Shown here: positions 1 to 64,000 of the stretch, piece after piece
Layout: every line of letters begins with the position of its first letter
Position numbering within the stretch: the stretch's first letter is position 1
Assembly (NCBI RefSeq): GCF_025677645.1
Contig: NZ_CP106879.1
Span: forward strand, 3,100,001-3,164,000
From: Curtobacterium poinsettiae
Lineage (GTDB): Bacteria; Actinomycetota; Actinomycetes; Actinomycetales; Microbacteriaceae
Length of the DNA stretch: 64,000 bases
Direction: 5' to 3'
Notes under the pieces: generated by a model
The model's database searches: none
Told to the model about the DNA's origin: nothing
Seen by the model: only the letters and a program-made list of their open reading frames with translations
Made by a program: the position numbers and the translations under genes

Positions 1-23
1 GGCCCTTCCTCGAGTCACTCGAC

Positions 24-108
24 TCAGATGCTGTTGACGTCCAGCGGGATGGCACTGGGATGACGCAGTGCCGAAGGTCGTCAGATGCTGTTGACGTCCA
101 GCGGGATG
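24..108. repeat. Duplicated 3' end of rplA with a hairpin insert
   Basis: A 28-bp block at 81-108 covers the rplA stop codon and last codons. It recurs exactly at 24-51. A second shared block, CCGAAGGTCG, sits at 71-80 and 115-124. Between the copies, GGCACTG (51-57) and CAGTGCC (66-72) form a 7-bp stem with an 8-nt loop. The last codons of rplA have therefore been copied just downstream of the gene, with a hairpin-forming insert replacing a few bases. The hairpin may act in 3'-end formation, but that is inference. Confidence 0.8.
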
Positions 109-770
109 CCGGGGCCGAAGGTCGTCGAGACGGCGCCCTTCATGACGTACCGGCCCTTCGAGGACGACGGCTTGAGGCGGTTGATCTCCTCGAGCGCGGT
201 CGAGATGTTCTCGTCGAGCTGCTCCGGCGTGAACGAGGCCTTGCCGACGACGAAGTGCACGTTGGCGTGCTTGTCGACACGGAACTCGATCTTGCCGCCC
301 TTGATGTCGTTGACGGCCTGCGCCACGTTCGGGGTGACGGTGCCGGTCTTCGGGTTCGGCATGAGGCCACGCGGGCCGAGCACCTTGCCGAGACGACCGA
401 CCTTGCCCATGAGCTCCGGGGTCGAGACGGCGGAGTCGAACGAGGTGTAGCCCTCGGCCACCTTCGCGATGAGCTCGTCGCCACCGACCTCGTCGGCGCC
501 GGCGGCGATGGCGGCCTCAGCAGCCGCACCCGTCGCGAAGACGATGACGCGGGCGGTCTTGCCCGTGCCGTGCGGCAGGATGACCGTGCCACGGACCATC
601 TGGTCGGCCTTGCGGGGGTCGACGCCGAGCTTCAGCGCGACCTCGACCGTGGAGTCGGTCTTCGAGGAACCGGTCTCCTTGGCCAGGGCGACGGCCTCGG
701 TCGGGGTGTAGAACTTGTCGGCCTCGATCTTCGCGGCCGCGGCCTGGTAGGCCTTGGACTTCTTCGCCAT
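81..770 (-). CDS. rplA: 50S ribosomal protein L1
   Basis: L1 binds 23S rRNA at the mobile L1 stalk, helps release deacylated tRNA from the E site, and in many bacteria represses its own operon. The 229-residue length fits the family. The signature [15 protein letters not shown] lies at residues 131-145. The ATG at 770 was chosen because AAGGAG lies just upstream and the product begins MAKKSKAY; an in-frame upstream extension to 821 looks non-native. The gene follows rplK on the same strand, the usual order. Its last codons are duplicated immediately downstream. Confidence 0.97.
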
Positions 771-860
771 GGTGGTCTCCTTGCGAGATACGTGGTTGGC
801 GAGCCGGCGAGGCTCTCCCACGGAAAGGTGTCTGGTGGTGGGCCGGAGCCCGATCGGTGC

Positions 861-1292
861 TTAGGCCTCGACCGTGATGCCCATCGAGCGTGCGGTGCCG
901 GCGATGATCTTCGCGGCCTGCTCGATGTCGTTGGCGTTCAGGTCGGCCTGCTTGGTCTCGGCGATCTGACGGACCTGGTCCATCGAGATCTTCGCGACCT
1001 TGACCGTGTGCGGGGTCGAGGACCCCTTCTGCACACCAGCAGCCTTCTTGATGAGCTCGGCGGCCGGCGGGGTCTTCAGGACGAACGTGAACGAACGGTC
1101 CTCGTAGACGGTGATCTCGACCGGCACGACGTTGCCACGCTGCGACTCGGTCGCCGCGTTGTACGCCTTGCAGAACTCCATGATGTTGACGCCGTGCTGA
1201 CCGAGCGCCGGACCGATCGGGGGGGCCGGGTTGGCGGCTCCCGCGTTGATCTGCAGCTTGATCAGGCCCGTGACCTTCTTCTTCGGTGCCAT
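861..1292 (-). CDS. rplK: 50S ribosomal protein L11
   Basis: L11 forms the GTPase-associated centre with 23S rRNA, is the thiostrepton target and is needed for RelA-type sensing. The protein has 143 residues, normal for the family. The N-terminal proline-rich segment [14 protein letters not shown] and the C-terminal [11 protein letters not shown] signature are both present. The ATG at 1292 follows AGGAGGAAGACAAGTC, a strong ribosome binding site. An upstream in-frame extension to 1385 would cross this site and is rejected. It sits between nusG and rplA in the conserved actinobacterial order. Confidence 0.97.
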
Positions 1293-1450
1293 GACTTGTC
1301 TTCCTCCTGGAATCGAACACACGGGGATCCGTGCACTCTCCCGCTGGTCCGGCCGTTCCGGACAGCGGTGAAGGCCCGCTCGCACGAGGCGCGCGGGCCC
1401 AAACCCGTTCAGTGTAGTCGATCTCGGTGACCGCTACAGCTGGGTGGTCG

Positions 1451-2494
1451 CTAGAGCTTGGTGACCTGGTCGAAGCTGAGCTCGACCGGGGTCTCGCGCT
1501 CGAACAGCGAGACGAGGACGGTGAGCTTGCCGCTCTCCGGCTTGATCTCGGAGATCGAACCCGGCAGGCCCGCGAACGAGCCTTCCTTGATGGTGATCGT
1601 CTCGCCGATCTCGAAGTCGACCTCGGCTGCGGGCTGTGCCTGCAGGCCGCTGCCCTTCGCGCCGCCCTTGGTCGGGGCGGCCTCGGCGACCTGCACCAGG
1701 GACTTGAGCATGCCGAACGCCTCGTCGAAACGGAGCGGCGTCGGGTTGTGCGCGTTGCCGACGAAGCCGGTGACACCCGGGGTGTGCCGGACGACGGACC
1801 ACGAGTCCTCGTTGAGGTCCATGCGGACGAGCACGTACGAGGGGATCCGGACGCGGGTGACCAGCTTGCGCTGCCCGTTCTTGATCTCGACGACGTCCTC
1901 CATCGGGACCTCGACCTGGTAGATGTAGTCCTCCATCGACATCGAGACCATGCGGTTCTCGATGTTCGACTTCACGCGGCGCTCGAAGCCCGCGTAGGAG
2001 TGGATGACGTACCACTTGCCCGGCTTCATCCGCAGCTCGGCCTTGAAGGCCTCGTACGGGTCGACCTCGGCAGGCTCGTCGTCCTCGTCGTCGAGTGCCT
2101 CGTCGGCGGCGAGCGTCTCGTTCGCCTCGGCGGCGGTCTCGGACTCGAGCTCGACTTCTTCCTCGTCCTCGACGGCCTCGACGGCGGCCTCGGCCTCGTC
2201 GGTGGAGTCGATCTCGAGGGCGTCGTCCACGACGGCGTCTGCCTCGGGGTCACGGGCTTCCTGCAGGGCCGTCAGTGCTTCGTCGAGGCCGGCGTCGACG
2301 GTGCCGTCGTCGGGCTCGGAGCTGAGGCCGAGGGACTCGTCGTCGTCGCCCTCGATCGAGATCGCACGCTCTTCAGCGGACTCGACGGAGCGTCCTTCGC
2401 CGGTCTCGACGTCGCCTTCCTGGTTCTCCTCGACCTCGGAGGACTGCTCGGCAGCCGTCGCGAGGTCGATGTCATCGCGGGAGTTGTCAGACAC
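1451..2494 (-). CDS. nusG: Transcription termination/antitermination factor NusG with long acidic N-terminus
   Basis: NusG binds RNA polymerase, modulates pausing and Rho termination, and couples transcription to translation through S10. The NGN domain begins near residue 158 (PGKWYVIHSYAGFERR) and the KOW domain occupies about residues 294-347. Residues 1-155 are an Asp/Glu/Ala-rich, probably disordered extension, making the protein 347 residues against about 180 in E. coli. Actinobacterial NusG often has an N-terminal extension, but this one is long. The start is GTG at 2494, preceded by GGAAAG. secE lies upstream and rplK downstream. Confidence 0.95.
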   Translation of the reverse strand: MSDNSRDDIDLATAAEQSSEVEENQEGDVETGEGRSVESAEERAISIEGDDDESLGLSSEPDDGTVDAGLDEALTALQEARDPEADAVVDDALEIDSTDEAEAAVEAVEDEEEVELESETAAEANETLAADEALDDEDDEPAEVDPYEAFKAELRMKPGKWYVIHSYAGFERRVKSNIENRMVSMSMEDYIYQVEVPMEDVVEIKNGQRKLVTRVRIPSYVLVRMDLNEDSWSVVRHTPGVTGFVGNAHNPTPLRFDEAFGMLKSLVQVAEAAPTKGGAKGSGLQAQPAAEVDFEIGETITIKEGSFAGLPGSISEIKPESGKLTVLVSLFERETPVELSFDQVTKL

Positions 2495-2628
2495 AGTCGA
2501 TTCTTTCCGTTCGGTGGTTCGGGTCGGGGTGGCGTTCGTTCATGGTCACGAGCGACGCCGTCACGATCGACGCCGTCTCGGGCGACCGTACTCCTCGGAA
2601 CGACCGCACACGGCAGTCGACGTCGGGG

Positions 2629-2907
2629 TCAGGCCGTGGGCCCGTTGCCGAAGACGTACCCGACGCCGAGACCGAACACGAAGTCGAGGATCGACACCAG
2701 GATCATCATGACGACGACGAACACGAGCACGACGCCCGTGTAGCTGAAAAGTTCCTTGCGGGTCGGCGTCACGACCTTGCGCAGTTCGCCGATCACCTGG
2801 CGGATGAAGAGCACGATGGCAGCGATGGGACCGCGGCGCTCGGCCCGGTCCTGCTTCGCCTTGGCGACGACGTCGTCCGCCGTCGTCTCCATGTCTTTGC
2901 TCGCCAA
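2629..2907 (-). CDS. secE: Preprotein translocase subunit SecE
   Basis: SecE is the clamp subunit of the SecYEG channel in the cytoplasmic membrane. The 92-residue protein has the actinobacterial single-span form: a short charged N-terminus, the conserved amphipathic stretch ELRKVVTPTRKE near residues 41-52, and one transmembrane helix at about 57-80. TTG at 2907 is the chosen start because GGAAGGGTAGAAG lies immediately upstream; the internal ATG at 2892 has no such site. The gene lies directly downstream of tRNA-Trp and upstream of nusG, the standard actinobacterial order. Confidence 0.94.
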   Translation of the reverse strand: MASKDMETTADDVVAKAKQDRAERRGPIAAIVLFIRQVIGELRKVVTPTRKELFSYTGVVLVFVVVMMILVSILDFVFGLGVGYVFGNGPTA

Positions 2908-2927
2908 CTTCTACCCTTCCAGAGTTG

Positions 2928-3000
2928 CAGGGCGGACAGGACTCGAACCTGCAACCTGCGGTTTTGGAGACCGCTGCTCTACCAATTGAGCCACCGCCCT
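2928..3000 (-). tRNA. tRNA-Trp (CCA)
   Basis: The minus strand folds as a 73-nt cloverleaf. The 7-bp acceptor stem starts AGGGCGG, the T-arm contains GGTTCGAGTCC, and the anticodon loop CTCCAAA carries CCA. The discriminator is G and a full CCA tail is not encoded. It precedes secE on the same strand, as in many actinobacteria. Confidence 0.97.
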
Positions 3001-3112
3001 TCGCAACACGGTTCGTCACCGATCCGCGTTCCGGTGGACGAGTCTACGGGAGTCCGTCACACGGTGTCCACTTGGCCCCGTCCACGGCGTGCCGCGCCGG
3101 TAGGCTGGGCCC

Positions 3113-4378
3113 GTGAGCACCGCAGCCCCAGGCCCCGAGTCCACCGCCCACGTGTCCGTCGACACCCTCGCCACCGCGCCGACCGATCGTCCGCGCATCG
3201 CGTCCCGCATCGCGGCCATCGCCGAGTCCGCGACGCTCAAGGTCGACGCGAAGGCCAAGGCGCTCAAGGCCGCCGGCCGTCCGGTGATCTCGTTCGCCGC
3301 CGGCGAGCCCGACTTCGCGACCCCGCAGCACGTGGTCGACGCGGCCGTCGCTGCCGCGCAGGACCCGAAGAACCACCGCTACACGCCCGCGACCGGCCTG
3401 CCCGAACTGAAGCAGGCCATCGCCGACAAGACCGCCCGGGTGTCCGGTGTCACCGTCGAGCCGTCGCAGGTCATCGTCACCAACGGTGGCAAGCAGGCGG
3501 TCTACCAGGCGTTCCAGACCATCGTCGACGCCGGTGACGAGGTCCTGCTGCCCGCGCCGTACTGGACCACGTACCCCGAGGCCATCCGGCTGGCCGGCGG
3601 CGAGCCCGTCGAGGTCTTCGCCGGCAGCGACCAGGATTACCTGGTGACGGTCGAGCAGCTCGAGGCCGCCCGCACCCCGGCGACCAAGGCGCTGCTGTTC
3701 TGCTCGCCGTCGAACCCCACGGGCGCCGTGTACTCCGCCGAGCAGACCCGGGCCATCGGCGAGTGGGCGCTCGAGCACGGCATCTGGGTGATCAGCGACG
3801 AGATCTACCAGGACCTGGTCTACGACGGCGTCCGTTTCGCCGGCATCCTGGCCGAGGTCCCCGCCCTCGCCGACACCACGATCCTGGTGAACGGCGTCGC
3901 GAAGACCTACGCGATGACCGGCTGGCGCGTCGGGTGGTCCATCGGCCCGGCCGACGCCGTCAAGGCCGCATCGAACCTGCAGTCGCACCTGTCGTCGAAC
4001 GTCTCGAACGTGTCGCAGCGCGCAGCGATCGCCGCCCTCACCGGTCCGCAGGAGCCCGTCGCCGCCATGCGCGAGGCCTTCGACCGCCGCCGGAAGGCCA
4101 TCGTGGACGGCCTCAACGCGATCCCGGGCTTCCGCACGCCGACCCCGCAGGGCGCCTTCTACGTCTACCCGGACGTCACCGCACTGCTCGGTCGCGAATG
4201 GGCCGGCACCACCCCGACGACCACGCTCGAACTGGCCGACCTGATCCTCGAGCACGCCGAGGTCGCGGTCGTGCCGGGTGAGGCCTTCGGCCCCTCCGGC
4301 TACCTGCGCCTGTCGTACGCGCTCGGCGACGACGACATCGCCGAGGGCGTCGCCCGGCTGGCGGAGTTCTTCGCGTAG
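3113..4378 (+). CDS. PLP-dependent aspartate/aromatic aminotransferase (class I)
   Basis: A fold-type I aminotransferase that probably exchanges amino groups between aspartate or related amino acids and 2-oxoglutarate. The 421-residue protein carries [14 protein letters not shown] substrate/PLP motifs ([11 protein letters not shown]) and the Schiff-base lysine near residue 264 in [14 protein letters not shown]. The conserved arginine region SGYLRLSYA lies near the C-terminus. Start is GTG at 3113. TAGGCT ends 6 nt upstream and there is no Shine-Dalgarno, so the mRNA is probably leaderless. An aspC-like gene beside secE is common in Actinobacteria; the exact substrate cannot be read from sequence. 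Confidence 0.92.
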
Positions 4379-4407
4379 ACGCTGCGCACGCGACACCCTG
4401 TGGAACA

Positions 4408-4442
4408 CAGAACGGGCCGCCTCGTCGAGGTGGCCCGTTCTG
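4408..4442. terminator. Bidirectional terminator hairpin
   Basis: CAGAACGGGCC and GGCCCGTTCTG flank an inner stem, giving about 16 bp with a 3-nt loop. It lies between two convergent genes, the aminotransferase ending at 4378 and murB ending at 4496. Confidence 0.8.
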
Positions 4443-4495
4443 CGTTCCGGGAGGCCCGTGGTGCGTCGTGCTCGTCCGTCCCGTCGTGCGGACGA

Positions 4496-5524
4496 TCAGC
4501 CGAGCAGGTCCCCCACCACGACGGGTTCCGGGACGAGCGAGACACCGAAGCGGTTCAGGACGGTCACCTGCACGAACCGTGCGAGCTCGGCCACCTGCGC
4601 CGCCGTCGCGCCGCCGCGGTTCGTGAGTGCGAGGGTGTGCTTGGACGAGATCGCCGCGCGGGAACCCGGCACCGCGTACCCGCGGTGGACGCCGGCGTGC
4701 TCGATGAGCCACGCGGCACTGAGCTTGACGTCGTCGCCCGCGGGCCAGCGGGGCGCGTCCGCCGGCAGGGTCTCGGCGAACGCCGGCGAGACGATCGGGT
4801 TCGTGAAGAACGACCCGGCGCTCCAGGTGTCGTGGTCGTCCGCCTCGAGCACCATGCCCTTCGAGCCGCGCAGCCGTAGGACCTCGTCGCGGACGGTCGT
4901 GGGCGGCACGAGCGCACCGAGCTCGACCCCGAGCGAACCGGCGAGCTGCGCGTACCGCACGGGCACACCGTGCTCGCCCGCGAGCCCGAGTCGGAACTCG
5001 ACCGTCAGCACGACACCGCGCCGACCGTGCTTGAGGGTCGACGAGCGGTAGCCGAGCGCCAGCTCGGCTGCCGGGACCCACGCGCGCTCCCCCGTGGCGG
5101 CATCGAGGAACTCGACGCGGGTGAGCACGTCGGCGAGTTCGACCCCGTAGGCGCCGATGTTCTGCACCGGGGACGCACCGACCGTGCCCGGGATGCCGCT
5201 GAGGGCCTCCAGGCCGGTCCAGCCGTTCGCGACGGTCGTGGCGACGAACGGGTCCCACGGCTCCCCCGCGGCGACGCGGACGGTGACGCCGTCGGCGTCG
5301 CGGTCGGCTCCGACGCCCGTCGTCCGGACCAGCACGACGGTGCCGTCGAAGCCCTGGTCGGCGACCAGCAGGTTGCTGCCGCCGCCGAGGACGAGCCACT
5401 CGTGGTCGTCGAAGGCGTCGAGCGCGTGGGCGACGAGTTCGTCGGTCGTCGTGGCCGTGAGCAGCCGGGTGGCGGCCCCGCCGACGCGGAGCGTCGTCAG
5501 GTCGGCCAGCACCGGCTCGGACAC
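4496..5524 (-). CDS. murB: UDP-N-acetylmuramate dehydrogenase MurB
   Basis: MurB reduces UDP-GlcNAc-enolpyruvate to UDP-MurNAc with NADPH and FAD in cytoplasmic peptidoglycan precursor synthesis. The 342-residue protein starts TLRVGGAA and shows the FAD-binding SGIPGTVGASPVQNIGAYG and the AGSFFTNP motif holding the catalytic serine. The region YRSSTLKHG is typical of type I MurB. Start is GTG at 5524, two bases after the stop of the upstream MaoC gene, which suggests translational coupling. In-frame upstream sequence to 5737 is antisense-like low complexity and was discarded. Confidence 0.95.
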   Translation of the reverse strand: MSEPVLADLTTLRVGGAATRLLTATTTDELVAHALDAFDDHEWLVLGGGSNLLVADQGFDGTVVLVRTTGVGADRDADGVTVRVAAGEPWDPFVATTVANGWTGLEALSGIPGTVGASPVQNIGAYGVELADVLTRVEFLDAATGERAWVPAAELALGYRSSTLKHGRRGVVLTVEFRLGLAGEHGVPVRYAQLAGSLGVELGALVPPTTVRDEVLRLRGSKGMVLEADDHDTWSAGSFFTNPIVSPAFAETLPADAPRWPAGDDVKLSAAWLIEHAGVHRGYAVPGSRAAISSKHTLALTNRGGATAAQVAELARFVQVTVLNRFGVSLVPEPVVVGDLLG

Positions 5525-5526
5525 GG

Positions 5527-5952
5527 TCAGCGGAACACCACCGTGACCTGCGCCTTGCCGAGCACGGTCTGCCCGGCGGCGGTCACGGTGAGGTCGATGC
5601 GCTTCGGCCGACCGTCCTCGTCGACGGTGCCGACCTTCGCGACGATGCCGACGGTGGCACCCTGCTCCGGGTCCACGACGACGGGACGCGTGAAGCGGAC
5701 GCCGTAGCCCGCGACCCAGCCGCGGTCGCCGAGCCACTCGGCGACCGGCTGCACGGCGATGCCCATCGTGAGCATGCCGTGGGCGAGCACACCCGGCAGG
5801 CCGACCGAAGCGGCCACGTCGTCGCGGTAGTGGATGGGGTTGAAGTCTCCCGAGGCGCCGGCGTACCGGACGAGCGAGTCACGCGTGATGTGCACGTCAC
5901 GCTCGGCGACGACGGTGCCGACCTCGAGCGCGGTGGCGGGTGCGGCGGTCAT
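5527..5952 (-). CDS. MaoC-family dehydratase, HadB-like subunit
   Basis: A single hot-dog fold hydratase of 141 residues with the catalytic signature YAGASGDFNPIHY (Asp and His of the hydratase-2 motif) near residues 29-41. In mycobacteria the catalytic subunit HadB pairs with HadA to dehydrate 3-hydroxyacyl-ACP in FAS-II. Its ATG overlaps the upstream partner's stop (ATGA at 5949-5952), and murB follows two bases after its stop. The hadAB-tRNA-Trp-secE neighbourhood is shared with mycobacteria. The physiological substrate here is unknown, since Microbacteriaceae do not make mycolic acids. Confidence 0.88.
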   Translation of the reverse strand: MTAAPATALEVGTVVAERDVHITRDSLVRYAGASGDFNPIHYRDDVAASVGLPGVLAHGMLTMGIAVQPVAEWLGDRGWVAGYGVRFTRPVVVDPEQGATVGIVAKVGTVDEDGRPKRIDLTVTAAGQTVLGKAQVTVVFR

Positions 5953-6398
5953 GCGTCGTCTCCTCGGACCACGAGGGTGGAGGTCGCCGTGACGACGTGC
6001 TCCCCCTCGGCGTCGTTCATGGTGCTCTGGGCGGTGACCATCGCGTTGCTGCCGAGGGTCTTCACACTGGTGACCGTCAGGGTCGCGGTGAGCTCGTCGC
6101 CGGCGACGATCGGCCGGTCGTAGGTGAAGGACTGCTCGCCGTGCACCACGCGGGAGAAGTCGATGCCGGCGTCGGGCTCGTTCAGGAGCTGCGCGAGCGT
6201 GGCCTCCTGCACGACGACGGCGAACGTCGGGGGTGCGACCACGTCGGCGTACCCGGCGGCACGTGCGGCGTCCGGATCATGGTGGACGGGATTGGTCGCG
6301 AAGACCGCACGCGAGAACTCGCGCACCTTCTCGCGGCCGACCAGGTAGGGCTGGGCCGGCGGGAACGTCCTGCCGACGAGCTCGGGGTTCACTGACAC
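5949..6398 (-). CDS. MaoC-family dehydratase, HadA-like subunit (FAS1_DH region)
   Basis: A 149-residue hot-dog protein resembling mycobacterial HadA: VGRTFPPAQPYLVGREKVREFSRA at the N-terminus, then TNPVHHDPDAARAAGY and the VAPPTF motif. It is probably the substrate-binding partner of the following HadB-like subunit, overlapped by ATGA. GTG at 6398 was chosen because TACACT ends 6 nt upstream and no ribosome binding site is visible, which fits a leaderless transcript. Longer in-frame starts up to 6446 would place the -10 box inside the gene. Confidence 0.87.
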   Translation of the reverse strand: MSVNPELVGRTFPPAQPYLVGREKVREFSRAVFATNPVHHDPDAARAAGYADVVAPPTFAVVVQEATLAQLLNEPDAGIDFSRVVHGEQSFTYDRPIVAGDELTATLTVTSVKTLGSNAMVTAQSTMNDAEGEHVVTATSTLVVRGDDA

Positions 6399-6529
6399 CA
6401 CGGCAGTGTACCGACGCCCGCCCGGGGGCCTGTGATCCATGAGCACGCATCAGCTAGACTGTCTGAGACCGATTCGGGGGAATCGGGGCGTGCCGTGCGG
6501 CACGGGTTCGTTCGGGACGGGGAGGGCCG

Positions 6530-6928
6530 ATGGACACCACGACGGAGTTCGCCGTGCACACGGGAGACCGGTGCACCGCCATGGAGGTCGCGGCCGCTGC
6601 GCTGCGCCGCACGGGCCACCACGTCGAGTCGACGGGTGGCACGCTGACCGTGACGGCGGGCAGCCGGACGCTCACGATCCTCCTCGGTGCGCTCGTCCAG
6701 CCGGCCCGGGAGTACCGCCGCTACGAGCTGTCGACCGTCGTGGACGGCGCCACCACCACGATCACCCTGTGTCGGGCCGGGCACGGCACGGCCGTGTCCG
6801 GCGGCAGCATCGGCGCGAACCGTCGTCGCGCCGCCTGGCAGCAGGTCACCGCCGCGGTCGAGGACGCGTTCCGTGCGGCCGGGGTGCTCGCGACGCGGAC
6901 GAACACCGGCTCCCACCGCACGCAGTAG
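6530..6928 (+). CDS. Hypothetical protein, 132 residues
   Basis: I do not recognise a family. The 132-residue soluble protein has an alternating beta-strand-like centre (TLTVTAGSRTLTILLGALV, then RRYELSTVVDGATTTITLCRAG) and a C-terminal helix rich in Ala and Arg (RRAAWQQVTAAVEDAFRAAGV). There is no signal peptide or membrane span. The ATG at 6530 follows GGGGAGGGCCG, a good ribosome binding site, and a TAGACT -10-like box lies near 6453-6458, so the transcript should have a leader of about 70 nt. It stands alone between hadA and an ABC exporter. Confidence 0.7.
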   Translation: MDTTTEFAVHTGDRCTAMEVAAAALRRTGHHVESTGGTLTVTAGSRTLTILLGALVQPAREYRRYELSTVVDGATTTITLCRAGHGTAVSGGSIGANRRRAAWQQVTAAVEDAFRAAGVLATRTNTGSHRTQ

Positions 6929-7039
6929 GCGGCCGGACGGCCTCCGGCGGGTCGCCGCGCGGCGCACCGTCACGGGAGCGGTCACCGAGGACCCGGCGAG
7001 CCATCTAGGTTGGGCCAGGGGCACCGGAGAGGAACCGCC

Positions 7040-8935
7040 ATGAGCATGGAGAGCGCAGCCTGGAGCTCGCTGTACAAGATCTCGTCCGCGCAGGGCGGCA
7101 AGCACGGGTTCTCCCGCGCGTCCGTCCGGCGGATCCTGACGTTCGCGGTGCCGTACCGGGCGAAGCTGCTGGTCTTCATCGGTCTGTCCGTCGTCGGAGC
7201 CTTCCTCGCGGTCGCGACGCCGGTCCTCGCCGGTCGGGTGGTCGACGTCATCGTCGCCCGTGGTGAGGTCGCGACGATCGTCCGGTTGGCCGTGGTCATC
7301 GCCCTGGTGGCCGTGGCCGACGCCGCCGTGTCACTGACCACCCGCTGGTACTCGGCGCGGATCGGCGAGGGCGTGATCCTGGACCTCCGCACCGCCGTCT
7401 TCGACCACGTGCAGAAGATGCCCATCGCGTTCTTCACCCGCACCCGGACCGGTGCGCTCGTGAGCCGCCTGAACAACGACGTGATCGGCGCCCAACAGGC
7501 CTTCAGCGGCACGCTGTCCGGCGTGGTCACGAACCTCGTGGCGCTGGTCCTCACGCTGATCGTCATGCTCAGCACCTCGTGGCTCGTGACGGTCCTCGCC
7601 GTCGTCATGCTCCCGCTCTTCCTGGTCCCCGCCCGCCGGATGGGCAGCCGCCTCGCCGCCCTTCGTCGCGAGGCCGCCGACCACAACTCAGCGATGAGCA
7701 CCCAGATGACCGAGCGCTTCTCGGCACCCGGCGCCACCCTCGTCAAGCTGTTCGGCCGACCCGACGAAGAGGCCGAGGAGTTCCGCGTCCGCGCTGCCCG
7801 TGTGCGCGACATCGGGGTCCGGACCGCGATGCTGCAGTTCGTCTTCTTCACCGCGCTGATGCTCGTCTCCGCGCTCGCCCTCGCGCTGGTCTACGGGCTC
7901 GGCGGCTTCCTCGCGCTCGCCGGCCGCCTGGACACCGGCGAGGTGGTCACCCTGGCGCTCCTGCTCACCCGGCTGTACGCCCCGCTGACGAGCCTGGCGA
8001 ACGCCCGGGTCGAGATCATGAGCGCCGTGGTCAGCTTCGAGCGCGTCTTCGAGGTGCTCGACCTCGAACCACTCATCCAGGAGCAGCCCGACGCGGTCAC
8101 CATCGCCGACGGGCCGGTCTCCGTCGAGTTCGACGACGTCCGGTTCGCCTACCCGTCCGCCGACAAGGTGTCCCTCGCCTCGCTCGAGGAGGTCGCCACG
8201 CTCGACACCCGCGGCGGCGAGGAGGTACTGCACGGCCTGTCCTTCCGGATCGAGCCGGGGCAGACCGTCGCCCTGGTCGGCTCGTCCGGAGCCGGCAAGT
8301 CCACGGTCGCGCAGCTGCTCGCACGCCTGTACGACGTCGACAGCGGCGCCGTGCGCCTGGCCGGGACGGACGTCCGTGACGTCACGTTTGCCTCGATGCG
8401 CCACACCCTCGGCATGGTGACGCAGGACGGTCACCTGTTCCACGAGACCATCCGTTCCAACCTGCGGTTCGCCCGGCCCGAGGCGTCCGACGACGAGGTG
8501 TGGGACGCCGTCCGCCGTGCGCGGCTCGAGCCGCTCATCCGGTCCCTCCCCGACCAGCTGGACACCATGGTGGGCGAACGCGGCTACCGGCTGTCCGGGG
8601 GCGAGCGCCAGCGGATGACGATCGCCCGGCTCCTGCTCGCCCAGCCGCGCGTCGTCATCCTCGACGAGGCGACGGCGGCACTCGACTCGACGTCCGAGGC
8701 AGCGGTGCAGGCTGCGCTCGGCGAGGCGCTCGAGGGACGGACGGCGATGGTGATCGCGCACCGGCTCTCCACGATCCGCAGCGCGGACGTCATCCTCGTG
8801 GTCGAGGACGGCTCGATCGTGGAGCGCGGCACGCACGACGAACTGCTGGCCGCGGGTGGCCGGTACGAGGAACTGCACCGCACCCAGTTCGCCGCGCAGG
8901 AGAACGTCGCGACCGGTGTGCAGGCGGCGGACTGA
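7040..8935 (+). CDS. ABC transporter, fused permease and ATP-binding protein
   Basis: A half-size type IV exporter of 631 residues. The N-terminal transmembrane domain spans about residues 45-330 with six predicted helices. The nucleotide-binding domain has Walker A GSSGAGKST near 414, signature LSGGERQR near 518, Walker B VVILDEA near 538 and the H-loop IAHRLST. It probably works as a homodimer exporting lipids, peptides or drugs; the substrate cannot be read. The ATG at 7040 follows GGAGAGGAACCGCC. The gene is monocistronic, followed by a hairpin terminator and tRNA genes on the other strand. Confidence 0.93.
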   Translation: MSMESAAWSSLYKISSAQGGKHGFSRASVRRILTFAVPYRAKLLVFIGLSVVGAFLAVATPVLAGRVVDVIVARGEVATIVRLAVVIALVAVADAAVSLTTRWYSARIGEGVILDLRTAVFDHVQKMPIAFFTRTRTGALVSRLNNDVIGAQQAFSGTLSGVVTNLVALVLTLIVMLSTSWLVTVLAVVMLPLFLVPARRMGSRLAALRREAADHNSAMSTQMTERFSAPGATLVKLFGRPDEEAEEFRVRAARVRDIGVRTAMLQFVFFTALMLVSALALALVYGLGGFLALAGRLDTGEVVTLALLLTRLYAPLTSLANARVEIMSAVVSFERVFEVLDLEPLIQEQPDAVTIADGPVSVEFDDVRFAYPSADKVSLASLEEVATLDTRGGEEVLHGLSFRIEPGQTVALVGSSGAGKSTVAQLLARLYDVDSGAVRLAGTDVRDVTFASMRHTLGMVTQDGHLFHETIRSNLRFARPEASDDEVWDAVRRARLEPLIRSLPDQLDTMVGERGYRLSGGERQRMTIARLLLAQPRVVILDEATAALDSTSEAAVQAALGEALEGRTAMVIAHRLSTIRSADVILVVEDGSIVERGTHDELLAAGGRYEELHRTQFAAQENVATGVQAAD

Positions 8936-8965
8936 ACGCGCGGCGGGTCGGGAGCGGCAACAGAG

Positions 8966-9005
8966 AAGGCCCCCTGACCCAGGGGATCCTGGACGAGAGG
9001 GCCTT
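8966..9005. terminator. Terminator hairpin after the ABC exporter
   Basis: AAGGCCC (8966-8972) and GGGCCTT (8999-9005) flank an inner CCCCT/AGGGG stem. It lies between the exporter and the convergent tRNA-Met and may serve both directions. Confidence 0.6.
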
Positions 9006-9010
9006 GCGTG

Positions 9011-9084
9011 TAGCGAGGGCGGGACTTGAACCCGCGACCCCACGATTATGAGTCGTGTGCTCTAACCAACTGAGCTACCCCGCC
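9011..9084 (-). tRNA. tRNA-Met (CAT), elongator type
   Basis: A 74-nt cloverleaf with acceptor stem GGCGGGG/CCTCGCT, anticodon loop CTCATAA and T-loop TTCAAGT. The anticodon is CAT. The first acceptor pair is G-U, whereas an initiator tRNA normally has an unpaired C-A end, and the anticodon stem lacks three consecutive G-C pairs. Both features favour elongator Met over initiator. A tRNA-Ile2 needing TilS modification cannot be fully excluded. Confidence 0.93.
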
Positions 9085-9116
9085 AGAGATCCGGAGCGGC
9101 ACGCGCACCGGGTCGG

Positions 9117-9188
9117 AGCCCCGAGTCAGGATTGAACTGACGACCCCCTCCTTACCATGGAGGTGCTCTACCACTGAGCTATCGGGGC
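9117..9188 (-). tRNA. tRNA-Thr (GGT)
   Basis: A 72-nt cloverleaf with acceptor stem GCCCCGA/TCGGGGC, anticodon stem CCTCC/GGAGG, loop ATGGTAA with anticodon GGT, and T-loop TTCAATC. It lies 32 nt upstream of tRNA-Met on the same strand, so the two are probably co-transcribed. Confidence 0.96.
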
Positions 9189-9281
9189 GATGTGCCGCGA
9201 ACGGCACCACACGAGGATAGCAGACCTCCGACGCTGCTCCGGAACCGGACGAGACGCCCGGGCGTGCCGCGTCGTGGGCCG

Positions 9282-10451
9282 CTAGTTCGCGTTGGTCTTG
9301 AGCCACGCCAGCGGGTCCACCGGGACCCCGTCGACGTGCACCTCGAGGTGCAGGTGCGGACCCGTGGAGTTGCCCGTGCTGCCGACGAGACCGAGGATGT
9401 CGCCGACCTCGACGTGCTGACCGGTGACCACCTTGAAGGAGTTGTCCTCCATGTGGCCGTAGACGCTGACGAACTGCTTGCCGTCGACGTCGTGCTCGAC
9501 CCAGACGTCGTTGCCGAAGCCGCCGTCGTTCGCCTGCACCTTGATCACGGTGCCGGCGGCGATGACGCCGATCGGGGTGCCCTCGCCCGGGGCGAAGTCG
9601 ACGCCCATGTGGTTCGTCGAGCAGAACGAGCACCCGGCGACCTGGCGTCCACCGAAGCCCGAGGTGATCGGGACACCGGTCAGGAACGGCCACTGGATCG
9701 TGCCGGTCGGGTCGTTCGTGAAGCTGGAGGAGTCGACGTTCGCGTACTGGGTGGCGTCGGACACCGTGTACTGGTCACGGGCGGTCGATCCGTCGGCCGA
9801 GGCACCGACCTGCATGGACTGGGTGGCGCCGTCGACGGTGGCACGGGCCGCTGTCGAGCCGGAGGCCGGGACCCAGAGCGCCTGCGCCGGCAGTGAGGTC
9901 GAGACGACGAGGCCTGCGGCGAAGAGCAGTGCGCCGACCGCGGTCACACGGGAAGCAGCACGGCCGAAGGACGCGCCCTGCTTCGGCGACGGCGCTGCTG
10001 CGGGGGTCGTGGCAGCGGTGGACCGGATGTGACGGGTCGCGCGGTCGACCGGGGTCTTCGTGGCCGGACGGCTGCTGCGACGACGCGACGCGGGGACCTG
10101 CCCGGCGACCCGACGCGGCTGCGACACCGAGGGAGCGGGAGTCACCGGCTGGGCCTGCACGTCGGGCGAAGTGGGGGCCGGCGGCGTGGTGATGCGGGAG
10201 GCCGGGCGCGCGGGCGAGGCCGGTGCGAGGTCGATCGGCGACACGGGGGCCGCGGGGGTTCCCGGCGTTGCCGCCCCGATCACGTCGTCGAAGCTCGGAT
10301 CCGTCGAGCCCTGTCCCTCGCGCACCACGACCATGCCCTTCGCCGCTGCTCGTTCTGCCTCGATCCGAGCGCGTCGGGTCAGGTGGACGACCGGGGTGGC
10401 GGCGTCGACGGAACCGTCGGTGGGAGCGGACGACAGAGGAGTACGGAGCAT
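9282..10451 (-). CDS. M23-family (LytM-like) peptidoglycan endopeptidase, membrane anchored
   Basis: Probably cuts peptide cross-bridges of the cell wall during growth or division. The first roughly 170 residues are a Pro/Ala/Arg-rich cytoplasmic region. One transmembrane or signal-anchor segment follows (about 180-200, VGALLFAAGLVVSTSLPAQA). The M23 domain fills the last 130 residues, with zinc ligands in NHMGVDFAPG and GPHLHLEVH, so it looks catalytically competent. The ATG at 10451 starts the protein; a later Met lies at residue 41. The upstream 148 bp contain a TAGCGT -10-like box and a small GCTCG/CGAGC hairpin. Confidence 0.9.
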   Translation of the reverse strand: MLRTPLSSAPTDGSVDAATPVVHLTRRARIEAERAAAKGMVVVREGQGSTDPSFDDVIGAATPGTPAAPVSPIDLAPASPARPASRITTPPAPTSPDVQAQPVTPAPSVSQPRRVAGQVPASRRRSSRPATKTPVDRATRHIRSTAATTPAAAPSPKQGASFGRAASRVTAVGALLFAAGLVVSTSLPAQALWVPASGSTAARATVDGATQSMQVGASADGSTARDQYTVSDATQYANVDSSSFTNDPTGTIQWPFLTGVPITSGFGGRQVAGCSFCSTNHMGVDFAPGEGTPIGVIAAGTVIKVQANDGGFGNDVWVEHDVDGKQFVSVYGHMEDNSFKVVTGQHVEVGDILGLVGSTGNSTGPHLHLEVHVDGVPVDPLAWLKTNAN

Positions 10452-10599
10452 GCGTGCGGTGGCGATCCTGATCGGGGAAGGGCTCGCTGGATGGTAACGA
10501 GCAGATAACGGGACCTGAGCACGCTAGCAAACGTCGTTGCACGTCGCCAGTCGTGGTCGCGTCCACCCGGCACCCCCAGACCTGGGGCCCGGCGCGTCG

Positions 10600-11430
10600 T
10601 CAGGCCCGCACGGCTCCGAGCGCACCCGCCTCGAGCCCACGAACCAGGGCCTCGAGCTCGTCGACGACCGCCGGGCTCGCGAACAGGAAGGAGCGGGTCC
10701 CTCCGGCCTCCCAGATGCGGATCGCCGCGCCGGCCTCCTGCGCGACGAGGGCTCCACCGGCCATGTCCCACGGGTTGATCCCGCGCTCGTAGTACGCGTC
10801 CACGACGCCCGCCCCGACGGCGCAGCAGTCGAGCGACGCCGCTCCCCCACGGCGGATGTCCCGCACCTCGCCGATGAGTCCGGCGAGCACCGCGATCTGC
10901 TCCCGGCGACGGTCGGCCGTGTACCCGAACCCGGTGGCGACGAGCGTCTCGGCGAGCGACCCGGGCGTGGCGACGGACAACGGCTCCCCGTCACGCGTCG
11001 CTCCCTGGCCGACGGCCGCGCGGAAGACGGCGCCCGTCGCCGGCGCCACGACGACACCCGCGATCGGTTCCCAGGTCGTCGGGTCGGGTGCCCCGCGCAC
11101 CACACCGATGCTCACGCCGTACTCGGCGCTGCCGTACAGGTAGTTGACGGTGCCGTCGATCGGGTCCACGACCCAGGTGATGCCCGAGGCGCCGGAGGCC
11201 GAGCCGGACTCCTCGCCGTGGAAGGCGTCGTCGGGGCGAGCCTCGGCGATGCGGGCGCGGATGAGCGCCTCGACCTCGCGGTCGGCGGCCGTGACCACGT
11301 CGACGATGCTCGACTTCCGGTCCGCGACCTCGACCCCCTCGGCGCGGCGCCGTGCAGCCAGCGCCGCTGCGTCACGGGCGATCGACTCGGCGAGGTCGGC
11401 GAACTGGGACGGTGTGGGATCGGATGCCAT
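10600..11430 (-). CDS. Inositol monophosphatase family protein
   Basis: A Mg2+-dependent phosphatase of the IMPase/FIG superfamily, 276 residues. The metal ligands lie in GEES (72-75) and DPIDGT (89-94, within WVVDPIDGTVNYLYG); the second signature WDMAGGALVAQEAGA is near residue 213. In actinobacteria such proteins dephosphorylate inositol phosphates, histidinol phosphate or sugar phosphates, and the sequence alone does not decide. The ATG at 11430 follows GGGAGGATGGGTGC. It is upstream of the M23 peptidase on the same strand but separated by 148 bp, so probably its own unit. Confidence 0.9.
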   Translation of the reverse strand: MASDPTPSQFADLAESIARDAAALAARRRAEGVEVADRKSSIVDVVTAADREVEALIRARIAEARPDDAFHGEESGSASGASGITWVVDPIDGTVNYLYGSAEYGVSIGVVRGAPDPTTWEPIAGVVVAPATGAVFRAAVGQGATRDGEPLSVATPGSLAETLVATGFGYTADRRREQIAVLAGLIGEVRDIRRGGAASLDCCAVGAGVVDAYYERGINPWDMAGGALVAQEAGAAIRIWEAGGTRSFLFASPAVVDELEALVRGLEAGALGAVRA

Positions 11431-11453
11431 GCACCCATCCTCCCGGAAACACC

Positions 11454-11484
11454 ATCGGCCCCGTCCGCAGTGGACGGGGCCGAT
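11454..11484. terminator. Terminator hairpin of tRNA-Tyr
   Basis: ATCGGCCCCGTCC and GGACGGGGCCGAT form a perfect 13-bp stem around a 5-nt loop. It lies immediately downstream of tRNA-Tyr on the minus strand and upstream of the inositol-phosphatase gene. Confidence 0.8.
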
Positions 11485-11488
11485 CAGA

Positions 11489-11573
11489 TGGTGGCAAGTG
11501 AGGGATTCGAACCCCCGAAGGCTACGCCGGCTGATTTACAGTCAGATCCCTTTGGCCGCTTGGGTAACTTGCC
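11489..11573 (-). tRNA. tRNA-Tyr (GTA) with encoded CCA
   Basis: A class II tRNA with a long variable arm, acceptor stem GGCAAGT/ACTTGCC, anticodon loop CTGTAAA with GTA, and T-loop TTCGAAT. The 3' CCA is encoded at 11491-11489, unlike the Trp, Met and Thr tRNAs in this window. Confidence 0.97.
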
Positions 11574-11796
11574 ATGCGCACCCAGCCGGTGTGATCACCA
11601 ACCGAAGGCGCGCACAAAAGCATAGCGGATGGCTGACGGTGGTCGTGACCATCGGCCCTGGACGCGACCACGCGCCCACCAGGGCCCGCGCTCGGGGGCC
11701 GAACCGGGCCTCCCTCCCCGTCGGCACGGCCCGGACGCCGCTGGCGCGTCGCCCGGGAACCGGCGACGGGGGCCCACCGCCGTTAGGCTGTTCTGC

Positions 11797-12285
11797 ATGG
11801 CAGACAGTTCCTTCGACGTGGTGAGCAAGGTCGACAAGATGGAGGCGGAGAACGCCCTCAACCAAGCGGCCAAGGAGATCGAGCAGCGGTACGACTTCAA
11901 GGGTGCCGACGCCTCGGTCGCGTTCAGCGGCGAGGACGTCCTCATCAAGGCGAACTCGGAAGAGCGGGCCAAGGCGGTCCTCGACGTGCTGCAGAGCAAG
12001 GTGATCAAGCGGAACATCAGTCTGAAGAGCCTCGACGCCGGTGACCCGTACCCCTCGGGCAAGGAGTACCGCATCGAGGTGAAGTTCAAGAACGGCATCG
12101 AGCAGGACGTGGCGAAGAAGATCGGGGCCTTCCTGCGCGCCAACGCCCCGAAGTCGGTGAAGAGCCAGATCCAGGGCGACGAGCTCCGCGTCTCGTCGAA
12201 GAGCCGTGACGACCTGCAGAACACGATCCAGCTCCTCAAGGGTGAAGAGTTCGACGTCCCGCTGCAGTTCATCAACTTCCGCTGA
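11797..12285 (+). CDS. YajQ-family cyclic-di-GMP-binding/nucleotide-binding protein
   Basis: A 162-residue member of the DUF520/YajQ family, two ferredoxin-like domains that bind nucleotides; some members are c-di-GMP effectors. Family motifs include SFDVVSKVDKMEAENALNQ at the N-terminus, RYDFKG near residue 31 and FRKEYRI-like GKEYRIEVKFKNGI mid-protein. The ATG at 11797 has TAGGCT ending 7 nt upstream and no Shine-Dalgarno, so transcription is probably leaderless. A cardiolipin synthase gene begins 39 nt downstream on the same strand and may be co-transcribed. The role in this organism is unknown. Confidence 0.93.
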   Translation: MADSSFDVVSKVDKMEAENALNQAAKEIEQRYDFKGADASVAFSGEDVLIKANSEERAKAVLDVLQSKVIKRNISLKSLDAGDPYPSGKEYRIEVKFKNGIEQDVAKKIGAFLRANAPKSVKSQIQGDELRVSSKSRDDLQNTIQLLKGEEFDVPLQFINFR

Positions 12286-12324
12286 CCCGCGGCGCCTGCG
12301 ACCGACACCCGACACCGGCACCCC

Positions 12325-13785
12325 GTGGAGCACTGGCTCAGCGTCGTCATCACCGTCCTGCTCGTCCTGCTGGACCTGGCGATCCGCGTCTTCTCGATCA
12401 TCTACGTCCCGATCAACCGGAAGCCGCAGACCGCGACGGCGTGGCTGCTCGCGATCTTCCTCATCCCCTACATCGGCTTCATCGTCTTCCTGGTCATCGG
12501 GTCGACGAAGCTCCCCCGCGCCCGTCGCGAGAAGCAGACCGAGATCAACGCGTACATCCTCGAGCAGACGGAGGGCATCGAGCGGGTCCGCCGTGACCAC
12601 CCGTGGCCCGCGTGGCTCGAGAGCGTCACGCGGCTGAACCGCGAGCTCGGCGCGATGCCGTTGGTCGGCGGCAACTCCGCGGAGCTCTACCCCGACTCCG
12701 AGGAGTCCATCGCCGAGATGACCCGCGCGATCGACCAGTCCCGACGGTTCGTGCACGTCGAGTTCTACATCGCGACGCTCGACGACACCACACGCCCGTT
12801 CTTCGAGGCGCTCGAGCGGGCGCAGGCCCGAGGGGTCACGGTGCGGTTCCTGCTCGACCACTGGGCCAGCCGTGGTTACCCGGGCTACAAGGACACGTTG
12901 GCGTTCATGGACCAGGCGGGCATCGAGTGGCACCTGATGCTGCCGCTCCTGCCGCTCCAGGGGAAGTTCCAGCGCCCCGACCTCCGCAACCACCGGAAGA
13001 TCATGGTGATCGACGGCTCGGTCGCGTTCACCGGCTCGCAGAACCTGATCGACGCGTCGTACGACATCAAGTCCCACGTCGAGAAGGGCATGGTCTACAA
13101 GGACCTGTTCGCCCGGTTCGAGGGGCCGGTCGTCGCGGGGCTCAACGCCCTGTTCGTCACCGACTGGTACAGCGAGACCGACGAACTGCTGCTGCGCGAG
13201 AGCGATCCCGTCCAGCGGGCCGACCGCGGCGACGCGCTCGACTGCCAGGTGGTGCCGTCCGGGCCCGGGTTCGACGGCGAGAACAACCTGCGCTTGTTCA
13301 ACGCGCTGCTCTACTCGGCGCAGCAGAAGGTCTCGATCACGTCGCCGTACTTCGTGCCGGACGACTCGATGCTCTACGCCATCACCACGACGGCGCAGCG
13401 CGGGGTCGACGTCGAGCTGTTCGTCGGCGAGATGGGCGACCACGCGATGACGTGGCACGCACAGCGCTCCTACTACGAGGAGCTCCTGCGTGCCGGCGTG
13501 CGGATCTGGCTGTACCGGGCGCCGACGATCCTGCACGCCAAGCACTTCACGATCGACGACGAGGTGTCGGTGATCGGCTCGAGCAACATGGACATGCGGT
13601 CGTTCAGCCTGAACCTCGAGGTGTCCGTGATGGTGCGCGGGCACCGCTTCGTCGACGCCCTGCGCGAGGTGCAGGACGCCTACAAGGAGCACAGCTTCGA
13701 ACTCACGCTCGACGAGTGGATCGACCGTCCGCGCCGGTCCAAGGTGCTCGACAACGCCGCGCGGCTCACGGCGGCGCTGCAGTAG
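12325..13785 (+). CDS. cls: Cardiolipin synthase, phospholipase D type
   Basis: Condenses two phosphatidylglycerols to cardiolipin plus glycerol at the membrane. The 486-residue protein has two N-terminal transmembrane helices (about residues 5-25 and 35-58), then two PLD catalytic motifs, HxKxxxxD, starting at His223 (HRKIMVIDG) and His404 (HAKHFTIDD). Both are intact. The start is GTG at 12325, the first plausible in-frame start after yajQ. Many Actinobacteria use a CDP-alcohol-type synthase, so a bacterial two-HKD Cls is noteworthy but not rare in Microbacteriaceae. Confidence 0.93.
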   Translation: MEHWLSVVITVLLVLLDLAIRVFSIIYVPINRKPQTATAWLLAIFLIPYIGFIVFLVIGSTKLPRARREKQTEINAYILEQTEGIERVRRDHPWPAWLESVTRLNRELGAMPLVGGNSAELYPDSEESIAEMTRAIDQSRRFVHVEFYIATLDDTTRPFFEALERAQARGVTVRFLLDHWASRGYPGYKDTLAFMDQAGIEWHLMLPLLPLQGKFQRPDLRNHRKIMVIDGSVAFTGSQNLIDASYDIKSHVEKGMVYKDLFARFEGPVVAGLNALFVTDWYSETDELLLRESDPVQRADRGDALDCQVVPSGPGFDGENNLRLFNALLYSAQQKVSITSPYFVPDDSMLYAITTTAQRGVDVELFVGEMGDHAMTWHAQRSYYEELLRAGVRIWLYRAPTILHAKHFTIDDEVSVIGSSNMDMRSFSLNLEVSVMVRGHRFVDALREVQDAYKEHSFELTLDEWIDRPRRSKVLDNAARLTAALQ

Positions 13786-13945
13786 CCGTCTGGAGGCCCG
13801 GTGCGGGTCCGCCCCGCACGGTGCGCTGTCCGCCACCCGGTGCGACGTTGACCGCACGGTGCGTCGCCACGACGGGGCACGCAGCGGGCAAGCCCGCCCC
13901 GGACGGACAACCCTGCACCGTGCGGCTCCAGCACCGGCAGGACGC

Positions 13946-15061
13946 TCAGCGCATCGGGACGAGGGATGCCAGGGCCCCGACCATCCGCTCGAGCGGGCCG
14001 CGGCCGAGGAACCGCCGCCACAGCATCGCGAAGACCACCGAGCCGAAGGCGAACCAGCCCCAGGCCTCGGCCGACTCGGGGTAGGTCGGCAGCATCGCGA
14101 TGACCACGAGGTGCCCCGAGTACACCGTCAGCGGCATCGAGCCGACGGCGGCCAAGGGGAATGCGATCCGCTCGGCGACAGGCCCGCGGCCGTCGAACAC
14201 GAGCAGGCAGAGGGCGATCACCGCGACCGCGACCCCGGCTGTGCCCACCACGTCGACGACCGACGACGAGTGGTCACGCGGGGACAGGAACAGCTGTGCG
14301 AGGGCCTGGCCGGGGCTCGAGGCCTCGCCCGCGTACGGGACCCCGGGAAATGCCAGGGCCGCGTCGTCCGGCAGCGGGGCGAGGACCGACCCGGCGACGT
14401 ACGCGGTGGCAGCGACCAGTGCGCCGGACACGAGGATCAGGACATGCCGGCCACGGTCCTCCAGCCCGACCCGGGCGACCGCGAGCCCCACCAGGACGTA
14501 CGCCAGGAAGGTGACCACGGGGTAGACCAGGCCGAGCTGCACGCCGACCATGCCGGCGTCGGCGTAGGCCGGCGCGATCGTCAGCGCGGCGAGCGGCGAC
14601 AGCACCGCGCAGAGCACGGCGATGCCGAGCAGCGCCCCCGGTCGGACGCGGAGCACCGGGACCACCAGCAGGAACAGCACCCCGTAGGTCGGCAGGATCA
14701 CGTACACAGGGGTGTCGAGCGCCATCAGGGCGAACCCGATGACGACGACCACCGCGGCACGGATCGCGAGCCGGGCTCGGATGCGGCCGATGGTGGGCGG
14801 GCCGGGCGGCTCGGTCCGTCCGCTGGTCAGGCCGATCGAGACGCCGGCCAGGACCGCGAACAGCGTGGACGGGCGCCCGTGGGCGACGGCGGTCCAGGTG
14901 GCGGGGTCGGACCAGTCGAGCTGCTCCGCGATGCCGCCGATGTGGGCGGCCATCATGCCGAGCAGCGCGACCGCACGGGCCACGTCGACGCCCTGCAGCC
15001 GCATCCCCGACGCGGACGCGCCCCGCACCGCTGTGGGCGGGACGGGGCGCGTGTTGGTCAT
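13946..15061 (-). CDS. DUF418/heparan acetyltransferase-like multi-pass membrane protein
   Basis: A 371-residue protein with about ten hydrophobic helices. The N-terminal GVDVARAVALLGMMAAHIG segment is the hallmark of the DUF418/HGSNAT-like acyltransferase superfamily, whose members move acyl groups across the membrane onto sugars or other acceptors. The C-terminal part (PLTVYSGHLVVIAM) resembles DUF418. Actual substrate is unknown. It starts with ATG at 15061, eight bases after the fprA stop, so it is probably the last gene of the menG-polyprenyl synthase-fprA strand run. The 160 bp beyond it contain only short GC-rich inverted repeats. Confidence 0.8.
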   Translation of the reverse strand: MTNTRPVPPTAVRGASASGMRLQGVDVARAVALLGMMAAHIGGIAEQLDWSDPATWTAVAHGRPSTLFAVLAGVSIGLTSGRTEPPGPPTIGRIRARLAIRAAVVVVIGFALMALDTPVYVILPTYGVLFLLVVPVLRVRPGALLGIAVLCAVLSPLAALTIAPAYADAGMVGVQLGLVYPVVTFLAYVLVGLAVARVGLEDRGRHVLILVSGALVAATAYVAGSVLAPLPDDAALAFPGVPYAGEASSPGQALAQLFLSPRDHSSSVVDVVGTAGVAVAVIALCLLVFDGRGPVAERIAFPLAAVGSMPLTVYSGHLVVIAMLPTYPESAEAWGWFAFGSVVFAMLWRRFLGRGPLERMVGALASLVPMR

Positions 15062-15068
15062 GGCGTCG

Positions 15069-16442
15069 TCAGCTCGTCGGGGTGTCGACGCGTCCGAGCG
15101 AGACGTCGATCATCTCGTCGCGCGGCACCACCTTGATGCGTTCGCGCCCGTCGACCGCACCGAGCGCCTGCTCGTGGGTGTCGAGGTGGTGCCAGCCCTC
15201 GAGGTCGGTGTACTCGACACCGCGCTCCCGGAGCAGGGCCGGGATCGCCTCGTCGGACGGGTCCTCCGGGGTCCACCAGCTCGCCTGGTCGTTGACGATG
15301 TGCTGCACGGTCTCCATGGCGTCGGACTTCGTGTGCCCGATGAGCCCGACCGGACCGCGCTTGATCCACCCGGTGGCGTACACCCCGGGGATCTGCTGGT
15401 TGTCGTCGTCGAGGACCTGGCCCTCGTGGTTCGGGATGACACCGTGCCGCTCGTCGAACGGCACACCGGGCAGCGGGGAGCCGAAGTACCCGACCGCGCG
15501 GTACGCGGCCTGGATCGGGACCTCGCGGATCTCGCCGGTGCCCTCCACGCCGCCCTCGCCGTTCGGGCGGGTGCGCTCGTAGCGGATGGCGGTGAGCTTG
15601 CCCTGCTCGTCGCCGACGAACTCGATCGGCTTCGCGTAGAAGTGCAGGTGGAGCCGACGGCTGGCCTGGCCGACCTCGCGCGTGCGCCACTGCTCGAGGA
15701 CGCGGTTGATCACCATCACCTGCTTGTTCGTCGCGATCGCGGTCCTCGAGGCCTCGTCGTGGTCGAAGTCCTCGTCGTACACCACCATGTCGACGTCTCG
15801 GACCTCGCCGAGCTCGCGGAGCTCGAGCGGCGTGAACTTCACCTGCGCCGGACCGCGGCGGCCGAAGACGTGCACGTCCGTGACGGGCGATGCCTTGAGG
15901 CCCTCGTAGACGTTCGCGGGGATCTCGGTCGGCAGCAGGTCGTCGGCGTGCTTCGCCAGGATGCGCGAGACGTCGAGGGCGACGTTGCCGACACCGATGA
16001 CCGCGACGCTCTCGGCGTTCAGCGGCCAGGTGCGGGGGACGTCGGGGTGGCCGTCGAACCAGCTCACGAACTCGGCGGCGCCGTACGAGCCGTCGAGGTC
16101 GACACCGGGGATGTCGAGGTCGGCGTCCTTGATCGCACCGGTCGAGAACACGACCGCGTTGTAGTGCTTCTTGAGGTCCTCGAGGGTGATGTCCTCGCCG
16201 TAGCGGACGTTGCCGAACAGCCGGACGACACCGCGGTCGAGGACGTCACGCAGGGCGTTGATGATGCCCTTGATGCGCGGGTGGTCGGGGGCGACGCCGT
16301 ACCGGACCAGACCGTAGGGCGCGGGGAGCTGCTCGAACAGGTCGATCGACACGTCGTAGCCGTGCGCCTCGCGCAGCAGGATGTCCGCGGCGTAGATGCC
16401 GGCCGGGCCGGCGCCGACGATGGCGAGTCGGAGGGTGGGCAC
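15069..16442 (-). CDS. fprA: FAD-dependent ferredoxin/adrenodoxin-type NADP+ reductase
   Basis: Transfers electrons between NADPH and ferredoxin, in the adrenodoxin-reductase-like class typified by mycobacterial FprA. The 457-residue protein opens with the FAD Rossmann motif AIVGAGPAGIYAA and the family block PAPYGLVRYGVAPDHPRIK. The NADP site GVGNVALDVSR is near residue 150 and the C-terminal block ATGWIKRGPVGLIGHTK is near 330. Start is GTG at 16442, preceded by TGGAGACGATCA. It lies 82 bp downstream of the polyprenyl synthase. Electron partners are not in this window. Confidence 0.92.
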   Translation of the reverse strand: MPTLRLAIVGAGPAGIYAADILLREAHGYDVSIDLFEQLPAPYGLVRYGVAPDHPRIKGIINALRDVLDRGVVRLFGNVRYGEDITLEDLKKHYNAVVFSTGAIKDADLDIPGVDLDGSYGAAEFVSWFDGHPDVPRTWPLNAESVAVIGVGNVALDVSRILAKHADDLLPTEIPANVYEGLKASPVTDVHVFGRRGPAQVKFTPLELRELGEVRDVDMVVYDEDFDHDEASRTAIATNKQVMVINRVLEQWRTREVGQASRRLHLHFYAKPIEFVGDEQGKLTAIRYERTRPNGEGGVEGTGEIREVPIQAAYRAVGYFGSPLPGVPFDERHGVIPNHEGQVLDDDNQQIPGVYATGWIKRGPVGLIGHTKSDAMETVQHIVNDQASWWTPEDPSDEAIPALLRERGVEYTDLEGWHHLDTHEQALGAVDGRERIKVVPRDEMIDVSLGRVDTPTS

Positions 16443-16524
16443 TGATCGTCTCCAGTTCGTTCGGGTGGGGGTTCCCGGGGGCCTCCCGGCCGGGCCGCAG
16501 CGCGTGCGCCGTCGGGAGGGGTGT

Positions 16525-17601
16525 TCAGCGGCTTCGGTCGACGACGGAGTCCGCGAAGCGGGTGAGCGCCCGTTTCACGGTGCCGTCCGGGAGCGGGGCG
16601 AGGGCGGCGACGGCTTCGCGGGCCCAGGCGACGGCGACGGCACGGGTCGCCGCGGTGGCCTCGTGCTCGCGGAGCGCGGCGACGGCCGACTGGTACGGCG
16701 CGGAGTCGACCACGTCGTCGGGCGCACCGTTGACGTCGCGCTCGATGCGCTCGACCAGGTGCTGGGCGGACGGGTCGGTCGCGGCCATCCGGCGCAGCTG
16801 CAGGACCGGCAGGGTGTCCACACCGGCGCGCAGGTCGTTGCCCGCGATCTTGCCGGTCTTGTCCGTCGCGGGGGCGAGGTCGATGACGTCGTCCACGAGC
16901 TGGAACGCCACGCCGACCTTCTCGCCGAACGTACCGACGGCGTCGAGGTAGGCGCGGTCGGCACCGGAGAACATCACGCCGGCGCGTGCCGCGGTGGCGA
17001 TGAGCGAACCGGTCTTGTCGCTGAGCACCTGGATGTAGTGCTCGAGCGGGTCGTCGTCCGGCTGCGGCCCCGTGGTCTCGTGCAGCTGCCCCATGCAGAG
17101 CCGCTGGAAGGTCTCGGCCTGCATCCGGATGCCCTCGGTGCCGAGGTCGGCCGTGATCAGGCTGGCGCGGGCGAAGAGCAGGTCGCCGGTCAGGATCGCC
17201 ACGTTGTTGCCGTAGGTGATCTGCGCGGCGGGGACCCCGCGGCGGACGGGGGCCTCGTCCATGACGTCGTCGTGGTAGAGCGACGCCAGGTGCGTGGTCT
17301 CGATGCTGACCGCGGCCTTGATCACGGCGTCGGTCACCCCGTCACCGAGCTGGGCGATGAGGAGCGTCAGGGTCGGACGGATGCGCTTGCCGCCGGCCGA
17401 CAGCAGGTACCGGCTGGTGGTGTCGGCGAGGGTGTCGGTGGAGCGCATGGCCTCCTCGAGCCCCTGCTCGACGAGTTCGAGCCCGTCGTCGACCGCGGAG
17501 ATGAAGCGTCGGTCGGCGGGCGTGGCGAACAACCGCTCGCCGATGCCCAGCGATGCGCGCAGGCTCGGCGCGCGACGTGCGACCGGGACGCTCGGATTCA
17601 A
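16525..17601 (-). CDS. Long-chain polyprenyl diphosphate synthase (menaquinone side chain)
   Basis: An E-type isoprenyl diphosphate synthase of 358 residues, probably making the polyprenyl tail that MenA attaches to DHNA. The first Asp-rich motif DDVMD is at 111-115 within SLYHDDVMDEAPVRRG, GGKRIRP lies at 70-76, and the second motif LVDDVID is near 236. It resembles mycobacterial GrcC1. TTG at 17601 was chosen: GGAG lies 7 nt upstream and the longer reading frame overlaps menG. It follows menG by 31 bp on the same strand, matching the ubiE-grcC order in Mycobacterium. Confidence 0.9.
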   Translation of the reverse strand: MNPSVPVARRAPSLRASLGIGERLFATPADRRFISAVDDGLELVEQGLEEAMRSTDTLADTTSRYLLSAGGKRIRPTLTLLIAQLGDGVTDAVIKAAVSIETTHLASLYHDDVMDEAPVRRGVPAAQITYGNNVAILTGDLLFARASLITADLGTEGIRMQAETFQRLCMGQLHETTGPQPDDDPLEHYIQVLSDKTGSLIATAARAGVMFSGADRAYLDAVGTFGEKVGVAFQLVDDVIDLAPATDKTGKIAGNDLRAGVDTLPVLQLRRMAATDPSAQHLVERIERDVNGAPDDVVDSAPYQSAVAALREHEATAATRAVAVAWAREAVAALAPLPDGTVKRALTRFADSVVDRSR

Positions 17602-17632
17602 GTGCTGCTCCGTCTTCGGGGGTGGTGACCGG

Positions 17633-18424
17633 TCAGTCGGCGGCCGGGTCGACGCGCGGCTGCTCGCCGGTGTTCTGGTGGTCACGGCGAGCCTTCGCAC
17701 GCCGTGCCGCGGACTCGCGCACCGTGTCGGCGACGGGCTTGCGGCCACGGTGCAGTGCGACGATACCGGCCGTCAGGTTGCGGTAGGCGACCACCGAGAA
17801 CCCGACACCGCGGAGCCACTGGGTGAGCACCTGCTGGTCGGGCCACGCGTCGATCGACTCGGCGAGGTAGCGGTAGGCGGCCGGGTTGCTGCTCGAGAGC
17901 CGCGCGATGCCCGGGAGCACGCGCTTCAGGTAGGTGCCGTAGCCGAAGCGCAGCAGGGCGCGGGGCGGCGTCGAGAACTCACAGATGACGACGCGGCCGC
18001 CGGGCTTGAGGACGCGCAGCATCTCGGCGAGCGCCTGCTTCGGGTCGTTCACGTTGCGCAGCCCGAACGAGATCGTGACGGCGTCGAACGTGTCGTCGTC
18101 GAAGGGCAGCTGCTCGGCGTCGCCCTCGACGAAGGTGATCTCGGGGTGGCGTTCACGGCCGACGGCGATCATGCCGGCGGACAGGTCGAGCGCGGTGACC
18201 TCGGCGCCCTTCTTGGCGAAGGCCGCCGCGCTGGTCCCGGTGCCCGCGGCGATGTCGAGGACCTTCTCGCCGGGCTGCGGGTCGACCGCGCGGACGGTGG
18301 CGACACGCCACAGCGGAGCGTTGCCCGCCGACAGGATGTCGTTCGTGAGGTCGTACTTGGCCGCGACGTCGTCGAACATCGCCGCCACCTCGTCCGGGCG
18401 CTTGTTCAGGTCCGCTCTGCTCAC
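17633..18424 (-). CDS. menG: Demethylmenaquinone methyltransferase
   Basis: SAM-dependent C-methylation of demethylmenaquinone, the last step of menaquinone synthesis. The 263-residue protein has the UbiE/MenG signatures [11 protein letters not shown] near the N-terminus, SAM motif [12 protein letters not shown] near residue 56, and [16 protein letters not shown] with RVLKPGG mid-protein. The C-terminal 30 residues are basic and variable. GTG at 18424 is the start; TAGGAT ends 7 nt upstream with no Shine-Dalgarno, indicating a leaderless mRNA. It is divergent from menF across an 86-bp gap. Confidence 0.95.
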
Positions 18425-18510
18425 ACGGTCAATCCTAGAGGTCCCGACCGAGCGTTCACCGGACTCGCAGCCACCCGGGCGGTGCGGGATCGGCGCGTAG
18501 CATCGGAGCC
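18425..18510. promoter_or_regulatory. Divergent leaderless promoters of menG and menF
   Basis: On the minus strand TAGGAT (18437-18432) ends 7 nt before the menG GTG. On the plus strand TAGCAT (18498-18503) ends 7 nt before the menF GTG. Neither start has a ribosome binding site. The shared 86-bp region could co-regulate the two genes, but no clear operator palindrome is visible. Confidence 0.6.
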
Positions 18511-19770
18511 GTGACCCGAACCACCACGGCGGCGCCCCCGCTGACGGTCTCGACCCGGATCCTCGACGACCCGGGCGCCGTCCTCCGCCACACGCTCCGC
18601 GACCGTCCACTCGCCTTCGTCCGGAACGGCGACGGCATCGTCGGCATCGGCGAGGCGCTCCGGTTCACGTTCACCGGACCCGACCGGATGCGTGACGCCG
18701 CGGCCCTCTGGCGCAGCATCGTCGAGACCGCCGTCGTCGACGACCCGGTGCAGCTGCGCGGTTCGGGGCTCGTCGCGTTCGGGTCCTTCGCCTTCGCCGA
18801 CGACTCCGCCGACGAGAGCGTGCTCATCGTTCCCCGGGTGGTCCTCGGTCGTCGGCGTGGCAAGGCCTGGCTGACCGCGATCGACACCACGCTCGGCGCG
18901 GAGCCCCTGGCCTTCACCCGGACCTCGGTCCCGGTCCCCCACGTCGGGCCGCACGTCTCCGTGGCGTTGCGTCCCGGACACATCGACGAGGACACCTACG
19001 CCGCCAACGTGACCGAGGCGGTCCGGCGCATCGTGGCCGGCGATGCCCGCAAGGTGGTGCTCGCCCGCGACCTCGTCGGGACGCTGCCGCCGGGAGCCGA
19101 TCGACGGGCGGTCCTGCTCGACCTCGCGTCGGCCTACCCGCAGTGCGTGACCTTCGCGGTGGACGGACTGGTCGGCGCCACCCCCGAGACCCTCGCCCGC
19201 ACCGACGGCACGCGGTTGACCGCGCGGGTGCTCGCCGGCAGCGCCGCCCGGGGCACCGACGAGGTGTCCGACCGGGCCGCCGCCGAGGCCCTGGCCAGCA
19301 GCGCCAAGGACGTCGAGGAGCACACCTTCGCGATCGACAGCCTGCTCGCGGCCCTCGCCCCGCTCGCGACGGACCTGCGCGCCGACGCCGAACCGTTCCG
19401 GCTGCAGCTGCCGAACCTGTGGCACCTGGCGACCGACGTGCAGGCCACGCTGCCGCCCGACACCACGTCGCTGGACGTCGCCGACGCCCTGCACCCGACC
19501 GCCGCGGTCGCCGGCACCCCGACGGACGTGGCCGTGCGGCTCGTCGCCGAGCTCGAGGGCGTCGACCGCGGCCGCTACGCCGGGCCGGTCGGCTGGATGA
19601 GCGCGACGGGTGACGGCGAGTGGATGCTCGCGCTCCGCAGCGCCCGGATCGACGACGACGGCACCGTCCGGGCCTGGGCGGGGGCCGGGATCGTCGCCGG
19701 TTCGGAGTCGACGCGCGAGGTCGCCGAGACGGCCCTGAAGTTCCGGCCGATCACCGACGCGCTGGCCTGA
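18511..19770 (+). CDS. menF: Isochorismate synthase MenF
   Basis: Converts chorismate to isochorismate, committing it to menaquinone. The 419-residue chorismate-binding protein shows [10 protein letters not shown] near residue 180, [14 protein letters not shown] near 211-224, [12 protein letters not shown], and the C-terminal [11 protein letters not shown] and [20 protein letters not shown] blocks of the MenF/EntC/PchA family. GTG at 18511 is the start by the -10 spacing described for the divergent promoter. No siderophore genes are nearby and the surrounding men genes point to menaquinone rather than siderophore synthesis. Confidence 0.92.
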
Positions 19771-19847
19771 GGCAGCCGCGCGACCCGCGCAGTGCCGCAG
19801 CCGGGCGGCCACGCAGCCGCGCGGGCGCGCAGTCGCCGCTCGACCGG

Positions 19848-21596
19848 TCAGTCCGCCAGCGGGACCTCGATCACGACCCGCTCGGCGGGGTCGGTGAGCA
19901 CCCGCTCGAGGTCTCCCCACGTCACCGCCCGGCGGTACTCCCACCCGAGGCCGGTGACGACCCGCTCGACGTCGACGTGCTGCGGGGTCGACATCATCCG
20001 CCGCATGTCGGCTTCCGGCGTGGTCTTCGCCACCTCGAGCCCGCGGAAGATCGCACCGCCGTGGTCGTTGCCGACGACGACCTGCACCCGGTGGGTGCGT
20101 TCCTCCGTCCCGGTGACGAACGCTCCGAGGTCGTGCAGCAGCGTCAGGTCGCCGAGGAGCACGCGGGTGGTGCCCACCGAGGCCGAGGCCTGCTCGAGCG
20201 CCGCGGCGATGCCGAGCGCGGTCGAGACGGTCCCGTCGATGCCGGCGAGCCCGCGGTTCGCGTGCACCCGGATCTTCTTGCCGAGCACCCGGGCGTCGGC
20301 TTCACGGATGAGCTGCGACGCACCGAGGACCAGCCGGTCGTGCGGCCAGGTCACCCCCCAGACGGCCTCGGCGAGCATGGCCCGGTCGACGGGTCGGCGA
20401 CGGAGCGCGACCTCGTCACGCAGGAACTTGTTCCGCTCAGCGCGGTCGGCGGAGCGCTTGGCATCGAGGTCCGGGCCGGCGTCGCCGTCCCCCAGGATCC
20501 GGCGGCTCGCGCCGACCCAGCGGCCGACCCACGCACGGTGCTCCGGACGGGTGCGGCCCGTCACGCGGACGTCGGACACGAAGGTGGTCGCGGCGTCCGG
20601 TCGGGAGGCGCGGGCCGGGTTGAAGGGGTCGGCCGCCGGTCCGCGGACCACGATGGTCTCGACCCCGTCGCGCTGCAGGAGCGCAGGGACCTCCCTGCTG
20701 AGGGTCGGGTGACCGAGCACGACGGCCCGGCGGACGGCGCCGCCGTGGTCCGGGTCGCGCAGCAGTTCGCGGTAGGCCACGACCAGGTTGCGACCGAAGC
20801 GCGCGCCGCTCGAGACCTCGGCGAGGAGCGGCGCCCCGAGTTCCCAGGCGATCCGCTCGGCGTCCTCGCCGGCGTCGTGCCCGGCGATGACGACGGTTCC
20901 GGGTTCGTCGTCCGGGGTGAGCTCGGCGACCGGCAGACCCGTGTGCGCCCGGCGGGTCGCGAACACCAGGCCGACCTCGTCGTCCGGCACGGGGCTGACG
21001 TGCTCCGGGGCGAGCCCGGCGGACAGCGGCTCACGGAACGCGACGTTGAGCTGCGCGGGACCGGGTTGCCCGGTGTGCCCCGCTGCGGCGGCGACGGCCT
21101 GTCGGGCGAGGGTGCGCAGGGTGTCGCGGACCGAGGCGTCGACGCCGTGCGCCGACGGGGCCTCGACGTCGCGGACGAATGCCACGGCCCGGCCGAAGAT
21201 GCCCGGCTGGACAGTGGTCTGGTTGCTGCCGATGCCGCGCAGTTCGTCGGGTCGGTCGGCGCTCAGCACGATCATCGGCACGCCGGAGTGGTGCGCCTCG
21301 AGCACGGCGGGGTGCAGGTTCGCCACCGCGGTGCCCGACGTCGTCACGACCGCTGCCGGCCGGTGTGTCTCGACCGCGAGCCCGAGTGCGAAGAACCCGG
21401 CGGTCCGTTCGTCCAACCGCACGTGCACGGTCAGCCCACCGGCGCGTTCCAGGGCGACCGCCGCGAGTGCGAGCGCCTGGGAACGCGAACCGGGGCTCAC
21501 GACGACGTCGGTGACGCCGGCACGCACGAGTTCCTGCAGGAGGGCGAGCGCGGTGTCCGTCGCCGGGCTGCCCGAACCGGCGGGGCCGTCAGCGAT
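19848..21596 (-). CDS. menD: 2-succinyl-5-enolpyruvyl-6-hydroxy-3-cyclohexene-1-carboxylate synthase MenD
   Basis: TPP-dependent addition of the 2-oxoglutarate-derived succinyl group to isochorismate. Family motifs are clear: VVSPGSRSQALALA, the catalytic-glutamate block LDERTAGFFALG, TSGTAVANLHPAV, and the TPP-binding GNDHGGAIF near the C-terminus. The start is unclear. No ATG, GTG or TTG exists between an ATG at 21734, deep inside the upstream gene, and a GTG at 21527, which would delete conserved residues. ATC at 21596, overlapping the upstream stop, gives 582 residues of normal length and is the start used here. Confidence 0.88.
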   Translation of the reverse strand: MADGPAGSGSPATDTALALLQELVRAGVTDVVVSPGSRSQALALAAVALERAGGLTVHVRLDERTAGFFALGLAVETHRPAAVVTTSGTAVANLHPAVLEAHHSGVPMIVLSADRPDELRGIGSNQTTVQPGIFGRAVAFVRDVEAPSAHGVDASVRDTLRTLARQAVAAAAGHTGQPGPAQLNVAFREPLSAGLAPEHVSPVPDDEVGLVFATRRAHTGLPVAELTPDDEPGTVVIAGHDAGEDAERIAWELGAPLLAEVSSGARFGRNLVVAYRELLRDPDHGGAVRRAVVLGHPTLSREVPALLQRDGVETIVVRGPAADPFNPARASRPDAATTFVSDVRVTGRTRPEHRAWVGRWVGASRRILGDGDAGPDLDAKRSADRAERNKFLRDEVALRRRPVDRAMLAEAVWGVTWPHDRLVLGASQLIREADARVLGKKIRVHANRGLAGIDGTVSTALGIAAALEQASASVGTTRVLLGDLTLLHDLGAFVTGTEERTHRVQVVVGNDHGGAIFRGLEVAKTTPEADMRRMMSTPQHVDVERVVTGLGWEYRRAVTWGDLERVLTDPAERVVIEVPLAD

Positions 21597-21948
21597 CGGT
21601 GCGGCCGTCGTCGTCGCGCTCGTGGAACTGGTCTTCGAGGTCTCGGAGGGTCGCGTCGTCCTGGTCCTTGTCCGTGATGGTGGTGCCCGGCTCCGGCGTG
21701 GTGCCGAGGAAGTCCGGGTCGTCCTCGGGTCCACGGTACCGGGCCGAAGCGCCGGGGTCGGCCGCCGGGGTGCGACCGAGCAGGAACCAGAGGACGCCGC
21801 CGACGACGGGCAGGACGATGACGAGCAGGAGCCACACGCCGCGGCGCAGGGAACGGACGCGCTGACGGGGCATCGTGCCGCAGTCGATGGCCGCGTACAC
21901 CGTGAAGGCGACGGCGGCCACGGCGACGATCAACCACAAGCGGACCAT
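21589..21948 (-). CDS. PLDc_N-domain small membrane protein
   Basis: A 119-residue protein with two transmembrane helices (about residues 3-22 and 36-56) joined by a short basic loop, ending in a hydrophilic acidic tail. This matches the PLDc_N (phospholipase D nuclease N-terminal) domain that occurs alone in many actinobacteria; no catalytic domain follows and function is unknown. ATG at 21948 has TAGACT ending 7 nt upstream and no Shine-Dalgarno, so leaderless. Its TGA overlaps the most plausible menD start, suggesting coupled translation. A divergent leaderless gene starts 65 nt away. Confidence 0.82.
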   Translation of the reverse strand: MVRLWLIVAVAAVAFTVYAAIDCGTMPRQRVRSLRRGVWLLLVIVLPVVGGVLWFLLGRTPAADPGASARYRGPEDDPDFLGTTPEPGTTITDKDQDDATLRDLEDQFHERDDDGRTDR

Positions 21949-22012
21949 GTGGTGAAGTCTAGGTCGCGACCCTGTGATGCCCCTGCCGGTCGGCCGTCCG
22001 TAGACTCACCGT

Positions 22013-22348
22013 GTGAAAGCGTGGCTCCTGTACACCCTGGCTCGGCTCGGCATCTTCGTGGTGGCGCTCGTGCTCCTCCTGCTCCTGACGCCGATGCCGT
22101 GGTACTGGGCGACGATCGTGGCCGCCCTGGTGGGCCTGCTCATCTCGTACATCGCCCTGTCCGGACTGCGCACGCAGGTCGCGCTGAGCCTGGCGAACCG
22201 CCGCGGCACCCCGGAGCGCGACGCCGACTCGGACTTCGAGGACGACTTCGTGGACGCCGCCGACTCCGACGCCGCAGCCACTCCCGTCGTCCGTCCGGTG
22301 TCCGACGCGGACCGGCACGAGGCGCGCCGCGACTCCGACTCCGCCTGA
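22013..22348 (+). CDS. DUF4229 family membrane protein
   Basis: A 111-residue protein with two adjacent transmembrane helices (about 5-25 and 31-50: RLGIFVVALVLLLLLTPMPWYWATIVAALVG style) and a long acidic cytoplasmic tail. It matches the actinobacterial DUF4229 family, often found beside menA/menD-type genes; function unknown. GTG at 22013 follows TAGACT by 6 nt without a ribosome binding site, so it is probably leaderless. The promoter is back to back with that of the PLDc_N gene. menA converges on it from the other side. Confidence 0.82.
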   Translation: MKAWLLYTLARLGIFVVALVLLLLLTPMPWYWATIVAALVGLLISYIALSGLRTQVALSLANRRGTPERDADSDFEDDFVDAADSDAAATPVVRPVSDADRHEARRDSDSA

Positions 22349-22395
22349 TCAGACGGAGCCGGGCGCTGGGCCGTCGGATCAGGGAGCCGGGACGG

Positions 22396-23391
22396 CTACG
22401 GCTGGACGGCCAAGGTGATCCCGAGCACCACCCCGAAGGCGAGCGAGGCGAACGACGACAGCTGCAGGGCCGTGATGAGCTCACGGGGCTTCCGTGACGA
22501 CACCCCGATCGCCAGGGCCGGCAAGGCCAGCAGCAGCGAGAAGTACGTGAAGCCCGTGCGGAAGTACAGCAGCACGAACCAGAGCAGCACGACGTACGGC
22601 AGCATCAGGAACAGGCCGAACAGGACGCGGGCGACCGGACGGCCGACGACCACGGCGAGTGTGCGCTTGCCCGCCAGCTGGTCCTCGTCAATGTCGCGGA
22701 TGTTGTTCACCATGAGGACCGCGCAGGCGAAGAAGCCGGCGGCCACCGCGGCTGCCCAGCCGCTGACCGTGACCTCGCGGATCTGCACGAACTGTGTGCC
22801 GAGCACGGCGACCAGTCCGAAGAACACGAAGACGAAGACCTCGCCGAGGGCGTTGTACCCGTACGGCTTCTTGCCGCCCGTGTAGAACCAGGCGGCGACG
22901 ATGGCGGCGGCCCCCACGAGCAGCAGCCACCACAGCTGGGTGAGCAGCACGATGACCAGGCCGGCGACCGCGGCCAGGCCGAAGAAGGTCAGGGCGACGG
23001 TGAGCACGGTCCGGGGCTTGGCCAGGCCGGCTCCGGTGAGTCGTGCCGGGCCGACGCGGTACTCGTCGGTGCCGCGGACCCCGTCGGAGTAGTCGTTGCT
23101 GTAGTTCACGCCGATCTGCAGGAACAGCGCCACGGCCAGGGCGAGCAGCGCGACGGCGAGGTGGCCGTCCTTCGCCAGGTAGTCGCCGAAGTCCCCGGGT
23201 TCCCCGCTGTCGACGAACGCGACGGCGGTGCCGAGCACGACCGGGACGACACCGAGGGTCAGGGTGCGCAGGCGTGCTCCGCCGACCCAGTCGCGCGCGG
23301 TCGCCTTCCGCTTGGTGCGGGCGGGGGCAGCGGCCTTCGCCGGGTTGCCGGACCGGCCCTGCTTCTGCGTCGAGTTCTTCGTTCGTGCCAC
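22396..23391 (-). CDS. menA: 1,4-dihydroxy-2-naphthoate polyprenyltransferase MenA
   Basis: Integral membrane prenyltransferase joining DHNA to the polyprenyl diphosphate to give demethylmenaquinone. The 331-residue protein has about eight transmembrane helices and the two Asp-rich motifs: NYSNDYSDGVRGTD near residue 104 and NIRDIDEDQLAGKRTL near 221. The N-terminal 30 residues are Lys/Arg-rich and variable. GTG at 23391 is the chosen start; another GTG six bases upstream is possible. It follows menE by 46 bp on the same strand, so menB-menE-menA probably form one operon. Confidence 0.94.
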   Translation of the reverse strand: MARTKNSTQKQGRSGNPAKAAAPARTKRKATARDWVGGARLRTLTLGVVPVVLGTAVAFVDSGEPGDFGDYLAKDGHLAVALLALAVALFLQIGVNYSNDYSDGVRGTDEYRVGPARLTGAGLAKPRTVLTVALTFFGLAAVAGLVIVLLTQLWWLLLVGAAAIVAAWFYTGGKKPYGYNALGEVFVFVFFGLVAVLGTQFVQIREVTVSGWAAAVAAGFFACAVLMVNNIRDIDEDQLAGKRTLAVVVGRPVARVLFGLFLMLPYVVLLWFVLLYFRTGFTYFSLLLALPALAIGVSSRKPRELITALQLSSFASLAFGVVLGITLAVQP

Positions 23392-23437
23392 GAGCACCGA
23401 TCTTATTGCCGATGCGGCACCCGGCGGCTCGCAGTCC

Positions 23438-24577
23438 CTACGGGCGCCCCGGGTCGACGAGCGCCTGCACGGCCCGGCGGTCGGGTTTGCCCGACGGCAG
23501 CATCGGGACCCGCTCCACCAGGACCACGTCTGCCGGGCGGGCGGCACGCCCCAGGGTGGCTCCGACGTGGGCACGCACGGCCTCGACATCGAGCGGTCGC
23601 TCGGTGACGACGACCGGGACCTCGCCCCACTCCCCCGCCGGGCGCCGGGCGACGACCGCGCTCTCCTGCCCGGGGAGGCCGCGGACGAGCCGTTCGACCG
23701 CACCGAGCTGGACCTTCTCGCCGCCGGAGATCACCACGTCGTCGAGGCGTCCGAGCACGCGCACCACGCCGTCGGACAGGGTCGCCGTGTCCCCGGTCCG
23801 GTACCAGCGCAGCCCGTCCCGTTCGACGAAGACCGACGCCGTGCGGGCGTCGTCGTCGAGGTACCCCTCGGCGAGCATCGGCCCGGCCAAGTGCAGCTCG
23901 CCGTCGACCAGCGCGGTGCGCACCGTGCCCAACGGGACGCCGTCGTACACGCATCCGCCGCTCGTCTCGCTCGCGCCGTACGTCGTCACGATCCGGACCC
24001 CGGCGTCGAGCGCCCGCTGCCGGAGTGGCGCCGGGGTGGCCTGCCCGCCGACCAGGACCGCGTCGAAGCGGGCGAGCGCACGGGTGGCGTCCGGGTCGTC
24101 GAGGACCCGGGCGAGCTGCACCGGCACCAGCGAGGTGTAGCGACGCGGCGCGGCCGGACCGGTGACGAGCCGTTCGGCCGCCGCGGTGAACGCGGCGGCC
24201 GCGAAGTGCCCGGGTGGGACGACGACGGGTTCGGTGCCCGCGGTGATCGAGCGGGTCAGGACGTTGATGCCGGCGATGTAGTGCGTCGGCAGGGCGAGCA
24301 CCCAACGCCCGGGCCCACCGAGTGCCGCGTCCGCCGCGGCGGCACCGGCGAGGAGCGCCTCGGACGAGAGCGCCACGCGCTTGCCGGTGCCGGTGGACCC
24401 ACTCGTCTCGACCACCAGGGCGACCGCCTGCCGGACCTCGGCCGGAGGCGGTGTCGGCAGCGCCGGGGCACCCTCGGCGACGGGGAGCAGTGCGGGGCCG
24501 CCGGCGAGCGCTGCCTCCAGGCCGCGCAGCACGGCCGTCGGGTCCGACGTACCGGTCGCGACCAGCGGACGGGGCAT
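23438..24577 (-). CDS. menE: o-Succinylbenzoate-CoA ligase MenE
   Basis: ATP-dependent activation of o-succinylbenzoate to its CoA ester. The 379-residue ANL-family protein is short, as usual for actinobacterial MenE. The P-loop-like ETSGSTGTGKRVALS is near residue 80, TYGASETSGGCVYDG near 207, YRTGDTA near 256, and the C-terminal catalytic lysine is in LPSGKPDRRAV. ATG at 24577 shares one base with the menB stop (TGATG), so translation is coupled; a longer start at 24604 would lie within menB. Confidence 0.93.
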   Translation of the reverse strand: MPRPLVATGTSDPTAVLRGLEAALAGGPALLPVAEGAPALPTPPPAEVRQAVALVVETSGSTGTGKRVALSSEALLAGAAAADAALGGPGRWVLALPTHYIAGINVLTRSITAGTEPVVVPPGHFAAAAFTAAAERLVTGPAAPRRYTSLVPVQLARVLDDPDATRALARFDAVLVGGQATPAPLRQRALDAGVRIVTTYGASETSGGCVYDGVPLGTVRTALVDGELHLAGPMLAEGYLDDDARTASVFVERDGLRWYRTGDTATLSDGVVRVLGRLDDVVISGGEKVQLGAVERLVRGLPGQESAVVARRPAGEWGEVPVVVTERPLDVEAVRAHVGATLGRAARPADVVLVERVPMLPSGKPDRRAVQALVDPGRP

Positions 24578-25506
24578 CAGTAGTGCCAGGGGAACGCGGT
24601 CCACTCGGGAGCACGCTTCTCGAGGAACGAGTCGCGGCCCTCGACGGCTTCGTCGGTGCCGTAGGCCAGCCGCGTCGCTTCGCCCGCGAACACCTGCTGC
24701 CCGACCATGCCGTCGTCCACGGCGTTGAACGCGTACTTGAGCATCCGGATCGCCGTCGGGGACTTGCCGAGCACGATCTCGCCCCAGCGGATCGCCTCAC
24801 GCTCCAGGTCGACGTGCGGCACCACGGCGTTCACCGCCCCCATCTCGTACGCGCGCTGGGCGGAGTACTCCTGGGCGAGGAAGAAGACCTCGCGAGCGAA
24901 CTTCTGCCCGATCTGCTTGGCGTAGTAGGCGCTGCCGTAGCCACCGTCGAACGAGCCGACGTCGGCATCGGTCTGCTTGAACTTCCCGTGCTCGGCGCTC
25001 GCGATGGTGAGGTCGCAGATCGCGTGCAGGGAGTGCCCACCGCCCGCCGCCCAGCCGGGGACGACGGCGATGACGACCTTCGGCATCATCCGGATCAGCC
25101 GCTGGACCTCGAGGATGTGCAGCCGCCCCATCGATGCCTGTGCGGCCGCGGGGTCCACACCCTCGGGCGGTGCGCCCTCGTCACCGACGTACTGGTAGCC
25201 GCTCCGCCCCCGGATGCGCTGGTCGCCGCCGGAGCAGAACGCCCACCCGCCGTCCTTCGGGCTCGGGCCGTTGCCGGTGAGCAGCACGACGCCGACACGG
25301 GGGTCCTGCCGCGCGTCGTCGAGGGCACGGTAGAGCTCGTCGACCGTGCGCGGACGGAAGGCGTTGCGGACCTCGGGGCGGTCGAAGGCGACCCGGACGA
25401 TGCCCTCGGAGACGTGCTTGTGGTACGTGATGTCGGTGAACTGCTCCGCGATCGGAGCGGTGGTCCAGACGTCGGGGTCGAACAGGTCGGAGACGGGAGC
25501 AGGCAT
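24577..25506 (-). CDS. menB: 1,4-dihydroxy-2-naphthoyl-CoA synthase MenB
   Basis: Crotonase-fold enzyme that cyclises o-succinylbenzoyl-CoA. The 309-residue protein has RVAFDRPEVRNAFRP near the N-terminus, FCSGGDQRIRG forming the oxyanion hole, PGWAAGGGHSLH, and the catalytic region SFDGGYGSAYYAK; MGAVNAVVPH follows. All are hallmarks of MenB rather than a general enoyl-CoA hydratase. ATG at 25506 is preceded by TACGTT ending 6 nt upstream; GGGAGC in the spacer could also act weakly as a Shine-Dalgarno. It heads the menB-menE-menA run. Confidence 0.95.
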   Translation of the reverse strand: MPAPVSDLFDPDVWTTAPIAEQFTDITYHKHVSEGIVRVAFDRPEVRNAFRPRTVDELYRALDDARQDPRVGVVLLTGNGPSPKDGGWAFCSGGDQRIRGRSGYQYVGDEGAPPEGVDPAAAQASMGRLHILEVQRLIRMMPKVVIAVVPGWAAGGGHSLHAICDLTIASAEHGKFKQTDADVGSFDGGYGSAYYAKQIGQKFAREVFFLAQEYSAQRAYEMGAVNAVVPHVDLEREAIRWGEIVLGKSPTAIRMLKYAFNAVDDGMVGQQVFAGEATRLAYGTDEAVEGRDSFLEKRAPEWTAFPWHY

Positions 25507-25537
25507 GCTCCCAACGTACCGCCGGGCGTCTGCCGGG

Positions 25538-26083
25538 TCAGGCGCCCATGTCGGTCAGGATCTCCGGCGCGACGAACACCATGATCACGATGAGGATCAC
25601 GGGGTTCGCGAAGAACGCCAGGACGACCCCGACGGCGCCGTACCAGCGTCCGAACGAGCCGACGGCGGCGACGAACCCGAGCACGGCGGCGATGAGCGTC
25701 AGGAACACGACGACGAAGCAGATCCCGAAGGCGAAGTTCGTGTCACCGCCCATGAACACGGCGAACGCACTGGCGTCGACCGCGGCGGAGACCACGGCCA
25801 GGCCGAGGGCGATCTTGCCGACGACCGGGTTGCGGCGCTTCGTGCGACCCGTCTGCCGGACGTCGACGGTGCCGCGCTGCATGAGGCGTGCGAAGTCGTC
25901 GGAGTCGCGCCCTGGAGCCGCCGCGGATCGAGCGCCCGCTGCCGGGCGGGTCGCCGCCGAGGGTCGGGCTGCAGCTGCCGGACGAGCCGACGCTGCCGGG
26001 CGTGCCGCTCCGGCGCTCGACGGGTCGGACGGGCGCTGCGATGCGCGCTGCTGTGCTGCGCGCTGCCGCGGATCCACCGCCAC
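25538..26083 (-). CDS. Hypothetical membrane protein with Ala/Pro/Arg-rich N-terminus
   Basis: Unrecognised 181-residue protein. Residues 1-60 are low complexity (Ala, Arg, Pro, Ser), probably disordered and cytoplasmic. From about residue 85 there are three to four closely spaced hydrophobic helices (KIALGLAVVSAAVDASAFAVF, then FGICFVVVFLTLIAAVLGFV, then VGVVLAFFANPVILIVIMVF), resembling DUF4190-like small membrane proteins. GTG at 26083 follows GAGGGAGGCTCG, a good ribosome binding site. It lies between menB and the divergent menC, but nothing in its sequence ties it to menaquinone. Confidence 0.75.
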   Translation of the reverse strand: MAVDPRQRAAQQRASQRPSDPSSAGAARPAASARPAAAARPSAATRPAAGARSAAAPGRDSDDFARLMQRGTVDVRQTGRTKRRNPVVGKIALGLAVVSAAVDASAFAVFMGGDTNFAFGICFVVVFLTLIAAVLGFVAAVGSFGRWYGAVGVVLAFFANPVILIVIMVFVAPEILTDMGA

Positions 26084-26211
26084 CGAGCCTCCCTCGTTCC
26101 GGGTCGTTCCCCTCGCCGACCGAGGCCGACCGATGCATGCTAGTGCCCTGCCCTGGCGGTCCCCTCCGAGGAACCGGCAGGGGCCCTGGGTGCGGTGGGA
26201 GGATGGCGGAC

Positions 26212-27198
26212 GTGCTCCCCGACCTCGCCGAACTCCTCGCCGACGCCCACGTGGTCGCCCTGCCCATGCGGGTCCGGTTCCGCGGCATCACCACGCGCGA
26301 GGCGGTCGTGCTGCGCGGCCCCGCCGGCTGGACCGAGTTCTCGCCGTTCGTCGAGTACGACGACGCCGAAGCCGCCGCCTGGCTGCGGGCCACGGTCGAC
26401 TTCGGGTGGATCGACCACGAACCCGCCGCCGACTCCGTGCCGGTCAACGCCACCGTCCCGGCGATCGCCGCCGACGACGTTGCCGACCTGCTCGGACGGT
26501 ACCCCGGCTGCACCACGGCCAAGGTCAAGGTCGCGGAGCCCGGCACGACCGTCGACGACGACGTCGCCCGTGTCGCCGCGGTCCGGCGGGTGATGGGGCC
26601 CGAGGCCGCGGTCCGGGTCGATGCGAACGGCCTGTGGAGCGTCGACCAGGCAGCCGCGGCACTCGAACGCCTCGCTCCCTTCGACCTGCAGTACGCCGAG
26701 CAGCCCTGCGCGACCGTGCCCGAGCTGGCCGAGCTCCGGTCACGGACGGCCGGCCTCGGCGTCCGGGTCGCGGCGGACGAGAGCGTCCGGAAGGCGACCG
26801 ACCCCCTCGCCGTCGCCCGGGCCGGCGCCGCCGACGTCCTGGTCGTGAAGGCCCAGCCGCTCGGGGGGATCACCGCGGCGCGTGCCGTCATCGCCGACGC
26901 CGGGCTGCCGTGCGTCGTCTCGAGCGCGCTCGACACCTCGGTCGGGCTCGGGATGGGAGCGTTCCTCGCCGCAGCGGCGATGACCCCGGGGTACGCCGCA
27001 GGGCTCGGGACGGCCGCGATGTTCGCCGGGGACGTCACGGCCGATCCGCTGCTGCCGGTTGGCGGTCGCGTTCCGGTGCGTCGGGTCGACGTCACGCCGG
27101 AGCTGGTGCAGCAGTACGCTGCGTCGCCGCCGCGCACGGCGTGGTGGCGTGAGCGGGTGGCGCGCGTGCACGCCGTGCTCGCGGCCGCCGCCGGGTAG
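26212..27198 (+). CDS. menC: o-Succinylbenzoate synthase MenC
   Basis: Enolase-superfamily dehydratase that converts SHCHC to o-succinylbenzoate. The 328-residue protein shows the KxK motif in TTAKVKVAE near residue 104, metal ligands in VDANG, YAEQP and ADES, and the second lysine in VVKAQPLGG, all expected for MenC. The GTG at 26212 is favoured because GGGAGG lies 9 nt upstream; ATG at 26203 directly abuts that site with no spacer. It is monocistronic and divergent from the unrecognised membrane gene, and ends before a strong hairpin. Confidence 0.92.
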   Translation: MLPDLAELLADAHVVALPMRVRFRGITTREAVVLRGPAGWTEFSPFVEYDDAEAAAWLRATVDFGWIDHEPAADSVPVNATVPAIAADDVADLLGRYPGCTTAKVKVAEPGTTVDDDVARVAAVRRVMGPEAAVRVDANGLWSVDQAAAALERLAPFDLQYAEQPCATVPELAELRSRTAGLGVRVAADESVRKATDPLAVARAGAADVLVVKAQPLGGITAARAVIADAGLPCVVSSALDTSVGLGMGAFLAAAAMTPGYAAGLGTAAMFAGDVTADPLLPVGGRVPVRRVDVTPELVQQYAASPPRTAWWRERVARVHAVLAAAAG

Positions 27199-27389
27199 CG
27201 CACCCGCACCCGGTCGGGTCCGTCGAAGGCGCAGGACACGCCGCTCGCGTTCACCGAGATCGCGCGTTCCGTCGTTCGGACGGCCCCGGAACGACCGTTC
27301 GTGCGCCCGCGCCGCTCCGCACACGGCACGTCGTGACCACTACCGGGGTCCACCGGACCGGTCGCGGCTCTCGACGCACCCCGGACGAC

Positions 27390-27430
27390 GGACGGGAGGC
27401 ACGGTGCCACTGGCACCGTGCCTCCCGTCC
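27390..27430. terminator. Perfect 19-bp hairpin, GGGAGGCACGGTGCC family
   Basis: GGACGGGAGGCACGGTGCC and its exact complement surround a 3-nt loop. It lies between convergent menC and ccsB. The core is shared with the palindrome at 50049-50094. The rest of the 27199-27472 gap shows no feature. Confidence 0.85.
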
Positions 27431-27472
27431 GGTCGTGGTCGCGACCAGGGCCGCGTCAGCGACCCACGCGGC

Positions 27473-28501
27473 TCACAGACCCGAGTAGCTGTGCAGGCCC
27501 TTGAAGAAGACGTTCACGACCGAGAAGTTGAACATCACCGCGGCGAAGCCGATGAGGGCCAGCCAGGACGACCGCGCACCGCGCCAGCCGCGGGTCGCAC
27601 GGGCGTGGATGTAGCCCGCGTAGACGACCCAGATGATGAAGGTCCAGACCTCCTTGGTGTCCCAGCCCCAGTAGCGACCCCACGCACGCTCGGCCCAGAT
27701 CGCACCGGCGATGAGGGTGAAGGTCCAGAGGACGAAGCCGACGAGCAGGACGCGGTAGGTCAGGACCTCGAGCCGGTCGGCGTCGGGCAGCGTCGCCATG
27801 AAGCGGAGCCTGCCGGTGGCCGTGCGGCCCTGGCGGTACGTCTGCACGAGTTGCGCCACCGCGAGACCCGCGCCGAGCGCGAAGAACCCGGTGCCGGCGA
27901 TCGCCACGAAGACGTGGATGACCAGCCAGTACGACTGCAGGGCCGGCTGGAGCGGGACGACGGGGACCCAGTAGTTCACCGTCGCGATGCCGAGCAGGAT
28001 GATCGTCAGGCCGGTGATGAAGACGCCGAGGAACTTCAGGTTCTGCCAGAACTGCACGAGCAGGAAGATCAGGGTGATCAGCGCCGTGCCGGTCAGCGAG
28101 AACTCGAACATGTTGCCCCACGGCACACGGTCGGCCGCGATGCCGCGGAGGACGACCGAGGCGACGTGCAGGACGAGCGCGAGGATCGTCATCGCCATGC
28201 CGACGCGCTCGAACTTCGTGCCGCGTCCGGCGGAGCCACCCGACGGTGGCGCGGCGACCTGCTCGAGCACGACGGTGCCGCCGCGGACGGTCGCCACCGT
28301 CTTCGCTCCGCGTGCTGCCGCAGCGCTGGACGCCCCGGCCGAGCTGTCGTCGGCACCCGCGTTCTTCGCGGCGGCCGTGACGTTGCCGGAGCGTTTGGCC
28401 ATGTCGAGGGCGAACGAGATGAACGCGACCACGTACACCGCCATCGCGGAGTACGTGAGCACGACCGAGTAGGTCGCGAGGTTCGTGGTCATGTCGTTCA
28501 C
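27473..28501 (-). CDS. ccsB: Cytochrome c biogenesis protein CcsB (CcsA/ResC type)
   Basis: Haem-handling subunit of system II cytochrome c maturation; with ResB it delivers haem to apocytochromes outside the membrane. The 342-residue protein has about eight transmembrane helices and the tryptophan-rich haem motif WGWDTKEVWTFIIW near residue 275, with conserved histidines nearby. A variable Ala/Ser-rich loop occupies about 45-85. GTG at 28501 overlaps the resB stop by four bases (GTGA); an ATG three codons later is an alternative. Last gene of the phosphatase-resA-ccdA-resB-ccsB operon, as in Mycobacterium. Confidence 0.94.
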   Translation of the reverse strand: MNDMTTNLATYSVVLTYSAMAVYVVAFISFALDMAKRSGNVTAAAKNAGADDSSAGASSAAAARGAKTVATVRGGTVVLEQVAAPPSGGSAGRGTKFERVGMAMTILALVLHVASVVLRGIAADRVPWGNMFEFSLTGTALITLIFLLVQFWQNLKFLGVFITGLTIILLGIATVNYWVPVVPLQPALQSYWLVIHVFVAIAGTGFFALGAGLAVAQLVQTYRQGRTATGRLRFMATLPDADRLEVLTYRVLLVGFVLWTFTLIAGAIWAERAWGRYWGWDTKEVWTFIIWVVYAGYIHARATRGWRGARSSWLALIGFAAVMFNFSVVNVFFKGLHSYSGL

Positions 28502-30222
28502 TGGGGCATCCTAACTCCGAGGTCCGACGTGTGGCGCTGTGCGATGTCCGCGACGGCCCGTTCGAGGTTCGGGTCCTCGCCGCGCGCGAGTCCGGCGTAC
28601 TCGAGGTCGTACTCGCCGCCCGGTGCGTCGCGGCGCGGGACGACCTTCACCCAGACGCGGCGGCGCGGGACGAACAGCGAGGTGAGCAGGCCGAGGGTGG
28701 AGAGCAGGGCGAACCCGCCCACCCAGAGCTGCGACGGGTCGTGGTGGACGTCGAGGGAGACGTACCGCTTGACGCCGTCGAACGTGATCGACCCGGCGCC
28801 TTCGGGGAGCTTCTTCGTCTGGCCGGGCTGCAACGCGATGCTCGCGGTGTCCGACTGCCGACCGGCGATCTGGTCGAGCCCCTTGGTGCTGAGCGTGTAC
28901 ACGCTCTGCGGCACACCGCTGTCGAGCCCGAGGTCACCCGTGTAGACCTGCAGCGTCAGCAGCGGGTTCTGGGTGTCCGGGTAGGCACTCGAGTACGCGC
29001 CGCTCGCGAGCTTCGACGCGGTCGGGTAGAAGAACCCGACCATGCCGAGCTGGTCGGGCTTGGCGTCCGGCACCTTGATGACACCCGTGGAGGTGTAGTT
29101 CGCGTCCTCCGGCAGGAACGGCACGACGTCCTTGAAGGCCACGTTGCCGTCGCCGTCGCGCACCGTGACCTGCATCGCGTAGCCGTTGCCGAGCAGGTAG
29201 ACGTTCGTGCCACCGACGTGCAGCGGGTCGTTCACACCGAGGCGACTCGTCTTCGGCTCGCCGCCCTTCTCGGTGCTCGTGACGGTGGCCGAGTAGTCGA
29301 GCGCCTGCCCGAGGGCGTCGAGGTTGCGCTCCTCGTACTTCGTCACGAACTTGTCGAGCCGGAGGTTGTAGCCCTGCAGGTCGGTCTGCTGGAACCAGCG
29401 ACCGGGGTTGAACGAGTCGTACGAGCCGAGCACGTTCGAGAACGTCTGGCCCTCGACCAGCAGGCGCTGTCCGGTGAAGCCGAAGCCGCCGCCGACGCCG
29501 ACCGCCAGGAGCACCCCGACGAGGGCGGCGTGGAACACCAGGTTGCCGGTCTCGCGCAGGTAGCCGCGCTCCGCGCTCACTGAGTCACCGAACCGCTCGA
29601 CGCGGTACCCGGACCGCTTCAGGATCGCCATCGCGCGCGTCACCGCGTGCTCGGCGGACGGGAGGCCCGTGGTCGCGTCGATCCCGGTCGTCCCGTCGAT
29701 CATCGCGTCCGGCTGCACCGCCACGGTGCGGAAGCCCGCCAGTCGCGTCAGGCGCGCGGGGGTCTTCGGTGGACGGGTCCGCAGTGCCTGCCAGTGGTGC
29801 TTCGTGCGGGGCACGATGCAGCCGATGAGCGAGATGAAGAGCAGCAGGTAGATCGCGGAGAACCACACCGAGGTGTAAGTGTCGAAGACCTGGAGCTTGT
29901 CGAGGACCGGGTAGAGCTGCGGGTGGTCCGCCTTGTACTGCACGACGCCGTTCGGGTCGGCGGTGCGCTGCGGGACGAGCGAGCCCGGGATCGCCGCGAG
30001 GGCGAGCAGCATGAGCAGGAACAGCGCCGTGCGCATGCTCGTCAGCTGCCGCCAGAAGAAGCGGAGGTACCCGACGAAGCCGAGCTTCGGCTGGTTGACG
30101 CCGCCGTCGGTGGGGCCGGAGCCGTCGACGTGGTCCGACGGTCGCTGCGGGTCGGAGGCGCTGTCGGCCCCGTCGCCCGTACCCGTCGGGACGTGCTCGT
30201 TGAGGTCAGACCGCGGGGACAA
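28498..30222 (-). CDS. resB: Cytochrome c biogenesis protein ResB
   Basis: Partner of CcsB in system II cytochrome c synthase. The 574-residue protein has transmembrane helices near 62-82 (TALFLLMLLALAAIPGSLVP), 120-140 and 210-235, then a large extracytoplasmic domain and a last helix near 515-535 (WVGGFALLSTLGLLTSLF). The extracytoplasmic region with LGVNDPLHVGGTNVYLLGNGYA is typical. The chosen TTG at 30222 overlaps the ccdA 3' end by 17 bp; a weak purine stretch precedes it. The start is less certain than the family. Confidence 0.92.
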   Translation of the reverse strand: MSPRSDLNEHVPTGTGDGADSASDPQRPSDHVDGSGPTDGGVNQPKLGFVGYLRFFWRQLTSMRTALFLLMLLALAAIPGSLVPQRTADPNGVVQYKADHPQLYPVLDKLQVFDTYTSVWFSAIYLLLFISLIGCIVPRTKHHWQALRTRPPKTPARLTRLAGFRTVAVQPDAMIDGTTGIDATTGLPSAEHAVTRAMAILKRSGYRVERFGDSVSAERGYLRETGNLVFHAALVGVLLAVGVGGGFGFTGQRLLVEGQTFSNVLGSYDSFNPGRWFQQTDLQGYNLRLDKFVTKYEERNLDALGQALDYSATVTSTEKGGEPKTSRLGVNDPLHVGGTNVYLLGNGYAMQVTVRDGDGNVAFKDVVPFLPEDANYTSTGVIKVPDAKPDQLGMVGFFYPTASKLASGAYSSAYPDTQNPLLTLQVYTGDLGLDSGVPQSVYTLSTKGLDQIAGRQSDTASIALQPGQTKKLPEGAGSITFDGVKRYVSLDVHHDPSQLWVGGFALLSTLGLLTSLFVPRRRVWVKVVPRRDAPGGEYDLEYAGLARGEDPNLERAVADIAQRHTSDLGVRMPQ

Positions 30223-30946
30223 AGCTCTGGATCACCGCCCCGACGCTCGACATGACGGCCGACCAGATACCGGTGACCATGAGCAGACCGATGACGATCA
30301 GGATCGCTCCTCCGATGATGTTGACGGTGCGCATGTGACGCTTCACCGCCGCGATGGCCCCCGTGGCCCAGCCGGCGCCGAGGGCGACGAGGACGAACGG
30401 GATGCCGAGCCCGAGGCAGTACGCCACCCCGAGCCACATGCCCTGCCAGGCGCTGCCCGACTGCACGCTGAGCAGGTTGATGGCCGCCAGGGTCGGGCCG
30501 AGGCACGGGGTCCAGCCGAGGCCGAACACGATGCCGAGCAGGGGGGCGCCGAGGAGCCCCGTGGCCGGGGTCCAGCCGGGCTTGATCGTGCGCTGCAGGA
30601 ACGTGAACCGACCGACGAACACCAGACCCATCGCGATCACGACGACCCCGAGCACCTGCGTGATGAGGTCGCGCCAGCGGACGAGCCAGAAGCCGAGTGC
30701 CCCGAACACCGTCGTGTACGCAACGAAGACCGCCGTGAACCCGGCGATGAACAGCAGCACGCCGAGCACTACACGACCCCGACGCTGCCCGCCCTCGGCG
30801 ACACCGCCGACGTACCCGAGGTACCCCGGCACGAGCGGCAGCACGCACGGGGACAGGAACGACACGAGCCCGGCGAGCGCCGCCACGGGCAGCGCCACGG
30901 CCATCTGGCCGCTCAGGATCGCGTCCGCGAAGGGGTTGGAGGTCAC
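30206..30946 (-). CDS. ccdA: Cytochrome c biogenesis membrane protein CcdA
   Basis: Carries reducing equivalents from cytoplasmic thioredoxin across the membrane to ResA. The 246-residue protein has six transmembrane helices. The two essential cysteines are in FLSPCVLPLVPGYLGYV near residue 33 and GWTPCLGPTLAAINLLS near 147. GTG at 30946 begins three bases after the resA stop codon. Position between resA and resB matches its function in reducing apocytochrome haem-binding cysteines before ligation. Confidence 0.95.
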   Translation of the reverse strand: MTSNPFADAILSGQMAVALPVAALAGLVSFLSPCVLPLVPGYLGYVGGVAEGGQRRGRVVLGVLLFIAGFTAVFVAYTTVFGALGFWLVRWRDLITQVLGVVVIAMGLVFVGRFTFLQRTIKPGWTPATGLLGAPLLGIVFGLGWTPCLGPTLAAINLLSVQSGSAWQGMWLGVAYCLGLGIPFVLVALGAGWATGAIAAVKRHMRTVNIIGGAILIVIGLLMVTGIWSAVMSSVGAVIQSFVPAV

Positions 30947-30949
30947 GGG

Positions 30950-31606
30950 TCAGGAGGCCTTGCCGGCGTCGAGCTCGTCGCTGACCAGGGTCTGCAGGAT
31001 GCTCGTGCCGTCGATCGCCCCGAGGACCCGGGCGGCCACGCGCCCCTTGGTGTCGAGGACGATCGTGGCGGGCACCGCGTTCGGTGCGATCTGACCGGAC
31101 ATCGCGAGCTGCATCGTGCCCGTGCGCTGATCGAGGACGGTCGGGTACCGCACGTCGAAGGTGCGCTCGAAGGCGGCCGCGGTCGCCGCTTCGTCACGGA
31201 CGTTGACACCGATGAACGCGACGTCGTCGGCGTCGGCGTACTCGTCGTGCACCTGGTTGAGGTACTTCGCCTCGGCGCGGCACGGGGGGCAGCTGGCGTA
31301 CCAGAAGTTCAGGACGACGACCTTGCCCCGGAGGTCCTTCGACGAGACGGTGTCACCGTTCGAGTCCTCGGCCCGGAAGGTGACCGGGTCGGTGCGGTCC
31401 TTCGCGGAGACCTCGGTCACGGCGCCGTCACCGGAGATGTAGTTCTGGGTCGTGCCGTTGCCGTACTGCTTCGCGATGCCGCCGCTGTCCGACGAGCAGC
31501 CGGACAGGACGAGGACGGCGGCCACGGCCGTCGCTGCGAGGACCGCGAACCGCTTGCTGATGACGCGCGCACTGCTCGGGCTGTTCACACTGCTCGTGCT
31601 GTTCAC
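30950..31606 (-). CDS. resA: TlpA/ResA-like thiol-disulfide oxidoreductase lipoprotein
   Basis: Extracytoplasmic thioredoxin-fold protein that probably reduces apocytochrome c cysteines. The 218-residue protein has a lipoprotein signal with lipobox VLSGC near residue 36, so it should be membrane-anchored. The active site CPPC lies in NFWYASCPPCRAEAKYL near residue 103 and the cis-proline region in NAVPATIVLD. GTG at 31606 overlaps the upstream phosphatase stop by four bases. The lipoprotein form is usual for actinobacterial homologues. Confidence 0.93.
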   Translation of the reverse strand: MNSTSSVNSPSSARVISKRFAVLAATAVAAVLVLSGCSSDSGGIAKQYGNGTTQNYISGDGAVTEVSAKDRTDPVTFRAEDSNGDTVSSKDLRGKVVVLNFWYASCPPCRAEAKYLNQVHDEYADADDVAFIGVNVRDEAATAAAFERTFDVRYPTVLDQRTGTMQLAMSGQIAPNAVPATIVLDTKGRVAARVLGAIDGTSILQTLVSDELDAGKAS

Positions 31607-32259
31607 ACTGCTCCTTCGTCGACGGCGGTCGCGCGCAGCTCCTGCGCGGGGTCCGCGTACCCGACCTCGGTGAACCGACCGGTCGACGTGGCGGGCACAC
31701 GTTCGACGGTGGTGATGCTCGACAGGTCACAGCGGCGCTTGCGCGGGTCGTGCCACAGCGGCTCCCCCGCGAGCTTCCGGTGGACCATCCAGATCGGCAG
31801 CTGGTGGCTGACCAGGACGACGTCGCCCTCGTCCACGCTCTCCCACGCCGTGGTCATCGCCGCGAGCATGCGGTTGGCGATCGACTCGTACGCCTCGCCC
31901 CAACTCGGACGCAGCGGGTTCGCGATCCACGGCCACTCCGCCGGGCGGCCGAGCGAGCGCTTCGTGAACCCGGGAGGCTGCCCCTCGTAGCGGTTCGTCG
32001 GTTCGATCAGGCGCTCGTCGAGCGTCACGTCGAGGTCGTAGGCGGCCGACCAGGGTGCGGCGGACTCCTGCGTGCGCTGCAGCGGGGAGGCGACGATCCG
32101 TCGCACGTCGACACCGGCGTCCTTCCAGGCGGTCGCGGAGGCCTGCGCCATCCGCGTGCCGAGGTCGCTCAACCCGAAGCCCGGGAGCCGGCCGTAGAGG
32201 ACGCGGCCCGGGTTGTGCACCTCTCCGTGCCGGACGAGGTGGAGACGGGTCGCAGGCAT
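31603..32259 (-). CDS. Histidine phosphatase (phosphoglycerate-mutase-like) family protein
   Basis: A 218-residue member of the histidine phosphatase superfamily, with catalytic LVRHGEVHNPGR at residues 8-19, SPLQRTQESA near 58 and the second catalytic histidine in VVLVSHQLPIW near 148. It heads the cytochrome c maturation operon, the same position as its counterpart in Mycobacterium, but no direct role in haem assembly is known. ATG at 32259 has TACACT ending 7 nt upstream and no Shine-Dalgarno, so the operon transcript is probably leaderless. Confidence 0.9.
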   Translation of the reverse strand: MPATRLHLVRHGEVHNPGRVLYGRLPGFGLSDLGTRMAQASATAWKDAGVDVRRIVASPLQRTQESAAPWSAAYDLDVTLDERLIEPTNRYEGQPPGFTKRSLGRPAEWPWIANPLRPSWGEAYESIANRMLAAMTTAWESVDEGDVVLVSHQLPIWMVHRKLAGEPLWHDPRKRRCDLSSITTVERVPATSTGRFTEVGYADPAQELRATAVDEGAV

Positions 32260-32326
32260 GGGTTCCAGTGTAGGTCGCCCGCCGTTCCCACCGCCCCCTC
32301 AGGTGATTCACCGGATGCGGAAGCAC

Positions 32327-33820
32327 TCAGCCGCCGAGTTCACCGGAGAGCCGCCCGTGCAGCGCGATCGACCCCGTGTCGAGGTTCACCACCTCGACCG
32401 TCGAGCCGTGCTTCGCGAACCGCTGTTCGACCCCGTCGAGCGCCGCGACCGTCGACGCGTCGAACACGTGGGCGTCGGCCAGGTCGATGATCACGTGTTC
32501 CGGGTCCTCGGCGTACGAGAACCGTGTGACGAGGTCGTTCGACGAGGCGAAGAACAGCGCCCCCCGGACCCGGTACCGCACGGTGCGGTCGTCGACGGGC
32601 TCGCGGACCACGGTCACCACGTGCGCCACCCGGCGGGCGAAGACCAGGGCCGCCACGACCACACCCACGAGCACCCCGGTCGCGAGGTTCTCGGTCACGA
32701 CGACCACCACGACGGTGACGAGCATGACCGCGGTCTCGCCGAGCGGCATCCGTCGGAGGGTGCGCGGTCGGATGCTGTGCCAGTCGAAGGTCGCGACGCA
32801 GACCATGAGCATGACCGCCGTCAGTGCCGCCATCGGGATCTGGGCCACGAGGTCGTGGAGCACGATCGTCAGGACCAGCACCGAGACGCCGGCGGCGAAG
32901 GTCGAGACGCGGGTCCGGGCACCCGCGGTCTTCACGTTGATCACCGTCTGGCCGATCATCGCGCAGCCGCCGGTCCCGCCGAAGAAGGCGGACGTGATGT
33001 TCGCGACGCCCTGGCCCCACGACTCGCGCCACTTGCTCGACCCCGTCTCCGTGATGGAGTCGACGAGCTGCGCGGTGAGCAGGGTCTCGATCAGACCGAC
33101 GATCGCGACGCCGAACGCGTACGGGGCGACGACCTGCAGCGTCTCGAAGGTGAACGGCGTCGTGATGCCGCCGAAGCCCGGGAGCGCCGTCGGCAGGGCG
33201 CCCTCGTCGCCGACCGTCGGCACGGCGACGCTGAACACCATCGTGATGCCGGTGATCACCACGACCGCGATGAGCGGTGCGGGGATCGCCTTCGTCAGGA
33301 ACGGGAAGCCGACGATGACCGCGATGCCGAGCACGGTCAGCGGCCAGACGACGAACGGCACGTCGTCGCCGAGCAGGTTCGGCAGCTGGGCGGTGAAGAT
33401 GAGGATGGCGAGGGCGTTCACGAACGCGACGTTGACGCTGCGCGGGATGAAGCGCATCAGCCGTGCCACCCCGAGGAACCCGAGCACGAGCTGGAACACG
33501 CCACCCAGCACGATCGCGGGCACCAGGTACTCGATCCCGTGCTCGCGGACGAGCGGGGCGATGACGAGCGCCACGGAGCCGGCGGCGGCGGAGATCATCG
33601 CGGGGCGACCACCGACGATCGAGATCACGATCGCGATGACGACGCTCGAGAACAGGCCGACCGCGGGATCGACCCCGGCGACGACGGAGAACGAGATCGC
33701 TTCGGGGATGAGGGCCAGCGCGGTGACGATGCCGGCCAGGACCTCTCGGGTGAGCATGCGGGGCGAGCGGAGGGCGGCGAGGACGCTCGGGGCCGTCGGC
33801 GCGTGGGTGATCACGGACAT
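32327..33820 (-). CDS. SulP-family anion transporter with STAS domain
   Basis: A 497-residue SLC26/SulP transporter, probably for sulfate, bicarbonate or another anion. It has about 10-14 transmembrane helices; early motif VTALALIPEAISFSVVAGVDP and the conserved GGTGGCAMIGQTVINVKTAG block are intact. A C-terminal STAS domain covers about residues 400-497 (DLADAHVFDASTVAALDG). ATG at 33820 is the start: TAGAGT ends 8 nt upstream and there is no clear ribosome binding site. It is divergent from a merR gene across a 26-bp palindrome. Substrate cannot be decided from sequence. Confidence 0.9.
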   Translation of the reverse strand: MSVITHAPTAPSVLAALRSPRMLTREVLAGIVTALALIPEAISFSVVAGVDPAVGLFSSVVIAIVISIVGGRPAMISAAAGSVALVIAPLVREHGIEYLVPAIVLGGVFQLVLGFLGVARLMRFIPRSVNVAFVNALAILIFTAQLPNLLGDDVPFVVWPLTVLGIAVIVGFPFLTKAIPAPLIAVVVITGITMVFSVAVPTVGDEGALPTALPGFGGITTPFTFETLQVVAPYAFGVAIVGLIETLLTAQLVDSITETGSSKWRESWGQGVANITSAFFGGTGGCAMIGQTVINVKTAGARTRVSTFAAGVSVLVLTIVLHDLVAQIPMAALTAVMLMVCVATFDWHSIRPRTLRRMPLGETAVMLVTVVVVVVTENLATGVLVGVVVAALVFARRVAHVVTVVREPVDDRTVRYRVRGALFFASSNDLVTRFSYAEDPEHVIIDLADAHVFDASTVAALDGVEQRFAKHGSTVEVVNLDTGSIALHGRLSGELGG

Positions 33821-33828
33821 CACTCGGA

Positions 33829-33854
33829 ACTCTACCCTCACGTAAGGGTAGAGT
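33829..33854. promoter_or_regulatory. Palindromic MerR-type operator carrying both -10 boxes
   Basis: ACTCTACCCT (33829-33838) and AGGGTAGAGT (33845-33854) are perfect inverted arms around 6 nt. The outer six bases of each arm read TAGAGT on opposite strands. Each TAGAGT ends exactly 8 nt before a start codon, sulP at 33820 and merR at 33863. One element therefore appears to be operator and -10 box for both divergent genes. Confidence 0.75.
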
Positions 33855-33862
33855 CGTACCCC

Positions 33863-34264
33863 GTGAGCACCAGCGACGTCCCCGACACGATGCACATCGG
33901 CGAGCTCGCCGACCGCGCCGGCATGTCCCTGCGCACGATCCGGCACTACGACGAGGTCGGACTGCTCGTGCCGAGCGGCCGCACCACCGGGGGGTTCCGG
34001 GTCTACACGGCGCAGGACCTCGAACGGCTGCTCGTGATCCGCCGGATGAAGCCACTCGGGTTCACGCTCGACGAGATGGCCGAGCTGCTCCGCGTGGTCG
34101 ACGCCCTCGCGACGAAGGACCCCGAGGACGAACCGGCACTGGCGGCCCGCCTCGATGTGTACCTCGAGGACGCCCGAGCCCGCCACGCCAAGCTCGTCGA
34201 GCGGGCCGGCATGGCCGAGGAGTTCATCGGCACGCTCGGGTCACTCCGCGCTTCGCTCCCCTGA
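33863..34264 (+). CDS. MerR-family transcriptional regulator
   Basis: A 133-residue MerR protein: helix-turn-helix MHIGELADRAGMSLRTIRHYDEVGLLVPSGRT-like N-terminus (split here as MHIGELADRAGMS and RTIRHYDEVGLL), wing GGFRVYTAQDLERL, then a dimerisation coiled coil (KDPEDEPALAARLDVYL onward). There are no Cys residues for metal sensing, so the ligand is unknown. GTG at 33863 was chosen over ATG at 33890 because of the -10 position. It probably controls itself and the divergent sulP gene through the intervening palindrome. Confidence 0.9.
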   Translation: MSTSDVPDTMHIGELADRAGMSLRTIRHYDEVGLLVPSGRTTGGFRVYTAQDLERLLVIRRMKPLGFTLDEMAELLRVVDALATKDPEDEPALAARLDVYLEDARARHAKLVERAGMAEEFIGTLGSLRASLP

Positions 34265-34465
34265 ACGCTCGTACCGTGCGAGCCATCGCCGCTCTGCCTC
34301 GGCAGCTTCTTCCGGGGTGTACTCCAGGCGGGCTTCCACCCGCTCGAACATGGCGATCATCTTCCGCGCCTTCCGTTTCGGGTACGCGTCGAGGATGACC
34401 TGGTTGAGCCGGACCTGAGCGCGCCGACGTTCCTCACCCGTCATGTGCATGAACATCCGTTGCAT
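34241..34465 (-). CDS. Hypothetical small protein, 74 residues
   Basis: Unrecognised, highly charged, probably helical protein with a Met-rich start (MQRMFMHMTGEERRRAQ) and Arg/Lys-rich body. ATG at 34465 is chosen because AGAGG lies 6 nt upstream. Its start overlaps the 3' end of the upstream small gene by 32 nt and its stop overlaps the end of merR on the other strand by 24 nt. This compact overlap and the locally lower GC make a recently acquired or fast-evolving pair possible. No homologue recognised. Confidence 0.5.
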   Translation of the reverse strand: MQRMFMHMTGEERRRAQVRLNQVILDAYPKRKARKMIAMFERVEARLEYTPEEAAEAERRWLARYERSGERSAE

Positions 34466-34787
34466 CGCATACCTCTTTTCCGAGTGTTCGTACCAGGACA
34501 CTCACACCCGAATCATCGACCCGTCCATGAATCTGCATGTCGTACATCGCTCCAGCGACCATCCGACCGATCTCGGCTTTGCCGACGTCGTCGGACGAGA
34601 CCATCTCGGCCGCCCAGACGACCTGTTGCCACACGTACGCGCGTTCGATCGCGCGCTGCTCTCGCCGCCACCGCATGAACGACCAGATCGTCGCCGTCGT
34701 GGTGCCGCCGAGCGCCATCAACGACGCGACGACCGTCGCGACCGCCGCAGGCGGCCAGGTCGCGAGCTCCCCTGTCCCCGTCCCCAC
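34434..34787 (-). CDS. Hypothetical small membrane protein, 117 residues
   Basis: Unrecognised. One likely transmembrane helix at about residues 14-38 (AAVATVVASLMALGGTTTATIW) is followed by a basic linker FMRWRREQRAIERAY and a soluble helical tail of about 70 residues. GTG at 34787 starts the frame, with GGGGACGGGG purines upstream that could serve as a ribosome binding site. It overlaps the next small gene (translation coupling plausible). The layout resembles a membrane-anchored regulator or phage-like accessory, but there is no sequence evidence for either. Confidence 0.5.
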   Translation of the reverse strand: MGTGTGELATWPPAAVATVVASLMALGGTTTATIWSFMRWRREQRAIERAYVWQQVVWAAEMVSSDDVGKAEIGRMVAGAMYDMQIHGRVDDSGVSVLVRTLGKEVCDATDVHAHDG

Positions 34788-34958
34788 CCGGTCCCCCTCT
34801 CGTCCCGCGACCCGGCCACGTCGAGAACGCTACGGACCGCACGCACGCCACCACGGGCCTCCCGGCCATCGGTGGAGAACGCCGGACGCAGGCGGCCCTG
34901 TGGAGGGAGGAACCCTGCCGCCCACGCCCCCGGACGCAGGCGGTTAGACTCGACCACC

Positions 34959-36299
<1,341 letters not shown>

Positions 36300-36326
36300 G
36301 CACCGAGCGCGGCGAGGCCGCGCGCA

Positions 36327-36385
36327 CTTCGTGAGCAGCAATGGTCGCCTCCCGGTGCGGGAGGCGACCATTGCTGCTCACGAAG
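36327..36385. terminator. Perfect 28-bp hairpin, CTTCGTGAGCAG family
   Basis: Left arm 36327-36354 and right arm 36358-36385 are exact complements around a 3-nt loop. It lies between convergent aspS and the Dabb gene. The outer arm sequence recurs at 51425-51483. A 28-bp stem is much longer than a normal intrinsic terminator and lacks a T-tract. Confidence 0.8.
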
Positions 36386-36424
36386 CGACGAGCGCGAGCG
36401 CCGGGCCCGGACGGGAGGCCCGGC

Positions 36425-36718
36425 TCAGCTCTGCCAGTCGATGGCGGCCCGCGCCGTGACCAGTTCACGGATCTCCGCTGCCGCAGCCTGGTGCTCCGGG
36501 TGCACCTGGTACGCGTCGAGCCCGGCGAGGTCGTCGAAGGTGGCGACCACGGCGACGTCGTGGTTCTTGTCCGGGTAGGCGACGTTCTCGACGACCTCGA
36601 GCGAGCGGATCGACTCGACGGTGCCGACCAGGCCGGTCAGGAGTTCACGGATGCGGGCGATCGACGCGGTGCGGTCGAGGTCGTTCCGCAGGGACCAGGA
36701 GACGACGTGGGAGATCAT
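36425..36718 (-). CDS. Dabb (stress-responsive A/B barrel) domain protein
   Basis: A 97-residue ferredoxin-like dimeric barrel protein. It starts MISHVVSWSLRNDLDR and contains the Dabb-type core HDVAVVATFDDLAGLDAYQVHPEHQAA with the conserved His-Pro-x-His near residue 72. Members include stress-induced plant proteins and polyketide cyclases; the function of bacterial stand-alone forms is mostly unknown. ATG at 36718 overlaps the glutaredoxin-like gene stop by four bases (ATGA), indicating co-translation and perhaps a shared oxidative-stress role. Confidence 0.85.
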   Translation of the reverse strand: MISHVVSWSLRNDLDRTASIARIRELLTGLVGTVESIRSLEVVENVAYPDKNHDVAVVATFDDLAGLDAYQVHPEHQAAAAEIRELVTARAAIDWQS

Positions 36719-36969
36719 GCGCGGGCACCGGCCTTCTCGAGCGCACGTGCGAGCCGGTCGGCGTCGACGTGCCAGTTGCTGTGGACGCGCCCGTCGATGA
36801 GCACGACGGGGATGTCCTCCGCGTACTCCTGGCGGAGGGCGTCGTCGTCGAGGATCGAGCGTTCCTGCAGGGTGACCCCCGGGTGGTCGGCGACGACGCG
36901 TTCGACCACGGGTCGGGCGTCGTCGCAGAGATGGCATCCGGGCTTCGTCAGGAACGTCACTGCGGGCAT
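36715..36969 (-). CDS. Glutaredoxin-like protein (DUF836 type)
   Basis: An 84-residue thioredoxin-fold protein with the redox motif CHLC in FLTKPGCHLCDDARPVV near residues 12-15 and the cis-proline region DIPVVLIDG. It matches the short glutaredoxin-like/DUF836 family common in actinobacteria, thought to act in thiol exchange, possibly with mycothiol; no specific target is known. ATG at 36969 has TACGCT ending 6 nt upstream and no Shine-Dalgarno, so leaderless. The Dabb gene overlaps its stop. Confidence 0.88.
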   Translation of the reverse strand: MPAVTFLTKPGCHLCDDARPVVERVVADHPGVTLQERSILDDDALRQEYAEDIPVVLIDGRVHSNWHVDADRLARALEKAGARA

Positions 36970-36995
36970 GGTCCCAGCGTAGTCCGGGAACGCGA

Positions 36996-37017
36996 AAGCC
37001 CCGGCGAACCGGGGCTT
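36996..37017 (-). terminator. Intrinsic terminator of the bS22 gene
   Basis: AAGCCCCGG/CCGGGGCTT stem with a CGAA loop, followed on the minus strand by TTTCG. It is downstream of bS22. A second, weaker hairpin GCAGGTC/GACCTGC lies at about 37023-37040. Confidence 0.75.
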
Positions 37018-37056
37018 CTCGTGCAGGTCCTCCGACCTGCGCAGACCTGTGCGGGT

Positions 37057-37155
37057 CTACTTCTTGTTGCGGCGCTGGTGACGCGTCTTGCGAAGGAGCT
37101 TGCGGTGCTTCTTCTTCGCCATGCGCTTACGACGCTTCTTGATGACAGAACCCAT
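37057..37155 (-). CDS. Ribosomal mini-protein bS22 (AURKAIP1/COX24-domain)
   Basis: A 32-residue, extremely Lys/Arg-rich protein beginning [19 protein letters not shown] and ending RRNKK. It matches the actinobacterial small-subunit protein bS22, seen near the decoding centre in mycobacterial ribosome structures and related to mitochondrial AURKAIP1. ATG at 37155 follows GAGCGAGGTCCAC. The gene stands alone with its own terminator, next to the bldC-like regulator, an arrangement conserved in many actinobacteria. Short length means recognition rests on composition and the [14 protein letters not shown] core. Confidence 0.93.
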
Positions 37156-37264
37156 GTGGACCTCGCTCGGACTGATGCTGATGTACGGACACCGGGCCGA
37201 AGAGACCGCGGAAAATCAACCTGCCCGAGTCTACCGGCTGCCCGCTGTGATGTCGAACGCGCGC

Positions 37265-37459
37265 TCAGCCGACGTCCGCCACGCCACCGCGCAGCACGTC
37301 GGCGACGGCCGACTCGGGGACGCGGAAGGAGCGGCCGAAGCGGATCGCGGGGAGCTCACCGGCGTGCACCATCCGGTACACGGTCATCTTCGAGACGCGC
37401 ATCATCTCGGCGACCTCAGCGACGGTGAGGAAGCGCACGTCGTCGAAACTGCCGGTCAT
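37265..37459 (-). CDS. BldC-like helix-turn-helix regulator (excisionase/MerR fold)
   Basis: A 64-residue DNA-binding protein, almost only a winged helix: FLTVAEVAEMMRVSKMTVYRMVHAGELPAIRFGRSFRVPESAVADVL. This is the excisionase-family fold of Streptomyces BldC, a developmental regulator that binds DNA cooperatively on direct repeats. ATG at 37459 is used; GAAGGCGGACC precedes it and the upstream in-frame part to 37525 looks non-native. Its place next to bS22 is the usual actinobacterial location for bldC. Its targets in a non-sporulating organism are unknown. Confidence 0.9.
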   Translation of the reverse strand: MTGSFDDVRFLTVAEVAEMMRVSKMTVYRMVHAGELPAIRFGRSFRVPESAVADVLRGGVADVG

Positions 37460-37615
37460 GGTCCGCCTTCGGGCTCGCACGCACGCTGCGCACGGGAGTG
37501 GTGTGACCTGTGTGGTCAGTGGCAACTGTAGAGGCGTGTGCGACCCGGTGTCCAGGACCGGTCCGAGCAGCGCGCACCGGTCCCGCCCGGTGCTCGGAAG
37601 CCCGTGCGGCAGGGC

Positions 37616-38131
37616 TCAGTCCTCGTCGCCCCGGCGGGTGAAGCGCTTGCGGCTGCGGTCGACGACACGCTCCCAGCCCTGCTGGGCCCCGGAGATCGCC
37701 GCGGTGGCCCGGTACGACGCCTCGGCCATCACACGGCCGAGTTCGGTGCCCACCTCGACGGTCGCCTTGCCGGCCGCGCCGTTCCGGCGGATCGACACGG
37801 GCTGACCGTCCGGCGTCCACGCGGTGGTGGCCGGGGTGCCGTCGGCGTCGACCGCGCCCGTGAACGGCAGGACCCAGTCCTCCAGGCGTACGAGCGGCTC
37901 GGGGTCGAGCCGGTAGTAGCGGTGCTGCCCTTCTTCGCGACTGGTGACGAGACCGATGTCACGCAGGACACGCAGGTGCTTCGACACCGTGGGCTGGCTC
38001 ACCCCGAGGCGTTCGACGAGCTGGCCGACGCTGAGCTCCCCGCCGGTGACGTCCGAACCGTAGGCGGACAACAGCGTGCCGAGCAGCTCGCGCCGGGTCG
38101 GGTCCGCCACGACGGAGAAGATGTCGGCCAT
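37616..38131 (-). CDS. ArsR-family transcriptional regulator
   Basis: A 171-residue protein with an N-terminal ArsR-type winged helix (residues 1-80: IFSVVADPTRRELLGTLL, then LSVGQLVERLGVSQPTVSKHLRVL, wing EEGQHRYYRLD). The C-terminal 80 residues are a less conserved extension, so it belongs to the longer ArsR subgroup. No metal-binding Cys pair is visible. ATG at 38131 has TAGCCT ending 6 nt upstream, so leaderless. The divergent trkH starts 74 bp away, making potassium transport a possible but unproven target. Confidence 0.88.
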   Translation of the reverse strand: MADIFSVVADPTRRELLGTLLSAYGSDVTGGELSVGQLVERLGVSQPTVSKHLRVLRDIGLVTSREEGQHRYYRLDPEPLVRLEDWVLPFTGAVDADGTPATTAWTPDGQPVSIRRNGAAGKATVEVGTELGRVMAEASYRATAAISGAQQGWERVVDRSRKRFTRRGDED

Positions 38132-38205
38132 GGGGCAAGGCTAGCCGGGGCGCCACGGATGTACCATGACGAACCGTCCCGGCCCATGTCCTCGGAGGCA
38201 CACGC

Positions 38206-39639
38206 ATGCTCGACCGAACCGAGCCGATCCCGCACCACGTGAGTGTCGGCCGACGGCGAGCGAGCCGGATCGCGACGGTGCTGCGCTCGTCGCCGTCCCG
38301 ACTGGCGATCGTCGTGTTCATCGCGCTGATCTTCCTGTTCACGGTGCTCTTCATGACGCCGTGGGCCACCGCGGACCGCAGCAGCACCCACTTCGCGGAC
38401 GCCCTGTTCACCGCGGCGTCGGTGGTCTGCGTCACCGGGCTGTCCACGGTCGACATGGCGACGCACTGGTCGGTGTTCGGCAAGGTCCTGGTGGTCATCG
38501 GCACCCAGATCGGTGCCGTCGGTGTCCTGACCTTCGCGTCGATCCTCGGCCTCTTCGTCACCCGCAGGCTCGGCCTTCGCGCCAAGCTCATGGCGGCCGG
38601 CGACTCGAACCCGCTCCGCACCCACCACGGCGCCGTGCCCGAGGGACAGGCCGTCCGGCTCGGCGAGGTCGGCACCCTGCTCGCGACCGTGGCGGTGAGC
38701 ACGCTGTCGATCGAGATCGTCCTCGGCCTGCTGCTCCTGCCGTCGGTGCTCATCGCCGGCATCCCGTTCTGGACGGCGGTCGGCGACTCCTTCTACTACG
38801 CGGCGATGGCCTTCACGAACACCGGGTTCTCGCCGAACGCCGACGGCCTCGACCCGTTCGCCCACGACTACTGGTTCCTGACGCTGCTGATGATCGGTGT
38901 CGTGGCGGGCTCCATCGGGTTCCCGGTGATCCGTGCCCTGACGAAGCAGCTGCGCACCCCGCGGCGCTGGCCGATCCACGTCAAGCTCACCCTGGCGACG
39001 AGCGCGGTCCTGCTCTTCGGTGGCGCGGTCGTCTACACCGCACTCGAGGCGTCGAACCCGACGACCTTCGGCGAAGAAGGAGCCGGGCGCACGGCGTTCC
39101 AGGCGCTCTTCCTGTCGACGATGACCCGCTCCGGCGGCTTCTCGCTCGTCGACTTCGACCAGCTCAACGGCTCGAGTCTGCTCGTCACGGACATGCTCAT
39201 GTTCATCGGCGGCGGATCCGCGTCGACCGCCGGCGGCATCAAGGTGACGACCCTCGCGGTGCTGTTCCTGGCCGCGGTCGCCGAGGCGCGTGGACGCCAG
39301 AGCATGGAGGCCTTCGGCCGCCGGATCCCGAGCGACGTCCTGCGGGTCGCAGTGGCCATCGTGCTCTGGGGAGCGACGATCGTGGCCGTCGCGACCGTGG
39401 TGCTCCTGCAGATCACCGACGACTCGCTCGACCGTGTGCTGTTCGAGGTGATCTCGGCGTTCTCGACCAGTGGGTTGTCCTCCGGCGTGTCCGCGAACCT
39501 GCCGGAACCGGGCAAGTACGTGCTCGCCGCCACCATGTTCCTCGGCCGGGTCGGTACAGTGACCATCGCCGCTGCCCTGGCCGCCAGCCAGAGCCGGCAA
39601 CTGTTCCGCCGTCCCGAGGAGAGGCCGATCGTTGGCTGA
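38206..39639 (+). CDS. TrkH-type potassium uptake channel subunit
   Basis: Membrane subunit of a Trk/Ktr K+ uptake system. The 477-residue protein has the four membrane-pore-membrane repeats; selectivity-filter-like segments include TAASVVCVTGLSTVD near residue 70, MAFTNTGFSPNADG near 200, SGGFSLVDF near 308 and FSTSGLSSGVS near 425. The second repeat GGGSASTAGGIKVTT is also typical. ATG at 38206 follows CGGAGGCACACGC. The gating partner trkA overlaps its 3' end by eight bases. Confidence 0.93.
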   Translation: MLDRTEPIPHHVSVGRRRASRIATVLRSSPSRLAIVVFIALIFLFTVLFMTPWATADRSSTHFADALFTAASVVCVTGLSTVDMATHWSVFGKVLVVIGTQIGAVGVLTFASILGLFVTRRLGLRAKLMAAGDSNPLRTHHGAVPEGQAVRLGEVGTLLATVAVSTLSIEIVLGLLLLPSVLIAGIPFWTAVGDSFYYAAMAFTNTGFSPNADGLDPFAHDYWFLTLLMIGVVAGSIGFPVIRALTKQLRTPRRWPIHVKLTLATSAVLLFGGAVVYTALEASNPTTFGEEGAGRTAFQALFLSTMTRSGGFSLVDFDQLNGSSLLVTDMLMFIGGGSASTAGGIKVTTLAVLFLAAVAEARGRQSMEAFGRRIPSDVLRVAVAIVLWGATIVAVATVVLLQITDDSLDRVLFEVISAFSTSGLSSGVSANLPEPGKYVLAATMFLGRVGTVTIAAALAASQSRQLFRRPEERPIVG

Positions 39640-40327
39640 CCGCACCCGTTCGTCGCACCAGCACGGTGCCATCAGTCACGACGCTCCCGTCCTCGTCATC
39701 GGGCTCGGACGCTTCGGGGCCGCCACCGCCGGCCAGCTCGAACGTCAGGACCGCGAGGTGCTCGTCGTCGACACCGACGCCGGACTGGTGCAGAAGTGGT
39801 CCGACCGCGTCACCCACGCGGTGCAGGCCGACGCGACCGACATCGACGCGCTCCGGCAGATCGGCGCGCAGGACTTCGCCATCGCCGTCGTCGGCACGGG
39901 CAGCGACCTCGAGTCGAGCGTCCTGATCACGGCGAACCTGGTCGACCTCGGCGTCCCCCAGATCTGGGCGAAGGCGATCAGCCGCTCGCACGGCACGATC
40001 CTGTCCCGCATCGGGGCGAACCACGTCGTCTACCCCGAGCGCGAGGCCGGCGAGCGAACGGCACACCTGGTCTCCGGCCGGATGCTCGACTTCATCGAGT
40101 TCGACGACGACTTCGCCGTGGTCAAGATGTTCCCGCCGCGCGCAGTCCGCGGCAAGGACCTCGCCACCACCGTGATCCGCACCCGCTTCGGCCTGACCGT
40201 GCTCGGCATCAAGCCGCCCGGCAGCCCGTTCGTACCGGCGACGCCGGACAGCGTCATCGGTGAGGACGACGTCATCATCGTCTCGGGTTCCGAGATCGAC
40301 CTGGAGCGCTTCGCCGCCTACGAGTAG
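39632..40327 (+). CDS. TrkA-type RCK-domain potassium channel regulator
   Basis: Cytoplasmic gating ring subunit for the adjacent TrkH. The 231-residue protein has an N-terminal RCK domain with the nucleotide-binding Rossmann motif VLVIGLGRFGAATAGQLE near residue 20 and an acidic strand end VDTDAG, then an RCK_C domain (about 150-231, VRGKDLATTVIRTRFGLTVLG). TTG at 39632 is the start, with GAGGAGAGGCC upstream inside trkH. The eight-base overlap with trkH indicates coupled synthesis. A perfect hairpin terminator follows. Confidence 0.92.
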   Translation: MADRTRSSHQHGAISHDAPVLVIGLGRFGAATAGQLERQDREVLVVDTDAGLVQKWSDRVTHAVQADATDIDALRQIGAQDFAIAVVGTGSDLESSVLITANLVDLGVPQIWAKAISRSHGTILSRIGANHVVYPEREAGERTAHLVSGRMLDFIEFDDDFAVVKMFPPRAVRGKDLATTVIRTRFGLTVLGIKPPGSPFVPATPDSVIGEDDVIIVSGSEIDLERFAAYE

Positions 40328-40356
40328 CGAGCGCGGCCCGGGTCGCGACCAGGGCC

Positions 40357-40398
40357 GGACGGGAGGCCCGTGGCGGCGTCGCCACGGGCCTCCCGTCC
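40357..40398. terminator. Perfect 19-bp hairpin, GGGAGGCCCGTGGCG family
   Basis: GGACGGGAGGCCCGTGGCG and its exact complement surround a GCGT loop. It lies between convergent trkA and proC. The core recurs at 43414-43453 and 53239-53266. Confidence 0.88.
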
Positions 40399-40412
40399 GC
40401 CTCGTGGTGCGT

Positions 40413-41243
40413 CTACGACGCGGCGATCTCCTCGGCCCGCGCGATCGCGGCACGCGACGCGCGCAGCAGCGTGTCCGCCAGGTCGGCGTCCTGCAGCACC
40501 GCGACGGCCCGCTCCGTCGTGCCCTTCGGGCTCGTCACCGCACGGCGCAGGTCGGCGGGCTCCCGGCCGGACCGCGCGAGCAGCTCGACCGCGCCGCGGA
40601 CGGTGCCCTGCACCATCGTCGCCGCCTGCTCGTGGGTGAACCCGAGCTCCTCGGCGGCACGTTGCCACTGCTCGACCAGCAGGAAGACGTAGGCGGGACC
40701 GGAACCGGACACGGCGGACAACGCGTCGAGCTGCGACTCCGGCACCTCGATGACCTCCCCCGAGGCGGTGAACACCGACGACGCCAGCGCGACGGCCGCG
40801 GCGTCGGCCGAGGTGCCCGCGCTGATGCCGGTGACGCCGCGGCCGACGCCGATCGGGGTGTTCGGCAGGGCACGGACGACCCGGACACCGCCGGGCACCC
40901 GAGCCTCCATGCTCGCGGTGGTGGTGCCGACGGCGACGCTGACCAGGACGGCGCCGGGTTCCAGGTCGTCTGCGACCTCGTCGAGCAGGTCCGCGATCAT
41001 GTACGGCTTCACGCCGACCACGACGAGGGCGGCACCGCGGACGGCCGCCCGGTTGGCGTCGGGGTCGGTGTCGCTCGCGGTGGCGTCGAGGCCGCGCTGC
41101 CGGTGGGCAGCAGCGGACGCCTCCGACTTCGTGGTGAGGGTCACGGTGGCCGGGTCGAGTCCCGCTGCGAGCAGGCCGTCGAGGACCGCGCCGGACATGG
41201 AGCCGACGCCGAGCAGGGCGGTGCGGGGCAGGTCGATCGTCAT
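40413..41243 (-). CDS. proC: Pyrroline-5-carboxylate reductase
   Basis: Reduces P5C to proline with NAD(P)H. The 276-residue protein has the N-terminal Rossmann motif LLGVGSMSGAVLDGLLAAG, the VKPYMIADLLDEV block, and the C-terminal signature VSGSGPAYVFLLVEQW with VTSPKGTTERAV, covering the conserved P5CR pattern. ATG at 41243 has TAGGGT ending 7 nt upstream, so transcription is probably leaderless, although GGGAGC in the spacer could help. Monocistronic, with a shared hairpin at its 3' end. Confidence 0.95.
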   Translation of the reverse strand: MTIDLPRTALLGVGSMSGAVLDGLLAAGLDPATVTLTTKSEASAAAHRQRGLDATASDTDPDANRAAVRGAALVVVGVKPYMIADLLDEVADDLEPGAVLVSVAVGTTTASMEARVPGGVRVVRALPNTPIGVGRGVTGISAGTSADAAAVALASSVFTASGEVIEVPESQLDALSAVSGSGPAYVFLLVEQWQRAAEELGFTHEQAATMVQGTVRGAVELLARSGREPADLRRAVTSPKGTTERAVAVLQDADLADTLLRASRAAIARAEEIAAS

Positions 41244-41307
41244 GCTCCCGACCCTACCGACGCCACCCGCCTAGGATCGTGTCGCAGACCACGAGAAGGG
41301 GACAGCT

Positions 41308-42264
41308 GTGAGCGCTTCCGGAGGCACGAAGGCGATCTTCGCCGCACTCGGTGCCAACATCGGCATCGCGATCGTGAAGTTCATCGCGGCGGCGATCAGC
41401 GGATCGGCGTCGATGCTGGCCGAGGGCGTGCACTCCCTGGCCGACTCCGCGAACCAGCTCCTGCTGCTGCTCGGTGGCCGCAAGGCACGGCGAGCTGCGG
41501 ACCAGGAACACCCCTTCGGCTACGGGCGTGAACGGTACGTCTACGCGTTCGTCGTCTCGATCATCCTGTTCTCGGTCGGTGGCGTCTTCTCGCTCTACGA
41601 GGGCATCGAGAAGCTCGCCCACCCGCACCCGCTCGAGAACTGGTGGCTCCCCCTCGTGGTGCTCGTCATCGCCATCGGGCTCGAGGGCTTCTCGCTCCGC
41701 ACCGCCCTGAAGGAAGCCCGGCCGCAGAAGGGCTCGCTCAGCTGGGTGCAGTTCGTCCGCCGCGCGAAGGCCCCGGAACTGCCCGTCGTGATGCTCGAGG
41801 ACACCGCCGCCCTGCTCGGCCTGGTCTTCGCCCTGTTCGGCGTCGGCCTGACGGCGATCACCGGCAACGGGGTGTTCGACGCGATCGGCACCATGCTCAT
41901 CGCGGCGCTGCTCATCGCGGTCGCGGTGGTGCTCGGCATCGAGACGAAGAGCCTGCTCGTCGGTGAGGGCGCCAGCGCCGCCGACGTCGAGCGCATCAAG
42001 CAGGCGGTGCTCGACGGACCCGAGGTCGACGCGATCATCCACCTGAAGACCCTGTACCTCGGGCCGGACGAGCTGATGGTCGGCGTGAAGGTCGCCGTGG
42101 ACGGGGACCGCCGGCTCGGTGACGTTGCCGCCGGCATCGACACCGTGGAGCAGCGGGTCCGGGGTGCCGTGCCGATCGCCCGGGTGATCTACGTCGAACC
42201 GGACGTCCTGCGCACCGGGCCGCAGCCGCCGACCGAGGCGATCGTCATCCTCGCCGCGGACTGA
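41308..42264 (+). CDS. Cation diffusion facilitator (CDF) metal exporter
   Basis: Proton-coupled efflux of divalent metals, most often Zn2+ or Fe2+. The 318-residue protein has six transmembrane helices; metal-site residues appear as HSLAD in TM2 (EGVHSLADSANQ near residue 41) and ED in TM5 (VMLEDTAALLGL near 165). The cytoplasmic C-terminal domain follows (GASAADVERIKQAV onward). GTG at 41308 has GAGAAGGGGACAGCT upstream. It ends 19 bp before converging tadA ends in overlap (tadA stop at 42245), so the two 3' ends overlap by 20 bp. Confidence 0.9.
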   Translation: MSASGGTKAIFAALGANIGIAIVKFIAAAISGSASMLAEGVHSLADSANQLLLLLGGRKARRAADQEHPFGYGRERYVYAFVVSIILFSVGGVFSLYEGIEKLAHPHPLENWWLPLVVLVIAIGLEGFSLRTALKEARPQKGSLSWVQFVRRAKAPELPVVMLEDTAALLGLVFALFGVGLTAITGNGVFDAIGTMLIAALLIAVAVVLGIETKSLLVGEGASAADVERIKQAVLDGPEVDAIIHLKTLYLGPDELMVGVKVAVDGDRRLGDVAAGIDTVEQRVRGAVPIARVIYVEPDVLRTGPQPPTEAIVILAAD

Positions 42265-42715
42265 AGAAGTCGTCGAGCAGCTCGGCGCACGCCGCCTCGA
42301 GCACGCCTCCGATGACCTCGGAGCGGTGCGGCAGCCGGCGGTCCCTGGCGATGTCGTAGACGCTGCCGCTGGCACCCGCCTTCGGGTCCCACGCGCCGAA
42401 CACGACCCGGGGCACCCGTGCGGCCATGACGGCACCGGCGCACATCGGGCAGGGCTCGAGCGTCACGACGAGCGTGTGCTCCTCGAGGTGCCAGTCCCCC
42501 GTCACCGCCGCCGCAGCACGCAGCGCGATGACCTCGGCGTGGGCCGTCGGGTCCTGTCGCGCCTCGCGCTCGTTCCGGCCGGTGGCGACCACGGCGCCGT
42601 CCCGGTCGAGCACCACGGCGCCGACGGGGACGTCGTCGGTCTCCAGGCACCGTCGGGCCTCGTCGAGCGCACGCTCCATCGCCGGGACGAACGGGCGGGC
42701 TGCGGGCTCCTCCAC
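42245..42715 (-). CDS. tadA: tRNA adenosine(34) deaminase TadA
   Basis: Deaminates A34 to inosine in tRNA-Arg(ACG), an essential wobble modification. The 156-residue protein has the zinc motif HAEV with catalytic glutamate near residue 55 and the PCPMCAGA cysteines near 86, as expected for the cytidine/deoxycytidylate deaminase fold. GTG at 42715 was chosen because AGGAGG lies just upstream; the longer frame runs through upp promoter sequence. upp is divergent 40 bp away. Its 3' end overlaps the convergent CDF gene by 20 bp. Confidence 0.93.
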
Positions 42716-42755
42716 GGGACCTCCTGACGGTCGGCGGCACGCTAGGCTCGACCCT

Positions 42756-43391
42756 ATGCGAGTCCACGTCGCCGACCACCCGCTCATCACCCACAAGCTC
42801 TCGGTGCTCCGCGACCGTACGACGCCCTCCCCCACGTTCCGCGCCCTGACCGAGGAGCTCGTCACGCTCCTCGCGTACGAGGCCACGCGGGGCGTCCGGG
42901 TCACGGCGACGCCGATCGACACGCCGGTGGCGCACACCATGGGCGTCGCGATCGCCAAGCCGCGGCCGCTCGTCGTCCCGATCCTCCGCGCCGGGCTCGG
43001 CATGCTCGAGGGCATGGTCAAGCTCGTCCCGACGGCCGAGGTCGGCTTCCTCGGCATGGCCCGCAACGAGGAGACGCTCGAGCCGCAGACCTACGCCGAG
43101 CGCCTGCCCGACGACCTGTCCGGTCGGCAGTGCTTCGTGCTCGACCCGATGCTCGCCACCGGTGGCACCCTCGCCGCCGCGATCGACTTCCTGTTCGCCC
43201 GCGGTGCGCAGGAGGTCACGTGCGTGTGCATCCTCGGTGCTCCCGAGGGGCTCGCCATGGTCGAGCAGGCCGTCGGCGACCGCAACGTCTCGATCGTCCT
43301 CGGTGCGCTCGACGAGAAGCTCGACGAGAACGGGTACATCGTGCCGGGCCTCGGCGACGCCGGCGACCGGCTCTACGGCCTGGCCGAGTAG
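42756..43391 (+). CDS. upp: Uracil phosphoribosyltransferase
   Basis: Salvages uracil to UMP using PRPP. The 211-residue protein shows the family opening [22 protein letters not shown], the [12 protein letters not shown] block near residue 79 and the PRPP-binding motif [15 protein letters not shown] near 129-143. ATG at 42756 has TAGGCT ending 7 nt upstream and no Shine-Dalgarno, so leaderless. It is divergent from tadA and followed by a perfect hairpin of the GGGAGGCCCGTGGCG family. Confidence 0.96.
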
Positions 43392-43413
43392 GCAGTCGAC
43401 GCCACCGACGATC

Positions 43414-43453
43414 GACGGGAGGCCCGTGGCGACACCGCCACGGGCCTCCCGTC
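43414..43453. terminator. Perfect 18-bp hairpin, GGGAGGCCCGTGGCG family
   Basis: GACGGGAGGCCCGTGGCG and its exact complement surround an ACAC loop, 22 bp after the upp stop. It is nearly identical to the hairpin at 40357-40398. Confidence 0.88.
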
Positions 43454-43510
43454 GTCCGTCAGCCCGGTCCACCGCCGCCGGTGCGCGGAGGGCACCGTCC
43501 GCGCGGACGG

Positions 43511-43540
43511 TTGACACCGCGTTGGTATACCGCTGATACT
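43511..43540 (+). promoter_or_regulatory. Promoter of the leaderless Cys-ending sORF
   Basis: A perfect -35 TTGACA (43511-43516), an 18-bp spacer and a -10 GATACT (43535-43540). The -10 ends 6 nt before ATG at 43547, so the predicted start site coincides with the A of the ATG. Confidence 0.7.
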
Positions 43541-43546
43541 CGTCAC

Positions 43547-43666
43547 ATGACTGCAACCGTGTCCACCCGCGTCCTCTCCGAGGCGTGCTCCTCCGCAGGG
43601 GCAGTGGGGACCGTCGGCGTGATGATGCCGACCATGCCGGTCATGCGTTGTCGAATGTGTGCCTGA
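43547..43666 (+). CDS. Leaderless small ORF, 39 residues, ending MRCRMCA (candidate leader peptide)
   Basis: The peptide is MTATVSTRVLSEACSSAGAV at the start and ends VMMPTMPVMRCRMCA. It has three Cys, two of them in the last five codons, and several Met near the end. There is no Shine-Dalgarno; the promoter places transcription start on the ATG. Leaderless sORFs with C-terminal Cys codons act as Cys-responsive attenuators in mycobacteria, so a similar sensor role is a reasonable hypothesis. A winged-helix gene starts 243 bp downstream. The rest of 43667-43909 contains GC-rich potential stems but no other ORF I can support. Confidence 0.55.
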   Translation: MTATVSTRVLSEACSSAGAVGTVGVMMPTMPVMRCRMCA

Positions 43667-43909
43667 TCGGCACCCGTTCCAGCCGGATCCCCCGCGACAC
43701 CACCCCCGTCGCGAGCGCGTGATCCCCGGGTGACGGACACCGTCGGCGACGCGCACCACGTCACGAGGTCTGTCTCCCGTTCCCCCGGGTCGGCCCCGGT
43801 CCGCAGCAGGACCGCAGGGCACATCGGCGTACCGCCGTCCCCGGGATGACGCATTCGACACCGGCCGCCGCGCCACCCGCGCACCGGCCACACCGCCCGG
43901 AGAACCACC

Positions 43910-44677
43910 ATGTCGCTCACCATCGCCCAGCCCCGCACCGCGCTCCGCTCCGCACCGGCCCCGACCGACCTCGGCACCGTCACCCCGATCCGTCCGCGCC
44001 CGGCCTCGCCGGCGGCGACCGGACCGGGCACCGTTCCGACGAGCCCCGTGGTCGCGCCGCAGCGGAACCGCGCACTCCCCGAGGGCACCGAGGCCCGCGG
44101 CTTCGCCCTGTACGTCGGCATCGACGAAGCGAAGGCCGCCGCCGCCGGCACGACCCTGGCCGCGGTGGTCGAGCAGCTCAAGGCCCTCACCGCGCAGCTC
44201 GTCCCGTCGTCCGAGACGTACGCGGCCGTCGCCGTCGCCGCCGAGCACTCCGGTGGCCGGGACGTCGACGTCGTCCGCCTCGCCCTGCAGGACCGCTCCG
44301 CGGTGGCCGCCCGCAAGCAGGCCGAGAAGCCCGAGCCCGAGGAGACCGGTGTCGTCATCGACATCTCGCGGAAGCGCGTGACCCTCGACGGCGAAGCGGC
44401 ACCCCTGACCTACAAGGAGTTCGAGCTCCTGCAGTTCCTGGTCCTCCGCGAGGGCCAGACCGTCGACCGTTCCGCGATCATCGAGGGCCTCTGGTCGGAC
44501 GGCGAGGACGAGACCCCGAACGAGCGCACCATCGACGTGCACGTGCGTCGGCTCCGCTCCAAGCTCGGCGCGTTCGAGGAGATCGTCCGCACGGTGCGCG
44601 GCGTCGGCTACCGCTTCGACCGGCACGCGGACGTCGCCGTGCGGTACGCGTCCACCCCGTCGCCCGACCTCTTCTGA
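43910..44677 (+). CDS. Orphan winged-helix (OmpR-type DNA-binding) protein without receiver domain
   Basis: A 255-residue protein whose last 100 residues form an OmpR/PhoB winged helix: APLTYKEFELLQFLV, then RTIDVHVRRLRSKLG and RTVRGVGYRFD. The N-terminal 150 residues lack a receiver domain; about 60 Pro/Thr-rich residues are followed by a small domain (GFALYVGIDEAKAAAAG to VVRLALQDRS) that I do not recognise. ATG at 43910 follows GGAGAACCACC. It may bind DNA without phosphorylation. The upstream leaderless sORF could regulate it. No histidine kinase is adjacent. Confidence 0.85.
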   Translation: MSLTIAQPRTALRSAPAPTDLGTVTPIRPRPASPAATGPGTVPTSPVVAPQRNRALPEGTEARGFALYVGIDEAKAAAAGTTLAAVVEQLKALTAQLVPSSETYAAVAVAAEHSGGRDVDVVRLALQDRSAVAARKQAEKPEPEETGVVIDISRKRVTLDGEAAPLTYKEFELLQFLVLREGQTVDRSAIIEGLWSDGEDETPNERTIDVHVRRLRSKLGAFEEIVRTVRGVGYRFDRHADVAVRYASTPSPDLF

Positions 44678-44750
44678 GTTCGATCGGCTGCTCTTGGTGA
44701 ACTCGCAGCGAACCGGCCCCGGACAGGCTGGCGCGCCGTTACCGCTTCGT

Positions 44751-44862
44751 TATACAGTCGATGGTGCAGACGGTGTTTGCTGTGGCACCGCCTGTGGAAT
44801 GTGATTGCAGGAAACTCTTGGTGCAAGGGAGAGGGCCGGTCGCCGACAGGCGGCCGGCCCTC
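44751..44862 (+). ncRNA. Candidate small RNA with strong terminator
   Basis: The 258-bp gap between the winged-helix gene and marR holds a TATACA -10-like box at 44751-44756, a locally less GC-rich stretch with small stems (CCTG/CAGG, CTTG/CAAG), and a 14-bp hairpin ending at 44862. Transcription from the box would give an RNA of about 100 nt. No good -35 is visible. A 65-codon ORF from 44761 runs through the hairpin and is not convincing. No known RNA family was recognised. Confidence 0.3.
44831..44862 (+). terminator. 14-bp GC-rich hairpin
   Basis: GAGGGCCGGTCGCC and GGCGGCCGGCCCTC pair fully with one G-U, around a GACA loop. It could end the upstream winged-helix transcript or a small RNA. 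No T-tract follows. Confidence 0.7.
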
Positions 44863-44935
44863 GTGCATGTCGCCCGGCTCCTGTCGGACCCCGTCGGTAG
44901 TGTGGTCAGACCGTACGACCGGAGGGAACGCGAAC

Positions 44936-45448
44936 GTGAGCGAGACACGCCGCAGTGAGAAGGCGACTGCCGTCGCCGCCTGGGAAGCGCTCTTCCGCGC
45001 CCAGGTCGCCGTGATGCGGAGTCTCAACGCGGACTTCCCCGGTGACGAGATCTCGTTCAACGAGTACGACGTCTGCTTCAACCTGTCGACCCAGCCCGGA
45101 CGCCGCTGCCGGATGCGCGACCTCACCGGGCACCTGCTCCTCACCCAGCCGAGCGTCAGCCGCCTGGTCGACCGGCTCCTCGCCCGCGGCATCGTCGAGA
45201 AGCAGCCGGACCCCACCGACGCCCGCGGTGTGATCGTGGCGCTGACCCCGCACGGCTTCGACGTCTACCGCCAGGTTGCCGTGCAGCACGCGGCGAGCAT
45301 CGCGCAGCAGGTCGGTGCCGGGCTGTCCGACCCCGAACTGCGCACCCTCACCGAACTCTGCACGAAACTCCGGCTGGCGGTCGGCACGGCACCGGGCCGA
45401 CGGTCGACGGCTCGCTCGGTGGTCGCTCCGGATGCGGCGACGGTGTGA
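44936..45448 (+). CDS. MarR-family transcriptional regulator
   Basis: A 170-residue MarR protein. The winged helix covers about residues 45-110: [30 protein letters not shown] with wing DPTDARGVIVALTPHG; flanking helices form the dimer interface and one Cys lies at CFNLS near residue 45. GTG at 44936 follows GGAGGGAACGCGAAC. Its stop overlaps the photolyase GTG by four bases (GTGA), so it probably regulates, and is co-translated with, the photolyase operon. The ligand is unknown. Confidence 0.9.
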   Translation: MSETRRSEKATAVAAWEALFRAQVAVMRSLNADFPGDEISFNEYDVCFNLSTQPGRRCRMRDLTGHLLLTQPSVSRLVDRLLARGIVEKQPDPTDARGVIVALTPHGFDVYRQVAVQHAASIAQQVGAGLSDPELRTLTELCTKLRLAVGTAPGRRSTARSVVAPDAATV

Positions 45449-46794
45449 CCGGCGCGATCGTCTGGCTCCGTGACGACCTGCGGCTGTCGGACAACCCCGC
45501 GCTGCGTGCGGCGATCGACCACGGTGGCGACGTCACGGTGGTGGTCGTCCTCGACGAGCAGTCCCCCGGGCTCCGTCCGATCGGTGCCGCGAGCCGCTGG
45601 TGGCTGCACCACTCACTGACCGCCCTCGACGCCGACCTGCGCGACCGGGGCTCCCGGCTGGTCCTCCGGCGCGGTGCCGCGGCGACGGTCATCGACCAGC
45701 TCGTCGCCGACACGGGGGCGGACGCCGTGTACTGGAACCGTCGGTACGGCGCCGTCGAGCGGGACATCGACGCCGGCATCAAGGCGGCCCTGCACGACCG
45801 TGACGTCGAGGCACACAGCTTCGCCGCGAACCTGCTCTGGGAGCCGTGGACGGTGCTCACCGGGCAGGGCGAGCCGTACAAGGTCTTCACCCCGTTCTGG
45901 AACGCCGTCCAGGCACTGCCCGAACCACGCCACCCCCTGCCCGACCCCGACGACCTGCCCGCTGCGGCCGACGTCACAGGTGATGCACTGGCCGACTGGG
46001 CACTGCTGCCGACGAAGCCCGACTGGGCGGGCGGGCTCCGTGACGCCTGGATCCCGGGCGAGCACGGTGCCCGCCAGCAGCTCGAGCACTTCGTCGAGCA
46101 CGCGCTCGAGGACTACGACCAGCGCGACGAGCCCGCGATGGAAGCCACCAGCAGCCTCTCCCCGTTCCTGCGTTGGGGCGAGATCAGCCCCTACCAGGTG
46201 TGGCACCGCCTGCACGAGCGGCTCGAGCCCGCGCAGCGCCAGAACGCCGCCGCGTTCCTCCGGCAGCTGGCGTGGCGTGAGTTCAACTGGAACGAGTACT
46301 TCCACTGCGACGACATCGCCACCGTCAACGTCCGTCGGAACTTCGACGCGTTCCCGTGGCGTGATCCGGAACCGGCCGAGCTGGACCGCTGGCGGCAGGG
46401 CCTGACCGGCTTCGACCTGGTCGACGCGGGCATGCGGGAGCTCTGGCACAGCGGCGCCATGCACAACCGGGTGCGGCTGGCCGCCGGCAGCTTCCTCGTG
46501 AAGAACCTGCTCGTCGACTGGCGCGTCGGGGAGCAGTGGTTCTGGGACACCCTGGTCGATGCCGACCCCGCCAACAACGCGGCGAACTGGCAGTGGGTCG
46601 CGGGCTCCGGCTTCGACGCCGCCCCGTACTTCCGGGTCTTCAACCCCGATCGGCAACTCGAGCGCTTCGACCCGCACCGCGAGTACGTCCACCGCTGGGT
46701 CCCCGCCGACGAGCTGCGCCCCGAGCCGATGGTCGACCTGAAGGCGTCGCGGCAGCGGGCGCTCGACGCCTACGAACGGATGCGGCGCTCGTGA
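45445..46794 (+). CDS. phr: Deoxyribodipyrimidine photolyase (class I photolyase/cryptochrome family)
   Basis: Blue-light repair of cyclobutane pyrimidine dimers. The 449-residue protein has the N-terminal photolyase domain (IVWLRDDLRLSDNPAL) for the antenna and a C-terminal FAD domain with WREFNWNEYFHCDD near residue 275 and NAANWQWVAGSGFDAAPYFRVFNP near 375, which carries the flavin-pocket and Trp-triad residues. GTG at 45445 overlaps the marR stop, and the next gene overlaps its own stop, both as GTGA. A photolyase under a MarR regulator suggests stress- or light-linked control. Confidence 0.93.
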   Translation: MTGAIVWLRDDLRLSDNPALRAAIDHGGDVTVVVVLDEQSPGLRPIGAASRWWLHHSLTALDADLRDRGSRLVLRRGAAATVIDQLVADTGADAVYWNRRYGAVERDIDAGIKAALHDRDVEAHSFAANLLWEPWTVLTGQGEPYKVFTPFWNAVQALPEPRHPLPDPDDLPAAADVTGDALADWALLPTKPDWAGGLRDAWIPGEHGARQQLEHFVEHALEDYDQRDEPAMEATSSLSPFLRWGEISPYQVWHRLHERLEPAQRQNAAAFLRQLAWREFNWNEYFHCDDIATVNVRRNFDAFPWRDPEPAELDRWRQGLTGFDLVDAGMRELWHSGAMHNRVRLAAGSFLVKNLLVDWRVGEQWFWDTLVDADPANNAANWQWVAGSGFDAAPYFRVFNPDRQLERFDPHREYVHRWVPADELRPEPMVDLKASRQRALDAYERMRRS

Positions 46795-48242
46795 CCGGGC
46801 CGCACCAGGCGATCGCCACCGTCGTCGACCGGGTCGACGAGCTGTTCCGGTCGCGTGTCGAGCAGGGCATCGCTCCGAGCAGCGTGTGGGGCGTGTTCGA
46901 CCGCTCCGGGCTCGTCGCGTCCGGTGGGCACGGTGACCGCGGTGACGGACGCCGACCGGACGCCGACACCGTGTACCGCATCGCCTCCTGCACCAAGAGC
47001 GTCACCGCCGCGACCCTGCTGACCCTCGTCGCCCGGGGAGCGCTCGACCTCGACGCGCCGATCACCGACTTCGTGCCGGCCTTCGGCGCCGTCGACCTGC
47101 CGACCGCGGACTCCCCCGTCCCCACGGTACGGATGCTGCTGACGATGTCGGCCGGGTTCCCGACCGACGACCCCTGGGCCGACCGGCAGGAGTCGATCTC
47201 GGACGCCGAGCTCGACGAGGTCCTGCGCGGCGGCCTGCTGTTCGACTCGCTCCCGGGCACCCGCTTCGCCTACTCGAACCTCGGCTACGCGCTGCTCGGC
47301 CGGGTCGTCGCCGTCGTGACCGGTCAGCCCTTCACCGCGGCCGCCAGCGAGACCGTGCTCCGTCCCCTCGGACTCACCGACACCGTGTTCAGCGCCGACG
47401 AGTCGACCGGCTTCGTCGTCACCGGTGTCCGCGGACACGAGGGCGACTGGGAACCCCTGCCGATGACCGGCCCCGGCGCCTTCTCGTCGATCGGCGGGCT
47501 CTTCTCGACCGTGCGTGACCTGGCACGCTGGGCGACGCACCTCGGTTCGGCGTTCTCCGCCGCACCGGAAGCCGGCCCGGTCTCCCCCGCCGACCGCCGG
47601 CTCATGCAGCAGGCGATGCGGGTCGTCCCCCCGTCCGTCGTCCCGGGTTCGGCCCGGGCGACGGCGTACGGCTTCGGACTGTTCGTCGAGCAGGACGATC
47701 GCTTCGGCGAGCTCGTCTCGCACTCCGGCGGCTACCCGGGCTTCTCCGCGCACATGCGGTGGTCCGTGCGCGACGGCGTCGGGGTCGTCGCGTTCGAGAA
47801 CGCCACGCAGGCCAAGGTCTCCGCGGCCGCCCAGCGAGCGCACGACCTCGTGCTCGACGCGGTGCTGACGGCCCAGGCGCCCGACGCGACCGGAGCGAGC
47901 AGCGGGGCGGCGGCGACCACCCGCGCGACGCGAGCCGCCCAGTCCGCCGTGACGCGCCTCCTGGCTGACTGGCGCGACGACCTGGCGGACGCGATCTGCA
48001 CCCCGAACGTAGCGATGGACGTGCCGTACGACCGACGCCGGCGGGCGGTGGCGCAGGCCGTCGCCGAGGTGGGCGCCGACCTCGGTGCGGCACCGGTCGC
48101 CGAGTACGCGGCGACACCGTCGCACCTGCGCTGGTGGCTCCCCGGCACGTGCGGGCGCCTGCGCGTCGAGATCCGCCTCGCGCCCGCCGCCGCGGGGCGC
48201 GTCCAGACCCTGAACGTCGTCGCCGAACCGGCGGAGCGCTGA
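46791..48242 (+). CDS. Serine hydrolase of the beta-lactamase/DD-peptidase (class C) superfamily
   Basis: A 483-residue protein with the catalytic SxxK motif SCTKS near residue 66, a YxN motif YSNLGYALLG near 161, and an HSGG motif replacing KTG near 302 (LVSHSGGYPGFS). These are features of the esterase/beta-lactamase-related (COG1680) family. No signal peptide is visible, so it should be cytoplasmic, pointing to an esterase or peptidase rather than cell-wall work. The last 120 residues are an unassigned extension. GTG at 46791 overlaps the photolyase stop. Confidence 0.88.
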   Translation: MTGPHQAIATVVDRVDELFRSRVEQGIAPSSVWGVFDRSGLVASGGHGDRGDGRRPDADTVYRIASCTKSVTAATLLTLVARGALDLDAPITDFVPAFGAVDLPTADSPVPTVRMLLTMSAGFPTDDPWADRQESISDAELDEVLRGGLLFDSLPGTRFAYSNLGYALLGRVVAVVTGQPFTAAASETVLRPLGLTDTVFSADESTGFVVTGVRGHEGDWEPLPMTGPGAFSSIGGLFSTVRDLARWATHLGSAFSAAPEAGPVSPADRRLMQQAMRVVPPSVVPGSARATAYGFGLFVEQDDRFGELVSHSGGYPGFSAHMRWSVRDGVGVVAFENATQAKVSAAAQRAHDLVLDAVLTAQAPDATGASSGAAATTRATRAAQSAVTRLLADWRDDLADAICTPNVAMDVPYDRRRRAVAQAVAEVGADLGAAPVAEYAATPSHLRWWLPGTCGRLRVEIRLAPAAAGRVQTLNVVAEPAER

Positions 48243-48271
48243 CCAAGGGGTGTGACTCGGGCCGGGACGGC

Positions 48272-49243
48272 TCAGACCGGCGGTCGACCGCCCACGAAGC
48301 CGAGCGCCCGCGCGGCGACCCGTGTGCCCTCACGGGCTGCCGCACCGACGCGGACCGGATCCGTCGCCCATGCACGGACGAACCCGGCGACGAAGGCGTC
48401 CCCGGCCCCGATGGTGTCGACGACGGTCGCCGGTGTCGCGGGCACCCGGTGGACGCTGCGGCCCCGGCGTCCGATGAGCGCGCCGTCGGCCCCGGCCGTG
48501 ACGACGACCAGCGGGACGTGCTCGGTCAGCCGACGCACCGCGGCGTCGAGGTCGTCACCCCCCGCGAGGGCGAGCGCCTCGTGCTGGTCGGGGAAGAGCA
48601 CGTCGACGCCCCGCAGGGCCTCGAGGAACCGGTCGGCACCGATCGTCTCGATCACCGCGACGGACGAGGGATCCACCGCCACGCGCGCCGGGCCGGTCCG
48701 GGCGCACGCCACCAGGTCCGCGAGCCGGTCGGCCCCGCCGCCGAGCATGGCGGCGCCGGTCAGGTGCACGATGTCGGCGCGGGCGACCACCGACGGCGGA
48801 ACGTCGGCGGCACTGATCTTCCCGCTCGCGGCGGGGTCCGACATCGCGGTGCGGCCGTGGTCGTTGCGGACCGAGACCACGACCCCGGTGGACGTCATCG
48901 CGTCGTAGCGCAGGTGGGCGCGGACCCCGGCGTCCTCGAGCGCGCGCTCGTGGCGGTAGACGTCGTCGACCCCGACACGGGCGACGACGTCGACCTCGGC
49001 CCCGAGCCAGCCGAGCCAGGTGGCGGTGTTGCCACCGGCACCGGTCGGCCGGTGGCGGATCTCCGCGGCGGGATCGTGCACCCCGATCCGGTGCGCGGTG
49101 GTGTGCACGAGGACGCCGTCCAAGACGTTGCCGACGACCAGGAAGCGTTTTCCGGCGCCGCGACGACGGCCCGCGACCACCCGTCCGGCGCGGGTCCCCT
49201 CGGGCTGGGACGGCGGTAGAGCGCCCTCGTACGGCATGGACAT
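48272..49243 (-). CDS. PfkB-family carbohydrate (ribokinase-like) kinase
   Basis: A 323-residue ribokinase-fold kinase. Signature 1 is the GAGGNTATWLGWLGAEV block near residue 67, and signature 2 DTIGAGDAFVAGF near 284 carries the catalytic aspartate and anion hole. The substrate is probably a sugar or nucleoside; the neighbours do not decide. ATG at 49243 is chosen because TACACT ends 7 nt upstream with no Shine-Dalgarno; ATG at 49237 and TTG at 49249 are alternatives. It is divergent from a TetR gene across an AT-richer region with an inverted repeat. Confidence 0.88.
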   Translation of the reverse strand: MSMPYEGALPPSQPEGTRAGRVVAGRRRGAGKRFLVVGNVLDGVLVHTTAHRIGVHDPAAEIRHRPTGAGGNTATWLGWLGAEVDVVARVGVDDVYRHERALEDAGVRAHLRYDAMTSTGVVVSVRNDHGRTAMSDPAASGKISAADVPPSVVARADIVHLTGAAMLGGGADRLADLVACARTGPARVAVDPSSVAVIETIGADRFLEALRGVDVLFPDQHEALALAGGDDLDAAVRRLTEHVPLVVVTAGADGALIGRRGRSVHRVPATPATVVDTIGAGDAFVAGFVRAWATDPVRVGAAAREGTRVAARALGFVGGRPPV

Positions 49244-49273
49244 CCGCAACAGTGTACCTGGAACCGAGTTTTA

Positions 49274-49299
49274 CTCCGTTTCTATCGGTGAAAACGGAG
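49274..49299. promoter_or_regulatory. Inverted repeat, possible operator between pfkB and tetR
   Basis: CTCCGTTT (49274-49281) and AAACGGAG (49292-49299) are exact inverted arms with a 10-nt spacer, just upstream of the pfkB -10 box at 49256-49251. The surrounding 49250-49370 is visibly less GC-rich than the rest and also contains TACTGATATACCGATTGC. A TetR-type site is plausible. Confidence 0.45.
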
Positions 49300-49396
49300 G
49301 TTCACAGCGGTTCCGGCAAGCCCATCCGACGTAGTACTGATATACCGATTGCTAGTATGTGGACGGTCGCGCGACCACCCCGACGACGGAGAAGCC

Positions 49397-49978
49397 ATGC
49401 CCAGGAAGCCCGACCCCACTCGCAAACCCGCGATCCTCGAGAAGGTCGTCGACCACTTCGTCGAGACCAAGATCGAGGACGTCACGGTCCGGGGCCTCGG
49501 CCGCGTGCTCGGGACGAGCGCCTACCCGGTCGTCTACCACTTCGGCTCGCGCGACGCCCTGATCGACTCCGTCGTCGAGCACCTCGCGACCTCGCACCGA
49601 GCGCCCGCGCTCGACCCTGCCGCCGACACGGACGCCCTCGCCGACCACCTGATCGCGACGTTCGGCGGGCTCGACGACCCACACCGCGCACTGGCTGCAC
49701 GGCTCACCTTCGAACTCGGGTCGGTCGAATCCCTCGACGGGCGCGACCGGCAGCGCCGCGCGCACCGCTGCCAGGTCGCAGCCATCCGGGCGTGGTGCCG
49801 AGCACACGGCGCCGACCCCGTCCTCGCCGAACGTGCGGCCCAGCACACGGTCTTGGCCGCGCGCGGAGCCCAGTGGGGCGCACTCGTGGACCGTGCGCAC
49901 ATCGACGCCGACGCGGCACTGCGTCGCATCGCCCACGACCTCGCTGCCAGCACGGCTGACGCAGACCGCGTGCGCTGA
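49397..49978 (+). CDS. TetR-family transcriptional regulator
   Basis: A 193-residue TetR protein. The helix-turn-helix is at about residues 10-55: PAILEKVVDHFVETKIEDVTVRG-like first helices, then GRVLGTSAYPVVYHFGSRDALID. The C-terminal ligand domain is Ala/Arg-rich and has one Cys pair (HRCQVAAIRAWCRAHG). ATG at 49397 follows GGAGAAGCC; a longer frame from 49349 overlaps the promoter region. It probably represses itself and possibly the divergent PfkB kinase. It ends ahead of a 46-bp perfect palindrome. Confidence 0.88.
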   Translation: MPRKPDPTRKPAILEKVVDHFVETKIEDVTVRGLGRVLGTSAYPVVYHFGSRDALIDSVVEHLATSHRAPALDPAADTDALADHLIATFGGLDDPHRALAARLTFELGSVESLDGRDRQRRAHRCQVAAIRAWCRAHGADPVLAERAAQHTVLAARGAQWGALVDRAHIDADAALRRIAHDLAASTADADRVR

Positions 49979-50048
49979 GCGCACGCACGCGATCGCGGTC
50001 CGCTCGCGTCCCCGGCGACGGCGCACGGCCCGGAACGGCACCTGGGCC

Positions 50049-50094
50049 ACGAACGGGAGGCACGGTGCCAGCTGGCACCGTGCCTCCCGTTCGT
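50049..50094. terminator. Perfect 46-bp palindrome, GGGAGGCACGGTGCC family
   Basis: Every base from 50049 to 50094 pairs with its mirror, giving 23-bp arms with no loop beyond the central AGCT. It lies between convergent tetR and sodA. The inner GGGAGGCACGGTGCC is shared with the hairpin at 27390-27430. Confidence 0.85.
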
Positions 50095-50127
50095 CAGGTG
50101 GTCACCGTGGTGACCCGCCGACGCGGA

Positions 50128-50742
50128 TCAGAGCGTGACGAACCGCTGCGACTTCGCGTTCTCGAAACGAGCGGCGACGTTCTCCCAGTCGACGATGTTC
50201 CAGACGGCCTTGACGTAGTCCGCCTTGACGTTCAGGTAGTCGAGGTAGAAGGCGTGCTCCCACATGTCGAGCATGAAGATCGGGACGAGACCGAACGGGA
50301 TGTTGCCCTGCTGGTCGAAGAGCTGGAACGTGGTGAGCTTCTGGCCCACGGTGTCCCAGGCCAGCACGGACCAGCCGGAGCCCTGGATGCCGTTCGCGAC
50401 GGCGGCGAACTGTGCCTGGAACTTCTCGAACGAGCCGAAGAACTCGTCGATCGCCGCGGCGAGCTCGCCCTCGGGGACCTTCGTGTCCGGGCCGAGGTTG
50501 GTCCAGAAGATCGAGTGGTTCACGTGGCCACCGAGGTGGAACGCGAGGTCCTTCTCGAGCTTGTTGATCGCACCGAAGTTGCCGGACTCACGGGCCTCAC
50601 CGAGCTGCTGCAGCGCGGTGTTGGCACCGGTCACGTAGGCCTGGTGGTGCTTGTCGTGGTGCAGCTGCATGATCTTGCCGCTGATGTGCGGCTCGAGCGC
50701 GGCGTAGTCGTACGGCAGTTCCGGCAGGGTGTACTCAGCCAT
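50128..50742 (-). CDS. sodA: Superoxide dismutase, Mn/Fe type
   Basis: Dismutes superoxide in the cytoplasm. The 204-residue protein begins YTLPELPYDYAALEPHI. Metal ligands are visible: His in MQLHHDKHHQAYV near residue 28, His in FHLGGHVNHSIFW near 76-80, and Asp/His in FMLDMWEHAFYLDY near 163-167. Mn or Fe use cannot be settled by eye, though actinobacterial enzymes are often Mn. ATG at 50742 follows AAAGGACCTCAC. Monocistronic. Confidence 0.96.
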   Translation of the reverse strand: MAEYTLPELPYDYAALEPHISGKIMQLHHDKHHQAYVTGANTALQQLGEARESGNFGAINKLEKDLAFHLGGHVNHSIFWTNLGPDTKVPEGELAAAIDEFFGSFEKFQAQFAAVANGIQGSGWSVLAWDTVGQKLTTFQLFDQQGNIPFGLVPIFMLDMWEHAFYLDYLNVKADYVKAVWNIVDWENVAARFENAKSQRFVTL

Positions 50743-50786
50743 GTGAGGTCCTTTCGATCAGTGGGTTGTGGACGCGGCTCCGCGGC

Positions 50787-51296
50787 TCACGAGAGCCGGG
50801 AACGATCGGTGAGGGAGTGGAATTCCCGGTTGTGGTAGACCAGCGGCTCGCCGCGGTCGGCACCGACGATGATGTCGAGCACCTCGGCCACGACGACGGT
50901 CGAGCTGCCGATGGGCGTCGTCGACAGCGGTCGGCAGCGGAGCGCATTCGCCGCACTCGGCAGGTAGCGGTCGCCCGACGGCAGGGTGCCCCAGATCGGG
51001 TCGTCCGCCGCCGGGCTGCCGGTCGAGGCGAACCGCTTGGCGAGTGCGACCCCGAGGGAGTCGACCAGGTGCACGACGAACAGCGGCGCACCGAGCACGA
51101 CCCCGGCCGAGCCGGAGTTCGTCGAGAGCGAGAAGACGAGGACGGGCGGGTCGACGGCGACACTCGCGACGCTCGAGGCGGTGAGGCCGGTCGGTCCGTC
51201 CGGGCCTTCGGCCGTGATGACGGCGACGCCGGCAGGGTGCCCGCGGAAGGCGGACTTGTACGCGTCGGCGATGGTGGCCGGTGCTTCGTCGGGCAT
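50787..51296 (-). CDS. Flavin reductase-like (FMN-binding split barrel) protein
   Basis: A 169-residue flavin reductase domain protein: FRGHPAGVAVITAEG and PTGLTASSVASVAVDPPVLVFSL are the typical FMN-binding blocks, then VHLVDSLGVALAKRF and the C-terminal PLVYHNREFHSL. Such proteins supply reduced flavin to two-component monooxygenases, but none is adjacent. ATG at 51296 is chosen; AAGGA lies 16 nt upstream, a rather wide spacing, so the start is only moderately sure. It lies just upstream of sodA on the same strand with a 44-bp gap. Confidence 0.88.
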   Translation of the reverse strand: MPDEAPATIADAYKSAFRGHPAGVAVITAEGPDGPTGLTASSVASVAVDPPVLVFSLSTNSGSAGVVLGAPLFVVHLVDSLGVALAKRFASTGSPAADDPIWGTLPSGDRYLPSAANALRCRPLSTTPIGSSTVVVAEVLDIIVGADRGEPLVYHNREFHSLTDRSRLS

Positions 51297-51424
51297 GGTG
51301 ATCGTGGTCGTTCCTTCGGGAGGGGCTGCCGTCACTCGGCGGCTGCCACCCAACGTATGACCTGAACCCTGGTTGAGGTCAACGATTCACAGGTTCGGGC
51401 GCGGCCGGGCGCGCCGTCGTGGCA

Positions 51425-51483
51425 CTTCGTGAGCAGGAATGGTCGGGTCACACACGGCGACCCGACCGATCCTGCTCACGAAG
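51425..51483. terminator. 25-bp imperfect hairpin, CTTCGTGAGCAG family
   Basis: Arms 51425-51449 and 51459-51483 pair at 23 of 25 positions around a 9-nt loop. The first 22 bases match the arm at 36327 at all but one position. It lies downstream of the MFS gene. The rest of 51354-51560 shows nothing else. Confidence 0.75.
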
Positions 51484-51560
51484 CGCAGCGAAGCGAGCGG
51501 AGCGACGTGCGCGCGCCCGCTCGACAGCTCGCCCGCTCGACCGCTCAGCCGCGCGACCGC

Positions 51561-53084
51561 TCAGCGGCGCTTGAGCATGACGAGCGCACCCGCGGCCGCC
51601 ACGACCATGAGCACCGCCGCGACGCCCGCCGTGATCGTCACGCCAGAGTCGAACGCGGCCCGTGCCGACTCGAGCAACACCTGCCCGGCGCTGCCACCGA
51701 GCTGCCCCGCCGCGGCGACCGCGCCGCCGAGGGTCTCCTGCGCCGCGACGTGCGCCGCCGAGGACAGCCCGTCGGGCACCACGACGTGCGCGCGGTAGGT
51801 CGTCGCCAGGATCGTCCCGAGGACCGCGGTCCCGAGGACGGCGCCGATCTCGTACGCCGTCTCGGACATCGCCGACGCCGCACCCGCCTTGTCCGCCGGT
51901 GCCGTCGAGATGATGAGGTCGTTCGTCACCGTCTCGGACGCCCCGATCCCGATGCCGAGCAGCACGAACGCGAACGCCAGGGCGGCGATGGACGCGTGGT
52001 GCCCGAGGACCGCGACGAGGGCGTACGCCGCCGCCGAGAACAGCAGCGCGACCGACACGACCCAACGCGGGGCGACACGTGCCACGACCGGCACGACCGC
52101 GAGCCCGGCCACGATGGTCAGGACCGACCCCGGGATGAGCACGACGCCGGACGTGAACGGGTCGAGCCCGGCCACGAGCTGCAGGTGCTGGGCGATGAAG
52201 AACAGGAACCCGGTGAGCGAGAACATTGCCGCCAGGTTCATCAGCACGCTGCCGGTGAAGGCCGTGCTGCGGAACAGGCGCAGGTCGAGCATCGGCGTGC
52301 GGGACCGCAGCTGCCGACGGACGAACGCGATGCCGCACACGACACCGACCGCGAGCATCGCGATCGCGAGGCCACGCTCCTCGGGGTGCACGACCGACTT
52401 GATGGCCCAGGCGATCGGTGCGAGGGCGCCGAGGGACAGGAACATGCTCGGCATGTCGACCGGCCCGGGCATCGGGTCACGGGACTCCGGCACGCAGAAC
52501 GGCACACCGACGAGCATGAGCACGAGGATCGGCACCGCGACCAGGAACACGCTGCCCCAGTGGAAGTGCGCGAGCAGCGCGCCGCCGACGAGCGGGCCGA
52601 GCGCGTTGCCGGCAGCGAACATCGTCGACCAGACGGCGAGCGCCATCCGCCGCTCCCCCGCGTCCACGAACACGTTGCGGATGATCGACAGCGTCGCGGG
52701 CATGAGCATCGCGCCGAACACGCCCATCGCGATCCGGGCCGCGACGAGCATCCAGGCGTCGGTCGCGAAGGCCGCGGCGACCGAGAACAGGGCGAACCCG
52801 GTCGCGCCGATCACCAGGATCCGCCGTCGGCCGATGCGGTCACCGATGCTGCCCATCACGACGAGCAGGCCGGCGAGCACCAGCGGGTACGCGTCCACGA
52901 TCCAGAGCTGCGTGGTGGCGTCCGGGTTCAGCGCGCGACTGATCGACGGCAGCGCGAAGCTCAGGATGGTGTTGTCGACCGAGATGAGCAGGACCGGCAG
53001 CATGAGCACCGCGAGCGCCAGGAACCGTCGGGCGCGGCTCCCGGTGACGCGGGTGGCGACGGGGCTGGTGAGCAGTGCGGACAC
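51561..53084 (-). CDS. MFS transporter, DHA2 (14-helix) drug exporter type
   Basis: A 507-residue proton-coupled exporter with about 14 transmembrane helices. Motif A GSIGDRIGRRRILVIG lies between helices 2 and 3 near residue 85, the helix-1 motif LISVDNTILSFALPSI is typical of DHA2 (EmrB/QacA), and motif C-like sequence lies in helix 5 (NALGPLVGGALL). GTG at 53084 starts the frame. The promoter upstream holds a perfect operator-like palindrome between its -35 and -10, so expression is likely repressed by a TetR protein. Substrate unknown, possibly an antimicrobial. Confidence 0.9.
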   Translation of the reverse strand: MSALLTSPVATRVTGSRARRFLALAVLMLPVLLISVDNTILSFALPSISRALNPDATTQLWIVDAYPLVLAGLLVVMGSIGDRIGRRRILVIGATGFALFSVAAAFATDAWMLVAARIAMGVFGAMLMPATLSIIRNVFVDAGERRMALAVWSTMFAAGNALGPLVGGALLAHFHWGSVFLVAVPILVLMLVGVPFCVPESRDPMPGPVDMPSMFLSLGALAPIAWAIKSVVHPEERGLAIAMLAVGVVCGIAFVRRQLRSRTPMLDLRLFRSTAFTGSVLMNLAAMFSLTGFLFFIAQHLQLVAGLDPFTSGVVLIPGSVLTIVAGLAVVPVVARVAPRWVVSVALLFSAAAYALVAVLGHHASIAALAFAFVLLGIGIGASETVTNDLIISTAPADKAGAASAMSETAYEIGAVLGTAVLGTILATTYRAHVVVPDGLSSAAHVAAQETLGGAVAAAGQLGGSAGQVLLESARAAFDSGVTITAGVAAVLMVVAAAGALVMLKRR

Positions 53085-53188
53085 AGCGGACTCCTGGGAT
53101 TTCGAGCCGGACCAGGTCGACGGCGGGTGGTACGTGGGGCAGACGAGACGGGACGCGGAATCGACACGCGCCCCGTCAGGACCCCGTT

Positions 53189-53218
53189 AGTGTACCGTCT
53201 GGACGGTTTTGATTGCAA
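53189..53218 (-). promoter_or_regulatory. MFS promoter with TetR-like operator
   Basis: On the minus strand: -35 TTGCAA (53218-53213), 18-bp spacer, -10 TACACT (53194-53189). The palindrome ACCGTCTGGACGGT (53194-53207) fills the spacer and touches the -10. A second palindrome TTGCA-AA-TGCAA overlaps the -35. A repressor bound there would block RNA polymerase. Confidence 0.65.
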
Positions 53219-53238
53219 ATGCAACCGCCGTGGCCGGG

Positions 53239-53266
53239 AGGCCCGTGGCGATCCCGCCACGGGCCT
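53239..53266. terminator. 12-bp hairpin, GGGAGGCCCGTGGCG family
   Basis: AGGCCCGTGGCG and CGCCACGGGCCT surround an ATCC loop. It is downstream of the LacI gene and shares its core with the hairpins at 40357 and 43414, but has a shorter stem. Confidence 0.75.
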
Positions 53267-53296
53267 TGTGTCGGTCCACTGGTCGCGTCGTCGGGC

Positions 53297-54304
53297 CTAC
53301 GCCGATTCGCGGAGCAGCAACCGGTGTCGCACGGTGCGCTCGACGGCCTCGCCCGAGCGCGGCAGCTCGCCCGCGAGCATGCCGAGCGCCAGGTCGAGGG
53401 CCTGGCCCGCGACCTCGTCGAGGTCGACGGCCAGCGTGGTGAGCGTCGGTGCGACGAGCGTCCCGAGCGGGAGGCCGTCGACGCCGACCACGCGGACGTC
53501 CCCGGGGACGTCGACGCCGGCACGACGGCAGGCCGACAGCACGCCGAGGGCCAGCACGTCATTGAACGCCAGCACCGCGTCCACCCGGCGGTGCTCGGCG
53601 AGGATCCGTTCGGTTCGTTCGGCACCGGCCTCTGCGGTGGGCGCGGCCACGATGACGAGGTCGGGCAGGTACCCGCGACGCCGGAGTGCCGCGGCCATGT
53701 GCTCCCCGCGCTGGCTCGGCACGCCGTCGGCGGCGGCGTCGAGCACGACGGGGTGCTTGACCCCGGTGTCGACGAGGTGGTCGGCGAGGGCCTCGATCGC
53801 GGTGGTCGGGTCGATCCGGACGGCGGCGCGGGTCACCGGCCCGGAGGGGTCGAGCTCGACGACCGGGACCGAGCCGAGCCGTTCGATCCACTCCGGCGCA
53901 CGGGACCCGAGGTAGCCGATCACGACGTCCGTCTGGGCGCCGAGGGACTCCACCATCCGGTCCGAGTCGCTCGCGAGCCCGACGTCGGCGAGCATGACGT
54001 TCCACCCGCGGGCGGCGGCCAGGCCGAGCACCGCGGACGCGAGTGCCGGTGCGTAGGGGTTCCGCAGGTCGTTGACGACGAGCCCGAGCTGATGGTCGCC
54101 ACCCGTGACGAGCCCACGGCCGAACCGTGACGGACGGTAGTCGAGCGCGGCCGCCGCCTGGAGCACGCGGTCCTTGGTCGCCGCGCTGATGCCGGACATG
54201 CCGTTCATCGCGCGGGTGACGGTCTGCCGGGACACCCCGGCGGCCGCGGCGACGTCGATGATCGTCGTGCGGCCGCCCGGGGTCAGGCGCGGAGGTCCAG
54301 CCAT
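53297..54304 (-). CDS. LacI-family transcriptional repressor
   Basis: A 335-residue sugar-responsive regulator. The N-terminal helix-turn-helix is TIIDVAAAAGVSRQTVTRAMNG with hinge helix RDRVLQAAAALDYRPSRFGRGL-like region ending near residue 65; a periplasmic-binding-like effector domain follows (LGLVVNDLRNPY to VVGVDGLPLG). ATG at 54304 overlaps the 3' end of the upstream fusion gene by 22 bp, so it is the second gene of that operon. It probably binds the two GTGAAC-TTCAC palindromes upstream of the operon, giving autoregulation. Confidence 0.92.
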   Translation of the reverse strand: MAGPPRLTPGGRTTIIDVAAAAGVSRQTVTRAMNGMSGISAATKDRVLQAAAALDYRPSRFGRGLVTGGDHQLGLVVNDLRNPYAPALASAVLGLAAARGWNVMLADVGLASDSDRMVESLGAQTDVVIGYLGSRAPEWIERLGSVPVVELDPSGPVTRAAVRIDPTTAIEALADHLVDTGVKHPVVLDAAADGVPSQRGEHMAAALRRRGYLPDLVIVAAPTAEAGAERTERILAEHRRVDAVLAFNDVLALGVLSACRRAGVDVPGDVRVVGVDGLPLGTLVAPTLTTLAVDLDEVAGQALDLALGMLAGELPRSGEAVERTVRHRLLLRESA

Positions 54305-56319
54305 GCCACCTGTTCCGGGGAGAGGTCGACGGAGAGGCCCGTCATGGACGACCGGGCCTCCGCGATCGTACGGGGTCCGAAGAGCGGGAACGTCGGGAAC
54401 GGCTGGTTGAGCACGTACGCCAGGGCGATCGCCGTCGCCGGGACACCGAACTGCTCGCCGAGCTCGCGCGCACGCCGGAGCCGCTCGAAGTTGTCGTCCG
54501 AGTAGTAGCAGCGGACGAGTTCGGCGTCGCTGGTGTCCTCGGGCGTCGCACGGCCGGTGAAGAACCCGCGGGCCTGCGAGGACCACGGCAGCAACGGGAC
54601 CTGACGTTCCTCGAGCCAGGCCTTCGATGCCGCATCGGTCGCGTGTTCGCAGCCGTCCCACGGCACGTCGTACGCCTCGGCGAGACCGAAGTGGTTGCTG
54701 AGCACCTCGAACCCGTGCTTGCCGTTGGCACGCGCGTAGGCGTTCGCCTCGTCGAACCGTGCGGGAGTCCAGTTCGAGCCGCCGTACACGCGGATGCGCC
54801 CGGCTCGGCGGTGCTCGTCGAGGACGTCGACGAACTCCCCCACCGGGACGTCGGGGTTGTCGCGGTGCATCATGTAGATGTCCGCGTAGTCGGTGCCCTG
54901 ACGATCGAGGCTCTCGAGCAGCTGCCGGGTGATCGACTCCGGGTCACAGTGCGGGGTGTGGGCGCCCTTCGTGATGACGACCACGTCCTCGCGGATCCCC
55001 CGGTTCTGGATCCACCTGCCGAGCCGCCCCTCGAGCACACCGCCGCCGTAGATGTACCCGGTGTCGAACACGTTGCCGCCCTGCTCGACGAACAGGTCGA
55101 AGATCGCACTGGCGTGTGCCAGGTCGGGCTGGTTGTCGACACCCATCACCAGGCGGGACATCCGCTTGCCCACGCCCGGCACCTCGCCGGAGCGCATCGG
55201 GTTGCCGTCCTGCACGGCGAGCGGTCGGCCGGACACCGTCGGGATGTCGGCGCTCTCGGCCTCGAAGGGGTAGCGCAGGCCGATCGCCGCGCGCCACCGG
55301 TCGAGCGTGCGGGCGGTGGCGAGGGTCTCGTCGATGGTCATCTGCGCCGCCTCGACCGCCCCGGCCCGCAGGGCGTCGGTGGTGGCGTCGGCTTCTCGGG
55401 CGTAGGGGTGCTCACCCGCGAACGACAGCGAGCGAGGGGGTTCGTCGACGGTGTGGATCTCGATGGTGGGGTCGTCGCCAAGGGTCCACGGGTCCGTGAG
55501 CACGATGCGACCGCGCGAGCCGTACACCGACACGGCGTTGTCGTCCTGCACGAAGACGCCGGTCCGGACCGTCGCCGTGGTCCCGCCCTTGTAGGTGAGC
55601 TGCGCGACCGTCCACTCGTCGACCCCGGTCGGCCCGAGGGTTCCGGTGGCGGTGAGGTCCACGGGCTCGGCGACGGCGACACCGGTGGCGGCCTGCACGA
55701 TCGCGGCGGCCATCGTCACCGGGTACCCGCCGACGTCGAGGATCCCGCCGCCGGCGGTCTCGACGTCGAACAGGCGACCGGTGCGCTCGCCCGTCCGGAA
55801 GGCGAACGAGGCGTCGACGTGGGTCACGTCGCCGATCACGCCGTCGCGGACCAGGTCGAGCAGTGCCGCGGTCTGCGGGTGGAAGCGGTACATGAACGCC
55901 TCGACGAGCGGCAGGCCGGCCTGCCGTGCGGCGTCGGTGAGCGCCATCGCGGTGCCGTGGTTCACGGCGAGCGGCTTCTCGCAGAGGACGGCCTTGCCGG
56001 CCTCGAGGGCGGCGAGGACGAGCCGGGCGTGCCCGGTGTGCACGGTCGACACGTAGACGGCGTCCACGCGCGGGTCGGCGAGGACCTGGTCGTAGGTACC
56101 GGCGGTCACGTCCGCGAACCCGAAACCGGCGGCCTCGTCGGCGAAGACCCGCGCCCGCTCGGCCGACGAACTGCCGGCCGCGACCAGGACGCCCCCGCTG
56201 GCGGGCAGCTGCGAGAGGAAGCGTCGGGCGATGCCGCCGGGGCCGAGGACGGCCCACCCGGGGCGGTCGGTGCTGGTCGAGGTCGGGGTGGTGGCCATGT
56301 TCGCCGTCTGCGCTGACAT
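54283..56319 (-). CDS. Gfo/Idh/MocA dehydrogenase fused to aldo/keto reductase
   Basis: A 678-residue bifunctional oxidoreductase. The N-terminal half has the Rossmann start WAVLGPGGIARRFL near residue 22, the EKP motif VLCEKPLAVNHG near 113 and the C-terminal GFO fold (to about 365). From about 385 it is a complete aldo/keto reductase with Asp and Tyr (FDTGYIYGGG), Lys (VVITKGAHTPH) and His (YMMHRDNPD) of the catalytic tetrad. Both look active. ATG at 56319 follows AAGGATCCG. It heads an operon with a LacI gene, pointing to sugar or polyol derivative turnover. Confidence 0.88.
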   Translation of the reverse strand: MSAQTANMATTPTSTSTDRPGWAVLGPGGIARRFLSQLPASGGVLVAAGSSSAERARVFADEAAGFGFADVTAGTYDQVLADPRVDAVYVSTVHTGHARLVLAALEAGKAVLCEKPLAVNHGTAMALTDAARQAGLPLVEAFMYRFHPQTAALLDLVRDGVIGDVTHVDASFAFRTGERTGRLFDVETAGGGILDVGGYPVTMAAAIVQAATGVAVAEPVDLTATGTLGPTGVDEWTVAQLTYKGGTTATVRTGVFVQDDNAVSVYGSRGRIVLTDPWTLGDDPTIEIHTVDEPPRSLSFAGEHPYAREADATTDALRAGAVEAAQMTIDETLATARTLDRWRAAIGLRYPFEAESADIPTVSGRPLAVQDGNPMRSGEVPGVGKRMSRLVMGVDNQPDLAHASAIFDLFVEQGGNVFDTGYIYGGGVLEGRLGRWIQNRGIREDVVVITKGAHTPHCDPESITRQLLESLDRQGTDYADIYMMHRDNPDVPVGEFVDVLDEHRRAGRIRVYGGSNWTPARFDEANAYARANGKHGFEVLSNHFGLAEAYDVPWDGCEHATDAASKAWLEERQVPLLPWSSQARGFFTGRATPEDTSDAELVRCYYSDDNFERLRRARELGEQFGVPATAIALAYVLNQPFPTFPLFGPRTIAEARSSMTGLSVDLSPEQVAWLDLRA

Positions 56320-56336
56320 GCGGATCCTTGTCGTCT

Positions 56337-56350
56337 CGTGAACCTTCACG
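56337..56350. promoter_or_regulatory. LacI-type operator O1
   Basis: CGTGAACCTTCACG, an imperfect palindrome with one central mismatch, 18 bp upstream of the fusion-gene start. Together with the perfect copy at 56405 it forms a two-site operator 68 bp apart, centre to centre. Confidence 0.75.
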
Positions 56351-56404
56351 GTCGGTTCGAAGCTAGCGGACACCGGAGCAATCGGCAACGGTCCTGCGGT
56401 GATT

Positions 56405-56418
56405 CGTGAACGTTCACG
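56405..56418. promoter_or_regulatory. LacI-type operator O2
   Basis: CGTGAACGTTCACG, a perfect 14-bp palindrome of the kind bound by LacI-family repressors. It lies between the fusion operon and the divergent TetR gene, 45 bp upstream of the TetR -10 box. Confidence 0.8.
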
Positions 56419-56474
56419 GCGGCGATGGACGAGCTGGCGTCCGCTCCCCCGAGAACTGCTCCTAGACTCTCGGC

Positions 56475-57023
56475 ATGGCCAGTGCCCGCGACCGCGTCCT
56501 CGACAGCTTCGTCGCCATCGTGTGCGAGGAGGGCGAGCGTCCTGCCACGCTCGACGCCGTCGCCGCGCGCGCCGGTGTCTCGAAGGGCGGGCTTCTCTAC
56601 CACTTCGGCTCCAAGGCCGCGCTGGTCGAGGGGCTCTGCGAACGGCTGTCGGACCTGTCCGCGATCGACGTCGAGCGGATGCAGGAGGCCGAGGACGGCG
56701 CCGCGCGCTACTTCGTCCGCAACTGCCTGTTCGTCGGCAGCGAGCTGGACCTCGCCCTGCTCGCCGCGAGCCGCCTGCAGCAGGCCGGCTACGAAGAGGC
56801 CGGACGCACCCTCGACGACACCGAGAACGCCTGGCTCGCGACCCTCGTCGACGCCCTCGGCGACGAGCCGACCGCGCAGGCCGTCAAGCTCCTCGGCGAC
56901 GGGCTGTACCACCAGGCCTCGCTCGGAGCTGCGAGCGAGGTGCGGCCGAAGCGGGGCAGCGTCGACATGGAGACCCTGCTCACCGTCGTCGACCGTCTGA
57001 TCGCGACGCGACCCGGAGCGTGA
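56475..57023 (+). CDS. TetR-family transcriptional regulator
   Basis: A 182-residue TetR protein with the helix-turn-helix TLDAVAARAGVSKGGLLYHFGSKAALVEGL at about residues 24-53 (core AGVSKGGLLYHFGSK) and a ligand domain ending near residue 180. ATG at 56475 has TAGACT ending 6 nt upstream and no ribosome binding site, so it is probably leaderless. It is divergent from the Gfo/Idh-AKR operon; the LacI operators in between could affect both promoters. Its own target is unknown; a small membrane protein gene follows at 57089. Confidence 0.88.
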   Translation: MASARDRVLDSFVAIVCEEGERPATLDAVAARAGVSKGGLLYHFGSKAALVEGLCERLSDLSAIDVERMQEAEDGAARYFVRNCLFVGSELDLALLAASRLQQAGYEEAGRTLDDTENAWLATLVDALGDEPTAQAVKLLGDGLYHQASLGAASEVRPKRGSVDMETLLTVVDRLIATRPGA

Positions 57024-57088
57024 ACCGGCACCCCCCGGCTGGGGATAGACTGGGGAACGATCCACTCGTCGACACCCGGAGGTATCCC

Positions 57089-57259
57089 GTGGGCCGCGTC
57101 ATCGCCGCTGTTTTCTCGATCCTGCTGCTGCTGGTGTCGATGTACCTGTTCGGGTTCGCCTTCCAGGTCGAGTCGGGCCAGGCCTTCGTCTTCATGGCTG
57201 GCGTGCTCCTGATGAGCCTCTCCTTCTTCCTGCCGATCCACGTGTTCGGCAAGCGCTAG
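57089..57259 (+). CDS. Small two-helix membrane protein, 56 residues
   Basis: A 56-residue protein with two transmembrane helices (about 4-24, AAVFSILLLLVSMYLFGFAF, and 33-52, FMAGVLLMSLSFFLPIHVF). I do not recognise a named family. GTG at 57089 follows GGAGGTATCCC, a strong ribosome binding site. A TAGACT box at 57046-57051 gives it its own promoter with a leader of about 35 nt, so it is expressed separately from tetR. A perfect terminator follows. Confidence 0.75.
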   Translation: MGRVIAAVFSILLLLVSMYLFGFAFQVESGQAFVFMAGVLLMSLSFFLPIHVFGKR

Positions 57260-57282
57260 CCAGCAAGCGCTGACCAGCGAGC

Positions 57283-57323
57283 GCAGAACGGCCCCGCACC
57301 TCACCGGTGCGGGGCCGTTCTGC
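57283..57323. terminator. Perfect 18-bp terminator hairpin
   Basis: GCAGAACGGCCCCGCACC and GGTGCGGGGCCGTTCTGC surround a 5-nt loop. It lies between the small membrane gene and the convergent ribH. Its GCAGAACGG-type outer arm resembles the terminator at 4408-4442. Confidence 0.85.
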
Positions 57324-57347
57324 GTGGCGCGTCAGGTCACGAGCCGA

Positions 57348-57827
57348 TCAGACCAGGACCCGCAGGGTCCGCAGCGTCACCGCGGTGCTGATCGCCGCGT
57401 GCGCGGCCTCGGCGCCCTTGTCCTCCTTCGAGCCGGGCAGCCCGGCGCGGTCGAGCCCCTGCTGCTCGTCGTCCAGCGTGAGCACACCGAACCCGACGGG
57501 CTTGCCGGTGTCGATCGCGACCTGCGTCAGGCCGCTCGTCGCCGCGCCCGACACGTACTCGAAGTGCGGGGTGCCGCCGCGGATGATGACGCCGAGGGCG
57601 ACCGCCGCGTCGAAACCGGCCTCGAGCGCGGTCTTCGCGACCACGGGCAGCTCGAAGCTGCCGGGCACGGGGATGACGTCGGCCGTCGCACCGAGCCGCT
57701 CGACCTCGCGCTTCGCCCCGGCCAGCAGGCCCGCGGCGATCGTGTCGTGCCACTGTCCGGCGATGATGGCCACCCGGATCCCGGTGCCGTCCACCTGGTC
57801 GCGGTCCGCCGCGCCTGCTCCGCTCAT
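57348..57827 (-). CDS. ribH: 6,7-Dimethyl-8-ribityllumazine synthase
   Basis: Condenses the ribityl-diaminouracil with dihydroxybutanone phosphate to lumazine, the penultimate step of riboflavin synthesis. The 159-residue protein shows [32 protein letters not shown] and the catalytic-histidine region [14 protein letters not shown], all expected. ATG at 57827 overlaps the ribB stop by four bases (ATGA); the longer frame from 57890 is inside ribB. Last gene of the FMN-riboswitch operon ribE-ribB-ribH. Confidence 0.95.
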
Positions 57828-58513
57828 CGTGTCGTTCCTTCCGTGGGCGCTGCGGTCGCTGCCGCCGCCCGGTCTGCCGCGTCCAGCCACTCGGCGAGCG
57901 CGGCGATGGTGATGACGGGCACGCCCTCGCGTGCCCCGAGTGCGACGAGCGCCGGCAGCCGCATCATGCTGCCGTCCTCGTCGACGATCTCGCAGATCGC
58001 CGCAGCGGGCCGGAGTCCGGCCGCGGTGACGAGCTCGATCGCTGCTTCGGTGTGCCCGGCGCGCTCACGGACCCCGCCCGGTCGTGCGCGCAGGGGCACC
58101 ACGTGTCCGGGTCGGTGCAGGTCGTCGCGCACCGAGTTCGGGTCGGCGAGGACCCGCAGCGTGCGGGCGCGGTCGTGGGCGCTGATGCCCGTTGTCACGC
58201 CGACGGCCGCGTCGACGGTGACCGTGTAGGCCGTGCCGCGGACGTCCTCGTTGTGCGCCACCATCGGCGGCAGGTCGAGGGCGTCGGCGATCTCGGTGCT
58301 GACCGGCGCGCAGATGAACCCGGACGAGTGCGCCACGGTCCAGGCGATCCACTCCGGCGAGGCGAGCTCGGCGGACAGGATGACGTCGCCCTCGTTCTCG
58401 CGGTCCTCGTCGTCGACGACGATCACCGGGCGACCGGCGGCGATCGACGCGATCGCGGCCTCGATGCTCGACGACCCGAGTGCCTGCGTGGCGGCACCGG
58501 CCTCGGCCACCAT
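57824..58513 (-). CDS. ribB: 3,4-Dihydroxy-2-butanone 4-phosphate synthase (stand-alone RibB)
   Basis: Makes the four-carbon unit for lumazine from ribulose 5-phosphate. The 229-residue protein has [18 protein letters not shown] near residue 33, the metal/substrate block [15 protein letters not shown] near 135, and [24 protein letters not shown], the typical RibB signatures. It ends without a GTP cyclohydrolase II domain, so it is not a fused RibBA as in many actinobacteria. ATG at 58513 overlaps the ribE stop (GTGATG); GTG at 58516 is equally placed. Confidence 0.92.
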
Positions 58514-59166
58514 CACCGGGCCTCCGATCCGACGGTCTCGAGCGACTGCGCCGCGGCGTCGAGCCGCAGCATGCGGCGGACGTGCCGTGCCAGGACGTCG
58601 GTCTCGACGTTCACCCGGTCGCCCGGTACGCGGAGCCCGAGCGTCGTCGCCTCGAGCGTCTCGGGGATCAGGCTCACCTCGAACCAGGCGGCGTCGGGCG
58701 CGGTGTCCTCGGGCGAGACCGCGCTGACCGTGAGCGAGACGCCGTCGAGCGCGATCGAGCCCTTGTCGACCACGAGCGGGCTGAGCGCCGGCGCGAGCGA
58801 GAACCGCACGCGCCGCCAGCCGTCGCCGTCCGCCGTCTCGAGCACCGTGGCGGTGCCGTCGATGTGGCCCTGCACGATGTGCCCGCCCAGGCGGTCACCC
58901 ACCGAGGCGGCGCGCTCGAGGTTCAGGCGGTCCCCCACCCGGAGCGCGCCGTGTGCGCTCATGTCGAGGGTCTGCTTCATGACGAAGGCCGTGAAGGTCT
59001 CGGGGGTCTGCTCGACGACGGTCAGGCAGACACCACTCGTCGCGATCGAGTCGCCGTGCCGGGCGTCGTGCACGACGACGGGGCCGTGGACGGTGAGCGC
59101 GACGGAGTCGCCCTGCTGCTCGACGGCGGTGACGGTGCCGAGTTCCTCGATGATGCCGGTGAACAC
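58513..59166 (-). CDS. ribE: Riboflavin synthase alpha subunit
   Basis: Dismutates two lumazines to riboflavin. The 217-residue protein consists of two lumazine-binding repeats: [15 protein letters not shown] with [12 protein letters not shown] in the first, and [17 protein letters not shown] with [13 protein letters not shown] in the second. GTG at 59166 follows GAGAGGACACCA; the longer frame to 59214 lies in the leader. The FMN riboswitch begins about 100 bp upstream, so this operon should be shut down by FMN. Confidence 0.95.
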
Positions 59167-59262
59167 TGGTGTCCTCTCAACGGGACTCCGGGGGCGTTCG
59201 ACGATCGTCGACATCGACGGACGGGTCGCACCCCACGGGTCGCGGGGTCGTCCTGTCCGCCA

Positions 59263-59393
59263 GCGCGCCTCCCATCCGGACTTTCACCGTCGGTCCCGGA
59301 ATCCCACCGGGTCAACCTCTGCCGGGTTCGCACCCGTCATCAGTTCGTGGACTGTCACCACCGGCTCGGAATTCCACCGACCCCGGAGCGCTT
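59263..59393 (-). ncRNA. FMN riboswitch (RFN element)
   Basis: On the minus strand the conserved blocks appear in order: GGTGGAATTCC, GCCGGTGGTGA, AGTCCACGA, CCGGTGGGATTCCGG, GACCGACGGTGAAAGTC and CCGGATGGGAGG, closed by GCGCTCC at 59391 and GGAGGCGC at 59272. These are the RFN signature segments. It precedes ribE, as expected for feedback control by FMN; whether it acts on termination or translation is not decided here. Confidence 0.95.
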
Positions 59394-59499
59394 GCGTAGT
59401 CGGAACGATACCCCAGGCCGCTGACGGCCGCGTCGTTCTGCTCCACCGGCCGTCACGGGGCGTCGCACCCTCGGCGCGCGTGGGCGCATCAGGTGCACC

Positions 59500-59640
59500 G
59501 GCATGTTCCGACAGAGCACTCGTCGATCGACTGGTGTCCTGTCGAACCATGCACGCACATCCGATGCTCGGGCATCTTCCGACGAAGCACGCGTCGATCG
59601 ACCCGCGTTCCGTCGCGGCATGCACACGCATGCTCCGCCG
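59500..59640. repeat. Two imperfect tandem copies of a 71-bp unit
   Basis: GGCATGTTCCGAC at 59500 and GGCATCTTCCGAC at 59571 start two diverged copies, each followed by AGCAC-CGTCGATCGAC and a CATGCAC stretch. The unit lies in the 300-bp gap between the FMN riboswitch and the 3' end of the chaplin-like gene. Both strands carry short open frames but none has a convincing start. The rest of 59394-59695 shows nothing else. Confidence 0.6.
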
Positions 59641-59695
59641 GGCGGCGTGACGACGAGGGGCGCCGCGGGTGCGGCGTCCCTCGTCGTCCTGTCGG

Positions 59696-61558
59696 TCAGT
59701 GCCGGCGACGGAGCACGAGCGTGCCCGCTCCGGCGAGGAGCAGCAGGAGCGCGAACCCGGCCGGCAGGACCGGCGAGCCGGCTCCCGTGTAGGCGAGCTC
59801 CGGCTGGCCGTCACCGGTCGCGGCGGTTGCCGCGACGGTGCCGGCGCTCGTCCGGACCCCGCTGGTGGCAGCGGTGGTGCTGGTCACCACACCCGCCGTG
59901 GAGGCCCGGGTCGGCTCGACCACGCCGACCGCGCCCACCGGGATGGTCGCCGTGCCGGGCGTGGTGCCGGTACCGGTGCCCGTCCCGTCGGTGGGGACGG
60001 TGCCCGGGTCGGTGGCGGGGTCCGTGCCCGGGTCGGTACCCGGGTCCGTACCGGGGTCCGTGCCCGGGTCGGTACCCGGGTCCGTACCGGGATCGGTACC
60101 GGGGTCCGTGCCCGGGTCGGTCCCGGGGTCCGTGCCGGTGCCGGGGGTGGCTCCGGTGCCGTCACCGACGATGCCGATCCCGTTGCCGCCGATGGTGATC
60201 GGCAGGCTGATCACCGGGGTGACCTGGGTGCCGGAGAGCAGGCCGCCGTCGCCGGAGGTCGAACCGCCGGTCGTCGGGGTCGTGGCACCGGTGGCCGGAG
60301 TCGTCGTGCCGCCGGTGCTCGTACCGTCACCGAGGACGCCGATGCCGTTGCCACCGATGGTGATCGGCAGGCTGATCACCGGGGTGACCTGGGTGCCGGA
60401 GAGCAGGCCGCCGTCGCCGGAGGTCGAACCGCCGGTCGTCGGGGTCGTGGCACCGGTGGCCGGAGTCGTCGTGCCGCCGGTGCTCGTGCCGTCACCGAGG
60501 ACGCCGATGCCGTTGCCACCGATCGTCACCGGGACGTCGACGGCCGGGGACACCTGCGTGCCCGAAGCCGTGCCGTCCGAACCCGAGGTCGAACCACCGG
60601 CCGCCGGAGCGGTCCCGGTACCCGTGCCCGCAGCGGGCGCCGTGCCCGTCGCGGCCCCCGTTCCGAGCAGCCCGATGCCGTTGTCCGCCACCGTGACCGG
60701 GATCGAGACGACCGGGGACACCTGCGTGCCCGAGGCCGTGCCGTCCGAACCCGAGGTCGAACCACCGGCCGACGGAGCGGTCCCGGTACCCGTGCCCGCA
60801 GCGGGCGCCGTGCCCGTCGCGGCCCCGTCACCGAGGACGCCGATGCCGTTGCCACCGATCGTCACCGGGACGTCGACCAGGCCGGTCACCTGGGTGCCGG
60901 AGAGCAGTCCGTCGGTGCCCGAGGTCGTGGGCGCCGACGGGGCTTCGGCGGCTGGTGCCGGGGTCGTCGCAGCCGGGGCGGTCGGCGTCGCGGTACCGTC
61001 GCCGAGGACGCCGATCCCGTTGCCGGACACCGTCACGGGGACGGTCACGGCCGGGGTGACCTGGGTGCCGGAACCCGTGCCGTCCTCGCCCGAGGTGCTC
61101 GGAGCGGGAGCAGCAGGCGCCGGATCTGCAGGCGCCGGAGCCGGGGCCGGAGCAGCAGGTGCCGGAGCCGCCGCGGGTGCGGCGGCCGAGACCGCGTCAC
61201 CGGCGACGGCCACGGCGTTGCCGCCGACCGTCACCGGTGCCGTGACGTCCGGCACCACCTGGGTGCCCGAGAGCGTGCCGTCCTGGCCCGAGGTGCTGGG
61301 GGCAGGAGCGGTCGTGGCCGGAGCAGGCACCGGAGCGGCGGTCGTGGACCCGGTCGCCGTCGACACTGCGTCGCCGAGCACGGCGATCGCGTTGCCGCCG
61401 AGGGACACCGGGGCGTCCACAGCGGGGGCCACCTGGGTGCCCGAGACGGTGCCGTCGGCACCGGATGTCGTGGCCGCGTTCGCCGCAGCCGTGCCGCCGA
61501 GCGTGAGCCCGCCGACGAAGAGGGCGAACCAGAGCCCTCTGGAGACGTACTTGTTCAT
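59696..61558 (-). CDS. Multi-repeat chaplin-like surface protein with LAYTG sorting signal
   Basis: A 620-residue secreted protein. A signal peptide ends near residue 28 (TAAANA). Eight chaplin-like repeats follow (SGTQVxPxVxxPVTVxGNGIGVLGD), separated by Ala/Pro/Thr/Gly linkers and without the Cys pair of Streptomyces chaplins. Next come about ten TDPG units near 465-520, a Thr-rich stalk, LAYTG near 590, a hydrophobic helix and RRRH. LAXTG is the class E sortase motif of high-GC actinobacteria, so it should be wall-anchored. ATG at 61558 follows GGGAGTACGACC. Likely role: surface hydrophobicity, adhesion or aggregation. Confidence 0.85.
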   Translation of the reverse strand: MNKYVSRGLWFALFVGGLTLGGTAAANAATTSGADGTVSGTQVAPAVDAPVSLGGNAIAVLGDAVSTATGSTTAAPVPAPATTAPAPSTSGQDGTLSGTQVVPDVTAPVTVGGNAVAVAGDAVSAAAPAAAPAPAAPAPAPAPADPAPAAPAPSTSGEDGTGSGTQVTPAVTVPVTVSGNGIGVLGDGTATPTAPAATTPAPAAEAPSAPTTSGTDGLLSGTQVTGLVDVPVTIGGNGIGVLGDGAATGTAPAAGTGTGTAPSAGGSTSGSDGTASGTQVSPVVSIPVTVADNGIGLLGTGAATGTAPAAGTGTGTAPAAGGSTSGSDGTASGTQVSPAVDVPVTIGGNGIGVLGDGTSTGGTTTPATGATTPTTGGSTSGDGGLLSGTQVTPVISLPITIGGNGIGVLGDGTSTGGTTTPATGATTPTTGGSTSGDGGLLSGTQVTPVISLPITIGGNGIGIVGDGTGATPGTGTDPGTDPGTDPGTDPGTDPGTDPGTDPGTDPGTDPGTDPATDPGTVPTDGTGTGTGTTPGTATIPVGAVGVVEPTRASTAGVVTSTTAATSGVRTSAGTVAATAATGDGQPELAYTGAGSPVLPAGFALLLLLAGAGTLVLRRRH

Positions 61559-61645
61559 GGTCGTACTCCCTGATCGAGATCGTCACCGACCGCGGACGCA
61601 GCCGGGATGTGTGCGTGCCTGCCGTGCCGGACAGGCGCACCGATC

Positions 61646-62940
61646 TCAGTCAGGGGCGACGTCGTGCTCGCCGACGACGGATGCGGGGACCGCGTCGTCG
61701 GAGAGCGTGCCGCGAGACCCCGCGGCGAGGGAGACGATGTCGTCGGCCGAGCCGACGATGCCGACGGCTGCTGCGCCTCCGGAGGTCGAGGAGGCGCTGC
61801 CACCGAGCACGCCGGCGGCGGCCCCGTCGAACGGGAGCCCGTGGCCCTCGGCGTCGGCGGGGACGAGCAACGCGTGTCCGCCGAAGGTCGCGCCCTGTGC
61901 ATCGAGGGCCGTGACGACCCGGCCGACCGTGGCGGTCGTCGCAGCTGCGGCGACCGGCTCCGACGGGCGGAGACGGGCTGCGCGGTGGTCCGTGGCGTCG
62001 GCGCGGACGGGTGTGGGCACGACGGCCGCGGCGGCTCCGGGAGCGACTCCGGGCCGGACGGGTGCGGTCGCGACCGGCACCGACGGGACGGGCCCGGCGG
62101 ACGGGTTCGAGCCGCCGCCCACCGGGAGCGTGGGGACGTCGACGACGGGGTCCGTGCCTCCTGGCAGGGTGCCGCCGACGGCCGGGACGACGCCCTCGAC
62201 CACGTCGGGGACGGCGCCCACGGTCGTGCCGACCGAGCCGAGCGTGTCGTCGACCAGGCCCGTGACCGGGCCGGTCACGGTGCCGAGCGTGTCGTCACCG
62301 AGGACCGTGCCGACCACCGGCACGCTGCCGACCACGTCGTCGACGGTGTCGACGACCGCGGTCACGGGGCGCGCGTCGGTGACGTGCTCCACGGTGCCGG
62401 TGACGGGGCGCAGGACGTTCGCGACGGTGTCCGTGACCGGCCGGGAGGCGCTGCTCACCTCGTCGACGACCGGTCGCACCGGGCGCGTGGCCGGGTGGGC
62501 CGCCGGGGCGGACGTGGTCGGTTGGACAGCCGGTGTGGTCGTGGCCGGAGCGGGGCTCGACGGCGCGGGGGCTGCGGGAGCCGGAGCGGGGGCTGCCGGT
62601 GCCGGTGCGACCGCTGCGGGCGCCGGAGCAGGTGCGGGCGCCGGAGCGGTCGCAGCAGGTGCCGGTGCGGGCGCCGGCGCGACGGCCTTGCGGACGGATC
62701 CGTCACGCCGCCGAGGACCTTGCCGACCTCATCGGTCGCGCCCTGCACGGTGCCACCGACGCCGTCGACGACGCTGCCGACGAGTCCGCGCTGCTCGCTC
62801 GGTGCGGCCGAGGTCGTCGCCGCGGAGGCCGGTCGCGCGCCGAGGAGCAGGGACAGCAGCACGAGGGCGGCGAGGGTCCCGACGCCCAGCAGGACGATGC
62901 GGAGTGCGGCGCGCCAGGGTGCGCGCAACGGGTGGTCCAT
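61646..62940 (-). pseudogene. Frameshifted secreted Pro/Ala/Val-rich protein
   Basis: ATG at 62940 follows AGGAGGTGAGCGC and encodes a signal peptide (RIVLLGVGTLAALVLLSLLL, then ARPASAA) and a start like a secreted repeat protein. The frame breaks within 62686-62706; restoring one base joins it to a frame running to 61646 with a (PA)n stalk, Val/Asp-rich repeats (GSVPVVGTVLGDDTLGTVTGPV) and an Ala/Gly-rich end. Either the gene is inactivated or one base is missing in the sequence. No heptameric slip site is seen. It lies 87 bp upstream of the chaplin-like gene on the same strand. The family is not recognised. Confidence 0.7.
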
Positions 62941-63051
62941 GCGCTCACCTCCTGATCTCGGCTGCGCACGTAGAGTGGTTGACCGGCAATGTACGCCGAT
63001 CCGGTCCGGAACACACCCCGTTTCGGAAGAAATTCTCAGGAAGGGCCGTCC

Positions 63052-63483
63052 GTGGTCTCGATCTTCAACGCTCCGACCCGCAACCTGGACATCGTCACGC
63101 TGCACGAGATCCTGCGGCTCCGCCAGGACGTCTTCGTCGTCGAGCAGGAAGCCGCGTACGGCGACATCGACGGCCGTGACCTCGAGCCGGGCACCGTGCA
63201 GTTCTGGGCCGGCAACGGTTCGGTGGACGCGACGCTCCGCCTGCTCCGCGAGCCCGACGGCACCGAACGCATCGGCCGGGTCGCCACCGCGAAGCACGCC
63301 CGCGGCCAGGGGCTCGGCGCGCAGCTCATGGAGGCCGCGATCGCCGAGTCGCGCTCGCGGAGCATCGCCCTCGGTGCCCAGTCGCACCTGGAGCAGTGGT
63401 ACGGCCGGTTCGGCTTCGTGCGCTCGGGCGACGAGTACCTGGAGGACCGCATCCCGCACATCCCGATGACCCGGAAGCGCTGA
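63052..63483 (+). CDS. GNAT-family N-acetyltransferase (ElaA-like)
   Basis: A 143-residue acetyl-CoA-dependent transferase. It opens with LHEILRLRQDVFVVEQEAAYGDIDGRD, the ElaA-type start, and has the acetyl-CoA binding loop VATAKHARGQGLGAQLMEAA near residue 83, with GAQSHLEQWYGRFGFVRSG near 112. Substrate unknown. GTG at 63052 follows AGGAAGGGCCGTCC; the frame to 62989 extends into the promoter. It converges with the AsnC/Lrp gene with a 13-bp gap. Confidence 0.9.
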   Translation: MVSIFNAPTRNLDIVTLHEILRLRQDVFVVEQEAAYGDIDGRDLEPGTVQFWAGNGSVDATLRLLREPDGTERIGRVATAKHARGQGLGAQLMEAAIAESRSRSIALGAQSHLEQWYGRFGFVRSGDEYLEDRIPHIPMTRKR

Positions 63484-63496
63484 CCCGTTCCGCGCG

Positions 63497-64000
63497 TCAG
63501 GCCCGCCAGCGCCGCAGTTCGTCGAAGGAGCGGCCCTGGGTGGCCCGGTCGGCGACGAGGCGTTCGAACACGATGTTCGTCTGCGTCGTCGCCACCGAGG
63601 GGTCACCGCTGAGTTCGTCGGCGACGAAGTCCCGGAGCTGCTCGGTCGACTCGCACGCGATGTGCACGAGGAAGTCCTTGTCCCCCGCCAGGAACGACAC
63701 GTCCTGCACGACGGGTACCCGCAGCAGGCGCTTGGCGAAGTCCCGCAGTTCGTGGCGGGCCGCGGCGTGCACCCTGACGGACACCATCGCCTCGATCGAG
63801 AACCCGAGCCGAGCGACGTCCACGTCGGCCCGGTAGCCGCGGATCACCCCGGCGTCCTCGAGCGCACGGACCCGTGCCAGGCAGGTCGACGGCGCGATGC
63901 CGACGGCGGCCGCGAGTCGGTTGTTCGGGATCCGGGCGTCGGCCGACAGGGTCCAGAGGATGCGCTCGTCGACCTCGTCGAGGCGCGGAGCGGGGTCGGG
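63497..64000 (-). CDS. Lrp/AsnC-family transcriptional regulator (5' end outside window)
   Basis: Partial; the visible 167 codons run off the right edge before a start codon. The N-terminal helix-turn-helix is VDERILWTLSADARIPNNRLAAAVGIAPSTCLARVRALEDAGVIRGY (core AAAVGIAPSTCLARVRALE), and an AsnC ligand-binding RAM domain follows (EAMVSVRVHAAARHELRDF to DELSGDPSVATTQTNIVFE). Such proteins respond to amino acids and often regulate a neighbouring transport or catabolic gene, which would lie beyond the window. Confidence 0.92.
   Translation of the reverse strand, partial: PDPAPRLDEVDERILWTLSADARIPNNRLAAAVGIAPSTCLARVRALEDAGVIRGYRADVDVARLGFSIEAMVSVRVHAAARHELRDFAKRLLRVPVVQDVSFLAGDKDFLVHIACESTEQLRDFVADELSGDPSVATTQTNIVFERLVADRATQGRSFDELRRWRA

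What the first reader, a model, noticed from the sequence alone, without database searches (positions are those of the whole stretch)
59696..61558. Giant Cys-free chaplin-like protein with class E sortase signal in a non-sporulating actinobacterium
Eight chaplin-like units plus TDPG repeats and LAYTG make a wall-anchored protein far larger than Streptomyces short chaplins and without their Cys. Repeat pairs 7/8 and 5/6 are also nearly identical in DNA over more than 100 bp (periods 165 and 168), so copy number probably changes by recombination. This could be a phase- or length-variable amyloid-like adhesin or hydrophobin-like coat of a plant-associated cell.
Basis: partly seen in the sequence, partly recalled or inferred. 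Interest (0 to 1): 0.7.

Follow-up and report, generated by a model that had tools for sequence, protein, structure and literature searches.

The report
Wall-anchored multi-unit chaplin with conserved partner
A Curtobacterium-like bacterium carries a long surface protein built from eight copies of the building block that coats the aerial threads of Streptomyces, and proteins of this kind are usually encoded next to a second, undescribed secreted protein.

Summary
ORF 59696-61558(-) encodes 620 aa: signal peptide, eight PF03777 (chaplin) units, TDPG stalk, LAYTG anchor, no Cys. The genome is Curtobacterium-like and has one class E sortase, but 222 of 249 Microbacteriaceae genomes do too. Such arrays match in 65 of 66 genomes of the genus and 80 of 249 of the family. 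Unit number differs between species (5-12); internal units turn over by in-frame tandem duplication while the first two keep their identity. Length varies but the frame does not, so this is not phase variation; within-species variation could not be tested. Unexpected: an unclassified secreted protein with a conserved C-terminal '(S/A)PD' tail lies beside the array in all 62 genomes tested, across a covarying double hairpin. It was not seen at 10 loci of presumed Streptomyces, and 13 of 80 array genomes had no partner hit. In the window the partner's frame is broken. Best reading: a wall-anchored covalent chaplin-like coat with a dedicated partner; amyloid behaviour is inferred. New variant of a known kind.

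The parts
59696..61558 (-). Multi-unit chaplin-like wall-anchored protein, 620 aa, stop codon included
61475..61558 (-). Signal peptide MNKYVSRGLW...AANA (residues 1-28), strongly conserved in Microbacteriaceae relatives; cleavage after ANA is inferred
60149..61471 (-). Eight chaplin-like units (starts at residues 30, 88, 154, 211, 267, 323, 378, 433) with Pro/Thr/Ala/Gly-rich linkers
60194..60523 (-). Two tandem 165-bp copies, 164/165 identical; unit 7 is a unit 8/unit 6 chimera
59993..60138 (-). TDPG stalk encoded by a 12-bp-based tandem array
59783..59797 (-). LAYTG class E-type sorting motif, followed by a hydrophobic stretch and RRRH
59649..59688 (.). Inverted repeat with 18-nt arms (94% complementary) just past the array's stop codon; probable terminator hairpin (inferred)
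61559..61645 (-). Intercistronic region with two hairpins (61611-61640 and 61586-61605), supported by covariation in 40 Curtobacterium-type sequences; no Rfam family over its gathering score
61646..62940 (-). Partner gene: secreted or membrane protein with Ala/Pro-rich and Val-rich segments and C-terminal EHDVAPD. In the window its N-part (from 62940, open to 62458) and its C-part (62728-61649) lie in different frames; described only

Best explanation
It is an exported, sortase E-anchored surface protein in which eight chaplin-like units are strung on one chain and held off the wall by a TDPG stalk. The array has no basic, aromatic or Cys residues; the units are expected to pair as short beta strands within and between neighbouring molecules, giving an amyloid-like, water-repelling coat that needs no secreted short chaplins: the covalent array does the work that separate short and long chaplins share in Streptomyces. 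Its upstream partner, a secreted-looking protein ending in (S/A)PD, is inferred to be its dedicated accessory (chaperone, nucleator or wall/membrane linker), made from the same transcript, with the hairpins between the genes setting the ratio. Shown: architecture, sortase class, gene pairing, covarying hairpins, unit turnover. Inferred: anchoring in vivo, coat, amyloid behaviour, co-transcription, partner role.
For: Eight PF03777 stretches and the anchor model. One class E sortase in the genome, with SrtE1 5cuw among its 15 PDB sequence matches. No other chaplin-like gene in G000: one place with PF03777, five places with the family model, all inside this gene. 448-residue array with 0 K/R/H, 0 aromatic, 0 Cys. 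Of 249 family genomes 67 have both genes, 13 the array only, 12 the partner only, 157 neither; adjacent in 62 of 62 with coordinates for both. Hairpins on 40 sequences: 97.2% of cells paired, 7 pairs with changes on both sides; on four of five measures 0 of 500 shuffles were as high, on the fifth 87 of 500. Published: ChpE lacks Cys and forms fibrils, as do reduced chaplins (PMC3079736, passages); SrtE enzymes anchor chaplins through LAXTG (PMC5148588, passages). AF2 of the array gives short beta strands and no helix, pTM 0.62.
Against: AF2 confidence is modest (mean pLDDT 63.7, no residue at 90 or above) and no significant fold match was found. Units keep one GN (DN in unit 5) instead of the three GN motifs reported for chaplin domains and lack the Cys pair. 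Linkers are long and the mature protein has GRAVY 0.10, so strong hydrophobicity is not evident. 13 of 80 genomes with the array had no partner hit, and the partner is interrupted in the window, L019 and L036, so it may be dispensable. The hairpins of the nearest relative, L005, fold only slightly better than shuffles (z -1.28).
Confidence: 0.55

Rival explanations
1. A repetitive stalk-type adhesin: the chaplin-like units are stable beta beads that bind a plant or cell-surface ligand, or only act as spacers, with no amyloid or coat formation.
For: Long linkers and stalk, wall anchor, change in unit number, no basic residues in the array. Some chaplins also play a role in attachment to surfaces (PMC4255298, passages).
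Against: Pfam finds no other domain, only PF03777 units. Presence in 65 of 66 genomes of the genus does not suggest a niche-specific adhesin.
Confidence: 0.3
2. A length-variable surface protein whose purpose is variation of unit number within a population.
For: 164/165-identical tandem copies and differing duplications in close relatives.
Against: Turnover is largely confined to internal units; the first two are constant. 24 of 31 complete Curtobacterium arrays have 7 to 8 units and none more than 12. No within-species data. Neutral unequal crossing-over explains the pattern as well.
Confidence: 0.1

Closest known systems
Long chaplins ChpA-C of Streptomyces coelicolor (PF03777, LAXTG, SrtE1/SrtE2)
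   Same: Signal peptide, PF03777 units, class E-type sorting signal.
ChpE (Cys-free short chaplin)
   Same: Chaplin unit without Cys (PMC3079736, passages).
   Different: One unit, secreted free, no anchor.
Chaplin-like protein of non-sporulating Arthrobacter chlorophenolicus noted in PMC4255298 (passages), and NCBI 'chaplin family protein' entries in Microbacterium, Pseudarthrobacter and Cellulomonas
   Same: Same Pfam family in bacteria without aerial growth; probably the same kind of protein.
   Different: A short remark and automatic names; unit turnover, gene pairing and the partner are not described in the passages I saw.
CwpA/CwpB of Actinoplanes missouriensis (SrtE-anchored hydrophobic proteins, PMC13251363, passages)
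   Same: Class E sortase-anchored surface proteins thought to make the surface hydrophobic.

Membership tests
PF03777 (chaplin, ChpA-C) | Profile match over the curated cut-off | tested here: met
   68.2 bits, cut-off 21, 8 stretches
Chaplin domain in the strict sense | Three GN motifs 12-13 residues apart per domain (PMC13251363) | tested here: not met
   One GN per unit, DN in unit 5
Chaplin domain in the strict sense | Two conserved Cys (known exceptions: ChpE; C-terminal domain of ChpB) | tested here: not met
   No Cys in 620 aa; 73 of 80 arrays have none
Long chaplin | Signal peptide, two chaplin domains, C-terminal sortase signal | tested here: met
   with 8 units instead of 2
Long chaplin | Short chaplins in the same genome (reported as universal in sporulating actinomycetes) | tested here: not met
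   PF03777 and A2 models hit only this gene in G000
Class E sortase substrate | LAXTG, hydrophobic stretch, basic tail, class E sortase in the genome | tested here: met
   anchoring itself not tested
Functional amyloid | Cross-beta fibrils, dye binding, surface activity | not testable with these tools
   AF2 short beta strands at modest confidence only
Phase-variable gene | Repeat change alters reading frame | tested here: not met
   Window unit periods 165-198 and the 12-bp stalk repeat are multiples of 3

The most novel reading that the evidence does not exclude
A two-gene surface system, multi-unit chaplin array plus (S/A)PD-tail partner with a conserved double hairpin between them in Curtobacterium, is widespread in Micrococcales and reaches Nonomuraea and Microtetraspora. 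It builds a wall-tethered, intramolecular amyloid coat without aerial growth and without short chaplins, and so shows what chaplins do outside development. The free C-terminal PD tail would be a docking or assembly signal of a new type.
Probability: 0.25. Interest if true: 0.75.

Novelty: new variant of a known kind. Interest (0 to 1): 0.5.

Why it matters
Chaplins are known as the hydrophobic coat of aerial hyphae. A multi-unit, mostly Cys-free version in nearly every sampled member of a rod-shaped genus without aerial growth, paired with an undescribed gene, makes the question 'what did chaplins do before aerial growth' testable in simple, fast-growing bacteria. It also offers a natural covalent-repeat chaplin for structural work.

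Tried and rejected

Considered and rejected: the PD tail as a purely DNA-level element. Ser at position -3 is coded by AGC and by TCN codons, which argues for constraint on the protein; but the Pro codon is CCT 46 or CCC 28 of 74, never CCG or CCA, which I cannot explain.

Results against the reading: 13 of 80 array genomes have no partner hit and four genomes have a strong partner hit but no array hit. One of 66 Curtobacterium genomes lacks an array hit (G979, 790 contigs). Last units are less position-bound (21 of 31) than first ones (30 of 31). In other families the ending of the upstream ORF varies (GTQPD, SRPD, SRPG, VSPA, VSPG, NSPA), and several loci could not be judged because the match lay inside the array or at a contig end (L099, L109, L115-L117, L119). 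Folding of 31 intercistronic stretches, chosen from 65, left 13 with z above -2, L005 among them.

Full report
WHAT IS THERE. The ORF at 59696-61558 on the minus strand is open for 620 codons. It has a signal peptide, eight units spaced 55-66 residues, a TDPG stalk, and LAYTG followed by a hydrophobic stretch and RRRH. Pfam gives one family, PF03777 (chaplin, ChpA-C), E=5.7e-19, eight stretches; NCBIfam gives the LAVTG-type anchor NF058582 over its cut-off. The array of 448 residues has no K, R, H, Cys or aromatic residue. The genome G000 has three sortase matches: one is class E (NF033747 227.4 bits, cut-off 160); the other two score best as class F, one over (174.2) and one under (107.3) that cut-off of 166. 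The only chaplin-like gene found in G000 is this one: one place with PF03777 and five places with a model of the family's own N-terminal region, all inside the gene.

HOW WIDESPREAD. A scan of genome contigs gave 93 relatives, of which the best 80 were kept, in 79 loci: mostly Curtobacterium, also Microbacterium, Leifsonia, Herbiconiux, Frigoribacterium and others, and Nonomuraea and Microtetraspora. The nearest is C. flaccumfaciens LMG 3645 (L005, 89% identity). With the N-terminal model A2, 65 of 66 genomes of the genus, 80 of 249 of the family and 31 of 228 of the order match. With PF03777, 54 of 249 in the family and 52 of 246 in the class. Class E sortase is over its cut-off in 222 of 249 family genomes, so its presence says little by itself; one array genome, G068, had no class E hit.

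CYS. In 73 of 80 arrays (79 loci and the window, each as far as its open frame goes) there is no Cys within the array; L040, L042 and L043 have 2, L071 has 1, and L077, L080 and L082 (Microtetraspora, Nonomuraea) have 12-14, about two per unit. In L042 and L043 the pair sits in the last unit. So the lack of Cys is common in Microbacteriaceae and not a peculiarity of this protein. Cys are not required for fibrils in vitro (PMC3079736, passages seen).

UNIT TURNOVER. 31 arrays of the genus were complete (the window and 30 of 41 loci; 11 were cut, interrupted, masked or not recognised); they have 5 (L054) to 12 (L022) units. By DNA, the nearest relative of a first unit is a first unit of another genome in 30 of 31 cases, of a second unit a second unit in 27 of 31, and never a unit of the same genome. 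By contrast 62 of 149 internal units and 10 of 31 last units have their nearest relative in their own genome; shuffling genome labels among internal units gives 4.1 on average and 12 at most in 200 (comparisons between the window, L005, L007 and L012 left out; with none left out the number is 60). An earlier run on a chosen 29 arrays gave 60 of 145. Of 80 genes, 30 hold a tandem copy at 90% identity or more, five of them at 99.4%; in two of the 30 (L009, L071) the period is not that of a unit. In the window the 165-bp copies differ at one base and unit 7 is a chimera of units 8 and 6. L005 duplicated a different unit, and L007, L012 and L154 have seven. The simplest reading is independent recent gains in close relatives. 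The periods in the window are multiples of three: length varies, the frame does not. Variation within a species was not testable: the genome collections hold one genome per species, and the protein search listed no close Curtobacterium relative among its best 120 of 136.

THE PARTNER. The gene just upstream on the same strand encodes a secreted-looking protein. In 74 of 79 loci an upstream ORF ends within 500 bp in the pattern I looked for, (D/H/P)x(0-3)(P/R)D; the stop codon lies 80-132 bp before the array in 71 of these and 230-339 bp in three. The final D is there by construction; the residue before it is P in 74 of 74, position -3 is A, S, T or N in 74 of 74, and -5 is D in 71. The stricter pattern Dx(SATN)PD ends 72 of 7860 ORFs of 60 or more codons in these loci, and 71 of the 74 partners, so about one other ORF. 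The alignment of 22 partners has invariant A67, A69, P168, D390, P393 and D394. Pfam and NCBIfam have no family for the five partners scanned. In 249 family genomes: both genes 67, array only 13, partner only 12, neither 157; leaving out 13 genomes with weak partner hits, 62 of 66 have the array. In 62 of 62 genomes with coordinates listed for both, the two lie within 3 kb. Shared ancestry inflates any significance value, but the joint pattern over 85 genera and the adjacency are telling. In other families of the order the upstream ORF ends in FDPGSSPD, RPGFAPD, SVAPD, SRPD, VSPA or VSPG among others. In the window the partner's N- and C-parts are in different frames. Of 40 Curtobacterium-type copies in the loci, 36 run from the N-terminal segment to the tail in one frame; L026 and L055 are cut by a contig end, and L019 and L036 look interrupted as in the window.

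THE INTERCISTRONIC HAIRPINS. 31 intercistronic stretches, chosen from 65, fold better than dinucleotide shuffles (mean z -2.4, 18 below -2), against -0.3 and 3 of 31 for coding stretches 250 nt upstream; L005, the nearest relative, reaches only -1.28. On 40 aligned Curtobacterium-type sequences two hairpins give 97.2% paired cells and 7 pairs with changes on both sides; 0 of 500 shuffles reach the observed value on four measures, 87 of 500 on the number of further pair types; slid versions pair in 28-43% of cells. I drew the structure from these sequences, which favours it over slid versions. No run of T follows, so it does not look like a usual terminator; I infer processing or attenuation that sets the ratio of the two proteins.

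STRUCTURE. AF2 of the array with 43 sequences: short beta strands repeated per unit, no helix, mean pLDDT 63.7, pTM 0.62. No significant fold match. This allows, but does not show, stacking of units.

KNOWN AND NEW. PMC4255298 (passages) already notes chaplin-like proteins in Arthrobacter chlorophenolicus, a nonsporulating rod-coccus, and suggests attachment as an older role. NCBI names several relatives 'chaplin family protein'. Searches for chaplin with Curtobacterium, Microbacteriaceae, Microbacterium, Nonomuraea or Arthrobacter, for DUF320, for chaplin domain or Micrococcales, and for chaplin-like and multi-chaplin (open-access library, listings seen, some capped) listed no title on multi-unit chaplins of Micrococcales or on the partner. 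The array is therefore a new variant of the long chaplin; the partner family appears undescribed.

Noticed in passing
61646-62940: Upstream partner gene with C-terminal EHDVAPD; N- and C-parts in different frames in this genome, intact copies exist in relatives.
   Followed up: yes
59260-59394: FMN riboswitch (RF00050, 90.7 bits) on the minus strand ahead of the riboflavin genes, downstream of the array gene.
   Followed up: no
59484-59625: Two adjacent 71-nt copies (76% identical), each near-palindromic, between the array's terminator-like hairpin and the FMN riboswitch; the core pattern occurs nowhere else in the window.
   Followed up: partly
L011:7855-12115: In many Curtobacterium loci ribE starts about 4 kb further from the array than in the window, so other sequence lies in between there.
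   Followed up: no
L071:5953-10174: A Microbacterium relative with 14 unit matches in a 1407-aa open frame that runs off the stored end.
   Followed up: no
L077, L080, L082 (upstream ORF ends 5744, 5770, 5661): Microtetraspora and Nonomuraea relatives have about two Cys per unit and a short upstream gene ending in SISPD or SFSPD; their array C-termini carry VGMTG-, AGVTG- or VGVTG-like motifs instead of LAXTG.
   Followed up: partly
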